Both the position numbers and the translations under genes were made by a program. From positions 1 to 64,000 of the forward strand of contig JACCXH010000066.1 in NCBI GenBank assembly GCA_013697245.1: a DNA stretch of 64,000 bases, given 5' to 3'. This DNA is from Bacteroidota bacterium. GTDB lineage: Bacteria > Bacteroidota > Bacteroidia > B-17B0 > Aurantibacillaceae. The notes below the pieces were generated by a model. It had not been told where the DNA came from. It searched no databases and was given only the letters and a program-made list of their open reading frames with translations. Of the stretch, positions 1 through 64,000 are shown in pieces (the first letter of the stretch is position 1; every line of letters begins with the position of its first letter).

Positions 1-1347
1 GTATAACACCTCGGTGTTTAAATACATACGTTTGCTTAATTGTGCTCTATAAAAAGCTGAAACCAAAACATTGTTTAACCTTACGCCTTCGTATATGCCG
101 GAGCTGTTAGATTTCATTTCATTTGACCTAATACCGTCGGTTAAACGATAAGTTTCAACCACGTTTTTTGAACTGAATAAAAAGCTAGGACTAACTGAAG
201 CTCCAATTTGGTGAGCCGGACTTACTGCATAATAAAATTTAACCGGAACAGCGAAATAGAAAAGCGATTGCGTTGTAATTACCGTATTAGAAGAGGTTGA
301 ACCCAGGCCATACACAGATTTAGAGCTTTCGTAAAATGATTCTTTGATATTACTAATGTTATAAAATTGTGATCCTGCGCTAAAGCCAACTTTTTTATTC
401 ATGAATTTACCGTAGTTAACACCTGCATACCAATTCACGCCTCTTCCATCTTTTCCGTTCTTCGAATCCCAACCTAACAAGAATGCACCACCTGTTTCGG
501 CATTTAAGAAACTTAAGCGTTTTTTTCCTTTACGATGATAATCTTCGTCGTACCAATTGGGAATTTTAAGTGCGCCAAGCTTAACGTTTCTGTTAGAGTA
601 TAAAATATTTAATTTTGAATCTATTCTATTTAGCACATTGTGTTCTAGCAGAACATCGCCATCAAGGATACGTTTAGTTCTTGAACCATCTGCCATTTCG
701 GCTGCATCCGTAACGTTTGAGCTACCATCATCTTTAAGATTTGCAGCGCCTTTGTTACTTGCACCTTTTTTAGAGCCAAAAAGGCTATTTCCTTTTTTGC
801 TGTTAGAAGTTATAGAATTATTTTTCCCAGATGATGAAACATTATCAGCGTTAGAACCGTTAGCTGTTGAATTGTTATCAGCAGAGTTTGTCACTAAAGC
901 ATTTGCTTTATAATCACCAGAATTTACAGAGACTGTTTTATTTACATCATTAGAATTGTTATTGTAATTAGCTAAACCAACAGATTGGTTATTGCTATTG
1001 TTAGAAGCTAATAGGTTATTATCTGAACTGTTTTGAGTAATTGTATTGCCATTTGCACCATGAGCTTGTGCATCTGAACCGGTGTTATTATTTAACGGCG
1101 TATTATCAGCCAATTGGTCTTTAATATCAAACGGGCCCTGTATTTTGTATACAGCAATACTGGCAGATGTAATGCCGAGGAACAATAATCCTAAAAATAA
1201 GAATTTACCCCAACCGCGGCTGGTGGCAAGTCTTCTTTCAGCATCCAATTGCATACTCAGCCTGTTCCAATTTTGCTCATCAAATGGAAATTCCGCTTCA
1301 TCTACTTTTTTCTTGATAATCTTATCAAATTTTTGTTCCTGGTTCAT
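1..1347 (-). CDS. Putative membrane-spanning anti-sigma factor with C-terminal beta-barrel-like domain (3' end cut by window)
   Basis: The frame is open from an ATG at 1347 to the window edge, 449 codons without a stop, so the C-terminus is missing. Residues 1-46 are charged and predicted cytoplasmic; a single hydrophobic helix lies at about 47-68 (WGKFLFLGLLFLGITSA...). Residues 70-250 form a low-complexity Asn/Ser-rich linker. From about 277 onward the sequence has alternating aromatic/polar strands typical of Bacteroidota outer-membrane barrels (for example ETGGAFLLGW, GVNWYAGVNYGKF). It starts 5 bases after the stop of the ECF sigma gene, so the two are an operon. I infer that the N-terminus holds the sigma factor and the C-terminus sits in the outer membrane, as in the dual-membrane anti-sigma (Dma) proteins of Bacteroides. 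An ordinary inner-membrane protein with a periplasmic beta domain is the alternative. Confidence 0.6.
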   Translation of the reverse strand, partial: MNQEQKFDKIIKKKVDEAEFPFDEQNWNRLSMQLDAERRLATSRGWGKFLFLGLLFLGITSASIAVYKIQGPFDIKDQLADNTPLNNNTGSDAQAHGANGNTITQNSSDNNLLASNNSNNQSVGLANYNNNSNDVNKTVSVNSGDYKANALVTNSADNNSTANGSNADNVSSSGKNNSITSNSKKGNSLFGSKKGASNKGAANLKDDGSSNVTDAAEMADGSRTKRILDGDVLLEHNVLNRIDSKLNILYSNRNVKLGALKIPNWYDEDYHRKGKKRLSFLNAETGGAFLLGWDSKNGKDGRGVNWYAGVNYGKFMNKKVGFSAGSQFYNISNIKESFYESSKSVYGLGSTSSNTVITTQSLFYFAVPVKFYYAVSPAHQIGASVSPSFLFSSKNVVETYRLTDGIRSNEMKSNSSGIYEGVRLNNVLVSAFYRAQLSKRMYLNTEVLY

Positions 1348-1352
1348 CTTGT

Positions 1353-1904
1353 TTATACTCTAATTAATATATTTCTTCCAATTTGTTCTTTTAATTTTTC
1401 TCTTGCCGCATTTAAATGCCATTTCGAAGTGCCTTCGCTAATGCCAAGCATTTCGCCTACTTCTTTATGCGAATAACCGTCGATAACATACAAGTTAAAC
1501 ACTTGCTTTGTTGCCTGCGGTAATTTATTTATCTCGTCGTAAATTTGTTTACAGCTAATGTTACTTAGTGCGTCGTTCACATCTGCATAATCTGATGAGT
1601 CGTAATATTCATCAACATAAGTAACGCGTTCTTTCTCGCGTTTTTGTTTTCTGTACTCATCAATTAAAGTGTTCACCATTATACGGCGGATCCAAACTTT
1701 AAAAGGAATTTCAGGTTTGTAAGCACCAATGTTTCTTAAAATTTTAAGAAACCCCATATTTAAAATTTCTGAGGCTGTATCTTTATCTTTGTTGTAACGC
1801 ATGCAAATACTCATTAAGTAACTGTACGATACTTTATACAGTTCATACTCCGCCCTGCGATCCTGCTTTACGCACTTTGCAATAAGTTCCGGAGTAACGT
1901 TCAT
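1353..1904 (-). CDS. ECF-type RNA polymerase sigma factor (sigma-70 family)
   Basis: A 183-residue protein with the two regions of a group 4 sigma factor. Region 2 spans about residues 20-90 (DTASEILNMGFLKILRNI, then PFKVWIRRIMVNTLIDEYRK). Region 4 spans about 120-175 (LPQATKQVFNLYVIDGYSHK followed by EVGEMLGISEGTSKWHLNAA, the helix-turn-helix that reads the -35 side of the promoter). There is no extra C-terminal domain. A TAnnTTTA element at 1934-1941 could drive it. The gene behind it encodes a membrane protein that is probably its regulator. The family assignment is firm; the regulon is unknown. Confidence 0.93.
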   Translation of the reverse strand: MNVTPELIAKCVKQDRRAEYELYKVSYSYLMSICMRYNKDKDTASEILNMGFLKILRNIGAYKPEIPFKVWIRRIMVNTLIDEYRKQKREKERVTYVDEYYDSSDYADVNDALSNISCKQIYDEINKLPQATKQVFNLYVIDGYSHKEVGEMLGISEGTSKWHLNAAREKLKEQIGRNILIRV

Positions 1905-1933
1905 AAATGGTATTTCTTACTATATTATACGTT

Positions 1934-1941
1934 TAAAGTTA
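1934..1941 (-). promoter_or_regulatory. Candidate -7 element of the sigma factor operon
   Basis: The minus strand reads TAACTTTA, one base from the Bacteroidota consensus TAnnTTTG, about 30 bases before the sigma factor start. No clear TTTG was found at the -33 distance. If the operon is autoregulated, the ECF factor itself would use a different motif. Confidence 0.35.
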
Positions 1942-2108
1942 AGTAAAAGTTGGGTAAAACTTAGAATGTAAGTTGTTAAAAATCAGTAAAGTAGGGTGAA
2001 CCATGCAGATAAATGAGTGAAAGATAAAAACCAGAAGACCCTAACCTAAGTTACAGGTTCGCCAAAAGGCAGCTAACAATACTAAAATAAGATCGATTAA
2101 GAGAGAAC

Positions 2109-2954
2109 TTAGGCTTTAAACATTTTCAACAATGCAGCCAATTTTTCTTTTAATTCGGTGCGCGGAATTATTTTATCAAGGAAACCATGTTCCAATACAA
2201 ACTCAGCAGTTTGAAAACCTTTTGGAAGGTCTTTACCAATAGTTTCTTTTACAACACGCGGGCCGGCAAAACCAATTAACGAACCCGGCTCGGCAATATT
2301 AAGATCGCCTAACATGGCATAACTTGCGGTAACACCACCCGTTGTAGGATCGGTTAATAAAGAGATGTAGGGGATACCGGCTTTAGCCAACTGACTTAAT
2401 TTTGCAGATGTTTTTGCCATTTGCATTAATGAATAAGCGGCTTCCATCATACGCGCGCCACCACTTTTTGAAATGATCAATAAAGGTGTTTTTGTTTTAA
2501 GACAGTGATCAATTGCGCGTGCAATTTTTTCGCCCACAACGCTTCCCATACTGCCGCCTATGAAACTAAAATCCATACAACAAATAACAAGATCGTTACC
2601 GTTTACCTTGCCGTGAGCGCTTCTTAAAGCATCTTTTAAGCCCGTTTTTTTAATGGTATCGGTTAATCTATCGGTATATTTTTTTGTATCTGTAAAGTCA
2701 AGCGGGTCGCCACTGACAAGATTTTCGTTCAATTCGGTAAATTGGTTGTCATCAAAAATAACCTCAAAATATTCTTTGCTTCCAATACGTTCGTGGTGCG
2801 CACACTCGATACAAACATATTTATTGGCGGCATGTTCCTGGGCAGTATTTATTTTTTTGCACGAAGGGCACTTGTACCATAATCCTTCAGGAGTTTCCTT
2901 CTTTTCTTTTGTAGAAGTTGTAATACCTGACTTTAATCTTTTAAACCAACCCAT
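2109..2954 (-). CDS. accD: Acetyl-CoA carboxylase, carboxyltransferase subunit beta
   Basis: This 281-residue protein is the beta half of the carboxyltransferase that moves CO2 from biotin to acetyl-CoA to make malonyl-CoA, the first step of fatty acid synthesis. The N-terminal zinc ribbon is visible as C29-x2-C32 and C48-x2-C51. The crotonase-like core contains the glycine-rich stretches [17 protein letters not shown] and [11 protein letters not shown] and the [15 protein letters not shown] segment. Length and order match the family. It lies 70 bases downstream of fbaB on the same strand. The partner accA is not in the window. Confidence 0.97.
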
Positions 2955-2975
2955 CTTTTGAAAATTATAATTTAT

Positions 2976-3009
2976 AAATTATAAATGTTGAATTGAACAT
3001 TTATAATTT
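2976..3009. repeat. Perfect AT-rich inverted repeat between accD and fbaB
   Basis: Arms AAATTATAAATGTT (2976-2989) and AACATTTATAATTT (2996-3009) are exact reverse complements around a 6-base loop. Flanking bases repeat the same words (ATAATTTATAAATTATAA, and TTCAACATTT just after). There is no T-run long enough for a strong terminator, so it could be a processing hairpin or a dispersed short repeat. Confidence 0.7.
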
Positions 3010-3024
3010 TTCATTCAACATTTC

Positions 3025-4080
3025 TTATGCTATTGTAATTGACTTGTCCAAATACACATCCTGAACGGCATTCAGTAATTGAATACCTTCTGCAATGGGT
3101 TTTTGAAACGCTTTTCTGCCGCTAATTAAACCTTGCCCTCCTGCTCTTTTATTAATTACAGCAGTTGTAACAGCTTCTGAAAGATCGCTGGCACCTTTAC
3201 TTTCGCCGCCACTATTAATTAAGCCCATGCGGCCCATATAACAATTAGCAACCTGATAACGGCATAGATCTATCGGGTGATCGGTAGTTAATTCAGAATA
3301 TACTTTTGGATGTGTTTTACCAAAATTAATGGCGTTATAACCACCATTTTTGTCGGATAATTTTTGTTTAATGATATCGGCTTGTATGGTAACACCTAAA
3401 TGATTTGCCTGAGAAGAAAGATCGGCTGCAGTATGATAATCAACTCCATCTTTTTTAAAGGCATTATTACGCGTATAGCACCATAAAATAGTAGCCATGC
3501 CTAATTCGTGCGCTCTTGCAAAAGCAGCGGCTACTTCAACGATCTGGCGCGACGATTCGGGTGATCCAAAATAAATTGTTGCGCCAACAGCTACAGCTCC
3601 CATATTCCAGGCTTCTTCTACAGTACCAAACATGATCTGATCGAATTTGTTTGGGTAAGTTAAAAATTCGTTATGATTTATCTTAACAATAAAAGGAATT
3701 TTATGTGCATATTTTCTTGATACAGAAGCTAATACGCCAAAAGTAGAGGCTACTGCATTACATCCGCCATCCATAGCAAGTTTTACGATGTTCTCGCTGT
3801 CAAAATAAATTGGGTTTGGCGCGAAACTCGCACCCGCACTGTGTTCAATACCCTGGTCAACCGGTAAAATGCTCATATAGCCCGTGCCTGCTAATCTGCC
3901 GTTATTATATAATTGGTTTAAGCTTCTTAATACCTGTGGATTGCGGTTTGAAGGAGAGAACATACGATCTACAAAATCATGACCAGGCAAATGAAGGTGT
4001 TCTTTTGAAATGGTTTTGCAGGTATGGTTTAAAAGATCGTTGGCATTACTGCCCAATAATTCTACTATTTTGGTTGTCAT
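3025..4080 (-). CDS. fbaB: Class I fructose-bisphosphate aldolase (DhnA/FbaB type)
   Basis: A 351-residue protein of the archaeal/bacterial class I aldolase family, which splits fructose 1,6-bisphosphate into glyceraldehyde 3-phosphate and dihydroxyacetone phosphate through a lysine Schiff base, without metal. Recognisable segments are [19 protein letters not shown] near residue 70, [13 protein letters not shown] near 130, the [13 protein letters not shown] strand near 160, and [17 protein letters not shown] near the C-terminus, which forms a phosphate-binding loop in the family. Length matches E. coli FbaB. A TATATTTG element lies 22 bases upstream of the ATG. It may be cotranscribed with accD. 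Confidence 0.93.
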
Positions 4081-4101
4081 GAAACTTAAAATTTAAGGAA
4101 G

Positions 4102-4109
4102 CAAATATA
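4102..4109 (-). promoter_or_regulatory. Candidate -7 promoter element for fbaB
   Basis: The minus strand reads TATATTTG, an exact match to TAnnTTTG, ending 21 bases before the fbaB ATG. No convincing TTTG is seen at the -33 distance. Confidence 0.55.
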
Positions 4110-4206
4110 CAGAAAGTAGTTGAATTTTTAATAAAAAAAAACGAAGCGTACTTACTGCAATAAGGCCTTGATAGTTTTTATTTTAAAATATTTGCTTCAG
4201 GATATA

Positions 4207-4241
4207 ACAAAAAACCCCGTCCCGGTTAAACCGAGACAGGG
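4207..4241 (-). terminator. Rho-independent terminator after the Sia-like cluster
   Basis: On the minus strand an 11-pair stem (CCCTGTCTCGG with CCGGGACGGGG, two G-U pairs) with a TTTAA loop is followed by TTTTTTGTTA. It lies about 25 bases past the stop of the SiaC-like gene and separates this unit from fbaB. Confidence 0.9.
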
Positions 4242-4265
4242 TAATATATTTAGAGAATTAAAATA

Positions 4266-4646
4266 TTATTCGTTAACCATTACCATTTTAAATGGTACGT
4301 TGATGATGGCCTGGTAATCTTCACCGGCTTCTAACATATCTTCATCATCTTCTTCGTAATGCCAGTTAATAGTAACAGCGCTACCACCTTTATTAATACC
4401 TTCTAATTTCTTAAATACATCTAAGATGCATTTTGAAGATGATGTATTAAAATATTCTAACTGCACATTAACAGTTGTAGCAGTTTTTGCAGCGCTAGAA
4501 TATTTATCCAGTGCATCAACTAACGGTTTATAAAATTCAATAGAATTCTCAGGAATTGAACGTCCTTTGATCTCTAAAATTCCACCATTTAAGTCAAAAC
4601 TGATACTTGGTGTTTTTGGTGTGCCTTCGATAGCGTATTTGTCCAT
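4266..4646 (-). CDS. SiaC-like regulatory phosphoprotein (DUF1987 family)
   Basis: A 126-residue cytoplasmic protein with the family pattern of an N-terminal beta sheet (TPSISFDLNGGILEIKGRSI) followed by SIEFYKPLVDALDKY and the central LEYFNTSSSKCILDVFKKLE. In Pseudomonas SiaC the residue phosphorylated by SiaB and dephosphorylated by SiaA is Thr68; here Thr68 sits in the matching FNTSSS segment. Phosphorylation decides which partner it binds. It follows the SiaB-like kinase by 11 bases and is the last gene before the terminator. Its output partner is unknown here, as no diguanylate cyclase (SiaD) lies in the window. Family call is good; the target is open. Confidence 0.85.
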   Translation of the reverse strand: MDKYAIEGTPKTPSISFDLNGGILEIKGRSIPENSIEFYKPLVDALDKYSSAAKTATTVNVQLEYFNTSSSKCILDVFKKLEGINKGGSAVTINWHYEEDDEDMLEAGEDYQAIINVPFKMVMVNE

Positions 4647-4657
4647 AATTGTAATTT

Positions 4658-5230
4658 TTAATTTTGCTGTGATATTTTTATATTGAGTGTAAAGAAAGAA
4701 ACTTTATTGTCAATTTCCAAAAAATCGTACTCTAATTTTTCACCAGTTTTTCTGGCAATGTCAATCATCCCTAATCCGCCTCCGCCTTTTAAAGACATTT
4801 CGCCGTTATTAAGCACTTTTTTATAGTATTCTTTAAGTTCTTCTTTAGATAATGAATTTACTTCATCTAAGCGGCTTTTAAGGCCATTTATATTCTCATT
4901 AAGGATATAATTGCCGGTAAAAATAGAGTATTTTCCATCCAATTTACCAATCATAAAAATAGCAGAACGGTTATTGTCGCCTGTAAAATTAGAGGAATCG
5001 TCTAAATGATGATATAGGTTCTGTAAACATTCTACCAAAACATTGTAAACCTTCTTTTTCATTTTAGGTTCTTCCTGCATGTTTTCCATCTTATTCTCCA
5101 TTATCTGAAGAATAGAAGTTAAAAGGTCCGACGTAATTTCTCCTTTAAATGACAGCAAAATATTATTTCGCTCCATTTTATTATATATATCAAATACGTC
5201 TACCATTTTTCGGTCTGTCAGCATTTCCAT
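4658..5230 (-). CDS. SiaB-like protein kinase (GHKL-type fold)
   Basis: A 190-residue protein without membrane segments. The kinase features are the helix VYNVLVECLQNLYHHLDD around residues 64-81, with the E...N pattern of a GHKL N-box, and the Gly-rich ATP-lid region MSLKGGGGLGMIDIARKTG near residue 150. In Pseudomonas the homologue phosphorylates SiaC on threonine. The gene lies 6 bases after the lipoprotein gene and 11 bases before the SiaC-like gene, so all three share a transcript. A second ATG two codons in (residue 3) is also possible as start. Confidence 0.82.
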   Translation of the reverse strand: MEMLTDRKMVDVFDIYNKMERNNILLSFKGEITSDLLTSILQIMENKMENMQEEPKMKKKVYNVLVECLQNLYHHLDDSSNFTGDNNRSAIFMIGKLDGKYSIFTGNYILNENINGLKSRLDEVNSLSKEELKEYYKKVLNNGEMSLKGGGGLGMIDIARKTGEKLEYDFLEIDNKVSFFTLNIKISQQN

Positions 5231-5236
5231 TTGGTT

Positions 5237-6115
5237 TTACTTCAATTTAAATGCTACAGTGCTTCCGTTAACAGTAAAGGTTGCGTCATCGTCGCACACA
5301 CCGTTTCCAAAATCCACGGTCCTTGTTTTGAAGCCATCCGGAGTTAATTCTAAAATTCCTTTATCGATAAACTGACATAATTTATGTTTAATTAGTGGTG
5401 AGCCTTGAGGAATATTAACTGTAAAAGGTTTTCCTACGCGGTTAACACCATTGGCAGTTCCAAAAACTTCAACTACAGGATCATTTCCAACAGGATTACC
5501 TTTTCCGTAATTAGTAAAGGTTTTATCAAAATTGTATTTAATGGTCCAGTTTGGATTTGAACAAACACCGTTGATTAATTTAATATTAAATGTTGTGCTG
5601 TTAGATGTTGTACCTAAAGTTGTGACTACCATACTATCGCATGAATAACTAATACCGGAAGCTTTATGATTGATCAATTTAAGAATCATCTGACTACCAA
5701 CTAATTTCAAAGGGCCTGTTATTTTAATTATCCAGCTACCTGATCTTACTTTTCCATCAGTAAAAGAGGCAGGACAAGATGAAGGGGCAATATTTAAACC
5801 AAACACAGGAGGAACAATATATTTAAAAGTGGCCGTTAAGTTTGTATCAGCAGTTGCCCTGTTTAACCACGTTAAAGTATCGCATGGTGAAGGAGGACTT
5901 AATAACCTTCCATTATTACAACCTGTTCCTTTAGTATTAATAGCATGTCCGTTTGCTGCAGGAACAATCATCATATATTCCTGATCTGCCACAGCATTAT
6001 CAACAGAAGATTGTGTTTCATTATCCACTTCAACAGTTTCTTTTTTGTGACAACCTACAAAAAATAAAGATGTAACACAGCTAAGTATTAAAACTATTTT
6101 ATATACTTTTTTCAT
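5237..6115 (-). CDS. Uncharacterised lipoprotein inside the Sia-like operon
   Basis: A 292-residue protein with a signal peptide ending in the lipobox FVGC (Cys22), so it should be lipid-anchored after export. The mature part is predicted beta-rich and contains several cysteines (GTGCNNGRLL, SPCDTLTWL, APSSCPASF, GVCSNPNW, GVCDDDATF), which could form disulfides. I recognise no named domain. Its own TATATTTG element lies just upstream at 6136-6143. Position between the phosphatase sensor and the kinase suggests a role in signal input or as a target, but this is inference. Confidence 0.75.
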   Translation of the reverse strand: MKKVYKIVLILSCVTSLFFVGCHKKETVEVDNETQSSVDNAVADQEYMMIVPAANGHAINTKGTGCNNGRLLSPPSPCDTLTWLNRATADTNLTATFKYIVPPVFGLNIAPSSCPASFTDGKVRSGSWIIKITGPLKLVGSQMILKLINHKASGISYSCDSMVVTTLGTTSNSTTFNIKLINGVCSNPNWTIKYNFDKTFTNYGKGNPVGNDPVVEVFGTANGVNRVGKPFTVNIPQGSPLIKHKLCQFIDKGILELTPDGFKTRTVDFGNGVCDDDATFTVNGSTVAFKLK

Positions 6116-6135
6116 GTTTAAATTTTAAAGTTAGA

Positions 6136-6143
6136 CAAATATA
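6136..6143 (-). promoter_or_regulatory. Candidate -7 element for the lipoprotein-siaB-siaC transcript
   Basis: The minus strand reads TATATTTG, ending about 20 bases before the lipoprotein ATG. It would let the three small genes be expressed independently of the large phosphatase gene, which ends 58 bases upstream. Confidence 0.55.
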
Positions 6144-6173
6144 ATAAATTATTTTAAATTCCAATTTTATCTG

Positions 6174-9100
6174 TTAAATTCCTATTCCAACCACCAAAAC
6201 ATCATCTACCTGCTCGTGATTTTGTCGCCATTGGTTAAAACTTAACATTAGCTCTTTCTTTTGATCTTCGGGGCTGTGCAAATGTATCGTACACAATAGG
6301 TCGTGAAAGCGTTTTACCATATACTTTTTGCCCCTCTCGCCTCCAAACTGGTCGGCATATCCATCAGATGTTAAATAAGCCATTGCCGGATTCTTTAACT
6401 TAATAACCTGCGTGGTGAACATCCTATTTATATCTAATTGCGCGCCTCCAACAGGAAATTTATTACCATCGTATTTTAAAAAATCGCCTGTAGAATCTAT
6501 CGTTATTAATGGCCTGTTAGCACCTGCCCATTTAATTTCTTTTGTTGCATCATTCACCGTAATTAATGATACATCCATGCCATCGTTGGTATTAATTTCA
6601 TTTTGTCCTTGCCTTAAAGCTTCCTGCACACCTTTATGCAGATGATTTAAGATATCAGCCGGATCAGTTACACCTTTTTCTGAAACTATCTGGTGTAAAA
6701 GGTTGTGGCCTATCATACTCATAAAAGCTCCCGGCACACCATGACCCGTGCAATCTACAACCGCTAATATTTTGATGCCGTTCTTCTCTGCAAACCAATA
6801 AAAATCGCCACTAACAATATCTTTAGGCTGATAAAGGATAAATGCCCTTGGTAATTTTTTAAAGATCTGTTCTTTTGATGGTAAAATAGCCTCCTGAATA
6901 CGTTTGGCATATGTAATACTGCTTGTAATATCATTGTTCTTTTCTTCCAGTTCACGCGTTCTTTCTGCGACTTTATTTTCAAGTATCTTATTTTCTTTTT
7001 TGATGGCCTTGGTTCTATATTGTGTAAAAGCATATATGCCACCTCCGGAAAAAATGATCAAAAAGAAATAAAAGATTTTTGTCTTCCAAAAAGGGGGTAC
7101 TACTTCGATAGAAATTTCAAAAGGTATTTCATTCCACACACCATCGTTATTGGTTGATTTTACTAAAAATTTATATTCACCACCAGGTAATTCGGTATAA
7201 GAAACATAGCGCACATTGGTTGGGGCCGACCAATCGTTATCATACCCTTCTAACTTATATTTAAATTTATTCTTCGCCGGATCAGTATAATCCAAAGCGG
7301 CTAACTCAAACTGAAAATAATTTTCGCGCCAGCTTAATTTTAAATATTTTTTATAGGCAATAAATGAATCAACTGCCACGTCCTTACCGCCTCTTTTGTA
7401 ACCAATAATAAAAGAGGATGGCGAATTTAAATTATCTTTAATAAAGGTTGGCCTAAATATATTGTAACCTTTAGAACCGCCAAAATACATGGTGCCGGAA
7501 GGTGAAACAAAAGCAGCCCCCACATTATACTCTGTATTTAACAAGCCATCTTTAATACCATAGCTTTTAAAAGTAATATCGCTTTCTTTTTGCAAAGGAT
7601 CGAATTTAATGAGGCCGTAATTTGAACTCATCCAAAAATTATTAACGCTGTCTTTTAAAATTGAATACAGATAAGTATTCGGCAGACCGTCTTTTTCATA
7701 AAAATTATAAAAATTTTTATTTGGCAAAAGCTTGCTTAAGCCTGCCGAGGTGGCTACCCAAATGTTGCCATTTTTATCTTCATTAACTCCAAACACAATA
7801 TTGGTGGCAATATTTTCCGCTTTCCCTTCATTTTTATAAATGGTCTCAATACTTATTTTATCGCCCAAAGGGAATTTTTTAAGCTTAAGTAAGCCGCCAT
7901 CGTATGTTCCTAACCAAGCGCCGCCTTTTGAATCGGAGAAAATAGTGTTGATGTTTAAGTTTGGCAAACCTTCTTTTACACCATAGTGCGCTGTTTCATG
8001 TGTTTTTAAATTAACCCTGAATAAACCATCACCAAAAGTACCAACAAATAAATTACCCTTTCCATCATTTTTAAGGCATAAAATGGTACCACCGGTTTTA
8101 GTATCAATAATGGTTTTAACGGTTTTGGTGGCCTTATCAAATCTAAGTAATCCAATACCCCATGTACCCAACCAATATGTGTTTTCATTTTCTTCATAGA
8201 TAGAAAGAACACTATTATCTTCGAGTATATCAGAATAATCAGATAATTGCCCATTTTTATCCATGAAAACAAAAAGATTTTCTCCGCCGATTATCCGGTC
8301 TTTATTTTTTGTTTCATAGAAAGCGTAAAGATTTTTAAACTGATGTTGTTTATCGTCTTCAAAATCAGGAAATTTTACTGAGCGGAAAAATGAAACATTA
8401 ACCCCACCTAATTGTGATCCTAACCATGAATTACCTTGGTTATCTAAAAAAACAGTTTTAATGAGGTTATCATTTATCCTGAATGGGTTCGAACTTTCTT
8501 TATTTTCATTATTTATTATTTTACCATTTAATAAATTATAAATAACAAAACCATAATTGGTAGCTGCATATAAGCGGTTACCGCTAATAACAAAATGATT
8601 GATATTATTTAAATTATTATAAGGCTTATCAGTAAATAAAATTCTGTCTTCTAGTTCATAAACTTCACTATCTATTTTAAATATACCTGTCTTTTGGGTT
8701 CCAAGATAAATCTTACCGGCATACTCCTGCAAACAATTAATTGACTCCAGGTCAATAGGCTTGTAATCAATTAAATTTGGATTAGTAAAATTTACGCGTT
8801 CCAATTTATTACCAGCAAAAATCCATAAACCTTTTTCTTTTGTACCAAGAAAAAATTTATGATTAACTTCTTTAATACAAGTAATAACAACCTGTCCCTC
8901 AATAGGGAAATTGTATTTTTTAATTGCTTTGGTAGAAATGTTAACAGAAAATAAACCATCGTCACTCCCTAAAAGTATGATGTCTTTATCAAAAGCAACA
9001 ATAGCGTTGATCTTAATGTTGGTTTCTTTTACAGTATTTAACCGCGTAAATTTTAAAGTAATAGGATTAAAAAAGTTAAGCCCATCGCGCGTACCAACGG

Positions 9101-9398
9101 CAATAAGATCACCTTGCAATTGTTTTATGCAGGTAATTTCGGAACTGGAAAGCGAATTTTGATTGGTAGGATCGTTCTTAAAAATAGTAAAATTATGCCC
9201 GTCGTACTTGTTTAAACCATCCTGAGTTCCAAACCACATAAAACCTTTATCATCCTGAATAATGGAGGTAACATAATTAGTGCTTAACCCCTCTTCGTTG
9301 GTAATGTGTTTAAACCGTAATTGCTGCGAATAAGAATTGACAGCAATTATAAAGGCAAATAGAAAAAATATATATTTAAAGTGCTTCAAAATAAACAA
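6174..9398 (-). CDS. Beta-propeller (reg_prop/Y_Y_Y) sensor fused to a PP2C/SpoIIE-type serine phosphatase, SiaA-like
   Basis: The 1074-residue protein has a signal peptide ending near SYSQ, about fourteen periplasmic propeller blades (residues 30-680; motifs such as DDKGFMWFGTQDGLNKYDG and GNIWVATSAGLSKL), a Y_Y_Y domain near 700-770 (YKLEGYDNDWS), one membrane helix near 780, a coiled coil (ENKVAERTRELEEKNNDITS), and a cytoplasmic PP2C phosphatase. Metal-binding aspartates look intact: VSGDFYWF, VVDCTGHGVPGAFMS, NDGMDVSLI, TSDGYADQF and VDDVLVVGI. The start is TTG, because a stop precedes it and no ATG lies near. Known relatives dephosphorylate anti-anti-sigma-like proteins. The SiaB/SiaC-like genes downstream suggest that SiaC is the substrate. 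Confidence 0.9.
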   Translation of the reverse strand: MFILKHFKYIFFLFAFIIAVNSYSQQLRFKHITNEEGLSTNYVTSIIQDDKGFMWFGTQDGLNKYDGHNFTIFKNDPTNQNSLSSSEITCIKQLQGDLIAVGTRDGLNFFNPITLKFTRLNTVKETNIKINAIVAFDKDIILLGSDDGLFSVNISTKAIKKYNFPIEGQVVITCIKEVNHKFFLGTKEKGLWIFAGNKLERVNFTNPNLIDYKPIDLESINCLQEYAGKIYLGTQKTGIFKIDSEVYELEDRILFTDKPYNNLNNINHFVISGNRLYAATNYGFVIYNLLNGKIINNENKESSNPFRINDNLIKTVFLDNQGNSWLGSQLGGVNVSFFRSVKFPDFEDDKQHQFKNLYAFYETKNKDRIIGGENLFVFMDKNGQLSDYSDILEDNSVLSIYEENENTYWLGTWGIGLLRFDKATKTVKTIIDTKTGGTILCLKNDGKGNLFVGTFGDGLFRVNLKTHETAHYGVKEGLPNLNINTIFSDSKGGAWLGTYDGGLLKLKKFPLGDKISIETIYKNEGKAENIATNIVFGVNEDKNGNIWVATSAGLSKLLPNKNFYNFYEKDGLPNTYLYSILKDSVNNFWMSSNYGLIKFDPLQKESDITFKSYGIKDGLLNTEYNVGAAFVSPSGTMYFGGSKGYNIFRPTFIKDNLNSPSSFIIGYKRGGKDVAVDSFIAYKKYLKLSWRENYFQFELAALDYTDPAKNKFKYKLEGYDNDWSAPTNVRYVSYTELPGGEYKFLVKSTNNDGVWNEIPFEISIEVVPPFWKTKIFYFFLIIFSGGGIYAFTQYRTKAIKKENKILENKVAERTRELEEKNNDITSSITYAKRIQEAILPSKEQIFKKLPRAFILYQPKDIVSGDFYWFAEKNGIKILAVVDCTGHGVPGAFMSMIGHNLLHQIVSEKGVTDPADILNHLHKGVQEALRQGQNEINTNDGMDVSLITVNDATKEIKWAGANRPLITIDSTGDFLKYDGNKFPVGGAQLDINRMFTTQVIKLKNPAMAYLTSDGYADQFGGERGKKYMVKRFHDLLCTIHLHSPEDQKKELMLSFNQWRQNHEQVDDVLVVGIGI

Positions 9399-9431
9399 CT
9401 AATATAATTATAATTTATACATTTCAACAAG

Positions 9432-9439
9432 TATATTTA
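9432..9439 (+). promoter_or_regulatory. Candidate -7 element of asnB, 8 bases from the ATG
   Basis: TATATTTA differs in the last base from TAnnTTTG and ends 8 bases before the asnB ATG, implying a leader of only a few bases. On the opposite strand TATACTTG (9428-9435) overlaps it and could serve the divergent phosphatase gene. Confidence 0.45.
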
Positions 9440-9447
9440 CAAACAAA

Positions 9448-11292
9448 ATGTGCGGCATTGCGGGTATATTATATTTTGACGAAAAACCGTTGAAAAAGTT
9501 TAACGATCAAAAAATTCTAGATCTGTTAAAACACCGCGGGCCGGATAACCGGGCTTTTAAAGAATATAAAAAATGTATTCTTTTCCATTCACGATTACAG
9601 ATATTGGACACCAGCGGCACCAGTAACCAGCCATTTTGTGATGACGAAAGTGAAAATTGCCTGGTTTTTAATGGTGAAATCTTTAACTATAAAGAATTTC
9701 AAAAAAAACAAAGTAATTTAAAAACAACCGGGGATGTTGAAGTATTATTTAACCTTCTTAAAACCGAAAAAGAGAATTGCCTGAATAAATTAAATGGTTT
9801 TTTTGCGTTTGCATTTTATAATGCAGAAACAAATTCGTTATTGCTTGCAAAAGACAGGTTAGGCATAAAACCACTTTACTATTATAAAGATGAAGAAAAA
9901 ATTGCTTTTGCCTCGGAACTTAAGCCATTGTTGGAGCTAACCGGCAAACAAGAATTAAATTTAACCCAACTAAACACCTATTTTGGGTTAAATTATTGCG
10001 CCGGACCAGAGACCATTTTTAAGAATATTTATAGATTATTGCCGGGGCAGTATATTCAAGTTCAAAATAAAACAGTTACAGTAAAAAATTGGTATGTTGT
10101 GCCAAAAAAACAAGCCAGCCAAAATTTTACCCAACTTTTAGAAGAGGCGGTGAAACTGCGGCTGCATGCAGATGTGCCGGTTGGCACATTTTTAAGCGGA
10201 GGAATTGATTCTTCAATTATTTCGGCGCTTGCAAAAAAGAATAAAGCAGATCTCAACACTTTTAGTATTGGTTTTACCGATGAAGATTATTTTGACGAAA
10301 CCAATTATGCAGAGTTAGTGGCCAAACATATTAACTCAAACCATCATACTTTTAAATTATCCGAAACCGACTTTTTAAATAACATTCATGATTTTTTGAA
10401 TTGCATTGATGAGCCTTTTGCCGATTCATCGGCCTTTAACTTTTATATGCTTTCAAAATTTACAAAAGATCATGTAAAGGTTGCATTAAGTGGCGATGGC
10501 GCAGACGAGTTGTTTAAGGGTTATAATAAGCACAAAGCCCTTTTAATGAGTAATAGCAGTCTTAATAGATTACTTGCAGGAATGGGTTCGCCATTGCTGG
10601 CGCTTAATAAAAGCTCAAGGCAAGGCGCATTGGCTAATAAAACACGGCAATTAAAAAAATTCAGCGAACTTGTAAAATTAAATCCTACCGAGAAACAAAA
10701 ATTTTTGGCCTCTATTTCTTCGCAAACAGAAATTGATAAATTATTAAAACAAAAAGTAAACCCTGCTTATTTTGATTCTTTATTTAAAACTAACAGCGTT
10801 TATTCGAATTTTGAGCTGGAAGATGTTTTTGACCTGCAAACGGTTTTAGCGGATGATATGCTTGTAAAAGCCGACCGCTTTAGTATGCAGCAGGGTATTG
10901 AAATAAGAAATCCGTTTTTGGATTACCGGGTTGTTGAGTATGCGTTGAACCTTAATAACAAAGAAAAAATAAATAAAAGCGCACAAAAGATCATACTTAA
11001 AAAAGACTTTGCCTATTTATTACCAAAACAAATTTTTGAAAGAAGTAAAAAAGGTTTTGAATTACCCTTGCACAAATGGTTAAGTGGAAAGTTCAGTAAA
11101 GAATTTGAGACCAAATTGTTGAATAAAGAAAAGATTGAATCGGAAGGTTATCTGAACTATAATTACATTGCAGAGCTTAAAGAACAACTCCATTCTAAAA
11201 GCCCCGACGATAGTGCTGCAAAGCTTTGGGCCATTATTATTTTTGAAAGTTGGTTAACGAATTTTAAAGATTATATAAAACCAAATGCCTAA
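9448..11292 (+). CDS. asnB: Asparagine synthetase, glutamine-hydrolysing
   Basis: A 614-residue two-domain enzyme. After Met removal Cys2 (MCGIAGILYF) is the nucleophile of the class II glutaminase domain, which continues with KHRGPDNRAF and VFNGEIFNYKEF and ends near residue 190. The synthetase domain has the ATP PP-loop SGGIDSS from residue 250 and the SGDGADELFKGY segment near 350. It makes asparagine from aspartate, ATP and glutamine. The glycosyltransferase gene begins 8 bases before its stop. AsnB-like enzymes are also found in polysaccharide loci, where they amidate sugars; the pairing with a glycosyltransferase leaves this possible. Confidence 0.93.
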   Translation: MCGIAGILYFDEKPLKKFNDQKILDLLKHRGPDNRAFKEYKKCILFHSRLQILDTSGTSNQPFCDDESENCLVFNGEIFNYKEFQKKQSNLKTTGDVEVLFNLLKTEKENCLNKLNGFFAFAFYNAETNSLLLAKDRLGIKPLYYYKDEEKIAFASELKPLLELTGKQELNLTQLNTYFGLNYCAGPETIFKNIYRLLPGQYIQVQNKTVTVKNWYVVPKKQASQNFTQLLEEAVKLRLHADVPVGTFLSGGIDSSIISALAKKNKADLNTFSIGFTDEDYFDETNYAELVAKHINSNHHTFKLSETDFLNNIHDFLNCIDEPFADSSAFNFYMLSKFTKDHVKVALSGDGADELFKGYNKHKALLMSNSSLNRLLAGMGSPLLALNKSSRQGALANKTRQLKKFSELVKLNPTEKQKFLASISSQTEIDKLLKQKVNPAYFDSLFKTNSVYSNFELEDVFDLQTVLADDMLVKADRFSMQQGIEIRNPFLDYRVVEYALNLNNKEKINKSAQKIILKKDFAYLLPKQIFERSKKGFELPLHKWLSGKFSKEFETKLLNKEKIESEGYLNYNYIAELKEQLHSKSPDDSAAKLWAIIIFESWLTNFKDYIKPNA

Positions 11293-12463
11293 AGTATTAC
11301 GTATCATAAACCGTTTTAACTTGGGAGGTATAACTTACAACGTATCGTACCTAAGTAAATATTTACCGGCAGAGTACGAAACGCTTTTAATTGGCGGGCC
11401 CGAAGAAGAGGGAGAAGAAAGCTCGTTATTTATTCCCGAATCTTTAGACTTAAAGCCAATTATTATTAACGAACTTAAGCGAAGTATTAATCCTTTAAAT
11501 GATTATTATGCGTACAAAAAAATAAAAAAAATAATTAAAGAATTTAAACCCGATATTGTACATACGCATGCCAGCAAAGCCGGAGCAATTGGGCGTTTGG
11601 CTGCTTTTAGCTGTAAGGTTCCGGTGGTTGTTCACACCTTTCATGGACATGTTTTTAAAGGTTATTTTTCAGGTTTAAAAACAACCATCTTTAAAACGAT
11701 CGAGCGTTATCTCTCAAAAAAAAGCAGCGCTATAGTTGCCATTAGCGAGATCCAAAAAAAAGAACTAACAAAAGAGTACAAGGTTTGCGCTCCGGAAAAA
11801 ACAAAAGTTATAAAACTTGGGTTTGATCTTAAAAAATTTTCCATAAACAAAGAAGAAAAACGCAAACAGTTTCGCGAAAAATATTTAATAAAGGAAACCG
11901 AGCTCGCCGTAGGTATTATTGGTAGATTGGCGCCTATAAAAAATCATTATTTATTTATTGAAGCGATTGAACATCTTGCGAAAAATTCAAACATAAAAAT
12001 AAAAGCAATTATTATTGGTGATGGCGAAACAAAGAACGATCTGATTAATTTTATTAAAAATAAAGGCCTTATCTACTCTACTTCAGCTGACTCAAATGCT
12101 CTTTTTACGTTTACAAGCTGGATAAAAGAAATTGATATTGCTTTGGCCGGACTTGATCTTGTTTGTTTAACTTCAATGAACGAAGGTACGCCGGTAAGTT
12201 TAATCGAGGCGCAGGCAGCCGGAAAATTTATTGTTACCACAAATGTTGGAGGCATTCAAGACATTCTTAATCCCGCTTGTGGTCTACTTTCTGAAGCAGA
12301 TGATAAAGATGCCTACAAAAAAAATCTATTACATGCGGTCACCAATTTTTCTGAAATCTCTAAGAATGCTAATTCTGCCAGTAAAGAAATTATAAATGAA
12401 TTTAGTTATACACGTTTGTGTAGAGAGATGGATGAGTTGTATAAAAAATTATTGAAGACTTAA
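11285..12463 (+). CDS. Glycosyltransferase family 4 (GT-B fold)
   Basis: A 392-residue protein without membrane segments. The N-terminal acceptor domain opens with a glycine-rich turn (INRFNLGGITYNVSYLSKY) and contains IVHTHASKAGAIGRLAA and TFHGHVFKGYFSG. The C-terminal nucleotide-sugar domain has VGIIGRLAPIKNHYLFIEAI and the family signature EGTPVSLIEAQAAGK near residue 300, where the Glu contacts the donor ribose. It overlaps asnB by 8 bases, so the two are translationally coupled. The sugar and acceptor cannot be told; an envelope polysaccharide or lipid is likely. Confidence 0.88.
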   Translation: MPKVLRIINRFNLGGITYNVSYLSKYLPAEYETLLIGGPEEEGEESSLFIPESLDLKPIIINELKRSINPLNDYYAYKKIKKIIKEFKPDIVHTHASKAGAIGRLAAFSCKVPVVVHTFHGHVFKGYFSGLKTTIFKTIERYLSKKSSAIVAISEIQKKELTKEYKVCAPEKTKVIKLGFDLKKFSINKEEKRKQFREKYLIKETELAVGIIGRLAPIKNHYLFIEAIEHLAKNSNIKIKAIIIGDGETKNDLINFIKNKGLIYSTSADSNALFTFTSWIKEIDIALAGLDLVCLTSMNEGTPVSLIEAQAAGKFIVTTNVGGIQDILNPACGLLSEADDKDAYKKNLLHAVTNFSEISKNANSASKEIINEFSYTRLCREMDELYKKLLKT

Positions 12464-12549
12464 CCACAAAGAATACTAAGAATTTAACCAAAATCACAAA
12501 GAAAAAAACATGGTATACTTTGAACCTTCTTTGTGTTCTTTGTGGTTAA
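12460..12549. repeat. Long palindromic spacer between convergent genes (CACAAAG type)
   Basis: TTAACCACAAAGAA (12460-12473) is perfectly complementary to TTCTTTGTGGTTAA (12536-12549). Within the arms, CACAAAGAA occurs twice and its complement TTCTTTGTG twice, giving a long cruciform-like structure that fills the whole spacer between the glycosyltransferase and prfC stops. It may act as a two-way terminator or be a dispersed repeat. Confidence 0.8.
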
Positions 12550-12550
12550 A

Positions 12551-14131
12551 CTAAAACTCACTCTTTAAATGAAATTTAATATCCGGAAATTTTTCCTGGG
12601 CCATTTGTAATAACCAGGCGCTCTCGGCTAAAAATACAGGCCTGCCTTCTTTATCCAAAGCAATGTGTGCATTTCTATCCTGCATAAAAGCATCCAGTTT
12701 TTTCTTATCGTCAGCGCTTATCCATAAAGCCTTAAATAAATTTATCTGGTCAAAAGTGGCGCTTGCATTGTATTCTGATTTTAAGCGGTGTTGTATTACT
12801 TCAAACTGTAAGGCCCCAACAGTACCAATTACTTTTCTACCATCGATTTTTCTGGTAAACAATTGTGCTACTCCCTCGTCCGTTAATTGTTCTAAACCTT
12901 TCTGTAATTGTTTGGTCTTCATTGGATCTGTGTTGGTAACATATCTAAACAATTCTGGCGAGAAACTTGGAATACCTTTAAATTGAAAGTTAGCGCCTTC
13001 GGTCAACGTATCGCCGATCTTAAAATTACCGGCATCGTATAAGCCCACCACATCACCCGGAAAAGCCTCGTCAATTACCGACTTTTGCTGCGCCATAAAA
13101 GCGGTAGGGTTGCTAAAACGTAATTCTTTGTTCTCGCGCACGTGATGATAATATTTATTTCTTTCAAAAGTACCCGAGCAGATCCTTAAAAACGCAATTC
13201 TATCCCGGTGTTTAGGATCAAGGTTAGCATGAATTTTAAATACAAAACCACTGAATTTTTTATCATCGGGTTTTACAATACCGTTATCCGTATCGCGCTC
13301 TTTTGGTCCGGGAGCTATCTCTACAAAACAATCCAGCAATTCGTTAATACCAAAATTATTTACAGCACTTCCAAAAAATACCGGGCTTAAGATCCCATCT
13401 AAATATTTTTGAGTATCCAATGTATCATACACACCATCTATCAAGTCAACATCTGCGCGTAATTGCTCTGCAAAATCAACACCTACTCTACTATCTATCT
13501 CTTTATCGTTAATGTCTTTTATCTTCAATCTTTCCTCAACCGTTGTTTTGCTATCGCCCGTAAAAAGATTCAACGATTTTTCGGTTAAATTATAAACGCC
13601 TTTAAACGATTTACCAATACCAATTGGCCAGGTTAGCGGGCGTACTTTAATTTTTAATTCTTTCTCTATCTCATCCAAAAGATCAAAAGGGTTTTGCCCT
13701 TCGCGATCCATTTTATTTATAAAAACTATTACGGGAGTATTGCGCATACGACAAACCTCAAGCAACTTGCGGGTTTGGGGCTCAACACCCTTTACACAAT
13801 CAATTACCATGATAACACTATCTACAGCACTAAGTGTGCGATACGTATCTTCCGCAAAGTCTTCGTGGCCGGGTGTATCTAAAATATTTACTTTATAATT
13901 CTTATAATCAAAAGCCATAACCGATGTAGATACCGAGATCCCACGTTGTTTCTCAATTTCCATAAAATCGGACGTGGTGGATTTTTTGATCTTGTTGGAT
14001 TTAACAGCGCCGGCAGTTTGAATAGCCCCTCCAAATAACAAAAGTTTTTCTGTTAAGGTGGTCTTACCTGCATCCGGATGAGCTATGATGGCAAAAGTTC
14101 TGCGCCTGTTTATTTCCTCTGTAACGGTCAT
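12551..14131 (-). CDS. prfC: Peptide chain release factor 3 (RF3)
   Basis: A 526-residue translational GTPase that removes RF1/RF2 from the ribosome after termination. The G1 loop ([15 protein letters not shown]), the switch region ([11 protein letters not shown]), G3 ([14 protein letters not shown]) and G4 ([12 protein letters not shown]) are in order in the first 150 residues. The phrase [11 protein letters not shown] is typical of RF3. The rest covers the beta-barrel domain and C-terminal domain III. Full length. It stands alone and is transcribed toward the glycosyltransferase; a TATATTTG element lies 18 bases upstream of its ATG. Confidence 0.96.
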
Positions 14132-14149
14132 TTGTAATTAATGAGGGCG

Positions 14150-14157
14150 CAAATATA
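14150..14157 (-). promoter_or_regulatory. Candidate -7 element for prfC
   Basis: The minus strand reads TATATTTG followed by CG, ending 18 bases before the prfC ATG; it matches the TAnnTTTG consensus. Confidence 0.55.
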
Positions 14158-14286
14158 AAAATTTAACGCTTAACGACTGAAAAAGAAATCATCAACTAAA
14201 ACGATTTTCCAGGCTTATTAACCTTATAGCGTTTAAAAGTCGTCTTTCATTTAACCTTTTGGATAAGTGTTTATAAATTATAATTA

Positions 14287-14294
14287 TATCTTTG
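14287..14294 (+). promoter_or_regulatory. Candidate -7 element for the PorE-like gene
   Basis: TATCTTTG, an exact TAnnTTTG match, ends 18 bases before the ATG at 14313. Confidence 0.55.
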
Positions 14295-14312
14295 TTGCAA
14301 TTAAATTAAAAA

Positions 14313-16940
14313 ATGAGAAAAATATTTACGCTAGTATTAATTAGTTCAGCTTTATTTGTTAATTCACAAATTAAGTCTGGTGGATCGTATAAAGATTATT
14401 TTCAGGAGGGTTCTTACCTTTTATTAGAAGATAATTATATTCTTGCTCAGGAAAATTTTGAGGCAGCTTATGCGATCGACTCTACAAGTGCCAATGTAAA
14501 TTATATGCTTGGCATATGTTATTTACACTCAGCGCTTCAAAAACCAAAAGCAGAATATTTTTTAGCCAATGCGGTGAAAAACGTTTCACGTACTTATAAA
14601 ACCGATGATGCCAGCGAAAAAGCCTCTGCACCGCTTGCTCATTTATTTTATGGCGAGGCTCTACACATCAACTATAAATTTGATGAAGCCATAAAACAAT
14701 ACGATGAGTTTAAGAAATTTGTTAGTGCAAAGGATAAAGAATGGACGAAATTAGTGGTAAGACACAAAGAAACTGCTAATTATGCTAAAGAACTAGTTGC
14801 AATTCCAATGAACGTACAGATTACCAATTTAGGGGATAGCGTTAACAGCCAGTATCCTGATTATAGCCCGGTGCTAAGTGCTGATGAGCGTACGTTGATC
14901 TTCACAACCCGTCGCCCAAACACAACAGGTGGTTTTAAAGAAGTTAATGGTTTATATAACGAAGATGTTGTGGTTTGTTATAAAGATGATAATGGTAAAT
15001 GGACCGCTCCTCAATCGATCTCTCCAAACATTAATACCAGCGCTATGGAAGCTGTTATTAATTTAAGTCCGGATGGCCAAACATTAATTATTTATAAAGA
15101 TGGCGGCGAAGGAATGGCCGGAAATATTTATTACAGTACTTATGATGGTAAAGACTGGACCACTTTAAAAGAGTTTGGATCGGATGTTAACAGTAAATAT
15201 CAGGAGTCGCATGCTTGTTTAAGTGCTGATGGTAATGTTCTGTTCTTTGTATCAGACAGGCCTGGTGGTATTGGCGGAAAAGACATTTACCGTTGTATTA
15301 AATTGCCAAATGGCATTTGGAGCAAAGCTTTAAACATGGGCCCAACCATTAATACAGAGTATGACGAAGACGGCGCTTTTATTCATCCGGACGGTGTTAC
15401 GTTCTTCTTTTCATCTAACGGACACAAATCAATGGGTGGTTATGATATTTTCTTTGCAAGTTTAAACAGCGAGAATAAATTTTCGGAAGTTACCAATTTA
15501 GGTTTTCCAATTAATACAACCGATGATGATGTGTTCTTTGTTACCTCACCGGATGGAAAAAGAAGTTATTTATCATCCGGTAAAGATGGAGGTTATGGTG
15601 AGAAGGATATTTACATGGTTTCAATTCCCGGTGCAAAAGAAAAGCCTTTGGCTTTATTTAAAGGCCAGATCGTTCCCGCAGAAGGAGAAAAATTACCGGA
15701 AGACATTATTATTATTGTAAAAGATAAACAAACCGGCGAGATAGTTGGTTCTTACCGTCCAAAATTAATTAACGGAACCTTCTCAACCATTTTACCCCCA
15801 GGCAAAGAATATAATTTTTCTTATCAGGCGCCTGCCGGCGAAGAGTTTTATAACGAAGACGTATTTGTAACGGGCGATCTGACATACCAGGAAATTGCGA
15901 GGGAAGTTAATTTAGAGCCGGTTAAATTATTAGGTAAAATTTCTGCCAAGAAAAAATCTATTACTTTAATGCCGGTTGTTTTGGATAATCCAAAAAGCAA
16001 AACACCTGTTATTGGCGCTAAAATAACCTTGCAGGAAAAAGGCAGCGATACACAAATAATCGACGCAAATGCACAAGGAAAATTTGACGGTGTTAATTTA
16101 AAACCTGAAAAAAAATACACCATTTTTGCTGAAGTTAACGGTAAAAAATCCGCAATAGCTGATATAAGTACTGTAGGTGTAAAATCGGGCAAGGTGGTTA
16201 ACCAGATACTTTATGTAGATGGCGGTAAAGTTATAACTGCTGCTGCAAAAGATGTAACATTAGACCTGGCTGTAAAAAATTCTAAAACTAAAAAGCCAAT
16301 TGCCAATGCTGCAGTTACTTTAACAGATGCTGATGGCGGAAAAATTGAAGCAACCACCAACGAAAAAGGAATTGCTAATGTGCCATTAAGTGCAGGTACA
16401 AAATATAAATTAATAGCTGTGAGTGATGCTTCAACATCTGAAGAAATAACCTTTACAACGCCTGCGGCAAAATCTAAAAAGAGCTTTAATAAGACCATTT
16501 TAATTAACCAGTCTGCTGTTGCAAGCAATAATACTAACAACAACACGCATACAAACACAAATGCAACGTCGGATCTTCCGCCAAGCGAATACGAATTTTA
16601 TTTTACTTATAACCAAAAGAAAATAAATGACGCCGATGCAGTATGGACCAACTTTATTGATAAAGTAGTTGAACTAAGCAAACAAAAAACGGTTACCGTA
16701 CGCATTAGCTCCAGCGCATCGCGTGTGCCTTGCAGGAACGGCAATAAACGTTTAGCCTCTGCCCGTGCCAAGAAACTACAAAGCCTTATTAAAGAGGCTC
16801 TAGAAGCAAAAGGCGGTAATGTTGCTAAAATTAAATTCTCAAAAAAATCTAAAGTTGGCGGACCAAAATACCGTGGCGATTTTAACATTGGCCGTAAAAA
16901 ATACGAGAAATTCCAATACGTGAAGGCTAAGGCGAGTTAA
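14313..16940 (+). CDS. PorE-like envelope protein: TPR, PD40 propeller, carboxypeptidase-regulatory-like and OmpA-like domains
   Basis: The 875-residue protein has a signal peptide (residues 1-18), TPR repeats at 30-150 (YLLLEDNYILAQENFEAAYA), a PD40 beta-propeller at 170-440 (YPDYSPVLSADERTLIFTTR, ACLSADGNVLFFVSDR, AFIHPDGVTFFFSSNG), Ig/CarboxypepD-like folds at 450-700, and a C-terminal OmpA-like part (residues 750-875). This domain order matches PorE, a T9SS component that ties the machine to peptidoglycan in Porphyromonas. The OmpA-like end is divergent: the Arg of the usual RAxxV helix is present (SARAKKLQSLI), but the usual Asp before it seems replaced (SSSASRVPC). Role in T9SS is inferred from architecture. 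A terminator follows. Confidence 0.8.
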   Translation: MRKIFTLVLISSALFVNSQIKSGGSYKDYFQEGSYLLLEDNYILAQENFEAAYAIDSTSANVNYMLGICYLHSALQKPKAEYFLANAVKNVSRTYKTDDASEKASAPLAHLFYGEALHINYKFDEAIKQYDEFKKFVSAKDKEWTKLVVRHKETANYAKELVAIPMNVQITNLGDSVNSQYPDYSPVLSADERTLIFTTRRPNTTGGFKEVNGLYNEDVVVCYKDDNGKWTAPQSISPNINTSAMEAVINLSPDGQTLIIYKDGGEGMAGNIYYSTYDGKDWTTLKEFGSDVNSKYQESHACLSADGNVLFFVSDRPGGIGGKDIYRCIKLPNGIWSKALNMGPTINTEYDEDGAFIHPDGVTFFFSSNGHKSMGGYDIFFASLNSENKFSEVTNLGFPINTTDDDVFFVTSPDGKRSYLSSGKDGGYGEKDIYMVSIPGAKEKPLALFKGQIVPAEGEKLPEDIIIIVKDKQTGEIVGSYRPKLINGTFSTILPPGKEYNFSYQAPAGEEFYNEDVFVTGDLTYQEIAREVNLEPVKLLGKISAKKKSITLMPVVLDNPKSKTPVIGAKITLQEKGSDTQIIDANAQGKFDGVNLKPEKKYTIFAEVNGKKSAIADISTVGVKSGKVVNQILYVDGGKVITAAAKDVTLDLAVKNSKTKKPIANAAVTLTDADGGKIEATTNEKGIANVPLSAGTKYKLIAVSDASTSEEITFTTPAAKSKKSFNKTILINQSAVASNNTNNNTHTNTNATSDLPPSEYEFYFTYNQKKINDADAVWTNFIDKVVELSKQKTVTVRISSSASRVPCRNGNKRLASARAKKLQSLIKEALEAKGGNVAKIKFSKKSKVGGPKYRGDFNIGRKKYEKFQYVKAKAS

Positions 16941-16958
16941 GCCAATAATATTTAAAAT

Positions 16959-16993
16959 AAACACCGGCAATTAAAGTCGGTGTTTTTGTTTTT
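16959..16993 (+). terminator. Rho-independent terminator after the PorE-like gene
   Basis: AAACACCG (16959-16966) pairs with CGGTGTTT (16978-16985) and runs into TTGTTTTT. It ends the PorE-like transcript just before the methyltransferase promoter. Confidence 0.85.
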
Positions 16994-16995
16994 AG

Positions 16996-17003
16996 TACCT
17001 TTA
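16996..17003 (+). promoter_or_regulatory. Candidate -7 element 4 bases from the methyltransferase ATG
   Basis: TACCTTTA (one mismatch to TAnnTTTG) ends only 4 bases before ATG 17008 and directly follows the terminator, so the mRNA would be leaderless. Confidence 0.45.
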
Positions 17004-17007
17004 CCTC

Positions 17008-17739
17008 ATGAATACTGCCGAGTGGTTTAAAGATTGGTTCAACTCACCTTACTACCATTTATTATATAATAACCGGAATGAGAATGAGGCAGGTTTTTTT
17101 ATTGATAATCTTTGCTCACATTTAAATTTAACGCCACATTCAAAAGTTTGGGACCTTGCCTGCGGAAAAGGCCGACACGCGATTGCACTTAATAAAAAAG
17201 GCTGTCATGTGGTGGGAACAGATCTTTCAAGGAACAGTATTAAGGAAGCTTCAAAATTTAATAATGAAACTTTGGATTTTTATGTGCACGATATGCGGGA
17301 GCCCTTTCGCATAAATTATTTTGATGCCGTATTTAATTTATTTACCAGTTTTGGTTATTTTGAGAACTATAACGATAATTATTCTGTATTTAAGAATGTA
17401 GCAGGATCTTTAAGGCCGGGTGGCGTTTTTGTGATCGATTTTTTTAATGCCCAAAAAGTGATCGATTCCCTTAAACCAAGTTATAACGAACAAAGGGGCG
17501 ATATTACGTTTAAGATCCAAAAAAACATTAGTGGTAAAACCATTATAAAACATATTGACTTTAAAGACCAGGATAAAGATTATTATTTTGAAGAGTCTGT
17601 TTCTTTATTAAAAAAAGAAGATTTTGAGAACTTTGCAAATGCAGCAGGTTTAAAAATAGAAAGTGCTTTTGGTAATTATAAATTGGAACCATTTAACGAA
17701 ACTACTTCAGATAATTTAATTTTAATATTTAAAAAATAA
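17008..17739 (+). CDS. Class I SAM-dependent methyltransferase
   Basis: A 243-residue Rossmann-fold methyltransferase. Motif I is VWDLACGKGRHAIAL near residue 47; the acidic residue after strand 2 is in VVGTDLSRNSIKEA; the post-motif region FDAVFNLFTSFGYF and the GVFVIDFFN strand follow. The substrate is unknown. It is the first gene of a unit with the ZIP transporter and priA (gaps of 2 and -1 bases), which may be only a matter of shared transcription. Confidence 0.85.
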   Translation: MNTAEWFKDWFNSPYYHLLYNNRNENEAGFFIDNLCSHLNLTPHSKVWDLACGKGRHAIALNKKGCHVVGTDLSRNSIKEASKFNNETLDFYVHDMREPFRINYFDAVFNLFTSFGYFENYNDNYSVFKNVAGSLRPGGVFVIDFFNAQKVIDSLKPSYNEQRGDITFKIQKNISGKTIIKHIDFKDQDKDYYFEESVSLLKKEDFENFANAAGLKIESAFGNYKLEPFNETTSDNLILIFKK

Positions 17740-17741
17740 AA

Positions 17742-18473
17742 TTGAACCCACTATTATCCATAATCTGTTTAATTGCCCCTATCCTGCTTGCGGGTGGTAT
17801 TGCTTTGCAGATAAAGATCAACCAAATTAATTTAAGGCTGTTATTAGCATTTAGTGCTGCTTATTTATTTGCCCTATCTATCATCCATTTATTACCGGAA
17901 GCTTTTGAGTTGGGAAATGTAAAACAAATGGGCTTGTTTATTGTGTTAGGTTTTTGTTTGCAGTTATTAATTGATACCTTCAGTACAGGTATAGAACATG
18001 GCCATGTGCATTTGCACAGCAGCGAATGCAAAAATCATTTACCTAAAGGCATCATCATTGGTTTGCTACTCCATTCTTTTTTGGAAGGCTTACCCATTTA
18101 CAATTTAAGCAGCGATCAAACATCTACTATCAATCACCAGTTAATATTAGGTCTTGCTTTGCATAACATTCCTATTACCATCGCATTTGTATCCTTATTA
18201 AAAGAACACGAATCAAAAGATTCTAAAAAATGGTTGTTACTTTTATTATTCTCGGTTATGACGCCTTTAGGTTATTTAAGCAGTTACGTATTACAAACCT
18301 TTGGTTTGAATAATTACCAAACCTTTAGTCAAATTGCATTTGCGGTTGTTATTGGGATTTTCTTACACATATCTACTGCTATTTTATTTGAAACAAGTGA
18401 GCATCACAAATACAATAAAACAAAAGTATTAATGATGGCCGGTGGAATAATTTTAGCTTATCTGATCAGTTAA
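17742..18473 (+). CDS. ZIP family divalent metal transporter
   Basis: A 243-residue membrane protein with about eight helices. The metal pathway features are visible: HSFLEGLP (helix 4) and LALHNIPITIAF (helix 5), both carrying the conserved His residues, plus a His-rich loop GIEHGHVHLHSSECKNH before helix 4. Family members import zinc or iron across the inner membrane. The start is TTG at 17742, two bases after the methyltransferase stop; the first in-frame ATG would remove two helices. The stop overlaps the priA start as TAATG. Confidence 0.85.
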   Translation: MNPLLSIICLIAPILLAGGIALQIKINQINLRLLLAFSAAYLFALSIIHLLPEAFELGNVKQMGLFIVLGFCLQLLIDTFSTGIEHGHVHLHSSECKNHLPKGIIIGLLLHSFLEGLPIYNLSSDQTSTINHQLILGLALHNIPITIAFVSLLKEHESKDSKKWLLLLLFSVMTPLGYLSSYVLQTFGLNNYQTFSQIAFAVVIGIFLHISTAILFETSEHHKYNKTKVLMMAGGIILAYLIS

Positions 18474-21049
18474 TGCAAAACGAAACTTTATTTGCAGATG
18501 TTATTGTTCCTTTAGGTGTGCCCAACAAATACACCTACAGGGTACCAAAAGAATTTAATACATCTGTACAAATTGGTAAACGCGTTTTGGTACAGTTTGG
18601 AAAAACAAAGATCTATACCGGCATTATATACAAGATCCACACCATAGCGCCAACCGAATACCAAGCAAAATACATTGATACCATTTTAGACGATAATGCC
18701 ATCGTTAACGAAAAGCAATTAAAATTTTGGGACTGGATAGCCTTTTATTATTGCGCTAACCCGGGCGATGTAATGAATGCAGCTTTGCCATCGGGCTTAA
18801 AACTAAGCAGTACTTCGCACATACAATTAAATCCTGAATTTAATTTTGAAGAAACAGAGCATAATTATTTTTCCGAAAAAGAACATTTAGTAATTGACAC
18901 TTTGCTTGTAAAAACAAATTTAAGTTTTGATGATGTTTCACAATTACTAAAATTAAAATCGGCACAAAGCTTTATTAATGGGCTTCTCAAAAAGAAAGCC
19001 ATTATTGTTTATGAAGATGTAAAAGATAAATACAAACCAAAACTTCAATCTTTTATTAGGTTAGAAGAGAAATACAAAAATGAAAATTTATTAAAAGAAA
19101 CCTTAGGCCAGCTTGAAAAAAAAACGTTCAAACAAGCGGAGGCATTACTTTATTTTTTACAGCTACAAAAAAACAAAGAGAACAATTTAAACGGCTGGAT
19201 AAAAAGATCAGAACTGCTTAAAAAGGTTGAAACAACTGCCATTTCAGCGCTTGTAAAAAAAAACATCTTTACCGAAGAACAATTTGAAGTGGGGCGTTTA
19301 TTATTTGAAAAAAGTAATAGCGTTATAAAAGCATTAAGTAAACAACAACAAAAAGCCTACGAAGAAACAAAAGCAGGCTTTAAAGAAAACAAACCGGTGT
19401 TATTACATGGCGTTACAGGAAGCGGTAAAACCGAGATCTATATTCAACTTATAAAAGACACCTTAAAAGAAAATAAACAAGTATTGTTCTTAATTCCTGA
19501 AATTGCTTTAACTACGCAATTAATAACACGTTTAAGAGCAGTTTTTGGAGAAATAGTTGGGGTTTATCACTCACGTTTTAGCGAGAACGAACGGGTGGAG
19601 ATTTGGAATAACATATTATTAAAAGGGACACAGGATAAAGGACACAAGACGCAAGATAAACTTGAAAATTTAAAATTCAATATTCAAAATTTACAAGAGG
19701 AGAAACAAGAAATTTCAAATCAAAAAAATGAGTATAAAATAATCTTAGGTGCCAGGTCTTGTTTATTTTTACCTTTTGATAATTTAGGATTAATTATTGT
19801 TGACGAAGAGCATGATAATTCTTTTAAACAACACGATCCTTCGCCACGCTATCACGCGCGCGATTCTGCTTTATACTTAGCTACTCTTCACAAATCTAAT
19901 GTTCTTTTAGGAAGCGCCACACCTTCGGTGGAGAGTTATTATAATTGCGAGCAGGCAAAATATACTTTGGTTGAATTAAATAATCAATACGTTGAAAGTG
20001 GCGGCACAAGTATTGATGTGTGCGACATTAATTTTTTTGAGAAATCAAACCAAATGAAGGCCTGTTTAACACTGCCTTTATTTACTGCTATTGAAAATGC
20101 GCTTATAAAAAAACAACAGGTTATTTTATTTCAGAACCGTAGAGGATTTGCACCATATACAGAATGTAAACAATGCGGCCATGTGCCACACTGTGTGCAA
20201 TGCGATGTATCGTTGATCTATCATAAGCACTCTCAAAAATTAATTTGTCATTATTGTGGTTATTCTATTGCACCGCCTAAAACCTGTTCTGCCTGCGGAA
20301 GCAACAACCTTGCATATAAAGGCATGGGCACCGAAAAAATAGAAGAAGATATTGAAGTGCTTTTTCCAAAGGCAAAAATTGCGCGCATGGATCTTGATAG
20401 TACACGCAGCAAATATGCTTACAAACAAATAATTGATGATTTTGAAACAGGCAACATTGATATTTTGATCGGGACACAAATGGTTACAAAGGGTCTGGAC
20501 TTTAATAACGTAAGTGTTGTTGGTGTTTTAAATGCCGATTCTCTTTTAAATTTTCCGGATTTCAGATCCTTCGAAAAAGCCTTTCAATTAATAACACAGG
20601 TAAAAGGCCGCGCCGGCAGGAGCACAGACAAGGGTAAAGTTTTTATTCAAACCACGCAACCACAACATCACGTTATTAATTATGTTTCGGAAAATAAAAT
20701 AAAGAATTTTTTAGCGGATACATTAGCTGAAAGAAAACAATATAATTACCCACCTTTCTCACGCCTGTTTGAAATTAATATTATTTCAAAAGATGTAAAT
20801 GAAGTAAATCATTTATCGCAAGAATTATTCCAATTACTAAAACCAACTTTCAACGAAAATTTGTTGGGCCCTGAATTCCCTTTAATATCAAGGATCAAGA
20901 ACCAGTACTATAAACGGATCTTAATCAAAACCTCTAAAAAAGAAACGGCTCTTACTTTAAGAAAAACAATTTATTCTGCATTAGATGATCTGCAAAACAA
21001 TTTTAAAAATTGGAAATATAGAGTTTCTATAGATGTGGATCCTGTATAA
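18473..21049 (+). CDS. priA: Primosomal protein N', replication restart helicase
   Basis: The 858-residue protein has the N-terminal 3'-DNA-binding domain (VIVPLGVPNKYTYRVP), Walker A LHGVTGSGKTEIYIQ near residue 313, the DEEH box (IIVDEEHDNSFKQHDPSPRY) near 442, a zinc region of eight cysteines (CKQCGHVPHCVQC, CHYCG, CSACGS) near 565-605, and helicase motifs GTQMVTKGLDF and QVKGRAGR. It reloads the replisome at stalled forks. Odd: about 37 extra Lys/Gln/Asn-rich residues at 384-420 lie between the EVIW-like helix (VEIWNNI) and the IILGARSCLFLPF strand. The start overlaps the ZIP stop by one base. Confidence 0.95.
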   Translation: MQNETLFADVIVPLGVPNKYTYRVPKEFNTSVQIGKRVLVQFGKTKIYTGIIYKIHTIAPTEYQAKYIDTILDDNAIVNEKQLKFWDWIAFYYCANPGDVMNAALPSGLKLSSTSHIQLNPEFNFEETEHNYFSEKEHLVIDTLLVKTNLSFDDVSQLLKLKSAQSFINGLLKKKAIIVYEDVKDKYKPKLQSFIRLEEKYKNENLLKETLGQLEKKTFKQAEALLYFLQLQKNKENNLNGWIKRSELLKKVETTAISALVKKNIFTEEQFEVGRLLFEKSNSVIKALSKQQQKAYEETKAGFKENKPVLLHGVTGSGKTEIYIQLIKDTLKENKQVLFLIPEIALTTQLITRLRAVFGEIVGVYHSRFSENERVEIWNNILLKGTQDKGHKTQDKLENLKFNIQNLQEEKQEISNQKNEYKIILGARSCLFLPFDNLGLIIVDEEHDNSFKQHDPSPRYHARDSALYLATLHKSNVLLGSATPSVESYYNCEQAKYTLVELNNQYVESGGTSIDVCDINFFEKSNQMKACLTLPLFTAIENALIKKQQVILFQNRRGFAPYTECKQCGHVPHCVQCDVSLIYHKHSQKLICHYCGYSIAPPKTCSACGSNNLAYKGMGTEKIEEDIEVLFPKAKIARMDLDSTRSKYAYKQIIDDFETGNIDILIGTQMVTKGLDFNNVSVVGVLNADSLLNFPDFRSFEKAFQLITQVKGRAGRSTDKGKVFIQTTQPQHHVINYVSENKIKNFLADTLAERKQYNYPPFSRLFEINIISKDVNEVNHLSQELFQLLKPTFNENLLGPEFPLISRIKNQYYKRILIKTSKKETALTLRKTIYSALDDLQNNFKNWKYRVSIDVDPV
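19624..19735 (+). repeat. In-frame low-complexity insertion inside priA
   Basis: A stretch made of words such as GGACACAGGATAAAGGACAC and AAAATTTAAAATTCAATATT lies in frame in priA. It resembles intergenic repeat sequence more than helicase coding sequence, adds about 37 hydrophilic residues, and sits where the family normally has a short loop. Borders are approximate. Confidence 0.5.
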
Positions 21050-21164
21050 ATAACATTTCGGGATCGAACACGGTTAATACAGATTTAACTGATCGCACAC
21101 AGATCTTAAAACAGTATTTATCTGTTTTATCAGTAAAATCAGTGTTCCATCAGGTGATGTTATT
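21048..21164. repeat. Long imperfect palindrome between convergent priA and potassium channel genes
   Basis: AATAACAT just after the priA stop pairs with ATGTTATT (21157-21164) at the channel stop; GAACAC pairs with GTGTTC further in, and the middle has CAGAT/ATCTG words (ACACAGATC, TATCTGTT). The palindrome spans the whole spacer from stop to stop. Confidence 0.65.
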
Positions 21165-22176
21165 CCACTAAAAGCTCTTTTAACTTTTTTATTTGGTCGG
21201 GTGAGCCTAAAACAAATATTTTTGATTGAGGAATGATCTCTGTATCTGCACTGGGGTTAACAACGTACACGCCACCAACGGTTTTAAAACCGATAATATT
21301 TGCGCCACTTTTATTTCTTATTTCAAGGTCTTTTAAAGTTTTATTTTGTAAAGACCCAGAGATATTATCAAAAGAAATTTCTTCAAGATTAATGCCATCC
21401 GCGCTTTGGGCTGTAATAAGATCCAGAAATTCCATCACATCCGGTTTCATTACAAGGCTAGCCATGTGTGCCCCTCCTACTTTATCGGGCATTATTACGT
21501 TATTGGCTCCGGCAATTTTTAATTTGGCATCACTACCATCATCGCTTGCACGGGAAATGATCGTTAATTTTGGATTTAAATTACGGGCTGTTAATACTAT
21601 AAATACATTGGCAGCATCAGTAGGAAGCGTGGTAATCAACGCTTTTGCTTTCATAATGCCCGCTTTTATGAGTATCTCATCCTGCGTGGCGTCTCCTTGT
21701 AAAATAAGATCAGAAAAACGGTGATTGATGCCAGAGGTTACCTTTACATCATCTTCCACTACCACAAAACGTTTGTCGTGTTTCTTAAGGATCTGCGCAG
21801 CTTGTTTACCGTTACGTCCGTAACCGCAAATTATTACATGATCGGTTAATTTTTCTACTGCTGCGTTCAAACGTTTATTTTTAAAGAATTGATTTAACTC
21901 CCCATCCATTATAAATTTAGTAATGGACGAAACAGCATAAGCAAATGTAATAAAACTTGTGATAATTAAAAAGGAAGTGAACATTTTGCCTAATGTAGAA
22001 AGAGGTTCAACCTCACCATAACCAACCGTAGCAACGGTTATAATGGTCATATAAAAAGCATTGAACCATGAATAACCATCAATAACCACGTAGCCAATGG
22101 TACCAACAATGATCAATAACACCAGCAAAAAAAGCGGTATCATAAATCGATAATATTCACGAATAAATTTTATCAT
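21160..22176 (-). CDS. Two-helix potassium channel with cytoplasmic RCK (TrkA-N/TrkA-C) domains
   Basis: The 338-residue protein has two membrane helices (about residues 12-32 and 64-86) around a pore helix with the K+ selectivity filter TVGYGE at residues 50-55. An RCK N-domain (VIICGYGRNGKQAAQIL, then VVVEDD) and a C-terminal TrkA-C domain follow. The set matches MthK-like channels gated by ligand binding to the RCK ring. Its ATG overlaps the stop of the TPR kinase gene (ATGA), so the two are coupled. Confidence 0.92.
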   Translation of the reverse strand: MIKFIREYYRFMIPLFLLVLLIIVGTIGYVVIDGYSWFNAFYMTIITVATVGYGEVEPLSTLGKMFTSFLIITSFITFAYAVSSITKFIMDGELNQFFKNKRLNAAVEKLTDHVIICGYGRNGKQAAQILKKHDKRFVVVEDDVKVTSGINHRFSDLILQGDATQDEILIKAGIMKAKALITTLPTDAANVFIVLTARNLNPKLTIISRASDDGSDAKLKIAGANNVIMPDKVGGAHMASLVMKPDVMEFLDLITAQSADGINLEEISFDNISGSLQNKTLKDLEIRNKSGANIIGFKTVGGVYVVNPSADTEIIPQSKIFVLGSPDQIKKLKELLVE

Positions 22177-24104
22177 GTTATTACTTCAATAATTACAGTT
22201 GTACCATGACCTATTGTGGAGTCAAAATGAACAGTACCATTTATAAATTCAATTCTGGAAATAATATTCTTTAACCCTATTCCTTCAAAGATATTAATTT
22301 TTGTGGTATCAAAACCAACTCCGTTATCTTCCACAATAATAGAAAGTTCTTTTTCGTGCTTTATAAGTTGCAGGCTTATTTCTGTGGCTTTGGCGTGTTT
22401 AAGGATATTGGCCACAATTTCTTGTATTACCCTGTATAAAACTGTTTCAATATTTTCATCAATCCGTTTATCCAAACCAACTATCTCCAGATCGATCTTC
22501 AAATTTGGAACTGTCCCAATTTTGGTAATAAATTCTCGTATGGCGCTTGCCAGACCTAATTTAATAAGCGTGTTGGGCATCATATTATGCGAAACGGCAC
22601 GCACTTCTTTTACAGAATCATCTATCAAGTCTAAGGCATTTTTAAAAGCATCTTTTTGACTTGCGTTGCTAAGATTTATTTGCGATTCTAACCCGCTTAA
22701 ATTTAATTTAGCTGCAGATAATATCTGGCCAACACCATCGTGCAGGTCTTGTGCAATGCGACGACGTTCTTTTTCTTCGGCTTCAATAATAGATTTTATC
22801 CTGAGTTCTTTTTGTGTGGCCATTTCGGCATCTAGCTTTGCCTGTTGTTCTACTTTCTTTTTTCGGTAAACTAGCAGCACCGATATGCTTAATAAGATCA
22901 CAAAACCAATAATGGAAAAGATGATGGTAGTTTTTTGCCTTGATTCTTCGTTCTTTAATTTTAATTCTGTTTTATTGTTGGCGATCTCAAGATCTTTTTT
23001 TTCAACGTCAAATTTTGTTTGCGCTTCGCTTATACGCAAAGCCGCTTCTTTATTAAAAGAGGCATCTTTCGTTTTTTCATAAAGAGCAAAATAGTGTTCA
23101 GACAATTTGAGGTCCCCTTTTTTGATATAAAGCGCTATAAATGCCTTGTATACTTTAAGAATATTCTGCACATCACCAAGGTTTTTTGAGATTTTCAGTG
23201 CATTTGTCATGTACAACTCTGCTTCATTTAATTTTCCACCATCCATAAATAAAAAACCAAGATTATTTTGGTAAAGCGCATAGCCTGAAGAATCGCCAAG
23301 TTGTTGACTTATGTCAAGGGCTTCTCTATAATAGCTTTCACTTTTTTTAAGATCTTTTTTTATCCTGTAAATATTGCCAATATTACTGCAAACCCTTGCA
23401 TAATTTGTATACTCATTATGCTTTTTAAACAAGACCTTGGCATCATTAAAATAAAAAATAGCTGAATCGTACTGTGCCATATCAAAATAATTACCTGCTA
23501 TACCTGCTATCGCAACCGATTTTGTAAAATCATCACCTGTTTTAGTAGTAATGACATTTGACCGTTTAAAATAATTAATGCTAGCTTCATTATTATTAAG
23601 CGCATAATAAATATTGGCAAGATTATTACATGTTTGTGCAATGTAAGCATCAATGCCAAGTTCTTCATATAATTTAAGTACTTCAAGCTGTATCTCAATA
23701 GCCTCGGCATATAATCCTTTATCATTGGTTAGATTTCCAATTTTACTAAGGCTGGAAGCAATATCCTTTTTATTTCCAATAATGCGTCTTATACTTAGCG
23801 ACTGTTTTGCATAATCCAATGCTTTGTTAATATCACCAATTTTATAATAAACAATACCAATGTCATTTAAACCCTGAGCGATCCATTTTTTTAGGCCTGT
23901 TTTTTTTGATTCGTTATAAAGTTTTTGCGCATAATTAAGCGCCTCGGGTTTATTATTTTCTTTTAACAGCCATGTAAGTTCACTATAGGCCCAAAATCGA
24001 ACTGTGTCTACTTTAGAGGTTGATAGTGTCTTAACACTATCAACATAGTTGTTTTGAGCCATTAGACTGCTTGTTAAGAAAATAAAAATTATTAGTTTAT
24101 ACAT
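22173..24104 (-). CDS. TPR sensor histidine kinase (HisKA_3/NarX type), copy 1
   Basis: A 643-residue protein with a short signal peptide, TPR repeats at about 30-340 (GDINKALDYAKQSLSIRR, NNLGFLFMDGGKLNEAELYM), one membrane helix near 400 (IIFSIIGFVILLSISVLLVY), and a cytoplasmic kinase. The phosphorylated His is in RRIAQDLHDGVGQIL near residue 454; the ATPase has VEDNGVGFD and GIGLKNIISRIEF. The TPR part would be periplasmic. The C-terminal 160 residues are very close to those of the neighbour kinase at 24147-26114, showing gene duplication. No response regulator is adjacent. It is coupled to the potassium channel gene by an ATGA overlap. Confidence 0.92.
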   Translation of the reverse strand: MYKLIIFIFLTSSLMAQNNYVDSVKTLSTSKVDTVRFWAYSELTWLLKENNKPEALNYAQKLYNESKKTGLKKWIAQGLNDIGIVYYKIGDINKALDYAKQSLSIRRIIGNKKDIASSLSKIGNLTNDKGLYAEAIEIQLEVLKLYEELGIDAYIAQTCNNLANIYYALNNNEASINYFKRSNVITTKTGDDFTKSVAIAGIAGNYFDMAQYDSAIFYFNDAKVLFKKHNEYTNYARVCSNIGNIYRIKKDLKKSESYYREALDISQQLGDSSGYALYQNNLGFLFMDGGKLNEAELYMTNALKISKNLGDVQNILKVYKAFIALYIKKGDLKLSEHYFALYEKTKDASFNKEAALRISEAQTKFDVEKKDLEIANNKTELKLKNEESRQKTTIIFSIIGFVILLSISVLLVYRKKKVEQQAKLDAEMATQKELRIKSIIEAEEKERRRIAQDLHDGVGQILSAAKLNLSGLESQINLSNASQKDAFKNALDLIDDSVKEVRAVSHNMMPNTLIKLGLASAIREFITKIGTVPNLKIDLEIVGLDKRIDENIETVLYRVIQEIVANILKHAKATEISLQLIKHEKELSIIVEDNGVGFDTTKINIFEGIGLKNIISRIEFINGTVHFDSTIGHGTTVIIEVIT

Positions 24105-24146
24105 TTTAAATAATGATATAATTCCGTCAGTAAAAATATTGAAAAT

Positions 24147-26114
24147 TTAAATCGGTATTTCTATAATTACATTAGTTCCTTTACCAACTGTAGAATCAAA
24201 ATGTACCGATCCGTTCACAAATTCAATTCTTGAAATAATATTTTTTAATCCTATACCATTGAATGAATTTAATTTTGATGTATCAAAGCCTACCCCATTA
24301 TCTTCTATAACAATAGATAATTCTTTTTCATGCCGTATTAATTGTAAAGTCAGTTCACTTGCTTTTGCATGTTTAATAATATTGGCTACTACTTCCTGTA
24401 TCACACGGTATAAAACGGTTTCTTTTTCTTGTTCCATACGGTGGTCCATGCCAACAATTTCTAGGTTTACGCGTAAATTAGGCATGCCCTGAATCTTGGT
24501 AATAAATTCTTTTACAGCACTTGCCAGTCCTAGTTTTAATAAAGTGTTAGGCATCATGTTGTGAGAAACACTTCTTACTTCTTTTACTGAATCGTCTACT
24601 AAACCCATCGCATTTTTAAAGATGAGCTGCTGTTCTTTATCTTGAATGTCCAGTTTACTTTCTAAACTGCTTAAATTTAATTTGGCCGCAGATAATAATT
24701 GTCCAACGCCATCGTGCAGATCTTTTGCTATCCTTATTCTTTCTTTTTCTTCTGCCTCTATTACTGATCGTGAGCGAATATCTTTTTGTCTCGCTAATTC
24801 TTCCTGTACAGCTGCTTTTTGTTCAATTTGCTTTTTCCGGTAAAATACCGATGCAATAATAAACAATAACACTAATAATAAAACAATAGATACGATGATT
24901 ATATTTTTAATGAAATTTTGTTTCTCTTTTGCTTCCAACTCAGCTTTATTCTTGCCCAATTGCAGGTCCTTCTTCTCAACCTCATACTGCGTCTGCAACT
25001 CGGCCACCTGCTCTTTTTCTTTATTGCTCATAATGCTATCACGAATAAGAATGTATTCATGATAACTCTCTAAAGCTTTCTCATAGTTTTTTTGATCCTG
25101 ATAAGAAAAAGCCAGCATTTCGTAAGCAGACATTACCCCTTCCTTATCGCCCAAATTCTGTAATATATTTAGGCCCTTATTTATATCCGCTTCACCATTC
25201 TTAAAATCCTTTAACCTGCAATTAACATTACCAATATTAATATACATGGTTGCCAAATTATTTGAATCAATAGCGTTCTTATTTATTTCCAAGGCTAGTA
25301 AATAGTACTTCTTGGCTTCTGCATATTTTTTAAATTCATATTTAAGATCGCCCATGCTTGAAATAACCATCGATTCGGCACTCTTATTATTGATTTTTTT
25401 GTGTAAGGCAACAGAATTAGAATAATACATCATAGCAGTATCTTCCAGTAACCTGCTTTTATAAATATTACCAATGTTTTGGTATGATGCAGCTAAACCT
25501 CTTTCATCATTTATTTTTTTTCTTATCTCAATTGCTTTTAAATAATAATCGATGGCTTCATCATCTTTTTTCAAATTCCTATAAATAATACCCATCATAT
25601 TATAACAATACGAAAGCCCTTTTTGATCTTTTAACTGCTCATAAATGCGCAAACTCTTTAGTTGAAAATCAAGCGCCTTTGGGAACTCCGCCTTACGCCA
25701 ATAAGCCAAACCAATATCACTATAAGATTTAGCCATGCCTTTTTTATTACCGGCTTTATTATAAAGTTCAAATGCTTTTAATTGCAAAATGATGCATGAA
25801 TCATAATTCCCATCTTTTTGAATAATAATACCAAGATTGTTGGTTGCTAATGCCTCACCATTTAAAAAATTTAATTCTTTTGCCAGGCTAAGTGCTTGGG
25901 CATTATATTTTTTTGTTTTTGGAATATCGCTGTTAAAATAAAAGAAAGCGAGGTTGTTTAATACGTTTACTTTATTGGTATCTTTTTTTGAAGTGGCTAA
26001 TACGTTTAATAAAGAATCTGATTTATACTGGGCTTTCGATTTGAATACCAAAGACAAAAAGCATAGTGAACATAAAAGTAGTAACGGGTTTTGACCTGAT
26101 TTTGTAAGGCGCAT
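24147..26114 (-). CDS. TPR sensor histidine kinase (HisKA_3/NarX type), copy 2
   Basis: A 655-residue paralogue of the gene downstream of it. It has a signal peptide (LLLLCSLCFLSLVFKSKA), TPR repeats at about 40-360 (KDDEAIDYYLKAIEIRKK, KNYEKALESYHEYI), a membrane helix near 415 (IIIVSIVLLLVLLFIIASVF), the H-box RIAKDLHDGVGQLL near residue 464 and the ATP-binding VIEDNGVGFDTSK. The kinase halves of the two proteins share long identical words (SVSHNMMPNTL against AVSHNMMPNTL, EFITKI, RVIQE, KHEKELSI-like), whereas the TPR halves have drifted. So the two may read different signals into a shared output. It lies 42 bases upstream of copy 1. Confidence 0.92.
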   Translation of the reverse strand: MRLTKSGQNPLLLLCSLCFLSLVFKSKAQYKSDSLLNVLATSKKDTNKVNVLNNLAFFYFNSDIPKTKKYNAQALSLAKELNFLNGEALATNNLGIIIQKDGNYDSCIILQLKAFELYNKAGNKKGMAKSYSDIGLAYWRKAEFPKALDFQLKSLRIYEQLKDQKGLSYCYNMMGIIYRNLKKDDEAIDYYLKAIEIRKKINDERGLAASYQNIGNIYKSRLLEDTAMMYYSNSVALHKKINNKSAESMVISSMGDLKYEFKKYAEAKKYYLLALEINKNAIDSNNLATMYINIGNVNCRLKDFKNGEADINKGLNILQNLGDKEGVMSAYEMLAFSYQDQKNYEKALESYHEYILIRDSIMSNKEKEQVAELQTQYEVEKKDLQLGKNKAELEAKEKQNFIKNIIIVSIVLLLVLLFIIASVFYRKKQIEQKAAVQEELARQKDIRSRSVIEAEEKERIRIAKDLHDGVGQLLSAAKLNLSSLESKLDIQDKEQQLIFKNAMGLVDDSVKEVRSVSHNMMPNTLLKLGLASAVKEFITKIQGMPNLRVNLEIVGMDHRMEQEKETVLYRVIQEVVANIIKHAKASELTLQLIRHEKELSIVIEDNGVGFDTSKLNSFNGIGLKNIISRIEFVNGSVHFDSTVGKGTNVIIEIPI

Positions 26115-26229
26115 AAAAATTAAATGTTTTAAAGTCTAAATTTAAAAATTATTAGCAAAAAAAACAGTTAAACGCCTTTAGTTTTAAGAAAATAGGCGCT
26201 TTTAGAGCCTTTAATAGCCATATAATTGA

Positions 26230-26237
26230 TATCTTTG
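26230..26237 (+). promoter_or_regulatory. Candidate -7 element of rimO, 8 bases from the ATG
   Basis: TATCTTTG, an exact TAnnTTTG match, ends 8 bases before ATG 26246; transcription would begin about 5 bases before the start codon. Confidence 0.55.
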
Positions 26238-26245
26238 CATTGCAA

Positions 26246-27559
26246 ATGAAAACCAAAACTTTAAAAAAGAACAAAGTAAATGTAGTAACACTTGGCTGCA
26301 GTAAAAACCTTGTAGATAGTGAAGTGCTTATGGGACAATTAAAAGCCAATAAGTTTGATGTTGAACATGAAGGTACAAGTGATGACCACCAAATAGTTAT
26401 TATTAATACCTGCGGTTTTGTTGATAATGCAAAGCAAGAAAGTATTGATACCATTTTGCGTTATGTGGCCGCTAAAAAAGAAGGTGCCGTAGAAAAGGTG
26501 TATGTTACCGGTTGCTTAAGCGAGCGCTATAAAAAAGATCTTGAAATAGAGATCCCCGAAGTAGATGCTTATTTTGGAACAAGAGAACTCCCAAAAATAT
26601 TAAAAACTTTAAAAGCTGATTATAAACACGAGTTGGTTGGCGAGCGTTTACTTACTACACCGTTTCATTATGCTTACTTTAAAATAAGCGAAGGCTGCGA
26701 TAGGCCCTGTAGTTTTTGTGCCATACCATTAATGCGCGGAAAGCATATTAGTGTTGAAATGAACGACCTTGTTAGCCGCGCTAAAATTCTTGCCGCAAAA
26801 GGCACAAAAGAATTGTTGTTAATTGCACAAGACCTTACTTATTATGGTTTGGATATTTATAAAAAACGTGAGCTTGCAAATTTAGTAGATAAATTAAGTG
26901 AGGTGGAAGGTATTGATTGGCTGCGTTTGCACTATGCTTTTCCAAGTGGTTTCCCGATGGAAGTATTGGATGTGATGAATAAAAGAGCAAATGTGTGCAA
27001 GTATTTAGATATGCCTTTACAACATATTAGTGATAATATGCTAACGAGCATGCGTCGCGGAATTACCAAACAAAAAACCATCGATCTTGTAAATAAGATC
27101 CGCGATAAAGTTCCGGGTATTGCTATTCGTACTACCCTAATAGCCGGTTATCCTGGCGAAACGGAAAAGGATCATGAAGAAATGCTGAAGTGGGTAGAAG
27201 AAAGTAAATTTGAACGTTTAGGCATTTTTACTTATTCTCACGAAGAAAATACACACGCGCATTTATTAAAAGACGATGTTTCTGAAAAAACAAAACGTAA
27301 ACGCGCAGATGCGGTAATGGCATTACAACAGGAGATCTCGTACAAATTAAATCAGCAAAAAGTTGGCACTACCTATAAAGTTTTGTTCGATAGAAAAGAA
27401 GGAGAATATTTTATTGGCCGAACAGAATTTGACAGCCCGGATGTGGACAATGAGGTTTTAGTAAAAGCCGACGATAACACGTACGCGCGCATTGGCGATT
27501 TTGCAAATGTAAAAATTACAGAAGCAAATGATTTTGATCTTTACGGAAAATTAATTTAA
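26246..27559 (+). CDS. rimO: Ribosomal protein S12 methylthiotransferase
   Basis: A radical-SAM enzyme that adds a methylthio group to the conserved Asp of ribosomal protein S12. The N-terminal MTTase domain starts with VNVVTLGCSKNLVDSEVLMG and carries the cluster cysteines (GCSKN, INTCGF, VTGCLSERY). The radical-SAM cluster CDRPCSFCAIPLMRG lies near residue 151. A TRAM domain closes the protein (VLFDRKEGEYFIGRTEFDSP). I use ATG 26246 (437 residues) rather than the TTG two codons upstream because the promoter abuts it. The beta-flower gene follows after 11 bases. Confidence 0.95.
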   Translation: MKTKTLKKNKVNVVTLGCSKNLVDSEVLMGQLKANKFDVEHEGTSDDHQIVIINTCGFVDNAKQESIDTILRYVAAKKEGAVEKVYVTGCLSERYKKDLEIEIPEVDAYFGTRELPKILKTLKADYKHELVGERLLTTPFHYAYFKISEGCDRPCSFCAIPLMRGKHISVEMNDLVSRAKILAAKGTKELLLIAQDLTYYGLDIYKKRELANLVDKLSEVEGIDWLRLHYAFPSGFPMEVLDVMNKRANVCKYLDMPLQHISDNMLTSMRRGITKQKTIDLVNKIRDKVPGIAIRTTLIAGYPGETEKDHEEMLKWVEESKFERLGIFTYSHEENTHAHLLKDDVSEKTKRKRADAVMALQQEISYKLNQQKVGTTYKVLFDRKEGEYFIGRTEFDSPDVDNEVLVKADDNTYARIGDFANVKITEANDFDLYGKLI

Positions 27560-27570
27560 CCCTAAATAAA

Positions 27571-27984
27571 ATGAAAAAACTATTTTTACTGACCATCGTT
27601 TTATTAAAGTTTAACGGTTTTTCTCAAACCATTCAAAATAGCAGTTATAGCACTGTTGGTTATATTAAAGATGATGGCACTGTTCAAAACCAAAGCTATT
27701 CTACCATTGGTTATATTAAAAAAGATGGCACCGTTCAAAACCAGAGCTATTCAACCATTGGTTATATAAAAGAAGATGGTGCAGTGCAAAATCAAAGCTA
27801 TTCAACAATTGGTTATATAAAAGAAAATGGCGCTATTCAAAATCAGAGCTATTCAACCATAGGCTATATTAAAGATGACGGTACATTGCAAAATCAAAGT
27901 TATTCAACTATTGGTTATGCTAAAAATGTAAATAAAAAATGGGCTGCTGCTGCCGTTTTTTTCTTCTTTTATCGGTTAAATTAG
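27571..27984 (+). CDS. Secreted tandem-repeat protein of the five-fold beta-flower type
   Basis: A 137-residue protein with a signal peptide ending near GFSQ. Residues 23-105 hold five full 17-residue repeats, NQSYSTIGYIKxDGTVQ with few changes, followed by a sixth partial copy (NQSYSTIGYAKN). The C-terminus is WAAAAVFFFFYRL. Repeats of this form are annotated in Bacteroidota as beta-flower proteins, a closed ring of short beta blades; function is not established. It follows rimO after 11 bases without an obvious promoter of its own, so it is likely cotranscribed. The near-identity of the DNA repeats suggests recent expansion or gene conversion. Confidence 0.75.
   Translation: MKKLFLLTIVLLKFNGFSQTIQNSSYSTVGYIKDDGTVQNQSYSTIGYIKKDGTVQNQSYSTIGYIKEDGAVQNQSYSTIGYIKENGAIQNQSYSTIGYIKDDGTLQNQSYSTIGYAKNVNKKWAAAAVFFFFYRLN
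27637..27933 (+). repeat. 51-base tandem repeats coding the beta-flower units
   Basis: Five complete and one partial copy of a 51-base unit (17 codons), differing mostly at third codon positions, for example in ATTGGTTATAT against ATAGGCTATAT. The length is a multiple of three, so copy number can change without a frameshift. Confidence 0.85.
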
Positions 27985-28078
27985 ACTTATTTTCGTGAAG
28001 TAATGTGCCATATTTGGTTGCTTTACTTGTAAGAAGTGTAAATATATCAAAACATACTTTTTATTGAACAATAATTCA

Positions 28079-28109
28079 TTTGCAATGTTTTCTAAATTAG
28101 TTATATTTG
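28079..28109 (+). promoter_or_regulatory. Strong candidate promoter (TTTG-N19-TATATTTG) ahead of hppD
   Basis: TTTG at 28079-28082 and TATATTTG at 28102-28109 are separated by exactly 19 bases, matching the Bacteroidota -33/-7 consensus. Transcription would begin near 28113, about 127 bases before hppD and 7 bases before a 17-codon frame. Confidence 0.7.
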
Positions 28110-28119
28110 AGATACAAAA

Positions 28120-28173
28120 ATGGCAAATCGCAAAATATTAAGGGCCCTTTCTATGGCTATGTGGAGTCAATAA
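28120..28173 (+). CDS. Possible 17-residue leader peptide upstream of hppD
   Basis: An ATG placed 10 bases after the -7 element opens a frame encoding MANRKILRALSMAMWSQ, then TAA. The spacing from promoter to ATG matches other genes of this window (4-8 bases from -7 element to start), which argues for translation. It could be a leader peptide controlling hppD or a small protein. Chance occurrence of an 18-codon frame is quite possible. Confidence 0.35.
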   Translation: MANRKILRALSMAMWSQ

Positions 28174-28239
28174 TATCTCTTATTAATTTACAATTTTCTA
28201 AAAAATTGACAATTTTATTCATATTTAAAAAAATTTACA

Positions 28240-29403
28240 ATGGCATCTAAAGAAATAAAGAACGTAGAATACGGATTAGAAAAAATATTTGAAGGCGCAC
28301 AAGACTTCTTACCATTATTAGGAACAGATTATGTGGAGTTTTATGTTGGTAATGCCAAACAAGCTGCTCACTATTACAAAACTGCATTTGGTTATCAATC
28401 TTATGCTTATGCAGGACTTGAAACCGGTTTAAAAGACCGTGCATCTTATGTTTTAAAACAAGATAAGATCCGCCTGGTATTAACTACAGCCTTAAACAGC
28501 AATTCGCCAATTGGCGAGCATGTAAAAAAACACGGTGATGGTGTTAAGGTTATTGCACTATGGGTGGAAGATGCCCGTAAAGCCTTTGAAGAAACAACTA
28601 AACGCGGCGCCAAACCTTTTATGGAGCCTACTGTTGAAAAAGACGAACAAGGCGAAGTAGTTCGCTCAGGTATTTATACGTATGGCGAAACAGTACATAT
28701 TTTTGTTGAACGTAAAAACTATAAAGGCATTTTTTTACCGGGTTATAAAGAATGGAAAAGCGATTACAACCCAGCACCCGTTGGTTTAAAATTTATTGAT
28801 CACATGGTTGGCAACGTAGGTTGGAACCAAATGAATGCTACTGTAAAATGGTACGAAGATGTAATGGGCTTTGTGAATTTTTTAAGCTTTGATGATAAAC
28901 AAATTACCACTGAGTACTCTGCTTTAATGAGCAAAGTAATGAGCAACGGTAACGGACGAATTAAATTTCCAATAAACGAACCCGCTGAAGGAAAGAAAAA
29001 GTCACAGATAGAAGAATACATTGATTTTTATGAAGGTGCCGGCGTTCAGCATTTAGCTTTGGCTACAGATGACATTATAAAAACAGTTGCCGAATTAAAA
29101 GCGCGTGGTATTGAATTTTTACCACCACCACCACAAGCATATTACGATGATATTCCAAGACGTTTAGGTGTGCACATGGATATTATGAAAGAAGATATAA
29201 AAGAGCTTCAACGTTTATCTATTTTGGTAGATGCGGATGAAGAAGGTTATTTATTACAGATCTTTACAAAACCGGTGGAAGACCGCCCTACTCTTTTTTA
29301 TGAAATAATTCAACGTATGGGTGCTAAAGGTTTTGGTGCGGGTAATTTTAAAGCGCTGTTCGAATCTATTGAAAGAGAGCAAGCCTTAAGAGGAACATTA
29401 TAA
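28240..29403 (+). CDS. hppD: 4-hydroxyphenylpyruvate dioxygenase
   Basis: A 387-residue non-haem iron enzyme that turns 4-hydroxyphenylpyruvate into homogentisate in tyrosine breakdown. It is built of two VOC domains. Iron ligands are visible as His188 (DHMVGN), His271 (VQHLALATDD) and Glu355 (FYEIIQR). The C-terminal helix ends GAGNFKALFESIEREQ as in the family. No other gene of the tyrosine pathway lies in the window. The gene has its own promoter with a long leader and an intrinsic terminator at 29427-29459. Confidence 0.96.
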   Translation: MASKEIKNVEYGLEKIFEGAQDFLPLLGTDYVEFYVGNAKQAAHYYKTAFGYQSYAYAGLETGLKDRASYVLKQDKIRLVLTTALNSNSPIGEHVKKHGDGVKVIALWVEDARKAFEETTKRGAKPFMEPTVEKDEQGEVVRSGIYTYGETVHIFVERKNYKGIFLPGYKEWKSDYNPAPVGLKFIDHMVGNVGWNQMNATVKWYEDVMGFVNFLSFDDKQITTEYSALMSKVMSNGNGRIKFPINEPAEGKKKSQIEEYIDFYEGAGVQHLALATDDIIKTVAELKARGIEFLPPPPQAYYDDIPRRLGVHMDIMKEDIKELQRLSILVDADEEGYLLQIFTKPVEDRPTLFYEIIQRMGAKGFGAGNFKALFESIEREQALRGTL

Positions 29404-29411
29404 TTAATGAA

Positions 29412-30131
29412 TTAATTTTTCCAGCTAAAGCAAACATCTAAACGGTGTTTGCTTTTTTTATGCAAAGTCATTTTTCCGAAAAAATGACGTTTAAACTTCG
29501 CGAATTTTTTACTGAAGATATGCGCTGTTGAATGCGAAGAAGATGAACCTGAAGACCTGGTAAAAGAACGGCCTCTTAAACTTACAGAAAGATCTACATT
29601 AAAATTTATTTGCGAGCCCAAATTAGATACGTCTTGTTGGTTATATGAATTACCACCTTGCGATTGAGTATTTGGTGCATTTATAGACTGGATATCATCG
29701 TTATTTATAAAATTAATTGTTTGAACTTGTGGGTTATATAAATTACCAAGCACTTCTGGGTTTGAATGACTAGCTGTTAAAATTTCTGTTACCTTTACGT
29801 TTGCCTGAACTACAGGCGTTGTTCTAGGGCGACGTCTTACACTTGGTGTAACCGGGGTTTTATTTGTAATGATGGTTTTTAGCTGCGTGTTTTTTTGAGC
29901 CGGTGTAGCTTTTACTATATTTCTCTTTACCTGCTGCCTATGCACAACAGTATTATTTAACCGAACATTTAAATTTGACAAATTATTTGAAACATTATCA
30001 TTAAAGACATTACCACGACTTTGACTATTTATATTTGAAATGTTATTTGCAAAAAACGCTTGCTGTTGTTGAACTTGTGAATGTGCCAACTGTGTTATTA
30101 AACCTAAACTGCCAATAATAATTATCTTCAT
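29412..30131 (-). CDS. Uncharacterised Asn/Gln-rich secreted protein
   Basis: A 239-residue protein with a signal peptide (about residues 1-19, ending AHSQ). The mature part is low-complexity: Asn-rich (NNISNINSQSRGNVFNDN), a proline/arginine patch (TPSVRRRPRTTPVV), a Ser-rich stretch (RSSGSSSSHSTAH), and a very basic C-terminus (KKFAKFKRHFFGKMTLHKKS). I recognise no domain. The last 16 codons overlap the hppD terminator in antisense, so the natural C-terminus is uncertain. Probably disordered and exported. Confidence 0.6.
   Translation of the reverse strand: MKIIIIGSLGLITQLAHSQVQQQQAFFANNISNINSQSRGNVFNDNVSNNLSNLNVRLNNTVVHRQQVKRNIVKATPAQKNTQLKTIITNKTPVTPSVRRRPRTTPVVQANVKVTEILTASHSNPEVLGNLYNPQVQTINFINNDDIQSINAPNTQSQGGNSYNQQDVSNLGSQINFNVDLSVSLRGRSFTRSSGSSSSHSTAHIFSKKFAKFKRHFFGKMTLHKKSKHRLDVCFSWKN
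29427..29459 (+). terminator. Intrinsic terminator of hppD, inside the 3' end of the opposing gene
   Basis: AAAGCAAACA (29427-29436) pairs perfectly with TGTTTGCTTT (29446-29455) around a 9-base loop and runs into TTTT. It lies 23 bases past the hppD stop but within the coding frame of the minus-strand gene 29412-30131. Confidence 0.85.
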
Positions 30132-30242
30132 GGTATTTGTTTTATCAAATATCTTAAAAGCAAATAATGAGAAGTAAAAAACACTGTTAACGAAAGATAA
30201 AATAAATTTGATTTAACTGTTTTTGGGAGATGTTACCAAAAC

Positions 30243-31097
30243 TCAATAGACCGTATAGGTTTTTTCAGTTCTGGCTTTTTCTAGCAATTGATTTTTGTAT
30301 TGATTGATCAATTCTGTTTTCTTTTTATTGATAATAAAATTCTTAATGTTTTGTTTTTCAAAATTTAAAGGTGATAAACCGTTCTTAATTTTAACTTCCT
30401 TTATTCTCAAATAATAATAGTAAAGATCGTCTGTAAACTCCAATACCCTGCCTTGTCCTAAATTAAAATCCGGCTGATCACGAAGTTTTGGAATTTCCTT
30501 TTTTACATCTTCTAAATATAACCAAGTGCTATCATTCATAAAAAAATTCTCTGCATTTTGCATACACAGACTCTTTAACGGTTCTACATCTTTTGGCACA
30601 TAAGCATAGGAGCGTAATAAACGTTTTATCTTTTCCAGTGCAGGGGCTTTTATAGGAATTTTAAAATAATCTACTTTAATAATATTTTCCTTTAATATAA
30701 AATTGTCTTCATGATCGCTGTAATATTGCTCTATTTCACGCTTTGAGATATTGGTATCAAGATTTGCCTCAATTAATTTTGTCTGGTAAATATAATTTAC
30801 CAGTGATTTTTTATAGGATTCTACTTGCTTATCAATCTCTATCTCATCCGCATTTAATTTGCTAATTGCTTCCTGGTAGAATAAAGATTCGATGGCCCAG
30901 TTCTCGATTGATTTTTTCGCCAGGATCATGCTATCCTTAACCGATTCAATGGAAATATAATTTTCTTTATAATCCTCCAAACTCAAAATCTCGCTACCGG
31001 CTTTGGCTATAGGTTTCAATACTGTTTCGTTCTTATCCGAATCGCCATTGCAGGAAACTAAGATCAAACAAATGAATATGTAAATAATTGAGCGCAA
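30243..31097 (-). CDS. SurA-like periplasmic lipoprotein without a clear parvulin domain
   Basis: A 284-residue lipoprotein; the lipobox is LVSC (Cys16). The helix-rich region has the look of a SurA chaperone core (SILSLEDYKENYISIES, then EIEIDKQVESYKKSLVNYIY and SKREIEQYYSDHEDNFILKE) and the C-terminus returns to helices (NFEKQNIKNFIINKKKTELI). A full PpiC catalytic fold is not evident. The start is TTG because no ATG is in frame after the upstream stop. It follows the outer-membrane protein gene by 22 bases. With the 700-residue foldase upstream it likely assists outer-membrane protein maturation. Confidence 0.7.
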   Translation of the reverse strand: MRSIIYIFICLILVSCNGDSDKNETVLKPIAKAGSEILSLEDYKENYISIESVKDSMILAKKSIENWAIESLFYQEAISKLNADEIEIDKQVESYKKSLVNYIYQTKLIEANLDTNISKREIEQYYSDHEDNFILKENIIKVDYFKIPIKAPALEKIKRLLRSYAYVPKDVEPLKSLCMQNAENFFMNDSTWLYLEDVKKEIPKLRDQPDFNLGQGRVLEFTDDLYYYYLRIKEVKIKNGLSPLNFEKQNIKNFIINKKKTELINQYKNQLLEKARTEKTYTVY

Positions 31098-31119
31098 ATA
31101 ACTATCCCTTAAAAATAAT

Positions 31120-32103
31120 TTAATTTTTTATAACATTATCAAAAACTTTTTCCCAAAATGTTTTACCAAACAATACACTAAAACCTACCTGTACATAAGG
31201 ACTAGGATTTATACCGAATTTTGTTGGCACATTGTCTGTTTTTGTATACTGCAAATTTTGGTAAAAGATATAACCGCCTTCCACCCTAGCCATTAACGAT
31301 CTTGAGAACTTATACCTGAAGCTTGCATAAGTTAAACCTGCGTAATAGTTTAAATTTTTGCGCTTTGTTACATAAAGTATTCCATTTCTGTATCCGTCAA
31401 AACTTGCGCCTACTGTAATTAATGTATTATTGTCTTTATACTGCAAATTTACTTGTGCCGGTAAGGTGTAATTAAAAACAAAATTTTTACCAATAGGTTC
31501 GCTGCCGCCAAAGAAAGGTGTAGGTAAAAATAAACCATCGCTGTAAGTTGCCGCAATGCCATAAAAAAAATTACGTTTCAAGCCTCGTAAATGTAACTGA
31601 CCAAATAATGCAGAGGCTCTTGGCACAGCATTATTAACAGTTTTATCTTGTTCGGCAATAGTTACTGTGGCAGAATAAAATTGTACTCTGTATTTTTTCG
31701 ATAAACGCAAACCCATTAAGCCTGCTGTAGCGTTCATAATGTTTTTTTGAGGCAAAGTATCAAAGCCAATGTTTATTTGCCTTGCAGTAAGCCTTAAAAC
31801 GCCCAGGGTTTGCGATGCCTTAAATCGCAAACTGTTTTTAAGAATGTCTTTTATTTTTAAACTTTGAAGATCTAACTTAACATCGGCACTAAATTTTGTT
31901 TTAATAGGAAAAGTAAAAATGCTGTTTACTTCTTTTTGATTGAACACACCACTTGTATCTTTAAACCTTGCGTCTGTAATGTATTTTGACTCTACGCGGA
32001 CCCTTGGCCTGAACAGCTGTTCTATCTGTTCCACTTCAAATGTTTGCGCTTTTGATAAGGCCACGAAAACAATTAAAAGAAAATATAAAAAATGTTTATT
32101 CAT
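31120..32103 (-). CDS. Outer-membrane beta-barrel protein of unknown function (possibly DUF6268 family)
   Basis: A 327-residue protein with a signal peptide ending near SKAQ and regularly alternating amphipathic strands through to the C-terminus (FYGIAATYSDGLFLP, NLNYYAGLTYASFRYKF, PSPYVQVGFSVLFGKTF), typical of a barrel. The family name is from memory and uncertain. It sits between two SurA/PpiC-type foldase genes, so it may be their client or simply cotranscribed with the lipoprotein downstream. A terminator separates it from the foldase upstream. Confidence 0.65.
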   Translation of the reverse strand: MNKHFLYFLLIVFVALSKAQTFEVEQIEQLFRPRVRVESKYITDARFKDTSGVFNQKEVNSIFTFPIKTKFSADVKLDLQSLKIKDILKNSLRFKASQTLGVLRLTARQINIGFDTLPQKNIMNATAGLMGLRLSKKYRVQFYSATVTIAEQDKTVNNAVPRASALFGQLHLRGLKRNFFYGIAATYSDGLFLPTPFFGGSEPIGKNFVFNYTLPAQVNLQYKDNNTLITVGASFDGYRNGILYVTKRKNLNYYAGLTYASFRYKFSRSLMARVEGGYIFYQNLQYTKTDNVPTKFGINPSPYVQVGFSVLFGKTFWEKVFDNVIKN

Positions 32104-32104
32104 A

Positions 32105-32150
32105 TTAAAAAAAAAGCCGACTGCTTTTTAATTTTAAAACAGTCGGCTAG
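32105..32150 (-). terminator. Rho-independent terminator after the large PpiC/SurA gene
   Basis: On the minus strand AGCCGACTG pairs with CAGTCGGCT and is followed by nine T. It lies 17 bases past the foldase stop and touches the start region of the outer-membrane protein gene. Confidence 0.88.
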
Positions 32151-32166
32151 TAATTTTTTTGAAGTT

Positions 32167-34269
32167 TTATTTAATGGTGGTTAACACCTCTTTGTTTGTT
32201 TGCACAACGTATTTATTTTTTAAATAGCTCAGCCATTCTTTTTCTAAATAGTTTTGGTAATCTGCAGTCACCATCCCGCGACTCTCAGCCAATGTTTTAG
32301 GAGATTTGGGCAATATTTTATTTACGTTTATCACAAATATTTTTTTCTCTTTGTCATCGTTGATGTCTTTTGGGGCCACACCGGCTTTCCAATTATCATC
32401 CACATTTTTATTCTCACCTTTTAAGTAGGTTATATTTTCAACGCTTAAGTTTAATTGCGAAGGCTTATTAACCGTTTCGGTAATTTCTTTTTCAGATTTC
32501 CCTTCCTTTAAAAGTTTTCTTACTTCTTTAGCAATTTTTTCGTTCAAACATTTATAAGTAGTTACGTCAGCGCGATCGGCCCATAAATAATTATTCTTAT
32601 TTTTTTCGTAGAAATCTTTTAAGCCGCTGGTATCTTTCACCGCTTTGCTCCATACTTTTTGATCGGTAAGATCGAACAATAAGATACCATCGCGGTATTC
32701 GCGTAATAAATTTCTAAAGTCAACATACTTTTTCTCTAATTGCGAATCTTCATAGTTTACAATGCTTTCTTCAACCCAGGTCTTGTAAATACCTTTCATA
32801 ACCTCGTGTACATCAGTTGGACTTCTGAATGTCATTTGTGTTTCAAGGAATTTAGCAAACTCATTTTGAGTATATGATCTACCTGCTAAGTTAAAAATCT
32901 CTTTATTTCCTAATTTAGAAGCGCGTGCTGCAGTCCATGTAGCTTTTAGATAGGTTGTATCCATTATTTTATTAAACTCGTCTCTATTGGCTAAATTCTC
33001 TTTAAAATTATTTTCTTTTTTAACACGCTCAATTAAAGCAACTCTTCCTGCTTGCGAACGGCTATCGCGAGCTACACGGGTTTTTAGTTCTGCTTTTACA
33101 TCATTAAATTCAGGTACACCTTTTCTTTCGTTACGCTTAATAATGTGCCAGCCATATTGTGTCATCACCGGCTCAGAATAATCTCCGTTTGCTTTTAAAG
33201 CAAAAGCGGCATCTTCGAAAGCTTTTGGTAATTTACCACTTTTAAAAGGTTGTAATTGTCCACCTCTATCGCTGGTTTGTTTATCATCACTAAACTGTCG
33301 TGCAAGGTCTTCAAAATTTTGTCCGCCTTTTAGTTTTCCGTAGATCTCATCAATTTTTGTTTTTGCGTTTGCTTTATCCTGCTCACTGGCATCTTTACCA
33401 AACTTAGCCATGATGTGAGAAACAAAGATCTCTCCACGGCTATCGCGCTTATCATAGATTTTTAAAATATGGTAACCAAAACGTGTTCTAACAACCGGGC
33501 TAACATCGCCAACTTTGGTAGTGAAAGCGGCAGTTTCAAAAGGGTAAACCATATCTAAAGAAGAAAAGAAATTAAGATCGCCCTTATTATCAACGACAGA
33601 AGGATCGTCGCTTGTTTTTGGAGCAATGTCCATAAATTTATCTGTTGCGTTCTTATAATATTCTGCCAGATATCTTACCGAATTAAATTTTGCCTTGTAA
33701 AGCGAACTGTCTTTTCCTCTTAAAGTTTTAGCCACTTCGGATTGGTTCTTTAATATTTTTTCGTAATTAGATATTTCAGATGCCGTTGGTAATTTTCCTA
33801 AAACAGCGTTCCTGATAATGTGGATCCTTGTCCAACCTTCTAAAGTATCTTTTGGTAAAGCGGTTTCATCTATCCTAACTAAGATATGGCTGGCGCGCAC
33901 CTCTGTTTTCATACGGTTGTAAGCCTCGGTTAAAAGGTTTTCGTTGGTATTTTTATCGGTAAGATAAGGCGCAGCTAATTGACGGCGATACCCTGCTAAT
34001 TCGTTTTTAAAAGAAGTTAACGTATCAAGCCCCATACTTTCAGCTTCAAAAACTTTGCTTTTAAACAATGAGAAAAGATCAACGTATTCGTTAACCGATT
34101 TAGTAGTGTTGTTTACTTCTTTACCATTGTTCTTGCGATAAACGGCTTCAAATTCTGATTTTGTAATTGGTTTACCATTAATTGTCATCACAATAGGTTC
34201 TTGTGCTTTACCGGAGTTAACAAATGCTCCAAGAGCTAAAACAACTGCAACAATTTTATTAATTTTCAT
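32167..34269 (-). CDS. SurA/PpiC-type periplasmic peptidyl-prolyl isomerase
   Basis: A 700-residue exported protein with a signal peptide (GAFVNSGKAQ) followed by a SurA-like N-terminal helical region (MTINGKPITKSEFEAVYRKN). Two parvulin-like segments follow: one at about 125-265 (VRASHILVRIDE to FGYHILKIYDKR) and a better conserved one at 275-385 (EIFVSHIMAKFGKDA, GGQLQPFKSGKLPKAFEDAA, QYGWHIIKRNE). The C-terminal 300 residues are helical and lysine-rich. It probably escorts outer-membrane proteins through the periplasm. It ends at its own terminator. Confidence 0.9.
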   Translation of the reverse strand: MKINKIVAVVLALGAFVNSGKAQEPIVMTINGKPITKSEFEAVYRKNNGKEVNNTTKSVNEYVDLFSLFKSKVFEAESMGLDTLTSFKNELAGYRRQLAAPYLTDKNTNENLLTEAYNRMKTEVRASHILVRIDETALPKDTLEGWTRIHIIRNAVLGKLPTASEISNYEKILKNQSEVAKTLRGKDSSLYKAKFNSVRYLAEYYKNATDKFMDIAPKTSDDPSVVDNKGDLNFFSSLDMVYPFETAAFTTKVGDVSPVVRTRFGYHILKIYDKRDSRGEIFVSHIMAKFGKDASEQDKANAKTKIDEIYGKLKGGQNFEDLARQFSDDKQTSDRGGQLQPFKSGKLPKAFEDAAFALKANGDYSEPVMTQYGWHIIKRNERKGVPEFNDVKAELKTRVARDSRSQAGRVALIERVKKENNFKENLANRDEFNKIMDTTYLKATWTAARASKLGNKEIFNLAGRSYTQNEFAKFLETQMTFRSPTDVHEVMKGIYKTWVEESIVNYEDSQLEKKYVDFRNLLREYRDGILLFDLTDQKVWSKAVKDTSGLKDFYEKNKNNYLWADRADVTTYKCLNEKIAKEVRKLLKEGKSEKEITETVNKPSQLNLSVENITYLKGENKNVDDNWKAGVAPKDINDDKEKKIFVINVNKILPKSPKTLAESRGMVTADYQNYLEKEWLSYLKNKYVVQTNKEVLTTIK

Positions 34270-34398
34270 ATTCGTGTATATAATTTATTTACTTATTTAA
34301 ATTTACGGGAAATGTAATTTCTGTTATTTACGAAACACAACTATTTTCTTAATACATAAAATTTCAGGGCAAAATTAGTTTTTTTTTGATAAAAACAG

Positions 34399-35520
34399 CT
34401 ATTTAATTAGCTCGGCTAATTTTTCATCGAGGGCTGGTCCGCGCAGGTTTTTTGCCACAATTTTGCCTTCTTTATCTAATAGTAAATTTTGAGGGATGCT
34501 TGAGATATTATAGATCTTTCCGGCTTCGTTGCCCCAACCTTTAAGATCGCTTACATGTGGCCAGGTTAAATTATCCTTTTGAATGGCTGCTAACCAGGCA
34601 TCTTTGTTAGAATCGAATGAAACACCCAATACAATAAATCCTTTATCTTTAAAACGGTTATATGCGGAAACTACATTAGGGTTTTCCTGCCTGCAAGGCC
34701 CACACCAGCTTGCCCAAAAATCAACCAAAACATATTTACCTTTAAAATCGGTTAAGTTAATTGGTTTTCCTTCAGGAGTATTTTGTGAGAAATTAGTTGC
34801 TTTATTACCGATCATAGTTCCTTTAATGGCATCTACCCGTTTGGTGGCAAGCTTAATGAACTTAGTATTCTCAATGCTTTTATCAATATAACTTAAAGCC
34901 TCAACAACCACTTCCATTGGAATGTTAGGGTTATTAAAATCGTTGTAAATAATAAAACCACTTACAGCAGATTTTGGATGTGTTTTTACAAAATTCTTTA
35001 AGCCATCAATAAATTTATTATTTAAGCTCTGAAATTCTTCTTTGATCTTACCCATTCCTGCAGCATCACCGGTTTGAGCGTAGGTATTATAATCGGTTTG
35101 CATTTGTTGTTGTTGCGCAACAAATGCGTTTATCATGCCCCTGTATTCGAGGTAATCTTTTTGGGTTTGCCCACCGGTAACTGATGAAAAAACAATCGAA
35201 TCTCCGATCAATGCTGCTTTTAAAGGCTCGCTATCGGCAAAGAAAATATAATTAGGTTGTTCGTTGATATTTCTGGTAGTAGTAAACCAAAACATATTCG
35301 GATCTACACTTTTAACATTGAAATTAAATTTACCGTTCACAACTTTTGCAGAGTCGGTATGATCTTTTTCGTCCCATTTATGGTGTAAGTAAATAGTTTT
35401 TCCCGAAAAATTACGAATCGTTCCATCTATTTTAACAGGAAAGGTTTTAGGCTGACTTTGTTTTTGTGCGTTTGCGAGTGCAAAAGATAAAAACGGAATA
35501 AGTATGAGAGTTTTTTTCAT
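34399..35520 (-). CDS. TlpA-like thiol-disulfide oxidoreductase with N-terminal DUF4369 domain
   Basis: A 373-residue exported protein with a signal peptide (LSFALANAQ). Residues 25-120 form a beta-rich DUF4369-type domain (IDGTIRNFSGKTIYLHHKWD); a helical part follows, and from residue 235 a thioredoxin fold of the AhpC/TSA-TlpA type with the redox motif WASWCGPCRQE near 270 and a cis-Pro at SSIPQNLLLDKEG. It is a periplasmic redox or cytochrome-maturation-like protein. A TATATTTG element lies just upstream. Confidence 0.9.
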   Translation of the reverse strand: MKKTLILIPFLSFALANAQKQSQPKTFPVKIDGTIRNFSGKTIYLHHKWDEKDHTDSAKVVNGKFNFNVKSVDPNMFWFTTTRNINEQPNYIFFADSEPLKAALIGDSIVFSSVTGGQTQKDYLEYRGMINAFVAQQQQMQTDYNTYAQTGDAAGMGKIKEEFQSLNNKFIDGLKNFVKTHPKSAVSGFIIYNDFNNPNIPMEVVVEALSYIDKSIENTKFIKLATKRVDAIKGTMIGNKATNFSQNTPEGKPINLTDFKGKYVLVDFWASWCGPCRQENPNVVSAYNRFKDKGFIVLGVSFDSNKDAWLAAIQKDNLTWPHVSDLKGWGNEAGKIYNISSIPQNLLLDKEGKIVAKNLRGPALDEKLAELIK

Positions 35521-35539
35521 GATAAATAGTGTAATACAA

Positions 35540-35547
35540 CAAATATA
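35540..35547 (-). promoter_or_regulatory. Candidate -7 element for the TlpA-like gene
   Basis: The minus strand reads TATATTTG, ending 19 bases before the ATG at 35520. Confidence 0.5.
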
Positions 35548-35592
35548 CCAAAGCTTTAAGTTAATTGAATTTGTTTTAGAAATTTTAACAAC

Positions 35593-35624
35593 AAAAAACC
35601 CTTCAGTTTCTTGAAGGGTTTTTA
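35593..35624 (-). terminator. Rho-independent terminator after gldN
   Basis: AAAAACCCTTCA (35594-35605) pairs with TGAAGGGTTTTT (35612-35623). The symmetric A/T tails let it work in both directions; it ends the gldKLMN transcript. Confidence 0.9.
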
Positions 35625-35640
35625 AATTATTTTTATTCGG

Positions 35641-36477
35641 TTAGAAATGCCACAGATCGTGCTCCCACCTGAAAATATCCATCTTTATACGGTCAGATTC
35701 AAGTAAGGCATCAATACCTCTGGAATACTCGTTTATATTTCTTCCGTACACATTCGTTTCTTTAGTAATAGTACTTGCAAACTGTCGCTTCCAAAAAATA
35801 TCTTCAAAAGTTCGTCGCTCACTATCATTTTTGGTATTAAATACTTCGTGCTTGGCAAAGAAAGGGCGGCATGATGGGAAATACACCCAAAATTGCTCTC
35901 TCATAGCTTCTTTCTCCTCATCATAAGTATAAATACCCATTCCGATGATACGCACCTCTAAAACCGATTTTTGTTTGTCAAAAAACCAATCTTCTTTTAA
36001 CCTGTATGAACGAATGTTCCTTAAGATACTTAAAGAGTCGCATTGGAAGATCTTGATAACTACTTCTTCCCCTTCAGGAGTATAAGATGTTTGATCGGCC
36101 GAGTCACATTTTTTCAGTTTGTCCCTGATAGCAGATAACTCTAAAGGAATTTGAAATTCTTCGTCGTTAAAAGCAATTACCTGGCCTTGTAAAATATATT
36201 TTGCCAATACCTGAAAAAGAGACATTCTACCTGTAACAAATTCAACAGGATAGTATAAAGGCTGGTTTATTTTTTCGCGCATATCAACATCGCGCCAAAC
36301 GCGTTTTTCCCAGGTAACATCTCCTTCACGAAGGTGAGTGTATGGAATAAAACGACGGTTTACGGCATTCTCTTTATCATAGATACCATCTTTATAATCG
36401 CCGGGTTGAAATACACCCTGCTGAGCAGATGCGCCTAATGATAGAACTGTTAATATGGCAAAAAATAGATTTTTCAT
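35641..36477 (-). CDS. gldN: Type IX secretion / gliding motility protein GldN (PorN)
   Basis: A 278-residue periplasmic protein with signal peptide (LTVLSLGASAQQ). Typical family stretches are INQPLYYPVEFVTGRMSLFQ, FDKQKSVLEVRIIGMGIYTY and EQFWVYFPSCRPFFAKHEVF. With GldK it forms the large periplasmic ring under the outer membrane in T9SS. It is 1 base after gldM and is the last gene of the cluster. Confidence 0.95.
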   Translation of the reverse strand: MKNLFFAILTVLSLGASAQQGVFQPGDYKDGIYDKENAVNRRFIPYTHLREGDVTWEKRVWRDVDMREKINQPLYYPVEFVTGRMSLFQVLAKYILQGQVIAFNDEEFQIPLELSAIRDKLKKCDSADQTSYTPEGEEVVIKIFQCDSLSILRNIRSYRLKEDWFFDKQKSVLEVRIIGMGIYTYDEEKEAMREQFWVYFPSCRPFFAKHEVFNTKNDSERRTFEDIFWKRQFASTITKETNVYGRNINEYSRGIDALLESDRIKMDIFRWEHDLWHF

Positions 36478-36478
36478 A

Positions 36479-38113
36479 TTATTTTACTTTTAATGTTACA
36501 CCTGGTATATTTCTGATGGTTCCATCAGGACCTTTAGCTTTAACGTTTTCAAAGAAAATTTTACTACCAACTCCGGCTGAGCTTAAAATGCTTCTCGCTT
36601 CAGAGTTCACACTATTTCCCGGACAAGCAACTGATTTAAGGGCGCCTTTAACAACAGCACTTAATTCAAATGAGATAACAACAAATTTAGCATCAAAGTC
36701 AAAACCTGCTAATTCAGCACCAACACCACCAATTTGACCTAACTCAACTTTTTTAACCTCAACATTACCTGTTTTACCACCTACTTTTGCAACCGGATCT
36801 GGAATTTTCTTAACACGAATAGGAATTGCAGGGCCTTGAGATTTACCTTTTGCTGAAACAGTAACCATACATGTTCCAGGGCTGGTTGCTCTTACTACAA
36901 GTTTTCCACCCGAACCGGTTTTAGTTGCACCGCAACCTGAAATACCAACTTGTAGATCTGTAGGAGAAACACCCGCAGCAGAAACTAAAATTGGATTATC
37001 AACTCCGATATACATCACGTTCATTTTTACTAACTGAACAGCAACAGCAGGAGCAGCAACCATGTAAGCTGCGTGCCAAGGATAATTTTCAAAAGTACCA
37101 TCAGGTTTTTTAAATTTGATAATACCATTTACTTTTTGCTCACCCTGACCACTAGTACCAACTTCATATTTACCCATCCCACCTTCAATTTTAATTTCAG
37201 TACCACCATTTCCGGTAGCAGAGTCGCCATTTAATAACACCTTCATTTGATCAGCGGTCATCGCGCTAGAAGATGCAGCTAGAAAGATATCAGCAGTGTA
37301 AGGTTGACCTGCCTGAATATAAGAAGAAGGCGCAATTACTTTTGCAGATAATTTATCAAATTTGATCGCTAACTTACCACTTGCACCAGAGAAGATGTTT
37401 AATAGTTCAGCTTCCGTGTTTTTAAGATCTGCAGCCATTTTATTGAAATTACAAACAACGGCAGCCATTGGTAGGTGATAAAAATTTTCAACTTCCCAAG
37501 TCATTTTAACGCCATCCTCTTCTGCACCTGAAGCTACAGGCTTAAGAGCATTGATCTTTCTTTTTAAAGATTCATAATCATCCGCCAGTAATTTTGTTTT
37601 TGGATTAGTTTGCATTTGATCCAGCATCGCTACTAAATTTGATGTCAACTTTTCCATTTTCCCTTTCAGTTCCTGAGCGCTTAAAGGTCCGCCAACAACG
37701 GCTCCAGGTTCAGCAACACCTAATACACGTGAAGGGTCATCATAATTATCGATCCTTTGAGCATATTTTAAATGTACTGTATCTGCTTTATCTGTTCCTT
37801 CTGAAGCACCAATTACATTTAGTTTAACCTGATCAATATAGGTCTCCATTTCTTTAAGCATTTTTTGAGCTTCTTTTGCTTTCTCAAAATACCCGGCTGC
37901 TGCAGGGTTACCATTGATAGTATGCTCAAAAGACTCAGTTACACGCTTATTATTTTCCGATAAATTTTCGCGGCTTTTTACCATACTTTCGTTAACGGTA
38001 ATATACCCTTTTAAAATTTGTTTTGAAACGTTCATAGCCAGAAGTGCGGTTAGTACGAGGTACATCATACCGATCATCTTCTGTCTTGGGGTTTCTTTTC
38101 CGCCGCCTGCCAT
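36479..38113 (-). CDS. gldM: Type IX secretion motor protein GldM (PorM)
   Basis: A 544-residue protein with one N-terminal inner-membrane helix (MIGMMYLVLTALLAMNVSK, residues 13-31), preceded by the family opening MAGGGKETPRQK. The periplasmic part starts with an alpha-helical domain and continues with several beta domains (D2-D4), ending IRNIPGVTLKVK. With GldL it forms the proton-driven motor that powers secretion and gliding. It follows gldL by 81 bases. Confidence 0.96.
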   Translation of the reverse strand: MAGGGKETPRQKMIGMMYLVLTALLAMNVSKQILKGYITVNESMVKSRENLSENNKRVTESFEHTINGNPAAAGYFEKAKEAQKMLKEMETYIDQVKLNVIGASEGTDKADTVHLKYAQRIDNYDDPSRVLGVAEPGAVVGGPLSAQELKGKMEKLTSNLVAMLDQMQTNPKTKLLADDYESLKRKINALKPVASGAEEDGVKMTWEVENFYHLPMAAVVCNFNKMAADLKNTEAELLNIFSGASGKLAIKFDKLSAKVIAPSSYIQAGQPYTADIFLAASSSAMTADQMKVLLNGDSATGNGGTEIKIEGGMGKYEVGTSGQGEQKVNGIIKFKKPDGTFENYPWHAAYMVAAPAVAVQLVKMNVMYIGVDNPILVSAAGVSPTDLQVGISGCGATKTGSGGKLVVRATSPGTCMVTVSAKGKSQGPAIPIRVKKIPDPVAKVGGKTGNVEVKKVELGQIGGVGAELAGFDFDAKFVVISFELSAVVKGALKSVACPGNSVNSEARSILSSAGVGSKIFFENVKAKGPDGTIRNIPGVTLKVK

Positions 38114-38194
38114 TGTAAAATATTTGTTTTATATGTTGTTAAACAATAATAATAATTAATAATACTAAACTCTTGATTTGGTTACAACAGTTGA

Positions 38195-38992
38195 CTAGCC
38201 TTTGTTAAAGTTCATAGCACTTAACATGTTGCCATAAACAGTATTTAAGGCCGTTAAGTTAGTTGATAACTGAGACATCTCCTGACGATATTTTTTAGTA
38301 TCATCTACTGAGTCATGTAAGTTTTTCATAAGGTCATGTAAACCATCGTAGAACTTAGAAGTAGCATCTAAATGAGTTTTGCTTCCTTGTAACTGCAATT
38401 CGTAAGTTGCATTTAAAGCAGATAAATTTTTTGAAACTTTATTTAATGAATCGCCAATTGAGTGACCTGCATCATTTGATTCAGCTAAACTAGCAATTGA
38501 ATTTGCAGCACTTTTATAAGTGTCAGCTAATGTAGCAACACTGCTTGATGCTTTTTTAACATTATCAACGTATTCGTTAGTTGCCACAGTTGCATTACTA
38601 ATGTCTGCCATTTTAGTAGCATTATCTCCAATTGCACGCATACCTGCACCTAAGCTTTCGATCAATTCAGGGCCAATTTTAGCATCAGCTAATAAATTAT
38701 CTAATTGTTCTGTTATAGGTAAATTGTTTTTTTCTTCTTCTAATTCAATAGCACCACCCATACCTGCTAATTCAGGATAAGCTAACGTCCAATCTACTTC
38801 TTCATGAGGAATATCGGAAGCAAATAAACAGAATAAGAAAGCTTCTGTACTTAATCCAACAATAAGCATCTCATTACAGAGCGGCCAGTGCATAATTTTA
38901 AATAGAGCTCCTAAAATAACGATCGATGCTCCAAGGCATGAAGCAATGTGTACGAACCTCTTAAATCCTTTTACTTTTCCTAATTTACTCAT
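38195..38992 (-). CDS. gldL: Type IX secretion motor protein GldL (PorL)
   Basis: The 265-residue protein has two N-terminal membrane helices (FVHIASCLGASIVILGALFK and EMLIVGLSTEAFLFCLFAS). The Glu in the second helix (GLSTEAF) matches the membrane acid thought to carry protons in GldL. A long cytoplasmic helical domain follows (repeated Ser/Ala heptads such as VKKASSSVATLADTYKSA). The mRNA leader before it is made almost only of A and C (see separate entry). Confidence 0.96.
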   Translation of the reverse strand: MSKLGKVKGFKRFVHIASCLGASIVILGALFKIMHWPLCNEMLIVGLSTEAFLFCLFASDIPHEEVDWTLAYPELAGMGGAIELEEEKNNLPITEQLDNLLADAKIGPELIESLGAGMRAIGDNATKMADISNATVATNEYVDNVKKASSSVATLADTYKSAANSIASLAESNDAGHSIGDSLNKVSKNLSALNATYELQLQGSKTHLDATSKFYDGLHDLMKNLHDSVDDTKKYRQEMSQLSTNLTALNTVYGNMLSAMNFNKG

Positions 38993-39059
38993 AGCTGTTT
39001 TGTGTTTGTGTGTTAGTTTTTGTGTTAGTTGTGTTTATTTGTTGTTTGTGTGTTTTCTA
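38993..39059 (-). promoter_or_regulatory. Nearly G-free A/C-rich leader between gldK and gldL
   Basis: On the transcribed strand the 67-base spacer consists of CACACAAACA-type words with very few G and T. Such a leader would be unstructured, which could raise translation of gldL relative to gldK. No promoter or terminator motif is seen in it. Confidence 0.5.
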
Positions 39060-40604
39060 TTAAATTTCGTCACCTTTTGCACGACCTAAATAGGTCATTA
39101 CGTTCCTGAATCCAACATAACATTTTGCTGTATCCTGGTATTCATAAGTTCGGGCACTTGTTTGTAAGTAATAACCAACGTCTTTCCAGCTTCCACCGCG
39201 TATTACCTTACGTTTTAAAACATTTGCGTCTTTATCCTGAGCTTCATAAACGTAATCAGGATTTAAATCATGTTGAAAATCATATGCCGATTCATCGTAA
39301 GCATTGCTTGTCCACTCAGAAACGTTACCGGCCATGCAATATAAACCATAATCATTAGGGTTATATGAATAGATATAAACCGAGTGGAAACCACCATCAT
39401 CAATATAAGAACCACGCATTGGTTTAAAGTTACCTAAGAAACAACCACGTGAGTTACGGATATAAGGACCACCCCAAGGGTACGGAGATTTATCTAAACC
39501 ACCACGGGCAGCGTATTCCCATTCGCTTTCAGTTGGTAAACGAAAATCGTTTACAATAGTTTGTCCGGTTCCAATTAAGAAATTGTTTAATAATAATGAA
39601 CGCCATACAGAGAATGCCCGAACCTGTTTCCAAGTAACACCCACTACAGGATAGTCGTCATATGCCGGATGCCAAAAATACATATTGGTTAAAGGCTCAT
39701 TAAATGAATAAGTATAGTCATGTACCCATGCTAAAGTATCCGGGTAAACATTGATAATGTCTTTTAAAATAAATACTGAACGGTCAACACCTTTACGTTC
39801 TCTTGGCACATAATTACCCTGCCCAACAGAAACTTGGTCTTTAACATTATACGTACCTAAAACTTTACTGTCTTTTGAAGGGTCGCCAACTAAAGATGAA
39901 GGAGAACCGGGCGCACCATTTTGACCATCATTTAAAGTAACACCATTCATATAGTCTGCTTTTTTATAATCATGTGCAGCATCCTGAATATCAGGTGATT
40001 TGTTTGGTAAGAAACGGTTACTTTTAGAAGCAGCTAAACGGATATCAATTCTATAATATTCGTAGTTTAATTTACGTGCATCAATTTCCTTACGGTTGTA
40101 AAAACGCTCACCTTCGGGAAGATACATGGGCTGAAGATCGGCCCTGTAATCATCATCATCACTATTCCAGTTAATTTTTTGGTCCCAGTTAATATATGGA
40201 TCCTGTAAATTGTTATCACCTTTATATATAGGCCACATAGAAAGGAAGTCGTCTTGAGAGATCTGGAAATCTTCTGCATTTCCGTTTGAGCCAAAAGCTA
40301 AAAGTTTACGGGCTATAGAGTCACGTACCCAATAAACGAATTGGCGGTACTCATTATTTGAGATCTCAGCGTCATCAATATAAAATGCCTGAACCGACAC
40401 CATTTTAGATTTGGTAGTGTGGGCCATAGGGTTTTCTTCATCATCGGGTCCCATGTGGTAACTTCCCATAGGTATGAAAAGTGTCCCAAACGGGTCTGGT
40501 TGAAACCATTTTTCACGGCCACCAACACCAACCAATTCGGCTTCGTGTTTGTTGCAACCTGCAACAAATGCGACGAATGAAGCTAATACCAATAGTTTTT
40601 TCAT
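39060..40604 (-). CDS. gldK: Type IX secretion lipoprotein GldK (PorK)
   Basis: A 514-residue lipoprotein; the signal peptide ends with the lipobox VAGC (Cys17). The bulk is a formylglycine-generating-enzyme/SUMF1-like fold (GTLFIPMGSYHMGPDDEEN, YDDYPVVGVTWKQVRAFSVW, FRLPTESEWEYAARGGLDKS, YCMAGNVSEWTSNAYDES, VIRGGSWKDVGYYLQTSART), as in all PorK/GldK. It builds the periplasmic ring with GldN and is anchored to the outer membrane. First of four gld genes, 129 bases after porP. Confidence 0.96.
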   Translation of the reverse strand: MKKLLVLASFVAFVAGCNKHEAELVGVGGREKWFQPDPFGTLFIPMGSYHMGPDDEENPMAHTTKSKMVSVQAFYIDDAEISNNEYRQFVYWVRDSIARKLLAFGSNGNAEDFQISQDDFLSMWPIYKGDNNLQDPYINWDQKINWNSDDDDYRADLQPMYLPEGERFYNRKEIDARKLNYEYYRIDIRLAASKSNRFLPNKSPDIQDAAHDYKKADYMNGVTLNDGQNGAPGSPSSLVGDPSKDSKVLGTYNVKDQVSVGQGNYVPRERKGVDRSVFILKDIINVYPDTLAWVHDYTYSFNEPLTNMYFWHPAYDDYPVVGVTWKQVRAFSVWRSLLLNNFLIGTGQTIVNDFRLPTESEWEYAARGGLDKSPYPWGGPYIRNSRGCFLGNFKPMRGSYIDDGGFHSVYIYSYNPNDYGLYCMAGNVSEWTSNAYDESAYDFQHDLNPDYVYEAQDKDANVLKRKVIRGGSWKDVGYYLQTSARTYEYQDTAKCYVGFRNVMTYLGRAKGDEI

Positions 40605-40733
40605 ATTACTTGTTTTAGTTTATAACCACAATCAACATTTAAGTTACTTGCCTTTTTTGTTTAAAGTTATTAACATTAATTGTTAGTTGTAAGTGGTTTA
40701 AACGAAATATTATATAAAAGGTTACAATTTAAA

Positions 40734-41696
40734 TTAATTTAAGAAGCGATCATCTCCATATGAAGAGATCTTCTTAACTTTTTGAGTTAAACAAAAACCG
40801 AGTATAATCTCGTGAGTACCACTAGTATAGCCTTTTAATTTAGACATCGTTAAATCGTAAGAATATCCAATTTTATAGCTTAAGCCACCGGAAGCGTTTT
40901 TATTTTGGTAACCTAACATTAAGGCTGTAGCATCCCCTAAACGGTAAGTAGCACCAAGCCATAGCATATCACTCCACATGTATGTTAAGTTAACATCCAC
41001 AGCGGTTGCAGCCACATCTGATTTAACTTTAACATTTGGAGTTAATTTATTCCATTGGTCAAGTTGGAAAGTATAACCCGTCATAAAATAGTAGTGACGA
41101 GACATATCAAAACTGATCTTATCTGCACCTTTAACAGTTTGTGCCGGTAAGTGAGTGCTTGATAAACCAATATAAAATTGACCGGGAATTTGGTAAAAAG
41201 CACCAAAACCAAGATCATATGTTAATTTATTAAGATTTGGGTTACTTAAAAGATCGTAAGTACCCGGGATATTAGGGTCAACTTTGCCCGGCTCTGGAGT
41301 GATCCAGGTATTATTGATCTTCTTTTGTAAGAAACCGGCATCAAGACCGATTCCTAATTTACCTTTTCCAATAGTTGTATTGTAAGAAACAGGGATCCTT
41401 ATAAATAAAGTATTCATTGGCCCTATTTTATCACTAATAACGTTTAAACCAATACCTAAATTAGGTAGAATGGGCATATCAAAAGCTAAAGCAATTGATT
41501 GAGGTGCACCATCAAAATTAACCCATTGTTGGCGAAATTGTGCAACACCGCAAATAGCGCCGGAAGTACCAGCATAACCCGGGTTATAGATCAATTTATT
41601 GTGCATAAATTGTGTGAATTGAGGATCTTGCTGTGCCACTGCAACCCCAGTAAAACCAGCTACTGCAATAGCAATTTTGGTAAAAAGTTTTTTCAT
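40734..41696 (-). CDS. porP: Type IX secretion membrane protein of the PorP/SprF family
   Basis: A 320-residue outer-membrane barrel protein with a signal peptide ending VAVAQ and the family opening QDPQFTQFMHNKLIYNPGYA. Alternating strands follow to the end. Family members attach T9SS substrates or are required for secretion/adhesin display. Here it lies directly ahead of gldKLMN, the same order as porPKLMN of Porphyromonas. Confidence 0.92.
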   Translation of the reverse strand: MKKLFTKIAIAVAGFTGVAVAQQDPQFTQFMHNKLIYNPGYAGTSGAICGVAQFRQQWVNFDGAPQSIALAFDMPILPNLGIGLNVISDKIGPMNTLFIRIPVSYNTTIGKGKLGIGLDAGFLQKKINNTWITPEPGKVDPNIPGTYDLLSNPNLNKLTYDLGFGAFYQIPGQFYIGLSSTHLPAQTVKGADKISFDMSRHYYFMTGYTFQLDQWNKLTPNVKVKSDVAATAVDVNLTYMWSDMLWLGATYRLGDATALMLGYQNKNASGGLSYKIGYSYDLTMSKLKGYTSGTHEIILGFCLTQKVKKISSYGDDRFLN

Positions 41697-41867
41697 ACTT
41701 TGATTTAGTTTAATAAATAAGCGCTTTTTTGATTATACACTTAGGCTGCTAAATTAGTTAAAGAATTTTAAAAAACAAATAATCGGGGCTATTTTTTTGC
41801 TATTTGTTAAATTTTACGACCATTTTTTAAGCGGAAAATATCCAATCTAATTTGTTAGAGAATAATA

Positions 41868-41898
41868 TTTGGCATTTGAAATAATAAACGTATATTTG
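41868..41898 (+). promoter_or_regulatory. Strong candidate promoter of rpmE (TTTG-N19-TATATTTG)
   Basis: TTTG at 41868-41871 and TATATTTG at 41891-41898 have the ideal 19-base spacing; the predicted leader is about 31 bases. The rest of the 236-base divergent region holds no clear motif for porP. Confidence 0.75.
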
Positions 41899-41932
41899 CG
41901 TCCCAATTTTGAACCTTAATTAAACATTTAAA

Positions 41933-42184
41933 ATGAAAAAAGAGACCCATCCTGAAAATTATAGATTGTGTGTATTTAAAGATATGAGTAATGGTTACGC
42001 ATTTCTTACGCGTTCTTGTGCTGATACAAGAGAAAATGTTAAATGGGAAGATGGCAATGAATATCCTTTAGTAAAATTAGATATTTCAATGACGTCGCAT
42101 CCTTTTTATACCGGTAAACAAGTATTAGTTGATACTGCTGGTCGCGTTGATAAATTCCGTACCCGTTACGCTAAAAAGAAATAA
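41933..42184 (+). CDS. rpmE2: 50S ribosomal protein L31, type B
   Basis: An 83-residue ribosomal protein with the L31 pattern ([20 protein letters not shown], then [20 protein letters not shown] and FRTRYAKKK). It lacks the CxxC zinc pair of type A L31, so it is the zinc-independent form. Single gene with its own promoter and terminator. Confidence 0.96.
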
Positions 42185-42203
42185 TCTTTTAAGATCATAC
42201 TTC

Positions 42204-42239
42204 AACCCTGTTTTGTGTAAACGAAACAGGGTTTTTTGT
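42204..42239 (+). terminator. Rho-independent terminator after rpmE2
   Basis: AACCCTGTTT (42204-42213) pairs with AAACAGGGTT (42224-42233), followed by TTTTG. It directly abuts the stop of the convergent mnmE gene. Confidence 0.9.
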
Positions 42240-42241
42240 TT

Positions 42242-43636
42242 TTATTTACCGATACAAAACTTACTGAAAATATTTTCGAGCAGGTCCTCATTTGTTACCT
42301 GGCCGGTAATGGCTCCTATTTCTTCTAAAGCGTATCGTATATCCAAAGCCAATAAATCCGCAACAATATTCTCATCCAGCCCCTGCAATACTTTTTCGAG
42401 CGCTGAGCTAACATTTTTCAATGAATTAACGTGGCGCGCATTGGTTACAATCGTATCTGTTGCCGAAACCGTTCTGGCATCAAAAAGATCAAGTAATTTA
42501 AGTTTAAGATCCTTTACATGATCTTGTGTTTTGGCGGAGAGAAAAATAATTTCAGGAAAATCGGAGAATTCATTTTTAAGATCGGTAATATTTTCGGTAT
42601 CAATTTTATTGGCTACTATAACCAATTGCGAATTGCCAATATGCTCTTGCAACATATCAATTTCCATCTTCAAGTCGCCGCTGCTTATTTCGTGCGAATC
42701 AAATAAATAAATAACAATGGCAGACTTTTGAATGGCCTCATAAGCTTTATTTACGCCAATTTGCTCTATTACATCCATGGTAGTTCTTATGCCCGCCGTA
42801 TCAATAAAGCGGAACAAAACGCCATCAATAGTTATTTCATCTTCAATGGTATCGCGCGTGGTGCCTGCAATTTCGCTAACGATCGCGCGATCGTCCTCTA
42901 AAAGAACATTCAATAAAGTTGATTTTCCGGCATTTGGTTTACCAACAATGGCAACCGGTATGCCGTTCTTTATCACATTTCCTAATTCAAAACTGTTTAC
43001 CAGTTTTAGAACAATTGTATTAATAGAATGAATTAAATTTTTAAGATCGTTCCTATTGGCAAACTCAACATCTTCTTCGCTAAAGTCCAACTCAAGTTCA
43101 ATTAAAGAAGCAAAGTTCACAAGATTTTCGCGCAACAATTTTATTTTATTACTAAAGCCTCCACGCATTTGCTGCATGGCCACCTGGTGCGAAATGGCAG
43201 AGTTGCTGGCAATAAGATCGGCAACTGCTTCGGCCTGGCTAAGATCGAATTTTCCATTTAAAAAAGCGCGCAAAGTAAATTCGCCGGGCGCCGCAGGTCT
43301 TGCTCCTGCTGCTAAAAATAATTGAATAAGTTGTTGTTGTATGAAGGGCGAACCATGACAGGAAACTTCAACGCTATCCTGACCCGTGTATGAGTTTGGT
43401 CCTTTAAAAACACTTACCAAAACCTCATCAATAATTACATCCTGATGCATGATCATGCCAAAATGAAGTGTATGTGATGGTTTATCGTGTATTTGTTTTT
43501 TTTGTAATTTTTTTGAGAAGAAATTTGTTTCAACCACCTTAAAAGCATCCGGGCCGCTTAAACGAATTACAGCAATAGCGGCACTGCCATGCGCTGTTGC
43601 CAGTGCAACAATAGTATCATTCGTTTCAAATTTCAT
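42242..43636 (-). CDS. mnmE: tRNA uridine-5-carboxymethylaminomethyl modification GTPase
   Basis: A 464-residue GTPase that, with MnmG, modifies U34 of some tRNAs. The N-terminal tetrahydrofolate-binding domain opens with IVALATAHGSAAIAVIRLSG. The G domain has G1 VGKPNAGKSTLLN near residue 230, G3 DTAGIR, and G4 ANKID. The C-terminal FCIGK carries the conserved catalytic Cys. Full length and stand-alone. Confidence 0.97.
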   Translation of the reverse strand: MKFETNDTIVALATAHGSAAIAVIRLSGPDAFKVVETNFFSKKLQKKQIHDKPSHTLHFGMIMHQDVIIDEVLVSVFKGPNSYTGQDSVEVSCHGSPFIQQQLIQLFLAAGARPAAPGEFTLRAFLNGKFDLSQAEAVADLIASNSAISHQVAMQQMRGGFSNKIKLLRENLVNFASLIELELDFSEEDVEFANRNDLKNLIHSINTIVLKLVNSFELGNVIKNGIPVAIVGKPNAGKSTLLNVLLEDDRAIVSEIAGTTRDTIEDEITIDGVLFRFIDTAGIRTTMDVIEQIGVNKAYEAIQKSAIVIYLFDSHEISSGDLKMEIDMLQEHIGNSQLVIVANKIDTENITDLKNEFSDFPEIIFLSAKTQDHVKDLKLKLLDLFDARTVSATDTIVTNARHVNSLKNVSSALEKVLQGLDENIVADLLALDIRYALEEIGAITGQVTNEDLLENIFSKFCIGK

Positions 43637-43781
43637 ACGTTGCTATTATTGTTTTTTAGTTGTGGTATGGTATAATCCTTTTATTTTCATTTGTGTTTGT
43701 GCCTTTGGCAATATGGCTATTTGATTAAAATAACTATCTAAACTATGTAAAAAAATCAAAGAAAAAAAAGAAATTTTGATA

Positions 43782-44975
43782 CTAAACCTTTAAGGGTTTT
43801 ACTTTATTAAAAACCAATACAACCATTATAGAAAAGAACACAGCTAAATAACCCAGGTAAGGGTAATTGTGCAAATTATGATCACTTGACTGTATTACGA
43901 TAAACCCCCCAACTAAAGAAGCGATAGAAGTACCAAACTGCTGTACGGAGGAATTAATAATTAAAAATGCTCCGCGAATGTGCGGTTGCGCGGTAGATGT
44001 GGTATGCGCCATGGCAATGATCATACGCGAACCGCTAAAAACAAAGAAAGATGCTGTAAAACATAAGAGAACAAATTTATTATGTGTTTCAAGGTTTGGA
44101 ATACCAATTAGAGGTATAACCGATAGAATTGATAAAGCTAACAAAACCTTAAAACGCCCTATCCTATCGCTTAATTTACCAATCATGGGCGAGGTAAATG
44201 CCGTAATAGCCCCGCCAACAATGTAAACCAGCGGCACCGTGCTCGAATAATCGAATTGTAGATTAGAAGTAAAATAATCCGTTAAAAAAGGAATGATAAA
44301 AAAATGCGATGGCATTATAAGCGCTGTTAATAATAAGGCCCAGCGCCGGTTCTTATCTTCCAGTACACTTTTCATCACACCAACAAAGCTTTGTTGTTTA
44401 TAGGTTGCAAGGTGTGCGGTAAAAGAGGGCACAACAAATAAAATACCCACAAAAACTACAACACACAAAAACCCTAAAATAATAAATGGTGTATACCAGT
44501 GGTTATGGCCTGCAAGGTATAAACCTCCCGGAACACCAACAATACTTGCCAATGCAAAACCCATCATTAAAATACCCATGGCCTGCCCCCTTTTTTGGGC
44601 CGGAATAGCATCTCCCACAATTGATTGTATAATTGAACCCGATACCCCTCCAAACAAACCGGTAATAAAACGTGCAGCCACCAGCATATAATAACTGCTT
44701 GCATAACCACAAAAAAATGTGCCAAGGGTAAAGCCCGCATAAATAACCACCAATACCTTTTTACGATCGAACCTATCCACTTTATTTACACAAATTAACG
44801 ATGAAATAAAAGCGCCAAAACCATAAGCAAATACGGCAATTCCAAACTGGCTTGGTGTTATACCCCAAAGCTCGGTAAGCTTTGGTTTTAATGGCATTAG
44901 AACCATGAAATCAACTATTCCTGTAAATTGAACAAAAGCAAGAATAAGGAGGAGAATAATATCAGAACGCTTCAT
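43782..44975 (-). CDS. Major facilitator superfamily transporter (Bcr/AraJ-like)
   Basis: A 397-residue inner-membrane protein with twelve predicted helices. The loop between helices 2 and 3 has the MFS pattern (VNKVDRFDRKKVLVV), and the second half repeats it (IGKLSDRIGRFKVLLAL). The first helix begins FVQFTGIVDFMVLMPLKP, seen in AraJ/Bcr-type exporters. The substrate is unknown; export of a drug, sugar or amino acid is possible. A TAACTTTG element lies about 25 bases upstream. Confidence 0.88.
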   Translation of the reverse strand: MKRSDIILLLILAFVQFTGIVDFMVLMPLKPKLTELWGITPSQFGIAVFAYGFGAFISSLICVNKVDRFDRKKVLVVIYAGFTLGTFFCGYASSYYMLVAARFITGLFGGVSGSIIQSIVGDAIPAQKRGQAMGILMMGFALASIVGVPGGLYLAGHNHWYTPFIILGFLCVVVFVGILFVVPSFTAHLATYKQQSFVGVMKSVLEDKNRRWALLLTALIMPSHFFIIPFLTDYFTSNLQFDYSSTVPLVYIVGGAITAFTSPMIGKLSDRIGRFKVLLALSILSVIPLIGIPNLETHNKFVLLCFTASFFVFSGSRMIIAMAHTTSTAQPHIRGAFLIINSSVQQFGTSIASLVGGFIVIQSSDHNLHNYPYLGYLAVFFSIMVVLVFNKVKPLKV

Positions 44976-44998
44976 AAATGGTTAAAAAATTGAGAAGG

Positions 44999-45006
44999 CA
45001 AAGTTA
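44999..45006 (-). promoter_or_regulatory. Candidate -7 element of the MFS gene
   Basis: The minus strand reads TAACTTTG, an exact TAnnTTTG match, ending 23 bases before the ATG at 44975. Confidence 0.5.
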
Positions 45007-45054
45007 GGTTAAAAAACAAGGTCAAAATAAATTAATTAGCAAATAAAAAAAATA

Positions 45055-45062
45055 TATATTTG
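45055..45062 (+). promoter_or_regulatory. Candidate -7 element of the gene at 45085
   Basis: TATATTTG ends 22 bases before ATG 45085; the divergent MFS promoter lies 50 bases away. Confidence 0.5.
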
Positions 45063-45084
45063 ATAAACTTTTAAAAATAAAAAT

Positions 45085-45525
45085 ATGTTTGATTTAAAAA
45101 CTGCAATGACAAATATTTCTACAAAGTGGAAATATAAATTAGAAGAAGTTAGCCCGGGTATCTGGAAAATAGACGTTGCTATAAAAATGAAAGACGATAG
45201 CTGGCGTTACCAAAACGTTTGGGTTTGGGAAATTAAAGGTCGTCATTTTGGCAAAGATGTGATCTACATGAATACACGTTGTGGCGAGTATAATCCAAAT
45301 CTTAATCATTATAAGATGCTTAAGGAAGGCGGATATGGAACTTTTGCGCAAGTTACAATTACAACCGACAAACGTGCAGATGGCACACCATGCGAAACTG
45401 TTATTGTTCAAGCGGTGCAACCGATAGAACTGACTAACGAAACTATTTTAAATGAGGTTATTTATGATGTGGCTTACAATGCCGATATTATTGAAATGAA
45501 CTACTTTGGAGGTGATAATCACTAA
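45085..45525 (+). CDS. Uncharacterised cytoplasmic protein
   Basis: A 146-residue protein without signal peptide or membrane helix. It appears to be an alpha/beta fold: ISTKWKYKLEEVSPGIWKID, WRYQNVWVWEIKGRHFGKDV, VIYMNTRCGEYNP, and a strand with TFAQVTITTDKRADG, then a C-terminal helix (NETILNEVIYDVAYNADIIE). I do not recognise the family. It has its own promoter and terminator, so it is expressed alone. Tryptophan-rich strands suggest a ligand-binding or partner surface, but nothing more can be said. Confidence 0.7.
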   Translation: MFDLKTAMTNISTKWKYKLEEVSPGIWKIDVAIKMKDDSWRYQNVWVWEIKGRHFGKDVIYMNTRCGEYNPNLNHYKMLKEGGYGTFAQVTITTDKRADGTPCETVIVQAVQPIELTNETILNEVIYDVAYNADIIEMNYFGGDNH

Positions 45526-45542
45526 AAAGGTTTTCAACAATT

Positions 45543-45590
45543 AAAAAACTGAATTGTGAGGAATTTTTATTTGTCCAATTCAGTTTTTTT
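45543..45590 (+). terminator. Rho-independent terminator after the gene at 45085
   Basis: AAACTGAATTG (45546-45556) pairs with CAATTCAGTTT (45576-45586) and continues with T. The 19-base loop is long, but the stem is perfect. Confidence 0.85.
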
Positions 45591-45635
45591 GCTTTACTTG
45601 CGGCAAATTAATCTTTAAAAAACATCAATTTATCG

Positions 45636-46547
45636 ATGAAAATTTATAAAAAAATGCTAAACCTAAACGTTTTAGCTTTAACAATTGCAGTTGCTCTTCT
45701 TTCCTCATGCAAAGGAGACAAAAAAGATGAAGGTAAGGATGAATTGGTTGAAACAGTTGATACCGTTAAAACATCGGTAGTAAATGTAGGTGGCGAACTT
45801 TTTAGTGTACCCTCGCCTATCCAAACAGCTTTATTGATTCAAAAAAGTGGGATCGTTTACGATAAAGCAATTTTACATGCATCAAATAAAGTAAATACGT
45901 TTTCAACCGATTACGCAAAGTCTATTAATTTAGGTATTTACGGAGCAGATCTTGGTTATGTTTCACTTTATAATCAAACACAGGATGCTTTAGGTTACTT
46001 AGCTTCTGTAAAACAATTAGCCGATAAATTAGGTATTTCTGCTGCTTTTGATGCTTCTACCATGGAGCGTATTAAAAACAATGTTACCAATAAAGATAGT
46101 ATGATGGTTTTAGTAGGTATTGCTTACAGAGGAAGTGATGCTTATTTAAAGAACAATCAAAGAAGCAATGTTAGCAGTCTTATCCTTTGTGGCGGCTGGA
46201 TAGAAAGTATGCATTTTTCTGTTACAGCTTATAAAACAAAACCAACAGAAGGTGTAAGATTTAGAATTGCAGAACAAAAACAAGCTTTAGGAAGTTTAAT
46301 TAAAATTTTAGGTAGCAGTACCGAGCCTGAAGTTGTAGCATTAACTGCTCAATTGAGCGATCTTTCTAAGATTTATGACGGCATACAATTCAAATATAAT
46401 TTTGTTGAACCGGTTACCGATACAGCTAAAAAAATAACTTACATTAATAGCACAACCGAGGTAATTGTAAGTGATGAGCAAATTGCCCTTATTACCGAAA
46501 AAATAAAAGAGATTCGAAATAAAATAATTAATGCCACACAATCATAA
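45636..46547 (+). CDS. Uncharacterised lipoprotein
   Basis: The 303-residue protein has a signal peptide with lipobox LSSC, then a charged linker (KGDKKDEGKDELVETVDTVK). The mature part is mainly helical (VPSPIQTALLIQKSGIVYDK, YAKSINLGIYGADLGYVSLY, AYLKNNQRSNVSSLILCGGW). The pattern occurs in Bacteroidota lipoproteins I cannot name. It starts a run of three exported proteins ahead of the ABC transporter. An ATG at 45654 is an alternative start. Confidence 0.75.
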   Translation: MKIYKKMLNLNVLALTIAVALLSSCKGDKKDEGKDELVETVDTVKTSVVNVGGELFSVPSPIQTALLIQKSGIVYDKAILHASNKVNTFSTDYAKSINLGIYGADLGYVSLYNQTQDALGYLASVKQLADKLGISAAFDASTMERIKNNVTNKDSMMVLVGIAYRGSDAYLKNNQRSNVSSLILCGGWIESMHFSVTAYKTKPTEGVRFRIAEQKQALGSLIKILGSSTEPEVVALTAQLSDLSKIYDGIQFKYNFVEPVTDTAKKITYINSTTEVIVSDEQIALITEKIKEIRNKIINATQS

Positions 46548-46567
46548 TATTAAACGTAAAAACTAAA

Positions 46568-46996
46568 ATGAAGAAATTTATTATAGCCCTATCATTTGTT
46601 TCAATTACAGCTTGTTTTAATAAAGTAAATGCGCAGTGTGACACAATTGCAAATATTTGTGCTAAACACATTATCTCTACTTTTATTTCAGACGGACAAC
46701 AATACCGTGCACTTTTATTGAACTCAGAAGAAACGGCTGAATTTCAAACTACATTTTTTGGTGAGACAACATATAGGATCGCAGCTTGCAGCGGTACTTC
46801 CGATGGAAATTTGATCTTTAATATTTATGATCAGGACCGTCACTTATTATTTACAAACAGGGATAAGAAAAACGCCCCTTATTGGGATTTTAAAGTAAAA
46901 TCTACCCTTGAAACGATTATTGAAGCCCAGTTAGATGCCAACAAAAATCCAGGTTCGGGATGTGCGGTAATGTTAATTGGTTTTAAACAAAAATAA
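46568..46996 (+). CDS. Uncharacterised small exported protein
   Basis: A 142-residue protein with a signal peptide ending near KVNAQ. The mature part contains five cysteines (QCDTIANICAKH, AACSGTSDG, GSGCAVMLIG), so disulfides are likely, and a beta-rich centre (NLIFNIYDQDRHLLFTNRDK) that resembles sandwich folds. It lies 20 bases after the lipoprotein gene and ends before a terminator at 47034. Confidence 0.7.
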   Translation: MKKFIIALSFVSITACFNKVNAQCDTIANICAKHIISTFISDGQQYRALLLNSEETAEFQTTFFGETTYRIAACSGTSDGNLIFNIYDQDRHLLFTNRDKKNAPYWDFKVKSTLETIIEAQLDANKNPGSGCAVMLIGFKQK

Positions 46997-47033
46997 TCCT
47001 TTAAATTATCTGGATATTTTTCAAAAAAAATTT

Positions 47034-47064
47034 AAAGGATAAAGCACAACTTTATCCTTTTTTT
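47034..47064 (+). terminator. Rho-independent terminator after the lipoprotein/small exported pair
   Basis: AAAGGATAAAG (47034-47044) pairs with CTTTATCCTTT (47050-47060), followed by TTTT. Confidence 0.9.
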
Positions 47065-47086
47065 GTATCTTAGAATTCGCTTTAAT

Positions 47087-47575
47087 ATGAGGTATATATT
47101 TTTACTTATCGGCATTTTATTTTTCAGTTCAATTGGGTACTCCCAAAAGTCTGGCGATCTTGCTTTTATTAAAGATACTCTGCGCATTCCAAAAGAGAAT
47201 AAAGTGGTTGACGCCGAATATTTAATTACTGCTTTAAAGAACGGCACAACTTTACAGCTGGCCAAAGCAAACAATGCAAAATTCTATTTAAGGATCTGTA
47301 CTTCTGAGAATCTTTATTTTGGTAAAACAGATATGCTTGAAATTAAATCAGGATCAAAAAGTTTTTTCGCTAAAGAAACCACCAATTATGAATTAGGTAA
47401 GAACAGTGGTTATTATGTGATAGAGATTTACAAAAATTATATTGGCACATTAAAAGAAGATGGCATTACCGGCTTTATGTTTGGTAAGGCCGAAACATCT
47501 TTCTCAAAACAAGATTGTAACCAGATAAAACAAATGGCAAAACATTTTTACGAGAATGTTTGTGCCAAAAAATAA
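47087..47575 (+). CDS. Uncharacterised small exported protein
   Basis: I take the start at ATG 47087 (162 residues), because the signal peptide MRYIFLLIGILFFSSIGYSQ begins there; the TTG eight codons upstream would overlap the terminator and a TATCTTAG promoter-like element. The mature part is mixed alpha/beta (YLITALKNGTTLQLAKANNA, YYVIEIYKNYIGTLKEDG) with two Cys near the end (KQDCNQIK, NVCAKK). Six bases separate it from the ABC transporter gene, so they are likely cotranscribed. Confidence 0.7.
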   Translation: MRYIFLLIGILFFSSIGYSQKSGDLAFIKDTLRIPKENKVVDAEYLITALKNGTTLQLAKANNAKFYLRICTSENLYFGKTDMLEIKSGSKSFFAKETTNYELGKNSGYYVIEIYKNYIGTLKEDGITGFMFGKAETSFSKQDCNQIKQMAKHFYENVCAKK

Positions 47576-47581
47576 TAAAAA

Positions 47582-50500
47582 ATGAGTGAACGAATATTAA
47601 GAGCCCTTATGCAAATGTTTGCCATCATCGCAAAGGTGGATGGCATAAACAATACCGGCCGACAAATTGTACAGTCTTTCTTAAAAGGCCAATTAAACTT
47701 AGAACAAGTTGAAACCTATTTAAAAATATTTGACGAGTATTTAGAGTCGCATCAAAACAGTAGCAAGAAAAAAGAAGGCGCTGCCAAAAGAACATCTCTT
47801 AATTCTGTTAAGATCTTAAAAATCTGTACTCAAATAAACCAAGAACTTGAACAACCTCAAAAAGTGATCGTGTTAATCCGTTTGCTTGAATTTATTCACT
47901 CAAGTAACGAGATCTCTGAGCAGGAAAATGAATTTGTACTTACCGTGGCCGATACATTTAATATCCCAATGGAAGAGTTTAATTTATTAACCTCGTTCAT
48001 TGTTGATGGTTTGGATGTGATCCCAAATAACCCAAACATTTTGGTTATTAATAATAACGAAAATGGTATTCAAAATCAAAGCAAACATATTTATTGCGAA
48101 ACCCTGCCACAAGATGTTAGGGTAATACAGATAGAAAGTGTATCCATGTATGCACTTCGTCTTTATGGTAATTACGAACTTCAATTGAACGGACAAGCTA
48201 TTTCAAAAGAACGTGTGCATATTTTTACACCCGGTTCTTCTATCCGCTCAAGCAAAATAAAACCTATTTATTATAGTGATGTTATTGGACGCTTTTTAAG
48301 TGATGAGTCACAAGCAAGAATAACCTTTGAAGTAAAAAATCTTGAATACAAATTTAAAGGTGGTAAACTTGGTTTACGCGATATTAATATCAACGAAGAG
48401 TCAGGCAAGCTGATCGGTATCATGGGTGGTTCCGGAGCCGGTAAATCTACTTTGTTAAACGTTTTAAATAGCATGGAAACACCAAGTGGTGGTTCTGTAA
48501 AAATAAACGGCAAAAATATTCATACCGAAAGAGATGCCATACAAGGTGTAATTGGCCACGTAAGCCAGGATGACCTTTTAATTGAAGAGTTGACCGTTTA
48601 TGAAAATCTTTTTTACAATGCTAAATTATGTTTTGGAAATTTGGATGATACCGAAATTTCGAGACGTTGTAATAGTCTATTAGCCGACCTGGGCTTAAGT
48701 GAAACAAGACATTTAAAAGTTGGTTCGCCATTAGAAAAAACCATTTCCGGCGGACAACGTAAACGTTTAAATATTTCGTTAGAATTAATTCGTGAACCAA
48801 GTGTGTTATTTGTGGATGAGCCTACATCGGGTCTATCTTCACGTGACTCTGAAAATATTATGGACCTTTTAAAAGAATTAGCTTTAAAAGGAAAATTAAT
48901 TTTTGTGGTAATTCACCAGCCATCATCAGAGATCTACAAAATGTTTGATAACCTGATGATATTAGATGTTGGCGGTTACCCAATTTATTATGGTAACCCG
49001 GTAGATGCTGTAAGTTATTTTAAACGTTTAGTAAATCATGTGAATGCGGAAGAATCTGAATGCTGGAATTGCGGTAACGTAAACCCTGAACAGATCTTTA
49101 ATATTATTGAAAGCAAAGTATTAGATGAATACGGTAACTTAACTTATAATAGAAAAGTTAGTCCGGTTGAATGGAACGTGCAATACCGCGAGCGTATTGA
49201 AAGTAATATTCACTCTGAGAAAAAACATACCGAGATCCCTGAAAGTATCTTTAAGATCCCAAATATCTTTAAGCAATTTAAAGTATTTATGACGCGTGAC
49301 GTTAAAAGTAAATTAACCAATACGCAGTATTTAATGATCAACTTTTTAGAAGCTCCCCTACTCGCTTTTATTTTGGCTTACCTTGTACGTTTCTTTAATA
49401 CAGATGTAGATACAAGTAAAGGTTATGTATTTGGAGAGAACGAGAATATTCCCGCCTACATGTTCATGTCGGTAGTTGTTGCTTTATTTATTGGCTTAAC
49501 AGTAAGTGCCGAAGAAATTATCCGAGACAGGAAGATCCGTAAACGCGAATCTTTTCTGAACTTAAGTAAAGGAAGTTATTTGTGGAGCAAGATCATTATC
49601 ATGTTTGCCTTATCCGCTATACAAACCTTGACATTTGTTTTGGTTGGTAACTCGGTTCTTGGTATACAAGGCATGTTTACTGATTATTGGATGGTATTAT
49701 TTACTTCATCTTGTTTTGCAAATATTTTAGGATTAAATATTTCATCGGCATTTAACAGCGCAGTCACTATTTACATCTTAATTCCGTTTTTAATTATCCC
49801 ACAATTATTATTAGCCGGCGTAGTAGTTAAATTTGATAAATTAAACCCTACCCTTGCCGCGCAAGGCAGTGTGCCAATAAGTGGCGAGGTAATGGCCAGC
49901 CGTTGGGCATTTGAGGCTTTAGCAGTAAACCAGTTTAAAGAAAATAAATACGAGCATAATTTTTACAAATACGATAAGAGTATTAGCGTTGCGCAATACA
50001 AAAAAGATTATTGGATGCCTAAACTGGAAAGTAAATTGGTGAAAATTGAGAACGAATTGAAAGAGGGTAAAAAATTAAATGATGTAAAATCTGATATTGC
50101 TTTATTGTATAACGAGATAGTTAAGGAAAGTAAAATAAATAAAAAAGTTACTTGTGATGTTTTAGGTCAGATAAACGAAAAAAGTTATAACCCTGCTGTA
50201 GCCGCGGCAATTAAAGCGTATTTATCTAACATCAAAAATTATTATATAAACGTTCAAAACACGGCCTATAAAAAACTGGATGAAGTAAAATTATCAATGC
50301 AAAAAAATCCGGCAGAAAAAGAGAAATTTTTAGAACTGGCGGCCAATTACGATAACGAGAATTTAAATAATTTGGTTAAGAATGCAGGCGAGTTAAACCG
50401 TTGTATCGAGAAAGATGGAAAATTGATCCAGCAGATAGATCCTGTTTATCAGGATCCGGTTGATTCTAAATTTGGAAGGGCGCACTTTTTTGCACCAAGA

Positions 50501-50659
50501 AAGAATTTTATGGGAACCTATTTTTCTACCTATTGGTTTAACATCTGTGTTATCTGGATGATGAGTTTTGTATTGATTGTTACTTTATACTTTGAAGTGT
50601 TTAAGAAAATACTGGATGCATTAGGCAATATTAAATTCGGTAAGAAAAAAGCCTTTTAA
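47582..50659 (+). CDS. Large ABC transporter: TerB-like N-terminus, ABCG-type ATPase and membrane domain in one chain
   Basis: 1025 residues. Residues 1-140 are helical, resembling a TerB/DjlA fold (MFAIIAKVDGINNTGRQIVQ, FIHSSNEISEQENEFVLTVA). About 165-250 is a beta-rich FHA-like or accessory domain. The ATPase follows: Walker A GIMGGSGAGKST near 283, signature ISGGQRKRLN, Walker B VLFVDEPTSGLS, and switch VIHQPSS, as in ABCG half-transporters. Membrane helices begin near 585 and continue to about 760. A roughly 230-residue soluble helical segment then precedes the last helix near 1000. Substrate unknown. This fusion is longer than usual half-transporters. Confidence 0.85.
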   Translation: MSERILRALMQMFAIIAKVDGINNTGRQIVQSFLKGQLNLEQVETYLKIFDEYLESHQNSSKKKEGAAKRTSLNSVKILKICTQINQELEQPQKVIVLIRLLEFIHSSNEISEQENEFVLTVADTFNIPMEEFNLLTSFIVDGLDVIPNNPNILVINNNENGIQNQSKHIYCETLPQDVRVIQIESVSMYALRLYGNYELQLNGQAISKERVHIFTPGSSIRSSKIKPIYYSDVIGRFLSDESQARITFEVKNLEYKFKGGKLGLRDININEESGKLIGIMGGSGAGKSTLLNVLNSMETPSGGSVKINGKNIHTERDAIQGVIGHVSQDDLLIEELTVYENLFYNAKLCFGNLDDTEISRRCNSLLADLGLSETRHLKVGSPLEKTISGGQRKRLNISLELIREPSVLFVDEPTSGLSSRDSENIMDLLKELALKGKLIFVVIHQPSSEIYKMFDNLMILDVGGYPIYYGNPVDAVSYFKRLVNHVNAEESECWNCGNVNPEQIFNIIESKVLDEYGNLTYNRKVSPVEWNVQYRERIESNIHSEKKHTEIPESIFKIPNIFKQFKVFMTRDVKSKLTNTQYLMINFLEAPLLAFILAYLVRFFNTDVDTSKGYVFGENENIPAYMFMSVVVALFIGLTVSAEEIIRDRKIRKRESFLNLSKGSYLWSKIIIMFALSAIQTLTFVLVGNSVLGIQGMFTDYWMVLFTSSCFANILGLNISSAFNSAVTIYILIPFLIIPQLLLAGVVVKFDKLNPTLAAQGSVPISGEVMASRWAFEALAVNQFKENKYEHNFYKYDKSISVAQYKKDYWMPKLESKLVKIENELKEGKKLNDVKSDIALLYNEIVKESKINKKVTCDVLGQINEKSYNPAVAAAIKAYLSNIKNYYINVQNTAYKKLDEVKLSMQKNPAEKEKFLELAANYDNENLNNLVKNAGELNRCIEKDGKLIQQIDPVYQDPVDSKFGRAHFFAPRKNFMGTYFSTYWFNICVIWMMSFVLIVTLYFEVFKKILDALGNIKFGKKKAF

Positions 50660-50664
50660 AACTG

Positions 50665-50697
50665 AAAAGGGAAACACAAAATGTTTCCCTTTTTTAT
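50665..50697. terminator. Bidirectional terminator between the ABC transporter and PP-loop genes
   Basis: AAAAGGGAAACA (50665-50676) pairs with TGTTTCCCTTTT (50682-50693), with A and T tails on either side, serving both convergent genes. Confidence 0.9.
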
Positions 50698-50731
50698 TTC
50701 CGTTCTCCAAAAAATTTAAACACATAAAAAT

Positions 50732-51460
50732 CTATGTGGTTAAAAAAGGTAACAGATCACAAAACCAAAAACCCTTGGTAATAACCATCTGCTCGGTCTT
50801 ACAAGTATCATCAGTTCTTATATCCAAGGCCTTGTATATATTTTCGCCCATCGTAAACCTGACCTCTTTTTTAAACACCGGCCCTGCAAAACAAAATGTG
50901 TGGTATTCGCCATTTTCACCACAGGGATCAACATTAGCAGGTAGTTCTTTTATAAATTGTTCGTTTATCGCTCTACCCAACCACTCTTCTCCAAAGTAAC
51001 CATCATTCACACAACAAATAACAGTTTTGAATTCCAGATCAATAAATTCTTTAATGAGTACCCTTGTATCTTTTTTCCATAAAGGAAAAACAGCTTTCAT
51101 ATTTACTTTTGCCAAATTGTTTTCGCGATAAACCCTAAGGTCTTCTAAAAAAATATCTCCAAATATTACCTGTTCAATTCCCTCCGCTTTTGCTTTTAAA
51201 AGAGCCGCCTCCATTTGCTTTTCATATTCGCTATTAGTGCCTTCTTTTACCCTTACTTTTAAAAGTGGAAGGCCAATTGCAGAAGCTTGAAGATCCAGAA
51301 GGTCTTCGCGGGTACCATGCATGGATACGCGTTTAAACTCATCGTTAACGGTGGTCAATAAATATTTTACATCAAACAAATTTTGGGATAATACTTTGTG
51401 TAAACACAAGGCAGAGTCTTTTCCGCCACTCCAACAAAATATAGCTTTGGGAAGATCCAT
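50732..51460 (-). CDS. PP-loop ATPase of the Dph6/diphthine-ammonia-ligase-like family
   Basis: The 242-residue protein has the N-terminal PP-loop FCWSGGKDSALCLHKVL and the family pieces YLLTTVNDEFKRVSMHG, RVKEGTNSEYEKQM and GDIFLEDLRVYRENNL. Eukaryotic and archaeal members amidate diphthine on EF2; bacteria lack diphthamide, so the bacterial substrate is not known. It starts 1 base after the stop of the lipoprotein gene at 51462. Confidence 0.85.
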   Translation of the reverse strand: MDLPKAIFCWSGGKDSALCLHKVLSQNLFDVKYLLTTVNDEFKRVSMHGTREDLLDLQASAIGLPLLKVRVKEGTNSEYEKQMEAALLKAKAEGIEQVIFGDIFLEDLRVYRENNLAKVNMKAVFPLWKKDTRVLIKEFIDLEFKTVICCVNDGYFGEEWLGRAINEQFIKELPANVDPCGENGEYHTFCFAGPVFKKEVRFTMGENIYKALDIRTDDTCKTEQMVITKGFWFCDLLPFLTT

Positions 51461-51461
51461 T

Positions 51462-52175
51462 TTAATTAAGATTTAGTCCAAATGCCAAACCTAACCATGG
51501 TTTTTGTTGGTAGATCCAAAAATCTTTGTTCTCATCCAACAGGTTATCAAAACCCAACGCTAAACCAAGCGTAAAATTATTAATGCCAATAATAGCGCTA
51601 ATGCCTTTTGACCAAGCCACGCCGTCGTAGTCATAACCAACCACACCATTTGTAACCCATGGGTTTATTACCGCGCCGCCAATACCGGTAAATAAACCGA
51701 AAGAGAAACCGTAATGCGTGGTTTGCCTCAAATATTTTTTTAATGGTGTTTCTCTATATTTTAACTGGTAAACATCGTTACGGAAACCAAAATAAACAGC
51801 ACCGTTTAAACTGGTATTAAACTGTTGCGGAAATCCTCTTTGGGTTGGCCTGTATTTAAATGGCATGGTTACAAAGTCCACATCAAAACTTGGCTGACGG
51901 AAGTATTTTGAATTTTTATTGATACGTGATATTTTATCTGCAAAAGCTAAGCGTGAAGAGGCAGATGTATCCACTTTTTTTAATTGTTTATCATATTTAT
52001 AAACGTAAACAGTATCAACTTCATTATCAATATAAACTTTTTCTGTTTTTGCAGAGAATGATTTACTTTTATAATAACCATTTGCTAATTGATATTTAGG
52101 CGAATTTTTTATAACGCCACAGTTGCTAAAAAAAATAACCATAACACTTAAAAATAAAATTATCCTTATGATCAT
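51462..52175 (-). CDS. Uncharacterised outer-membrane-type lipoprotein
   Basis: A 237-residue protein with a signal peptide and lipobox FSNC (Cys19). After a charged segment (SAKTEKVYIDNEVDTVYVYK) the C-terminal half has glycine-rich alternating strands (HYGFSFGLFTGIGGAVINPW, INNFTLGLALGFDN, WLGLAFGLNLN), suggesting a small barrel. No family is recognised. Lies 18 bases after uvrA. Confidence 0.65.
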   Translation of the reverse strand: MIIRIILFLSVMVIFFSNCGVIKNSPKYQLANGYYKSKSFSAKTEKVYIDNEVDTVYVYKYDKQLKKVDTSASSRLAFADKISRINKNSKYFRQPSFDVDFVTMPFKYRPTQRGFPQQFNTSLNGAVYFGFRNDVYQLKYRETPLKKYLRQTTHYGFSFGLFTGIGGAVINPWVTNGVVGYDYDGVAWSKGISAIIGINNFTLGLALGFDNLLDENKDFWIYQQKPWLGLAFGLNLN

Positions 52176-52193
52176 ACTTTATAGCCGTTAAAT

Positions 52194-55016
52194 TTATTTC
52201 AATTTCTCCAATAAATATTTTCCGGTGTAGCCTTTTTTATTTTTTGCAAGTTCATCCGGCGTGCCTTCAAATACAATCATTCCGCCATTCTCTCCTCCTT
52301 CGGGGCCAACATCAATTATCCAGTCGGCACATTTAATTACATCTAAATTATGTTCAATTACAACTATAGAATGTCCTTTTGCTAATAAGGCATCAAACGA
52401 TTTTAAAAGTTTTGCCACGTCATGAAAATGTAAACCCGTTGTTGGTTCGTCAAACACAAATAATGTTGGCGAAGTATTATTTATAGCAATTAAAAAACTG
52501 GCTAACTTAATACGTTGTGCTTCTCCACCACTTAAGGTGCTGCTGCTTTGTCCCAATGCCACATAACCCAAACCAACCGCTTGTAATGCCTGCAATTTTT
52601 CTAATATTCTTTTACAAGTTTTATTTTCGGTATCGCCTTCAAAAAATTCAACTGCATCATCCACTGTTAGATCTAAAATATCAGAAATTGATTTACCACG
52701 ATACAAAACTTCCAGTGTTTCGGCTTTATAGCGTTTGCCTTTGCAATTCTCGCATGGCAATTGTATATCGGCCATAAACTGCATCTCAACAGTAATTTGT
52801 CCTTCGCCCTGGCATACTTCGCAGCGACCACCTTCTACATTAAAACTAAAAAAGCCCGGTTTGTAACCGCGTGTTTTTGCAAGGCCTTGGTCGGCATACA
52901 AATTCCTAACCTCATCAAATGCTTTTACATACGTTACAGGATTAGAGCGCGAAGATTTACCAATTGGGTTCTGGTCAACAAACTCTAATTGTTTTATTTG
53001 CTTTAAACTGCCACCTATCATGTGGTCGGCATTCACACTTTCAAAATAACCATCCAAGTAACGTTGTAAATTCGGGATCAAGCCTCTTCTAACCAATGTT
53101 GATTTGCCTGAACCGCTTACACCTGTTACGCAAGTTAAAACACCTAACGGAAATTTTACAGAAACGTTCTTTAAATTGTTCTCATTTAAATTCCTGATCT
53201 CAATAAATTCTTTCCATTTACGCCGCGCTTTCGGAATTTCAATTCGTAAAATATTGTTTAAGTATTTTGAAGTATAGCCCGCTTTGTTCTTTAATAACTC
53301 TTTATGCGTGCCCTGGAACACCAAATGGCCACCATGCGTACCTGCCTCCGGACCAATATCTATCAACTCATCTGCCTGGCGCATAATTTCTTCATCGTGC
53401 TCAACAATAATTACCGTATTACCTTGTTGCTGTAACGAACGCAATACTTTTATCAAGCGCTCGGTATCCCTTGGATGTAAACCAATACTTGGCTCATCTA
53501 AAATATATAAACTGCCAACTAATGTACTTCCTAATTGTGTAGCCAAATTAATACGCTGGCTCTCGCCGCCACTTAAAGTATTGGCAACACGGTTAAGGGT
53601 TAAATAACCAAGACCTACATCCAGCAAATATTGCAAACGGTTAGTAATCTCAATTAACAAGCGCTTGGCAACTATGGTATCATGCTCATCCAACTTTAAA
53701 TTTTTAAAGAAAGGATAAAGATCTTCTACCGGCGTTAAAACTAATTCTGTAATATTTTTTCCGGCAATTAAAACATAGTTGGCATCTTTACGTAGGCGCG
53801 TTCCCAAACAATCGGGGCAAACTGTTTTACCACGGTAACGGGCCAGCATTACACGGTATTGAATTTTGTAGGTTTCTTTTTCAAGCATTTTAAAGAAAGC
53901 ATTTAAGCCATCAAAATACTGGTTGCCCTCCCATAATAACTGGTAATCTTTTTTAGACAACTCTACAATTGGCTTATGTACCGGGAAATTAAATTTATGT
54001 GCATTCTTTAAAAGCTCTTTTTTGTAGGCGCTCATTACTTCACCATTCCAACAAACAATTGCGTTTTGAAATACCGAAAGACTTTTGTTTGGAATTACAA
54101 GATCAGGATCTATTCCAATAATACTTCCAAAACCTTCGCAGGTCTTACAGGCGCCAATTGGATTATTGAACGTGAAAAAGTTAACATTAGGTTCTTCAAA
54201 AGAGATACCATCCAATTCGAATAAATTACTAAAAGTATTTTTATCAAATTTATTCTCGCCTTTTTCTACCCAAACCAAACACTCGCCATTGCCTTCAAAA
54301 AAAGCAGTTTGTACGCTATCTGCAACACGGTTTAAAAAATCTTCATCGCTTGGATTTGAAACTAACCTATCAATCAATAAAAACACTTCGGATGTTTTTT
54401 TTACCGTTTTAAAATCTATTTCATTTATTTTTTTGATCTCACCATTGATGACTGCCCTTGAAAAGCCTTGTTGTGAAAGCAGGTCGAGTTGTTTTTGGAA
54501 AGGTCTGTCCTTTGCTTCTAAAACTTTTGAAAGGATTAAAACCTTGGCGCCTTCTTTTAATTCGGCTACAAAATTTACAACATCGGTAACCGTTTGGCGT
54601 TTTACCTGTTTGCCACTAACGGGGCTAAAAGTTTTACCAACACGCGAAAATAATAATTTAAAATAATCGTAGATCTCCGTAATTGTACCAACGGTACTTC
54701 TTGGATTTCTTGAAATAACTTTTTGCTCGATGGCAATTGCCGGCGAAATACCTTTTATATAATCTACCTGTGGTTTTTCTAATCTTCCCAAAAACTGACG
54801 CGCGTAAGCCGAAAGACTTTCTACATAACGTCTTTGGCCTTCTGCATATAACGTATCAAAAGCAAGTGATGATTTCCCCGAACCCGAAAGGCCGGTAATA
54901 ACGATCATTTTATTGCGTGGCAAAGCAACATCCACATTTTTTAAATTGTGTTGTCGCGCACCCTTAATGATAATAAACTCTTTTGAACTTAATTTTGTAA
55001 TATCCCTGGTACTCAT
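52194..55016 (-). CDS. uvrA: Excinuclease ABC subunit A
   Basis: A 940-residue DNA damage recognition ATPase of nucleotide excision repair. Two ABC modules are visible: Walker [10 protein letters not shown] (residues 43-51) with signature [15 protein letters not shown], and GVSGSGKST with [32 protein letters not shown] follows the first. The second zinc module is complete ([10 protein letters not shown] ... [11 protein letters not shown]). The first is not: the CxxC usually seen before [17 protein letters not shown] is replaced (ECLVWVEKG). Full length; it follows the thioredoxin gene by 8 bases. Confidence 0.96.
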
Positions 55017-55024
55017 TCTATCTC

Positions 55025-55516
55025 CTACTCCATTAATTTTTTTAAATGTTCAACAGTTGAAGCGTCGGTCCAATCCACATAGCCAACTGTTTCTTTTTTT
55101 ACTTCTAAATTTGTATTTACAATATAAGATGTTGGAATAGAAAAAATGCCAATATCATTAAACTGTTGGTTCATTTTTAAAAAGGTAAAAGGGTAATCTG
55201 TTCTTTCTTTTAACGACATTATTTTTTCTAAAGGTTCATCGCTGATAATTACAATTTCAACATCACTTAATTGAACGTCTTTTATTGCATTCATTTCTTT
55301 CATTTCATCTAAACAATTACCACACCAGGAAGCGCTGAAACAAACAACCATTTTTTTTCCTTTAAAAGAGGAAAATTTAACGGGTTTTTCGTTCAGATCA
55401 CTTAATGTCAGTTTATTAAAGTCGATACTGGGCGCCATATTGTATTTATTATAGAAATAAAAGCCAATAAGCGCAGCAATTACAAGAATGATAAGGGTAA
55501 TTCGTTTTTTGTTCAT
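55025..55516 (-). CDS. Membrane-anchored thioredoxin-like protein (TlpA/ResA type)
   Basis: A 163-residue protein with an N-terminal membrane anchor ([17 protein letters not shown]) and a periplasmic thioredoxin fold: [20 protein letters not shown] with the redox pair WCGNC, cis-Pro in [10 protein letters not shown]. It probably reduces or forms disulfides in exported proteins. Transcribed with uvrA, 8 bases upstream of it. Confidence 0.88.
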
Positions 55517-55580
55517 AGTAATTAAGAACCGATAGTTAATTGATTTACAAACTAAGAGGTTTAAAGTTTAAAAATACGAA

Positions 55581-55588
55581 TAGATTTG
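55581..55588 (+). promoter_or_regulatory. Candidate -7 element of mtgA, 8 bases from the ATG
   Basis: TAGATTTG, an exact TAnnTTTG match, ends 8 bases before ATG 55597, which decides this start over the TTG at 55540. Confidence 0.55.
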
Positions 55589-55596
55589 CATTTAGG

Positions 55597-56358
55597 ATGC
55601 TGATTTTGTTAACCAAACTATTTAAGATAGTTTTAAAAGTTATTGTTTTTTTTATTGTGCTTTCGGTAGGCAGCACCATTCTTTTTCGTTGGGTGCCCGT
55701 GCCCTTAACGCCTTTAATGTTAATACGTTGTGTTGAGCAAAAAGGCGATGGCAAAAGTATGACCTTAGAACACGATTGGGTAAGCCTGGAAGAAATTCCC
55801 CCAAAATTGCAGTTAGCCGTAGTTTGCAGCGAAGATCAAAACTATCTTAAACATTATGGTTTTGACTGGGGCGCTATTGAAAAGGCTATGAAAGCCAACG
55901 AAAAAGGCAAAAAAATAAGGGGCGGAAGTACCATTTCACAACAAACGGCAAAAAATGTATTCTTATGGCCCGGCCGTAGTTATATACGTAAAGGCTTTGA
56001 GGCTTATTTTACTTTATTGATAGAGACCTTTTGGAGCAAAGAGCGCATTATGGAGGTTTACCTTAACAGTATAGAAATGGGAAATGGTGTTTACGGAGCT
56101 GAAGCCGCCGCGCAACATTGGTTTAAAAAACCTGCCGTTAAATTAAATAAAGACGAATGTGCCGCTATTGCTGCCGTTTTACCTAACCCTATAAAATATG
56201 TGGCAAACCCGCCAAGTGCTTATATTTCTAAACGTAAGGCCTGGATAAAGCAACAAATGAGCTTTTGGGGTAATAAACTCGATTATAATAAATACAACGA
56301 TGAAGATGTGCCGGAGAAAAAAGTAAAAAAGAAAACATCCACTAAAAACAAAAAATAA
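55597..56358 (+). CDS. mtgA: Monofunctional peptidoglycan glycosyltransferase
   Basis: A 253-residue GT51 enzyme that polymerises lipid II into glycan chains. The N-terminal membrane helix (VLKVIVFFIVLSVGSTILF) anchors it to the inner membrane. The catalytic region has the first motif CSEDQNYLKHYGFDWGAIEK with the catalytic Glu, then RGGSTISQQTAKNVFLWPGR and YLNSIEMGNGVYGAEAA. The lysine-rich tail ends KKKTSTKNKK. I use ATG 55597 because a promoter lies between it and the upstream TTG. The serine hydrolase gene starts on the last base of its stop. Confidence 0.95.
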   Translation: MLILLTKLFKIVLKVIVFFIVLSVGSTILFRWVPVPLTPLMLIRCVEQKGDGKSMTLEHDWVSLEEIPPKLQLAVVCSEDQNYLKHYGFDWGAIEKAMKANEKGKKIRGGSTISQQTAKNVFLWPGRSYIRKGFEAYFTLLIETFWSKERIMEVYLNSIEMGNGVYGAEAAAQHWFKKPAVKLNKDECAAIAAVLPNPIKYVANPPSAYISKRKAWIKQQMSFWGNKLDYNKYNDEDVPEKKVKKKTSTKNKK

Positions 56359-57521
56359 TGAACAGACTATCCATACTTACGCTTTTATTGGTAATGTTCT
56401 TAAGTTGCGGCAATTTAACAACAGCAGGCAGTGGTAAAACTTTTACCAAAACCGAAAAATTAGAAATAGCCTCTAACTTAAATAAAGAGGAACAATTTAT
56501 CTCCTATAAGTTAGATACCCTTTTTACCCAATTGAACCAGACCGGAACGTTTAATGGCAGTGTATTGGTAGCGCGCAATGGCAAAGTATTGTATAAACGA
56601 TCGCTTGGTATTTTAAATAAAAGCACCAACGACCAATTAACCGATTCCTCTATGTTCCAATTGGCTTCGGTATCAAAGGTAATTACCGCTACAGCAGTTT
56701 TAATGTTGCACGAAAGAGAATTAATAGACCTTAATAAACCTTTTTCTTTTTATTTTCCCGATTTTCCGTATGATAAAGTAACCATTAAACAACTTTTAAA
56801 TCACCGCTCAGGCCTGGCAAATTACATCTATGTTTTAAATAGCGAGATCTATCAACCTAATTACCAAATGAGTAACACAGACATGTATAATTACTTTATT
56901 ACTAAAAATCCAAAGCCTTATTTAAAACCAAATACACGCTTTAACTATTGCAATACCAATTACGCCCTATTGGCTTTGTTAATTGAAAAAGTATCGCACA
57001 AAACTTATTCGGCCTTTGTAAAAGAAGAATTGTTTAAACCGCTTGGTATGAAGAATACCGCTACCATTAAAGAAATTGACCTCAACGGTAAAAATATTAC
57101 AAAGCCCTACGACAATAAATGGAAACCCATAGACCTTGACGCGAGCGATTATGTGCTGGGTGATAAAAGTATTTATTCAACACCTTACGACCTGTTCTTA
57201 TTTAGTGAGGCCATGTACCAAAACAAAATCATCAAAGCAGAAACACAGCAGTTAGCTTATACAGCTTATAGCCGCGAAAAAAAATTAAGTAATTATGGTT
57301 ATGGCTGGCGCTTAAAAGATATTAACGATTCGCTAAAAAAAGAAGTCTACCATAATGGCTGGTGGCATGGTTACCGCTCATCTTTCCACCGTCGTTTAAA
57401 TGATAAATTAACTGTTATCATTTTAAGTAATCAGTTAAACCGATCGGCCTACCAAACTTACAAAGTATACCAGATCCTGGATAATGTTCCGGCAGGTGAT
57501 AAGTTGGAAGAGGTTGAATAA
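56358..57521 (+). CDS. Serine hydrolase of the class C beta-lactamase / D-Ala carboxypeptidase family, lipoprotein
   Basis: A 387-residue lipoprotein (lipobox LSCG, Cys17). The catalytic motif SVSK is at residues 104-107 (QLASVSKVITATAVLM), YCN at 197-199, and HNG near 334 in place of the KTG box. The family includes peptidases and esterases that act on D-amino acid or ester bonds. Its coupling to mtgA (shared base) hints at a peptidoglycan substrate. Beta-lactamase activity is unlikely to be its main job. Confidence 0.88.
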   Translation: MNRLSILTLLLVMFLSCGNLTTAGSGKTFTKTEKLEIASNLNKEEQFISYKLDTLFTQLNQTGTFNGSVLVARNGKVLYKRSLGILNKSTNDQLTDSSMFQLASVSKVITATAVLMLHERELIDLNKPFSFYFPDFPYDKVTIKQLLNHRSGLANYIYVLNSEIYQPNYQMSNTDMYNYFITKNPKPYLKPNTRFNYCNTNYALLALLIEKVSHKTYSAFVKEELFKPLGMKNTATIKEIDLNGKNITKPYDNKWKPIDLDASDYVLGDKSIYSTPYDLFLFSEAMYQNKIIKAETQQLAYTAYSREKKLSNYGYGWRLKDINDSLKKEVYHNGWWHGYRSSFHRRLNDKLTVIILSNQLNRSAYQTYKVYQILDNVPAGDKLEEVE

Positions 57522-57536
57522 CGAATTTTTTATATG

Positions 57537-57544
57537 TACTTTTG
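57537..57544 (+). promoter_or_regulatory. Candidate -7 element of gldF, 6 bases from the ATG
   Basis: TACTTTTG, an exact TAnnTTTG match, ends 6 bases before ATG 57551; a TTG upstream start lies inside it and is rejected. Confidence 0.5.
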
Positions 57545-57550
57545 CGCTTT

Positions 57551-58291
57551 ATGTTAACGCTTTATTTAAAAGAAATACGTAGTTTTTTAAGTTCCCTTAT
57601 CGGCTACATTGCTATTGGCGTTTTTATTTCGCTGGTAGGTATTTTTATGTGGGTAATTCCATCAGAAGGCGGCGGCTCAAATATTTTAGATAATGGTTTC
57701 GCCAACATCGACCCTTTATTTTTTATTGCCCCCTGGGTATATTTATTTTTAATTCCTGCCATTACCATGCGGTCTTTTTCTGAAGAAAAAAAAACCGGTA
57801 CTATTGAGTTATTATTAACCCGCCCATTAACCGATCTGCAATTAGTATTAGCCAAATATTTTGCCGGCTTTACTTTAGTAATGGTTTCGTTATTACCTAC
57901 CCTCATTTACTATTATAGTGTACATGTACTTGGTGCACCAAAAGGAAATATTGATACCGGCGGCATGTGGGGCTCTTACATTGGGCTCTTATTTTTAGGC
58001 GCAGGTTTTGTTTCCATTGGCATTTTTGCTTCGGCAATTGCCGAGAACCAGGTAATTGCTTTCATCATTGCTTTATTGCTTTGCTTTTTTTGTTACATAG
58101 GTTTTGAGTTTATTGCGCAAAGCGGTTTGTTTGGTAAGTACGATGCCTTTTTTAAAGGGCTTGGATTAAACGATCATTATGTAAGTATGAGCCGCGGTGT
58201 TATTGATACCCGCGATGCCTTATATTTTATTAGTGTAATTGCCCTTTTTAATTTGTTAACTAAATTAGTTTTAGAAAGCAGGAAATGGTAG
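57551..58291 (+). CDS. gldF: Gliding motility ABC transporter permease GldF
   Basis: A membrane protein of 246 residues from ATG 57551 with six helices (LIGYIAIGVFISLVGIFMWV, FFIAPWVYLFLIPAITMRSF, YFAGFTLVMVSLLPTLIYYY and others). The loop FSEEKKTGTIELLLTRPLTD is typical of ABC-2 permeases. In Flavobacterium GldA, GldF and GldG form an ABC transporter needed for gliding. Its stop overlaps gldG by 7 bases. The ATPase gene gldA is not in the window. Confidence 0.9.
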   Translation: MLTLYLKEIRSFLSSLIGYIAIGVFISLVGIFMWVIPSEGGGSNILDNGFANIDPLFFIAPWVYLFLIPAITMRSFSEEKKTGTIELLLTRPLTDLQLVLAKYFAGFTLVMVSLLPTLIYYYSVHVLGAPKGNIDTGGMWGSYIGLLFLGAGFVSIGIFASAIAENQVIAFIIALLLCFFCYIGFEFIAQSGLFGKYDAFFKGLGLNDHYVSMSRGVIDTRDALYFISVIALFNLLTKLVLESRKW

Positions 58292-60006
58292 TCGATAAAA
58301 AAATAACAACATCCACAAATAAACGCCGCGATATTATGTCGTTGGTAGTTTTAATTGGCATTGTTGTTCTATTAAATTTTATCGGCGCATTTTATTTTCA
58401 ACGCTTTGACCTTACTTCTGAAAAGCGCTATACCCTGGCCGAATCAACTAAAACATTATTAAAGAATTTGGATGATGAAGTTTATTTTAAAGTTTATTTT
58501 GATGGTGATCTTAATCCAAGCTTTACACGTTTAAGAAATGAAGCAAAAGAAATTTTAGATGAGTTTCGTGCCTACTCCGGTAACCAAATTCAATACGAGT
58601 TTATTGTGCCCGGCGAAGGTTTGAGCAATGACGAGAAAATGAATCTCGAAAAGCAATTGTATGAAAAAGGATTAGTACCAGAACAAGTGTATGAAAAAAA
58701 TAAAGACAAGACCTCTCAATCGTTGATATGGCCGGGCGCCATTGTTAGCCATAAAGGCAAAGAAGCTGTGTGGAAGATCTTTAATCGCCAGGATAATACA
58801 GATTATGAAGTTTCTGTAAATAACAGCGTAAAGGAATTGGAGTATAATTTAACCAATACCATTCGTAAATTACAACGCAACAAAAAACAAGAAGTTACTT
58901 TTATACAAGGGCATTACGAATTAGATACTTTACACTTTAGCGAATTAGCCCGCGCCCTTTCTGAATATTATGAAGTTAACCGCACCCCCATTTTAGGAAA
59001 ACTTGGTGCACTTGATCAAAGCGATGCTATTATTATTGCACAACCCGATAGTGCTTTTTCTGTAGCCGATCAATACATCATTGATCAATACATCATGAAA
59101 GGCGGAAAAGTACTTTGGTTAATAGATCCGGTTGGCATTAACCGCGATACTTTATTAATGAAAGGATTTTCTTTAGGCTTATCGCGCCCGTTAAATATAG
59201 ATAACATGTTATTTAAATATGGGGTGCGTTTAAACAATGTTTTACTCCAGGATTTTCAATGTGCTGTAATACCTATGAACGTTGGCTTTAAAAAAGGGCA
59301 ACCTAATTTTAAATTATTTCCATGGCCCTTCTCGCCTTTGGTTTTACCGGATGTTAACCACCCGATCGTAAAAAATTTGGATCTTATTAAATTTGATTAT
59401 GTTAGTTCGTTAGATACTATTACTGCGCACGGCATTAAAAAAACTATTTTATTAAGCACTTCAAGATATACCAAGATACAGCCTACCCCTGCGCGGATCT
59501 TTTACAGCAGCGTACAGATCCCGCCAAAAGAATCGCAATTTTTAAATTCATATGTTCCGGTTGCTTGTTTGTTGGAAGGCGAGTTTAGCAGCTTTGTTGA
59601 ATACCGTTTACCAAGTATTTTTTTAAAGGATTCTACCTTTAATGCAAAATATAAATACATTGATAAAGGCAAAAAAACAAAAATGATAGTAGTTGCCGAT
59701 GGAGATATAGCAAAGAACGATTATAACCGAAGCTCGCGCATGCCATATCCACTGGGTTACGACAAATACAGCAACCGGCAATACGCCAACAAGAATTTTT
59801 TATTGAACTGCGTTAATTATTTACTTGACGATGAAGGTATGTTGCAATTACGCTCGCGCGAAGTCACACTACGTTTATTGGATAAAAAGAAAATCACTTT
59901 GCAACGCAGTAAGTGGCAAATGATAAATGTGCTAATGCCGGTAATGTTATTAATTCTTTTTGGTTTGATACAATTCTTTTTACGCAAACGTAAATTCGCG
60001 AAATAA
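58285..60006 (+). CDS. gldG: Gliding motility ABC transporter accessory protein GldG
   Basis: The 573-residue protein has one N-terminal helix (DIMSLVVLIGIVVLLNFIGA), a large periplasmic part with the ABC-type DUF4350-like domain (RFDLTSEKRYTLAESTKTLL, FYFGDL-like DGDLNPSFTRLRNEAKEIL, EVTFIQGHYELDT, IIDQYIMKGGKVLWLIDPVG), and a C-terminal helix (MINVLMPVMLLILFGLIQFF). Length and topology match GldG. It overlaps gldF by 7 bases. Confidence 0.92.
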   Translation: MVVDKKITTSTNKRRDIMSLVVLIGIVVLLNFIGAFYFQRFDLTSEKRYTLAESTKTLLKNLDDEVYFKVYFDGDLNPSFTRLRNEAKEILDEFRAYSGNQIQYEFIVPGEGLSNDEKMNLEKQLYEKGLVPEQVYEKNKDKTSQSLIWPGAIVSHKGKEAVWKIFNRQDNTDYEVSVNNSVKELEYNLTNTIRKLQRNKKQEVTFIQGHYELDTLHFSELARALSEYYEVNRTPILGKLGALDQSDAIIIAQPDSAFSVADQYIIDQYIMKGGKVLWLIDPVGINRDTLLMKGFSLGLSRPLNIDNMLFKYGVRLNNVLLQDFQCAVIPMNVGFKKGQPNFKLFPWPFSPLVLPDVNHPIVKNLDLIKFDYVSSLDTITAHGIKKTILLSTSRYTKIQPTPARIFYSSVQIPPKESQFLNSYVPVACLLEGEFSSFVEYRLPSIFLKDSTFNAKYKYIDKGKKTKMIVVADGDIAKNDYNRSSRMPYPLGYDKYSNRQYANKNFLLNCVNYLLDDEGMLQLRSREVTLRLLDKKKITLQRSKWQMINVLMPVMLLILFGLIQFFLRKRKFAK

Positions 60007-60010
60007 TATA

Positions 60011-60107
60011 GCCACAGATTACGCAGATATCACAGATTTTTTTATTGCAACTCACCATTTAAGATATACTAAAAATAAATTCTAAGTGAATTTATGAAAT
60101 CTGTGGC
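60011..60107. repeat. Long palindromic spacer between convergent genes (CACAGAT type)
   Basis: GCCACAGATT (60011-60020) is perfectly complementary to AATCTGTGGC (60098-60107). Inner copies of CACAGAT (60031-60037) add partial symmetry. It sits between gldG and the convergent regulator, as a possible two-way terminator or dispersed repeat. Confidence 0.75.
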
Positions 60108-60126
60108 AAAAAAAAAATCAGGAATA

Positions 60127-60801
60127 CTACTCGAACAAATTAAAATTTGTTTCCAGTAATTGGTTCTTAACCGCAAACATTACAACACCGGCTGTATTAT
60201 TTACACCCAACTTGTTCATGATATTCTTGCGGTGAGTATTTACGGTATGGGTGCTTAATTTTAATTTATCGGCAATTAATTTATTAGATAAACCTTCGGC
60301 AATACCACGAATGATATCGATCTCGCGATCGGTAACCAACATACCATCGCAACCTAAAGATTTAATAAATGAATTAGTGGTTTTTATTTCTTTAGCGGCA
60401 GTTAAATACGAAACTATCTTTCCGCAAATAAATTTCTCTCCTTTGATAGTTGAGTTTACTGCTTCCAAAATCTCTGTTTTATCGCAATCTTTTAATAAGT
60501 AACTGGTAACATCACTTTGCAATACTTTATTAAGATCATTTTTAGATAACATTTCGGTGATCACTAAAAATTTAATTTTTGTAAATTTTTTTGCAATAGC
60601 CCTAAATTCATCTACCTCAACACCTAGCGAAGTAAAATCTGTAATTAATAAATTTGGTTTGGAAAGTTGTAACTGGCTAATAAGATCATGTTTATCGCCA
60701 CAAACAGAAGGCACTAATTCAAAACCTTTTAATTCGCCCACCAAAAGCTCTAATCCAACTCTTGAAAGAAAATTTTTATCGGCTATTAAAACTTTGATCA
60801 T
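60127..60801 (-). CDS. Orphan response regulator, NarL/LuxR type
   Basis: A 224-residue regulator. The receiver has D55 (LLITDFTSLG) as the likely phosphorylation site, T82 (FLVITEM) and K103-type Lys (SYLLKDCD). Of the usual acidic pair only D8 is present; its neighbour is Lys (IADKN), which may weaken Mg2+ binding. The C-terminal helix-turn-helix is LVTDREIDIIRGIAEGLSNK and LSTHTVNTHRKNIMNKLGV. No kinase lies next to it; the two tandem HisKA_3 kinases at 22-26 kb are of the class that usually works with this family. Confidence 0.9.
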   Translation of the reverse strand: MIKVLIADKNFLSRVGLELLVGELKGFELVPSVCGDKHDLISQLQLSKPNLLITDFTSLGVEVDEFRAIAKKFTKIKFLVITEMLSKNDLNKVLQSDVTSYLLKDCDKTEILEAVNSTIKGEKFICGKIVSYLTAAKEIKTTNSFIKSLGCDGMLVTDREIDIIRGIAEGLSNKLIADKLKLSTHTVNTHRKNIMNKLGVNNTAGVVMFAVKNQLLETNFNLFE

Positions 60802-60813
60802 AATTTAACAGGA

Positions 60814-60821
60814 CAAATATA
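60814..60821 (-). promoter_or_regulatory. Candidate -7 element of the orphan regulator
   Basis: The minus strand reads TATATTTG, ending 12 bases before the ATG at 60801; the leader would be short. Confidence 0.5.
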
Positions 60822-60845
60822 CACAAGAAATTTCAAAAAAATGTG

Positions 60846-61766
60846 TTAAATAGTTACCCTTTTGCCATCGGTTGCTAACAGGCAATGCTCAAAAATAGGG
60901 CTTGCCTCGGCTACAAATTGCTCCAGATCGCCATACCTGGCCGAAAAGTGGCCTAATAACAATTGTTTAACATTGGCAGCCTTTGCAATTTGCGCAGCCT
61001 GTTCGGCGGTTGAATGAAAGGTCTTCTCTGCCCTTTCTTTTTTATCATTTAAAAAAGTGCTTTCATGATACAAAAGATCAACTTCTTTAACGTACTCAAT
61101 AATATCCGGAAAATAAATAGTATCGCTACAGTAAGCATAACTTTTAGCGGATCGCGGATCGATCGTAACCTGCTTATTTTTTATTGTTACACCGTCTTGA
61201 TTTACCACATCGTTACCATTTTTTAATTGCAAAACATCGGCAGTAGATACTTTGTATTTATCCAATTTATATTTATCAATTTTTCGCGGTAAAGGTTTTT
61301 CTTTAAACAAAAAACCGGTACAAAAGATCCTGTGTTTTAATGGGAAAGAATACACCTCCACTTTATCATCTTCAAATATCAAATGTTTCCCATCATTATT
61401 TGTAAATACCCAATTTACCTGGTAATTAAAACGTGTGTCAGAGATCTTATTCATTAGGTCCATTATCTCTTTTAATTCTGTTGGACAATAGATGGTTATT
61501 TCTTGCTTTCTGCCCAGCAAGTGCATACTGCTAAGCAAGCCCGGCAATCCAAAAAAATGATCGCCATGTAAATGTGAAATAAAAATATGATCTATTGCCT
61601 GGAATTTTGCCTTAAAACGGCGCAGTTGAATTTGTGTTGCTTCGCCGCAATCTATTAAAAAATAACGCTCAGCTATATTTAATAACTGAGCGCTTGGATT
61701 TCTTTCAGAAGTGGGGCTTGCAGAGGACGAACCTAAAATTAATAATTCAAAAATTTGACTACTCAT
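60846..61766 (-). CDS. rnz: Ribonuclease Z (tRNA 3'-processing endonuclease)
   Basis: A 306-residue metallo-beta-lactamase-fold nuclease that removes the 3' trailer of tRNA precursors. The zinc motif is SHLHGDH (His65, His67, Asp69, His70), followed by FFGLPGLLSSMHLLGRK. Later ligands are in YCSDTIYFP and LLLGHFSARY. The start overlaps the stop of the T9SS cargo gene by one base (TAATG), so the two are coupled. Confidence 0.95.
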   Translation of the reverse strand: MSSQIFELLILGSSSASPTSERNPSAQLLNIAERYFLIDCGEATQIQLRRFKAKFQAIDHIFISHLHGDHFFGLPGLLSSMHLLGRKQEITIYCPTELKEIMDLMNKISDTRFNYQVNWVFTNNDGKHLIFEDDKVEVYSFPLKHRIFCTGFLFKEKPLPRKIDKYKLDKYKVSTADVLQLKNGNDVVNQDGVTIKNKQVTIDPRSAKSYAYCSDTIYFPDIIEYVKEVDLLYHESTFLNDKKERAEKTFHSTAEQAAQIAKAANVKQLLLGHFSARYGDLEQFVAEASPIFEHCLLATDGKRVTI

Positions 61767-62599
61767 TAACGGTTTGCGGAAAGTACCATACGTTTTGTTT
61801 CAGAAAAATTTTTGTATTGAATTGTGTATAAGTACATACCATTACTCAAATTAGAGCCACCCAACTCATAACTGTTATCGCCGTAGGTTGTTTTAATTTT
61901 ATCTTCAAAAATTTTATCGCCCAATAAATTATACACGCATATTTTTGCCGGCGCTTCATCCTTAACAGTAAATTTTATAGTTGTTTTTGCAGAAAAAGGA
62001 TTTGGAACATTTGAAACATTTAATGATCTTGAATTTACTTCTTCTTTTATACCAACTGCGGGATTTATTTGAATAATATAATAACTTAATGTTGTTGGCG
62101 GAGAAATAGACGCCGAACCGCTGTTATAATTTGGGGTTGCCGGGCAGGGTCCCGAAAAAGAAGGCGTTAAATACGGCTGCACTTTAAATTGCACGGTGTA
62201 AGTACCTGCGGTTGTTGGCGTACCCGAAATTACCGAACAGCTAACCATGTTACCCGGATATTTGTAAACTCCTGCAGAAGCAGTAACAGTAGTACCTGCC
62301 AATAAATTTAAACCCGGAGGTAAATTAAAATTTGTGTAAGATGCCGGCGTGGTTAATTCTATACGGTTAAAACAAATTGTAATAGAACTTTGCACGGTGT
62401 CTTTTGGAACCCTAACTGTAATATTTTGTCCGTAAGGCAAGCCAACTGTACCTTGTATAAAATTAGTAGCACTATCGGGCCATATGCCGGGCTTATTGGT
62501 TGCCATAAAGATAGGATCGTTCGAACAAGTAGTTGGCGCCTGCTGGGCAAATGCCATAACGGTTAGTGCAGCTAAAATAAAAGTGTATATTTTTTTCAT
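61766..62599 (-). CDS. Exported protein with T9SS type A sorting domain
   Basis: A 277-residue protein with a signal peptide (LAALTVMAFAQQ). The central part has an Ig-like fold rich in Pro/Thr and several Cys (APTTCSNDP, SITICFNRIE, NMVSCSVISG). The last 75 residues are the type A C-terminal signal: NVPNPFSAKTTIKFTVKDEA, ICVYNLLGDKIFEDKI, LSNGMYLYTIQYKNFSETKR. Such proteins cross the outer membrane through the T9SS whose core genes are at 35.6-41.7 kb. Function of the passenger is unknown. Confidence 0.88.
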   Translation of the reverse strand: MKKIYTFILAALTVMAFAQQAPTTCSNDPIFMATNKPGIWPDSATNFIQGTVGLPYGQNITVRVPKDTVQSSITICFNRIELTTPASYTNFNLPPGLNLLAGTTVTASAGVYKYPGNMVSCSVISGTPTTAGTYTVQFKVQPYLTPSFSGPCPATPNYNSGSASISPPTTLSYYIIQINPAVGIKEEVNSRSLNVSNVPNPFSAKTTIKFTVKDEAPAKICVYNLLGDKIFEDKIKTTYGDNSYELGGSNLSNGMYLYTIQYKNFSETKRMVLSANR

Positions 62600-62715
62600 G
62601 CTTAATAAATTTTATAAGATTTTAGATATTGCTAAAGTACCTATCCTGTTTTAAATAAAAAAGTGAAATAACTTAAAAAGGCCGATTTAATGCTTGTTTA
62701 AAATGCATGAATTAG

Positions 62716-62723
62716 TATCTTTG
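62716..62723 (+). promoter_or_regulatory. Candidate -7 element of ndk
   Basis: TATCTTTG, an exact TAnnTTTG match, ends 19 bases before the ndk ATG. A CTTG 19 bases upstream could be the -33 element. Confidence 0.55.
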
Positions 62724-62742
62724 CGCACTTAAATTAAAAAAA

Positions 62743-63162
62743 ATGGCAGGTAATATAACCTTTACAATGATCAAACCGGATGGCGTTGAAGCAAACAACA
62801 TCGGACCAATTTTAGCAATGATAAACAAAGCGGGATTTAAGATCCTTGCAATGAAATACATGCGCTTAACAAAAGAACAAGCCGGAAGTTTTTACTCTGT
62901 GCATAAAGAGCGGCCTTTTTACGGCGAACTAACTGAATATATGAGTGGCGGACCAATAGTGGCGGCTATTTTAACCAAAGATAATGCTGTAGCAGATTAC
63001 CGTAAATTAATTGGCGCAACAGATCCTTCTAAGGCTGATGAAGGCACAATTCGTAAGCTATTTGCAAAGTCTATTGCAGCTAATGCAGTGCACGGCAGTG
63101 ATAGTGATGAAAATGCAGCAGTAGAATCTGATTTCTTTTTCTCGCATCTTGAAAGATTTTAA
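62743..63162 (+). CDS. ndk: Nucleoside diphosphate kinase
   Basis: A 139-residue kinase that balances NTP and dNTP pools by passing phosphate through a histidine. The catalytic His117 is in the NAVHGSDS motif; N-terminal [19 protein letters not shown] and [21 protein letters not shown] are typical. Full length, single gene with own promoter and terminator. Confidence 0.97.
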
Positions 63163-63175
63163 TTTTAAAATGACT

Positions 63176-63214
63176 AAAAAAAGCCCGTATTGGTTATTCT
63201 TTACGGGTTTTTTT
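63176..63214 (+). terminator. Rho-independent terminator after ndk
   Basis: CCCGTA (63184-63189) pairs with TACGGG (63202-63207), extended by A/T pairs, with TTTTTTT following. Confidence 0.8.
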
Positions 63215-63298
63215 ATTAAAAATTTTTACCAGAAAACTGTGAAAAGCAACCACTTTTAAAAAAAATAGCTGTTTTTTAAAAAAAGTAATAAATATTGC

Positions 63299-63329
63299 TT
63301 TGTTTTATGATAAAAAATAAACAAATTTG
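63299..63329 (+). promoter_or_regulatory. Candidate promoter of the gene at 63366, with overlapping palindrome
   Basis: TTTG at 63299-63302 lies 19 bases before CAAATTTG (63322-63329), one mismatch from TAnnTTTG. The -7 element is the heart of a 12-base perfect palindrome AACAAATTTGTT (63320-63331), which could be an operator or coincidence. Confidence 0.45.
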
Positions 63330-63365
63330 TTAAAATTTATTAATGTTTAAATAAACCATTTTGGT

Positions 63366-64000
63366 ATGATAAAATATCTCTCTAAAAAATTAGTAAAAGC
63401 AGTTGCTATTGTTGCTTTAGCAGGATTTAGTGGCGTTGCAGACGCACAACCCTTTAACTGGTCGCAAGCAGGACCAATTTATAACGCTGGTAGAGCAAGA
63501 AATATGATCGTTGACAAGAACGATCCTTCGGGCAACACGCTATATGTAGGAAGCGCTTCAAGCGGGGTGTTTTATTCAAACGATGGCGGTGTTAACTGGA
63601 GCGCAGTTGTATTAAGCGGTAACAAGTTAAATGTTAGTTATTTAGCACAAGCAACAGATGGAAAGATCTATGTAGCAACCGGTGAAGGTTTTTTACGCCC
63701 CGGCCAAAAATTAAAAGCACAGGCCGGTACCGGTCTTTATGTTATAAATGGAACATCGTTATCACTGGTTGCACCGGCTTCTGCCGTTGGCACAGTAATT
63801 AACCGTGTTGCCTGCAGCCCCCAAGATCCTTTAAAAATAGCACTTGCTACCAATCTTGGGATCATGGTATCTACAAATGGTGGCAGTAATTTCATTTCAT
63901 TACCACTTGTTTCAACTGCTACAACCGTTAGTGGACAAGATGTAAAGTTTGATGCGGCCGGTATTTTATATTGCTCAGCAGGAAATGAAAATTCTACTTC
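63366..64000 (+). CDS. Large exported protein with Asp-box/BNR-like propeller repeats (3' end cut by window)
   Basis: The frame is open for 211 codons from ATG 63366 to the window edge. It has a signal peptide ending GVADAQ, then repeated propeller-type units: LYVGSASSGVFYSNDGGVNW, an Asp-box, IYVATGEG, IALATNLGIMVSTNGGSNF and ILYCSAGNEN. This matches the start of secreted propeller proteins (sortilin/BNR-like), which in Bacteroidota often carry a type IX sorting tail. The tail is beyond the window, so T9SS export is only a guess. Confidence 0.75.
   Translation, partial: MIKYLSKKLVKAVAIVALAGFSGVADAQPFNWSQAGPIYNAGRARNMIVDKNDPSGNTLYVGSASSGVFYSNDGGVNWSAVVLSGNKLNVSYLAQATDGKIYVATGEGFLRPGQKLKAQAGTGLYVINGTSLSLVAPASAVGTVINRVACSPQDPLKIALATNLGIMVSTNGGSNFISLPLVSTATTVSGQDVKFDAAGILYCSAGNENST

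What the first reader, a model, noticed from the sequence alone, without database searches (positions are those of the whole stretch)
1..1904. ECF sigma factor paired with a candidate dual-membrane anti-sigma protein
The gene behind the sigma factor has a short charged N-terminus, one helix, about 180 residues of Asn/Ser-rich linker and then barrel-like strands. Sequence shows this order directly. Established knowledge: Dma-type anti-sigma proteins in Bacteroides span both membranes in this way and link outer-membrane state to a sigma factor. Inference: this is a related system in another Bacteroidota lineage, with a distinct Asn-rich linker.
Basis: partly seen in the sequence, partly recalled or inferred. 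Interest (0 to 1): 0.75.

Follow-up and report, generated by a model that had tools for sequence, protein, structure and literature searches.

The report
Two-membrane anti-sigma switch with lipoprotein
A gene-switch protein of a Bacteroidota bacterium is predicted to reach from inside the cell through both membranes to the cell surface; it belongs to a recently described family, but here it travels with a partner lipoprotein that we did not find described with it.

Summary
The window starts at a contig end; the missing 32 residues lie on another contig of the same genome (22-nt overlap), giving a 481-aa protein: charged N-terminus, one membrane helix, ~200 disordered residues, and a C-terminal barrel that AlphaFold models well in an ortholog (block pLDDT 81-96) and that matches OmpA/NspA-type barrels. 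Profile comparison finds N-terminus and barrel homologous, in the same order, to barrel proteins beside sigma factors in NigD-bearing genomes, which I take as Reo/Dma-type. The sigma factors form one clade, apart from nine other ECF factors of this genome. So this is a distant Dma/Reo-type pair. A CCAAC-N17-CGT promoter-like element precedes the sigma gene in 31 of 31 close loci and 26 of 40 others. The tether's Asn-richness is not conserved. Sigma contact was modelled without a confident result. New variant of a known kind: a three-gene sigma / dual-membrane anti-sigma / PKD-lipoprotein module.

The parts
1353..1904 (-). ECF sigma factor gene, 183 aa, first gene of the operon
   Evidence: ORF; Pfam Sigma70_r2 and r4_2; clade with sigma factors of other barrel anti-sigma candidates
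1..1347 (-). dual-membrane anti-sigma candidate, residues 1-449 of 481; last 32 residues on contig C20 of the same genome
   Evidence: ORF open at contig end; continuation by 22-nt overlap
1210..1347 (-). residues 1-46: putative cytoplasmic sigma-binding region
   Evidence: two helices in the ortholog model; Trp27 invariant in 34 rows; profile match to N-termini of five proteins from NigD-bearing genomes, E 6e-5
1138..1212 (-). residues 46-70: single inner-membrane helix
   Evidence: hydropathy peak 2.09 at 49-67; helix 46-70 in model
514..1137 (-). residues 71-278: disordered periplasmic tether, 20% Asn, 13% Ser
   Evidence: pLDDT<50 over most of it in the ortholog; composition
1..513 (-). 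residues 279-449: outer-membrane barrel, without its last strand region
   Evidence: block pLDDT 81-96 in the ortholog model; OmpA/NspA-type match
1928..1953 (-). promoter-like element CCAAC-N17-CGTA, 23 nt before the sigma start codon
   Evidence: same spacing in 30 of 31 close loci (CGTA) or 31 of 31 (CGT); summed expectation from mononucleotide shuffles 0.01-0.02 loci

Best explanation
This is a Dma/Reo-type sigma/anti-sigma pair and the first two genes of a three-gene module. Shown: the gene order sigma / TM-plus-tether-plus-barrel protein / PKD-domain lipoprotein, its wide conservation, the shared promoter-like element, and profile-level homology of both ends of the barrel protein to proteins from NigD-bearing genomes. 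Inferred: the N-terminus holds the sigma factor at the inner membrane while the C-terminal barrel is inserted in the outer membrane by the BAM machine, the disordered tether joining the two. When the barrel is disturbed or not inserted (envelope damage, BAM failure), the tether region is cut or pulled, the N-terminus is lost, and the freed sigma factor transcribes its own operon and a small set of exported proteins from CCAAC-N17-CGT promoters. The lipoprotein, made in the same operon, is most likely an outer-membrane partner that reads or resets the barrel (sensor or feedback), somewhat less likely only an effector.
For: Full 481-aa protein recovered. Anatomy in model; OmpA-like barrel. 32 of 32 loci analysed carry the three genes adjacent (the sigma gene is cut by a contig start in L019 and L038). 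Lipoprotein: lipobox Cys invariant in 34 rows, PKD_4 1.9e-17 in L010. A search with the lipoprotein alone gave 47 loci outside the genus with matches at E<=4.3e-31; 46 have sigma and barrel protein upstream (40 of 40; 6 of 7), from 16 families. Second copy of the whole module in this genome on C57. Profile homology. Sigma clade support 0.927. Promoter element 31 of 31 close loci, 26 of 40 outside. Sigma-TM-tether-barrel fusions in L223 and, by a weak barrel match and reading, L225. Literature: Dma anatomy and ECF21 pairing (PMC13088901: abstract, introduction and passages); EcfO-Reo induced by the toxin BcpT and by Bd-A (PMC13114119 passages); bacteroidetocin A inhibits BamA (PMC9308784 passages).
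Against: The sigma plus N-terminus model had pTM 0.48; pLDDT rose for the second N-terminal helix but fell for the first, so contact is not shown. No experiment exists for this lineage in what I saw. No evidence here on proteases or on what moves the tether. The element CCAAC-N15..19-CGT is absent upstream of 5 of 5 comparator sigma genes. Genome-wide the element is only weakly enriched over the reversed control: 11 vs 6 and, refined, 7 vs 2 in the own genome, 19 vs 11 in four relatives. NigD, the known Dma1/Reo output, was not found in this genome. Of 8 NigD neighbourhoods read, only 4 hold a barrel pair. The lipoprotein's place in the signalling is inferred from linkage only. L264 has the lipoprotein without the other two.
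Confidence: 0.8

Rival explanations
1. The lipoprotein is only a regulon output (a co-transcribed envelope effector, as NigD is for Dma1/Reo), with no role in sensing.
For: Dma1 and Reo regulons include NigD lipoproteins (PMC13088901 and PMC13114119 passages); in L221 and L222 a NigD lipoprotein lies next to the sigma gene; a second promoter-like element stands 8-19 nt after the lipoprotein stop in 13 of 70 loci tested (L026 is too short there to show one), so likely outputs do sit nearby.
Against: Linkage is near-absolute across 16 families (46 of 47 loci) and in both copies of this genome, more than I would expect for a mere output; of eight genomes of the genus in both searches, the two that lack the barrel protein (G027, G028) lack the full-length lipoprotein too.
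Confidence: 0.4
2. The second gene is an ordinary single-pass anti-sigma protein of the FecR/RsiW kind and the C-terminal strands are a periplasmic beta domain, not an outer-membrane barrel.
For: No Pfam family matches the window protein at E<=1 and none reaches its cut-off in three homologues; in L227 the TM protein beside the sigma gene has no barrel and a separate gene that reads like a barrel follows.
Against: Barrel modelled at block pLDDT 81-96 and the top structural matches are transmembrane barrels (OmpA, NspA, OprF, PagL, OmpW); the L021 homologue scores 26 bits against OMP_b-brl_2, one bit under its cut-off; no FecR match.
Confidence: 0.06
3. The barrel is a receptor for a specific extracellular ligand (cell-surface signalling, as FecA-FecR), not a reporter of outer-membrane integrity.
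For: PKD domains are often found in surface-exposed binding proteins (general knowledge, no call); one candidate output has a T9SS sorting tail.
Against: No receptor plug or FecR domain was found in the module's proteins; relatives respond to toxins and a BAM inhibitor.
Confidence: 0.2

Closest known systems
Dma1/Das1 and Dma2/Das2 of Bacteroides thetaiotaomicron (PMC13088901)
   Same: Sigma-binding N-terminus, TM helix, long disordered tether, C-terminal barrel, ECF sigma gene next door; Dma2 too is in a three-gene operon
   Different: Third gene there is BT_1557 (annotated DUF4943, function unknown), here a PKD lipoprotein; NigD, the Dma1 output, not found here
EcfO-Reo of Bacteroides fragilis and Phocaeicola vulgatus (PMC13114119, PMC9308784)
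   Same: Anti-sigma predicted to span from cytoplasm to surface with a barrel; N-terminus and barrel homologous to NigD-linked proteins that I take as Reo/Dma1-type
   Different: NigD regulon; no PKD lipoprotein mentioned in the passages seen; similarity only at profile level; promoter element not shared by the five comparator loci
Dma3 (described as having the sigma domain at its own N-terminus, PMC13088901)
   Same: L223, and by reading L225, show sigma, TM, tether and barrel in one chain
   Different: The window system keeps sigma and anti-sigma as two genes with a separate N-terminal region
ECF/anti-sigma pair with CGT -10 promoters and T9SS genes in Flavobacterium psychrophilum (motif SM6, PMC9723704 passages)
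   Same: CGT -10 box and an autoregulated-looking ECF/anti-sigma pair; one candidate output here has a T9SS sorting tail
   Different: Whether that anti-sigma has a barrel or a PKD partner was not tested

Membership tests
Dma (dual membrane-spanning anti-sigma) family | N-terminal region, one TM helix, long disordered tether, C-terminal barrel, in this order | tested here: met
   (predicted anatomy)
Dma (dual membrane-spanning anti-sigma) family | Homology to Dma/Reo proteins in the end domains | tested here: met
   hhalign E 6e-5 and 6e-7 (single comparisons) against five proteins, four of them beside NigD genes; swapped controls 0.57-0.75.
Dma (dual membrane-spanning anti-sigma) family | Encoded next to an ECF sigma factor gene | tested here: met
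Dma (dual membrane-spanning anti-sigma) family | N-terminus binds and inhibits the cognate sigma factor | tested here: inconclusive
   one-chain model pTM 0.48; no experiment
Dma (dual membrane-spanning anti-sigma) family | Physically spans inner and outer membrane | not testable with these tools
   predicted topology only
ECF21 sigma group | Membership by the group's own model | not testable with these tools
   no ECF21 model was at hand; only a proxy: same clade as the sigma factors of the five comparator pairs, support 0.927 against nine other ECFs of this genome
FecR-type anti-sigma (cell-surface signalling) | FecR domain in the anti-sigma protein | tested here: not met
   no Pfam family at E<=1
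PKD-domain lipoprotein (third gene) | Lipobox cysteine and PKD domain | tested here: met
   Cys18 invariant in 34 rows; PKD_4 over cut-off in L010 and L037, under it in L021

The most novel reading that the evidence does not exclude
A three-component transenvelope switch: the PKD lipoprotein is a true signalling subunit that docks on or in the barrel at the outer membrane and sets whether the dual-membrane anti-sigma holds its sigma factor, comparable in logic (not in kinship) to a lipoprotein/barrel sensor such as RcsF with OmpA (recalled), and spread through at least 16 families of one class of Bacteroidota.
Probability: 0.35. Interest if true: 0.75.

Novelty: new variant of a known kind. 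Interest (0 to 1): 0.55.

Why it matters
Anti-sigma proteins that reach from cytoplasm to outer membrane were described only recently and, in the papers seen here, were studied in gut Bacteroides and Phocaeicola. This shows the design in a separate lineage (the named relatives that carry it are all metagenome-assembled), with a constant lipoprotein partner and a defined promoter-like element, so the question of what the barrel senses gets a concrete, testable second component and a few candidate outputs.

Tried and rejected
Expecting the barrel to be recognised by Pfam or NCBIfam failed. The idea that the Asn-rich tether is a special feature was rejected: Asn 3-23%, length 118-235 residues. 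FecR-type signalling was set aside for lack of the domain. Searching 11 genomes (7 of them NigD-bearing) with the whole-protein profile gave weak hits, best 6.6e-9 in a genome not on the NigD list; their sigma neighbours were then read. Of 8 NigD neighbourhoods fetched (the ninth match, G128, was not), 4 hold a sigma plus barrel pair (L221, L222, L234, L237), L236 holds a sigma with a short 182-aa TM protein, and L233, L235 and L238 gave no sigma or barrel match with my profiles.

A combined alignment of sigma, N-terminus-only and read-through rows was discarded because N-terminus-only rows were misplaced onto the sigma factor; a reduced set of 61 rows was used (12 read-through, 46 of 58 sigma rows, 3 N-terminus rows), and its model was inconclusive. 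I had two structure jobs and used the second on sigma contact, so the barrel-lipoprotein complex was not modelled. A phylum-wide draw of 395 genomes at E<=1e-25 gave the full-length lipoprotein only in the own genome; the one other hit (G471) covers only positions 125-275, about the PKD part. The class draw (6 candidates per genome scored) has matches at E<=4.3e-31 in 50 of 295 genomes by my count of its listing. So the module looks patchy and restricted to part of the class. The promoter element alone does not define a regulon. Own-genome census: of 20 further sigma loci fetched (of 26 matches), my profile found the sigma in 15 and none of these shows the module; 5 gave no sigma hit and were not resolved; the gene after the L146 sigma has a weak match to the barrel-protein profile (0.0048), not followed. 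Paper searches that found no description of the PKD lipoprotein partner: (open-licence library only; the 2024 PNAS Dma1 paper is not held, and is known here only through citing papers). PMC12045153 mentions Dma only in its reference list.

Full report
WHAT IS IN THE SEQUENCE. On the minus strand a 183-aa ECF sigma factor (1904..1353) is followed after 5 nt by an ORF that runs off base 1. The window is contig C43 from its first base, so the gene is cut by the assembly. Orthologs show that only about 30 residues are missing. A search of the own genome with the ortholog's next gene found it on contig C20; the end of C20 holds the missing C-terminus and overlaps the window's end by 22 nt. The full protein has 481 residues.

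ANATOMY. Residues 1-48 are charged, a hydrophobic helix follows (peak 49-67), then about 200 residues of low-complexity tether, then the C-terminal strands. The AlphaFold model of the L010 ortholog (34 rows) has helices at 3-17, 24-43 and 46-70, pLDDT under 50 for 73-235, and a barrel at 274-475 with block means 81-96. Foldseek puts OmpA's transmembrane domain first (1bxw, E 1.3e-8); VIA-align gives NspA Z 16.8 (154 residues, rmsd 3.0), OmpA 1qjp Z 16.4 (135, 2.6) and a designed barrel Z 17.8 (117, 1.7). Against the window protein the N-terminus (42% in distant members) and barrel (38%) are kept, the tether is not (10%), and its Asn content varies from 3 to 23%: length and disorder seem to matter, not Asn.

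A THIRD GENE. Searches gave 41 loci besides the window's own (L010-L050). I analysed 32; seven are the same contigs as others (L039-L043, L045, L046), and L049 and L050 are weak sigma matches without a barrel-protein match. In 32 of 32 the barrel gene is followed by a homologous lipoprotein of 367-396 aa (some start codons are uncertain); in L019 and L038 the sigma gene is cut by a contig end. The lipobox Cys is invariant in 34 rows, and PKD domains are present. The second copy of the set in this genome, on C57, has the same three genes in the same order, overlapping. Searching 295 genomes of the class with the lipoprotein profile only gave 48 matches outside the genus at E<=4.3e-31, in 47 loci; 46 of these 47 have sigma and barrel genes upstream, in 16 families, the window's own included (40 of 40, 6 of 7; the exception is L264). 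Of eight genomes of the genus in both searches, the six with the barrel protein have the lipoprotein and the two without it (G027, G028) lack it. In a phylum-wide draw of 395 genomes only the own genome had a full-length match, so the module is not general.

RELATION TO Dma/Reo. The Dma family is described as N-terminal anti-sigma domain, TM helix, disordered tether and C-terminal barrel, next to ECF21 sigma factors (PMC13088901: abstract, introduction, passages). Reo is described as spanning five compartments and, with EcfO, as induced by the toxins BcpT and Bd-A (PMC13114119 passages); bacteroidetocin A inhibits BamA (PMC9308784 passages). To test kinship rather than resemblance I located NigD-bearing genomes (8 of 295; unnamed, I take most as Bacteroidales) and read ECF loci there. 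L221 and L222 have NigD, sigma and a TM-tether-barrel protein side by side; L234 and L237 have such a pair divergent from NigD; L224 is a further pair; four other NigD neighbourhoods showed no such pair. L223, and by reading L225, are fusions of sigma, TM, tether and barrel, like the reported Dma3. Against the five unfused proteins our N-terminal profile aligns over 34 columns (E 6e-5, probability 65) with the conserved Trp in register, and our barrel over 150 columns (E 6e-7, probability 92); swapped comparisons give 0.57-0.75. These E-values are for a single comparison. A FastTree tree of 91 sigma factors separates 82 sigma factors from 9 other ECFs of this genome with support 0.927. The 82 are 72 of the PKD-lipoprotein set (clade support 0.718), the five comparators, and five loci found through N-terminal or tether matches, of which L227 has its barrel-like gene separate and the others were not checked for a barrel.

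PROMOTER AND OUTPUTS. CCAAC-N17-CGTA lies within 150 nt upstream of the sigma gene in 30 of 31 close loci, in 24 of these 30 at 48-54 nt before the start codon (summed expectation from mononucleotide shuffles 0.01), and in 12 of 40 outside; with CGT alone 31 of 31 and 26 of 40 (expectation 0.02 each). The close set is the window plus 30 of the 32 loci above, L019 and L038 dropped; genus is not known for L044, L047 and L048 in it. The same element stands 8-19 nt after the lipoprotein stop in 13 of 70 loci and in the own genome on C20. It precedes a 174-176-aa protein with a hydrophobic N-terminus in G000, G006, G019 and G021; in G007 the next ORF found is a different 217-aa one. A third conserved site precedes a 284-287-aa protein in G000, G006 and G021, which in G000 has a T9SS sorting tail (Por_Secre_tail 2.3e-8). 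The pattern is not strongly enriched genome-wide (11 vs 6 reversed; refined 7 vs 2 in G000; 19 vs 11 in four relatives), so a regulon beyond these sites is not claimed. In F. psychrophilum a CGT -10 motif is found at T9SS genes and an ECF/anti-sigma pair (PMC9723704 passages). The five comparator loci lack the element.

MECHANISM. Most likely the N-terminus tethers the sigma factor to the inner membrane while the barrel sits in the outer membrane; disturbance of the barrel or of its insertion releases the sigma factor, by cleavage or by strain on the tether (inferred). The induction of EcfO-Reo by a BamA inhibitor fits a barrel that reports its own assembly. The lipoprotein is either a sensing/feedback partner or an output; linkage favours a partner but does not prove it. 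Sigma contact was tried in one chain by reading the sigma stop codon in 12 in-frame loci: pTM 0.48, second N-terminal helix better (about 65 alone, about 84 here), first worse: inconclusive.

VERDICT. Observation confirmed; interpretation supported at the level of homology and anatomy, not of function. The kind is known from papers of 2022-2026. New here, as far as the searches show, are the constant PKD lipoprotein partner and the promoter element, in a lineage separate from the gut genera studied so far.

Noticed in passing
window 4266-6115 (-): SiaC (PF09345) and DUF6272 genes plus a lipoprotein-like gene, preceded in relative L060 by a SpoIIE-type phosphatase: a SiaABC-like partner-switch set two genes away from the sigma operon, in the same order in L060.
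   Followed up: partly
L059 (own genome, contig C57) 4234-11994: The paralogous three-gene module lies downstream of genes that read like an OmpA-family protein, a PorP/SprF-like protein and a large secreted protein (from reading, no family search): possibly a T9SS/gliding neighbourhood.
   Followed up: no
L227 (G076) 1465-3462: Split form: sigma, then a 244-aa TM protein without barrel, then a separate 269-aa gene that reads like an outer-membrane barrel.
   Followed up: no
L223, L225: Chains of 547 and 567 aa with sigma, TM helix, tether and barrel-like end, resembling Dma3; the TM helix follows the sigma domain directly with no separate N-terminal binding region.
   Followed up: partly
L116 (G238:C9): Two PKD lipoprotein matches in tandem on one strand behind one sigma/anti-sigma pair.
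   Followed up: no
L184 1500-2408: Promoter-like element 27 nt before a gene with a T9SS sorting tail, found before the like gene in G006 (L251) and G021 (L256).
   Followed up: partly
L236 (G141) 3069-5000 of the reverse strand: NigD next to a sigma factor with a short 182-aa TM protein and no barrel: NigD is not exclusive to barrel pairs.
   Followed up: no
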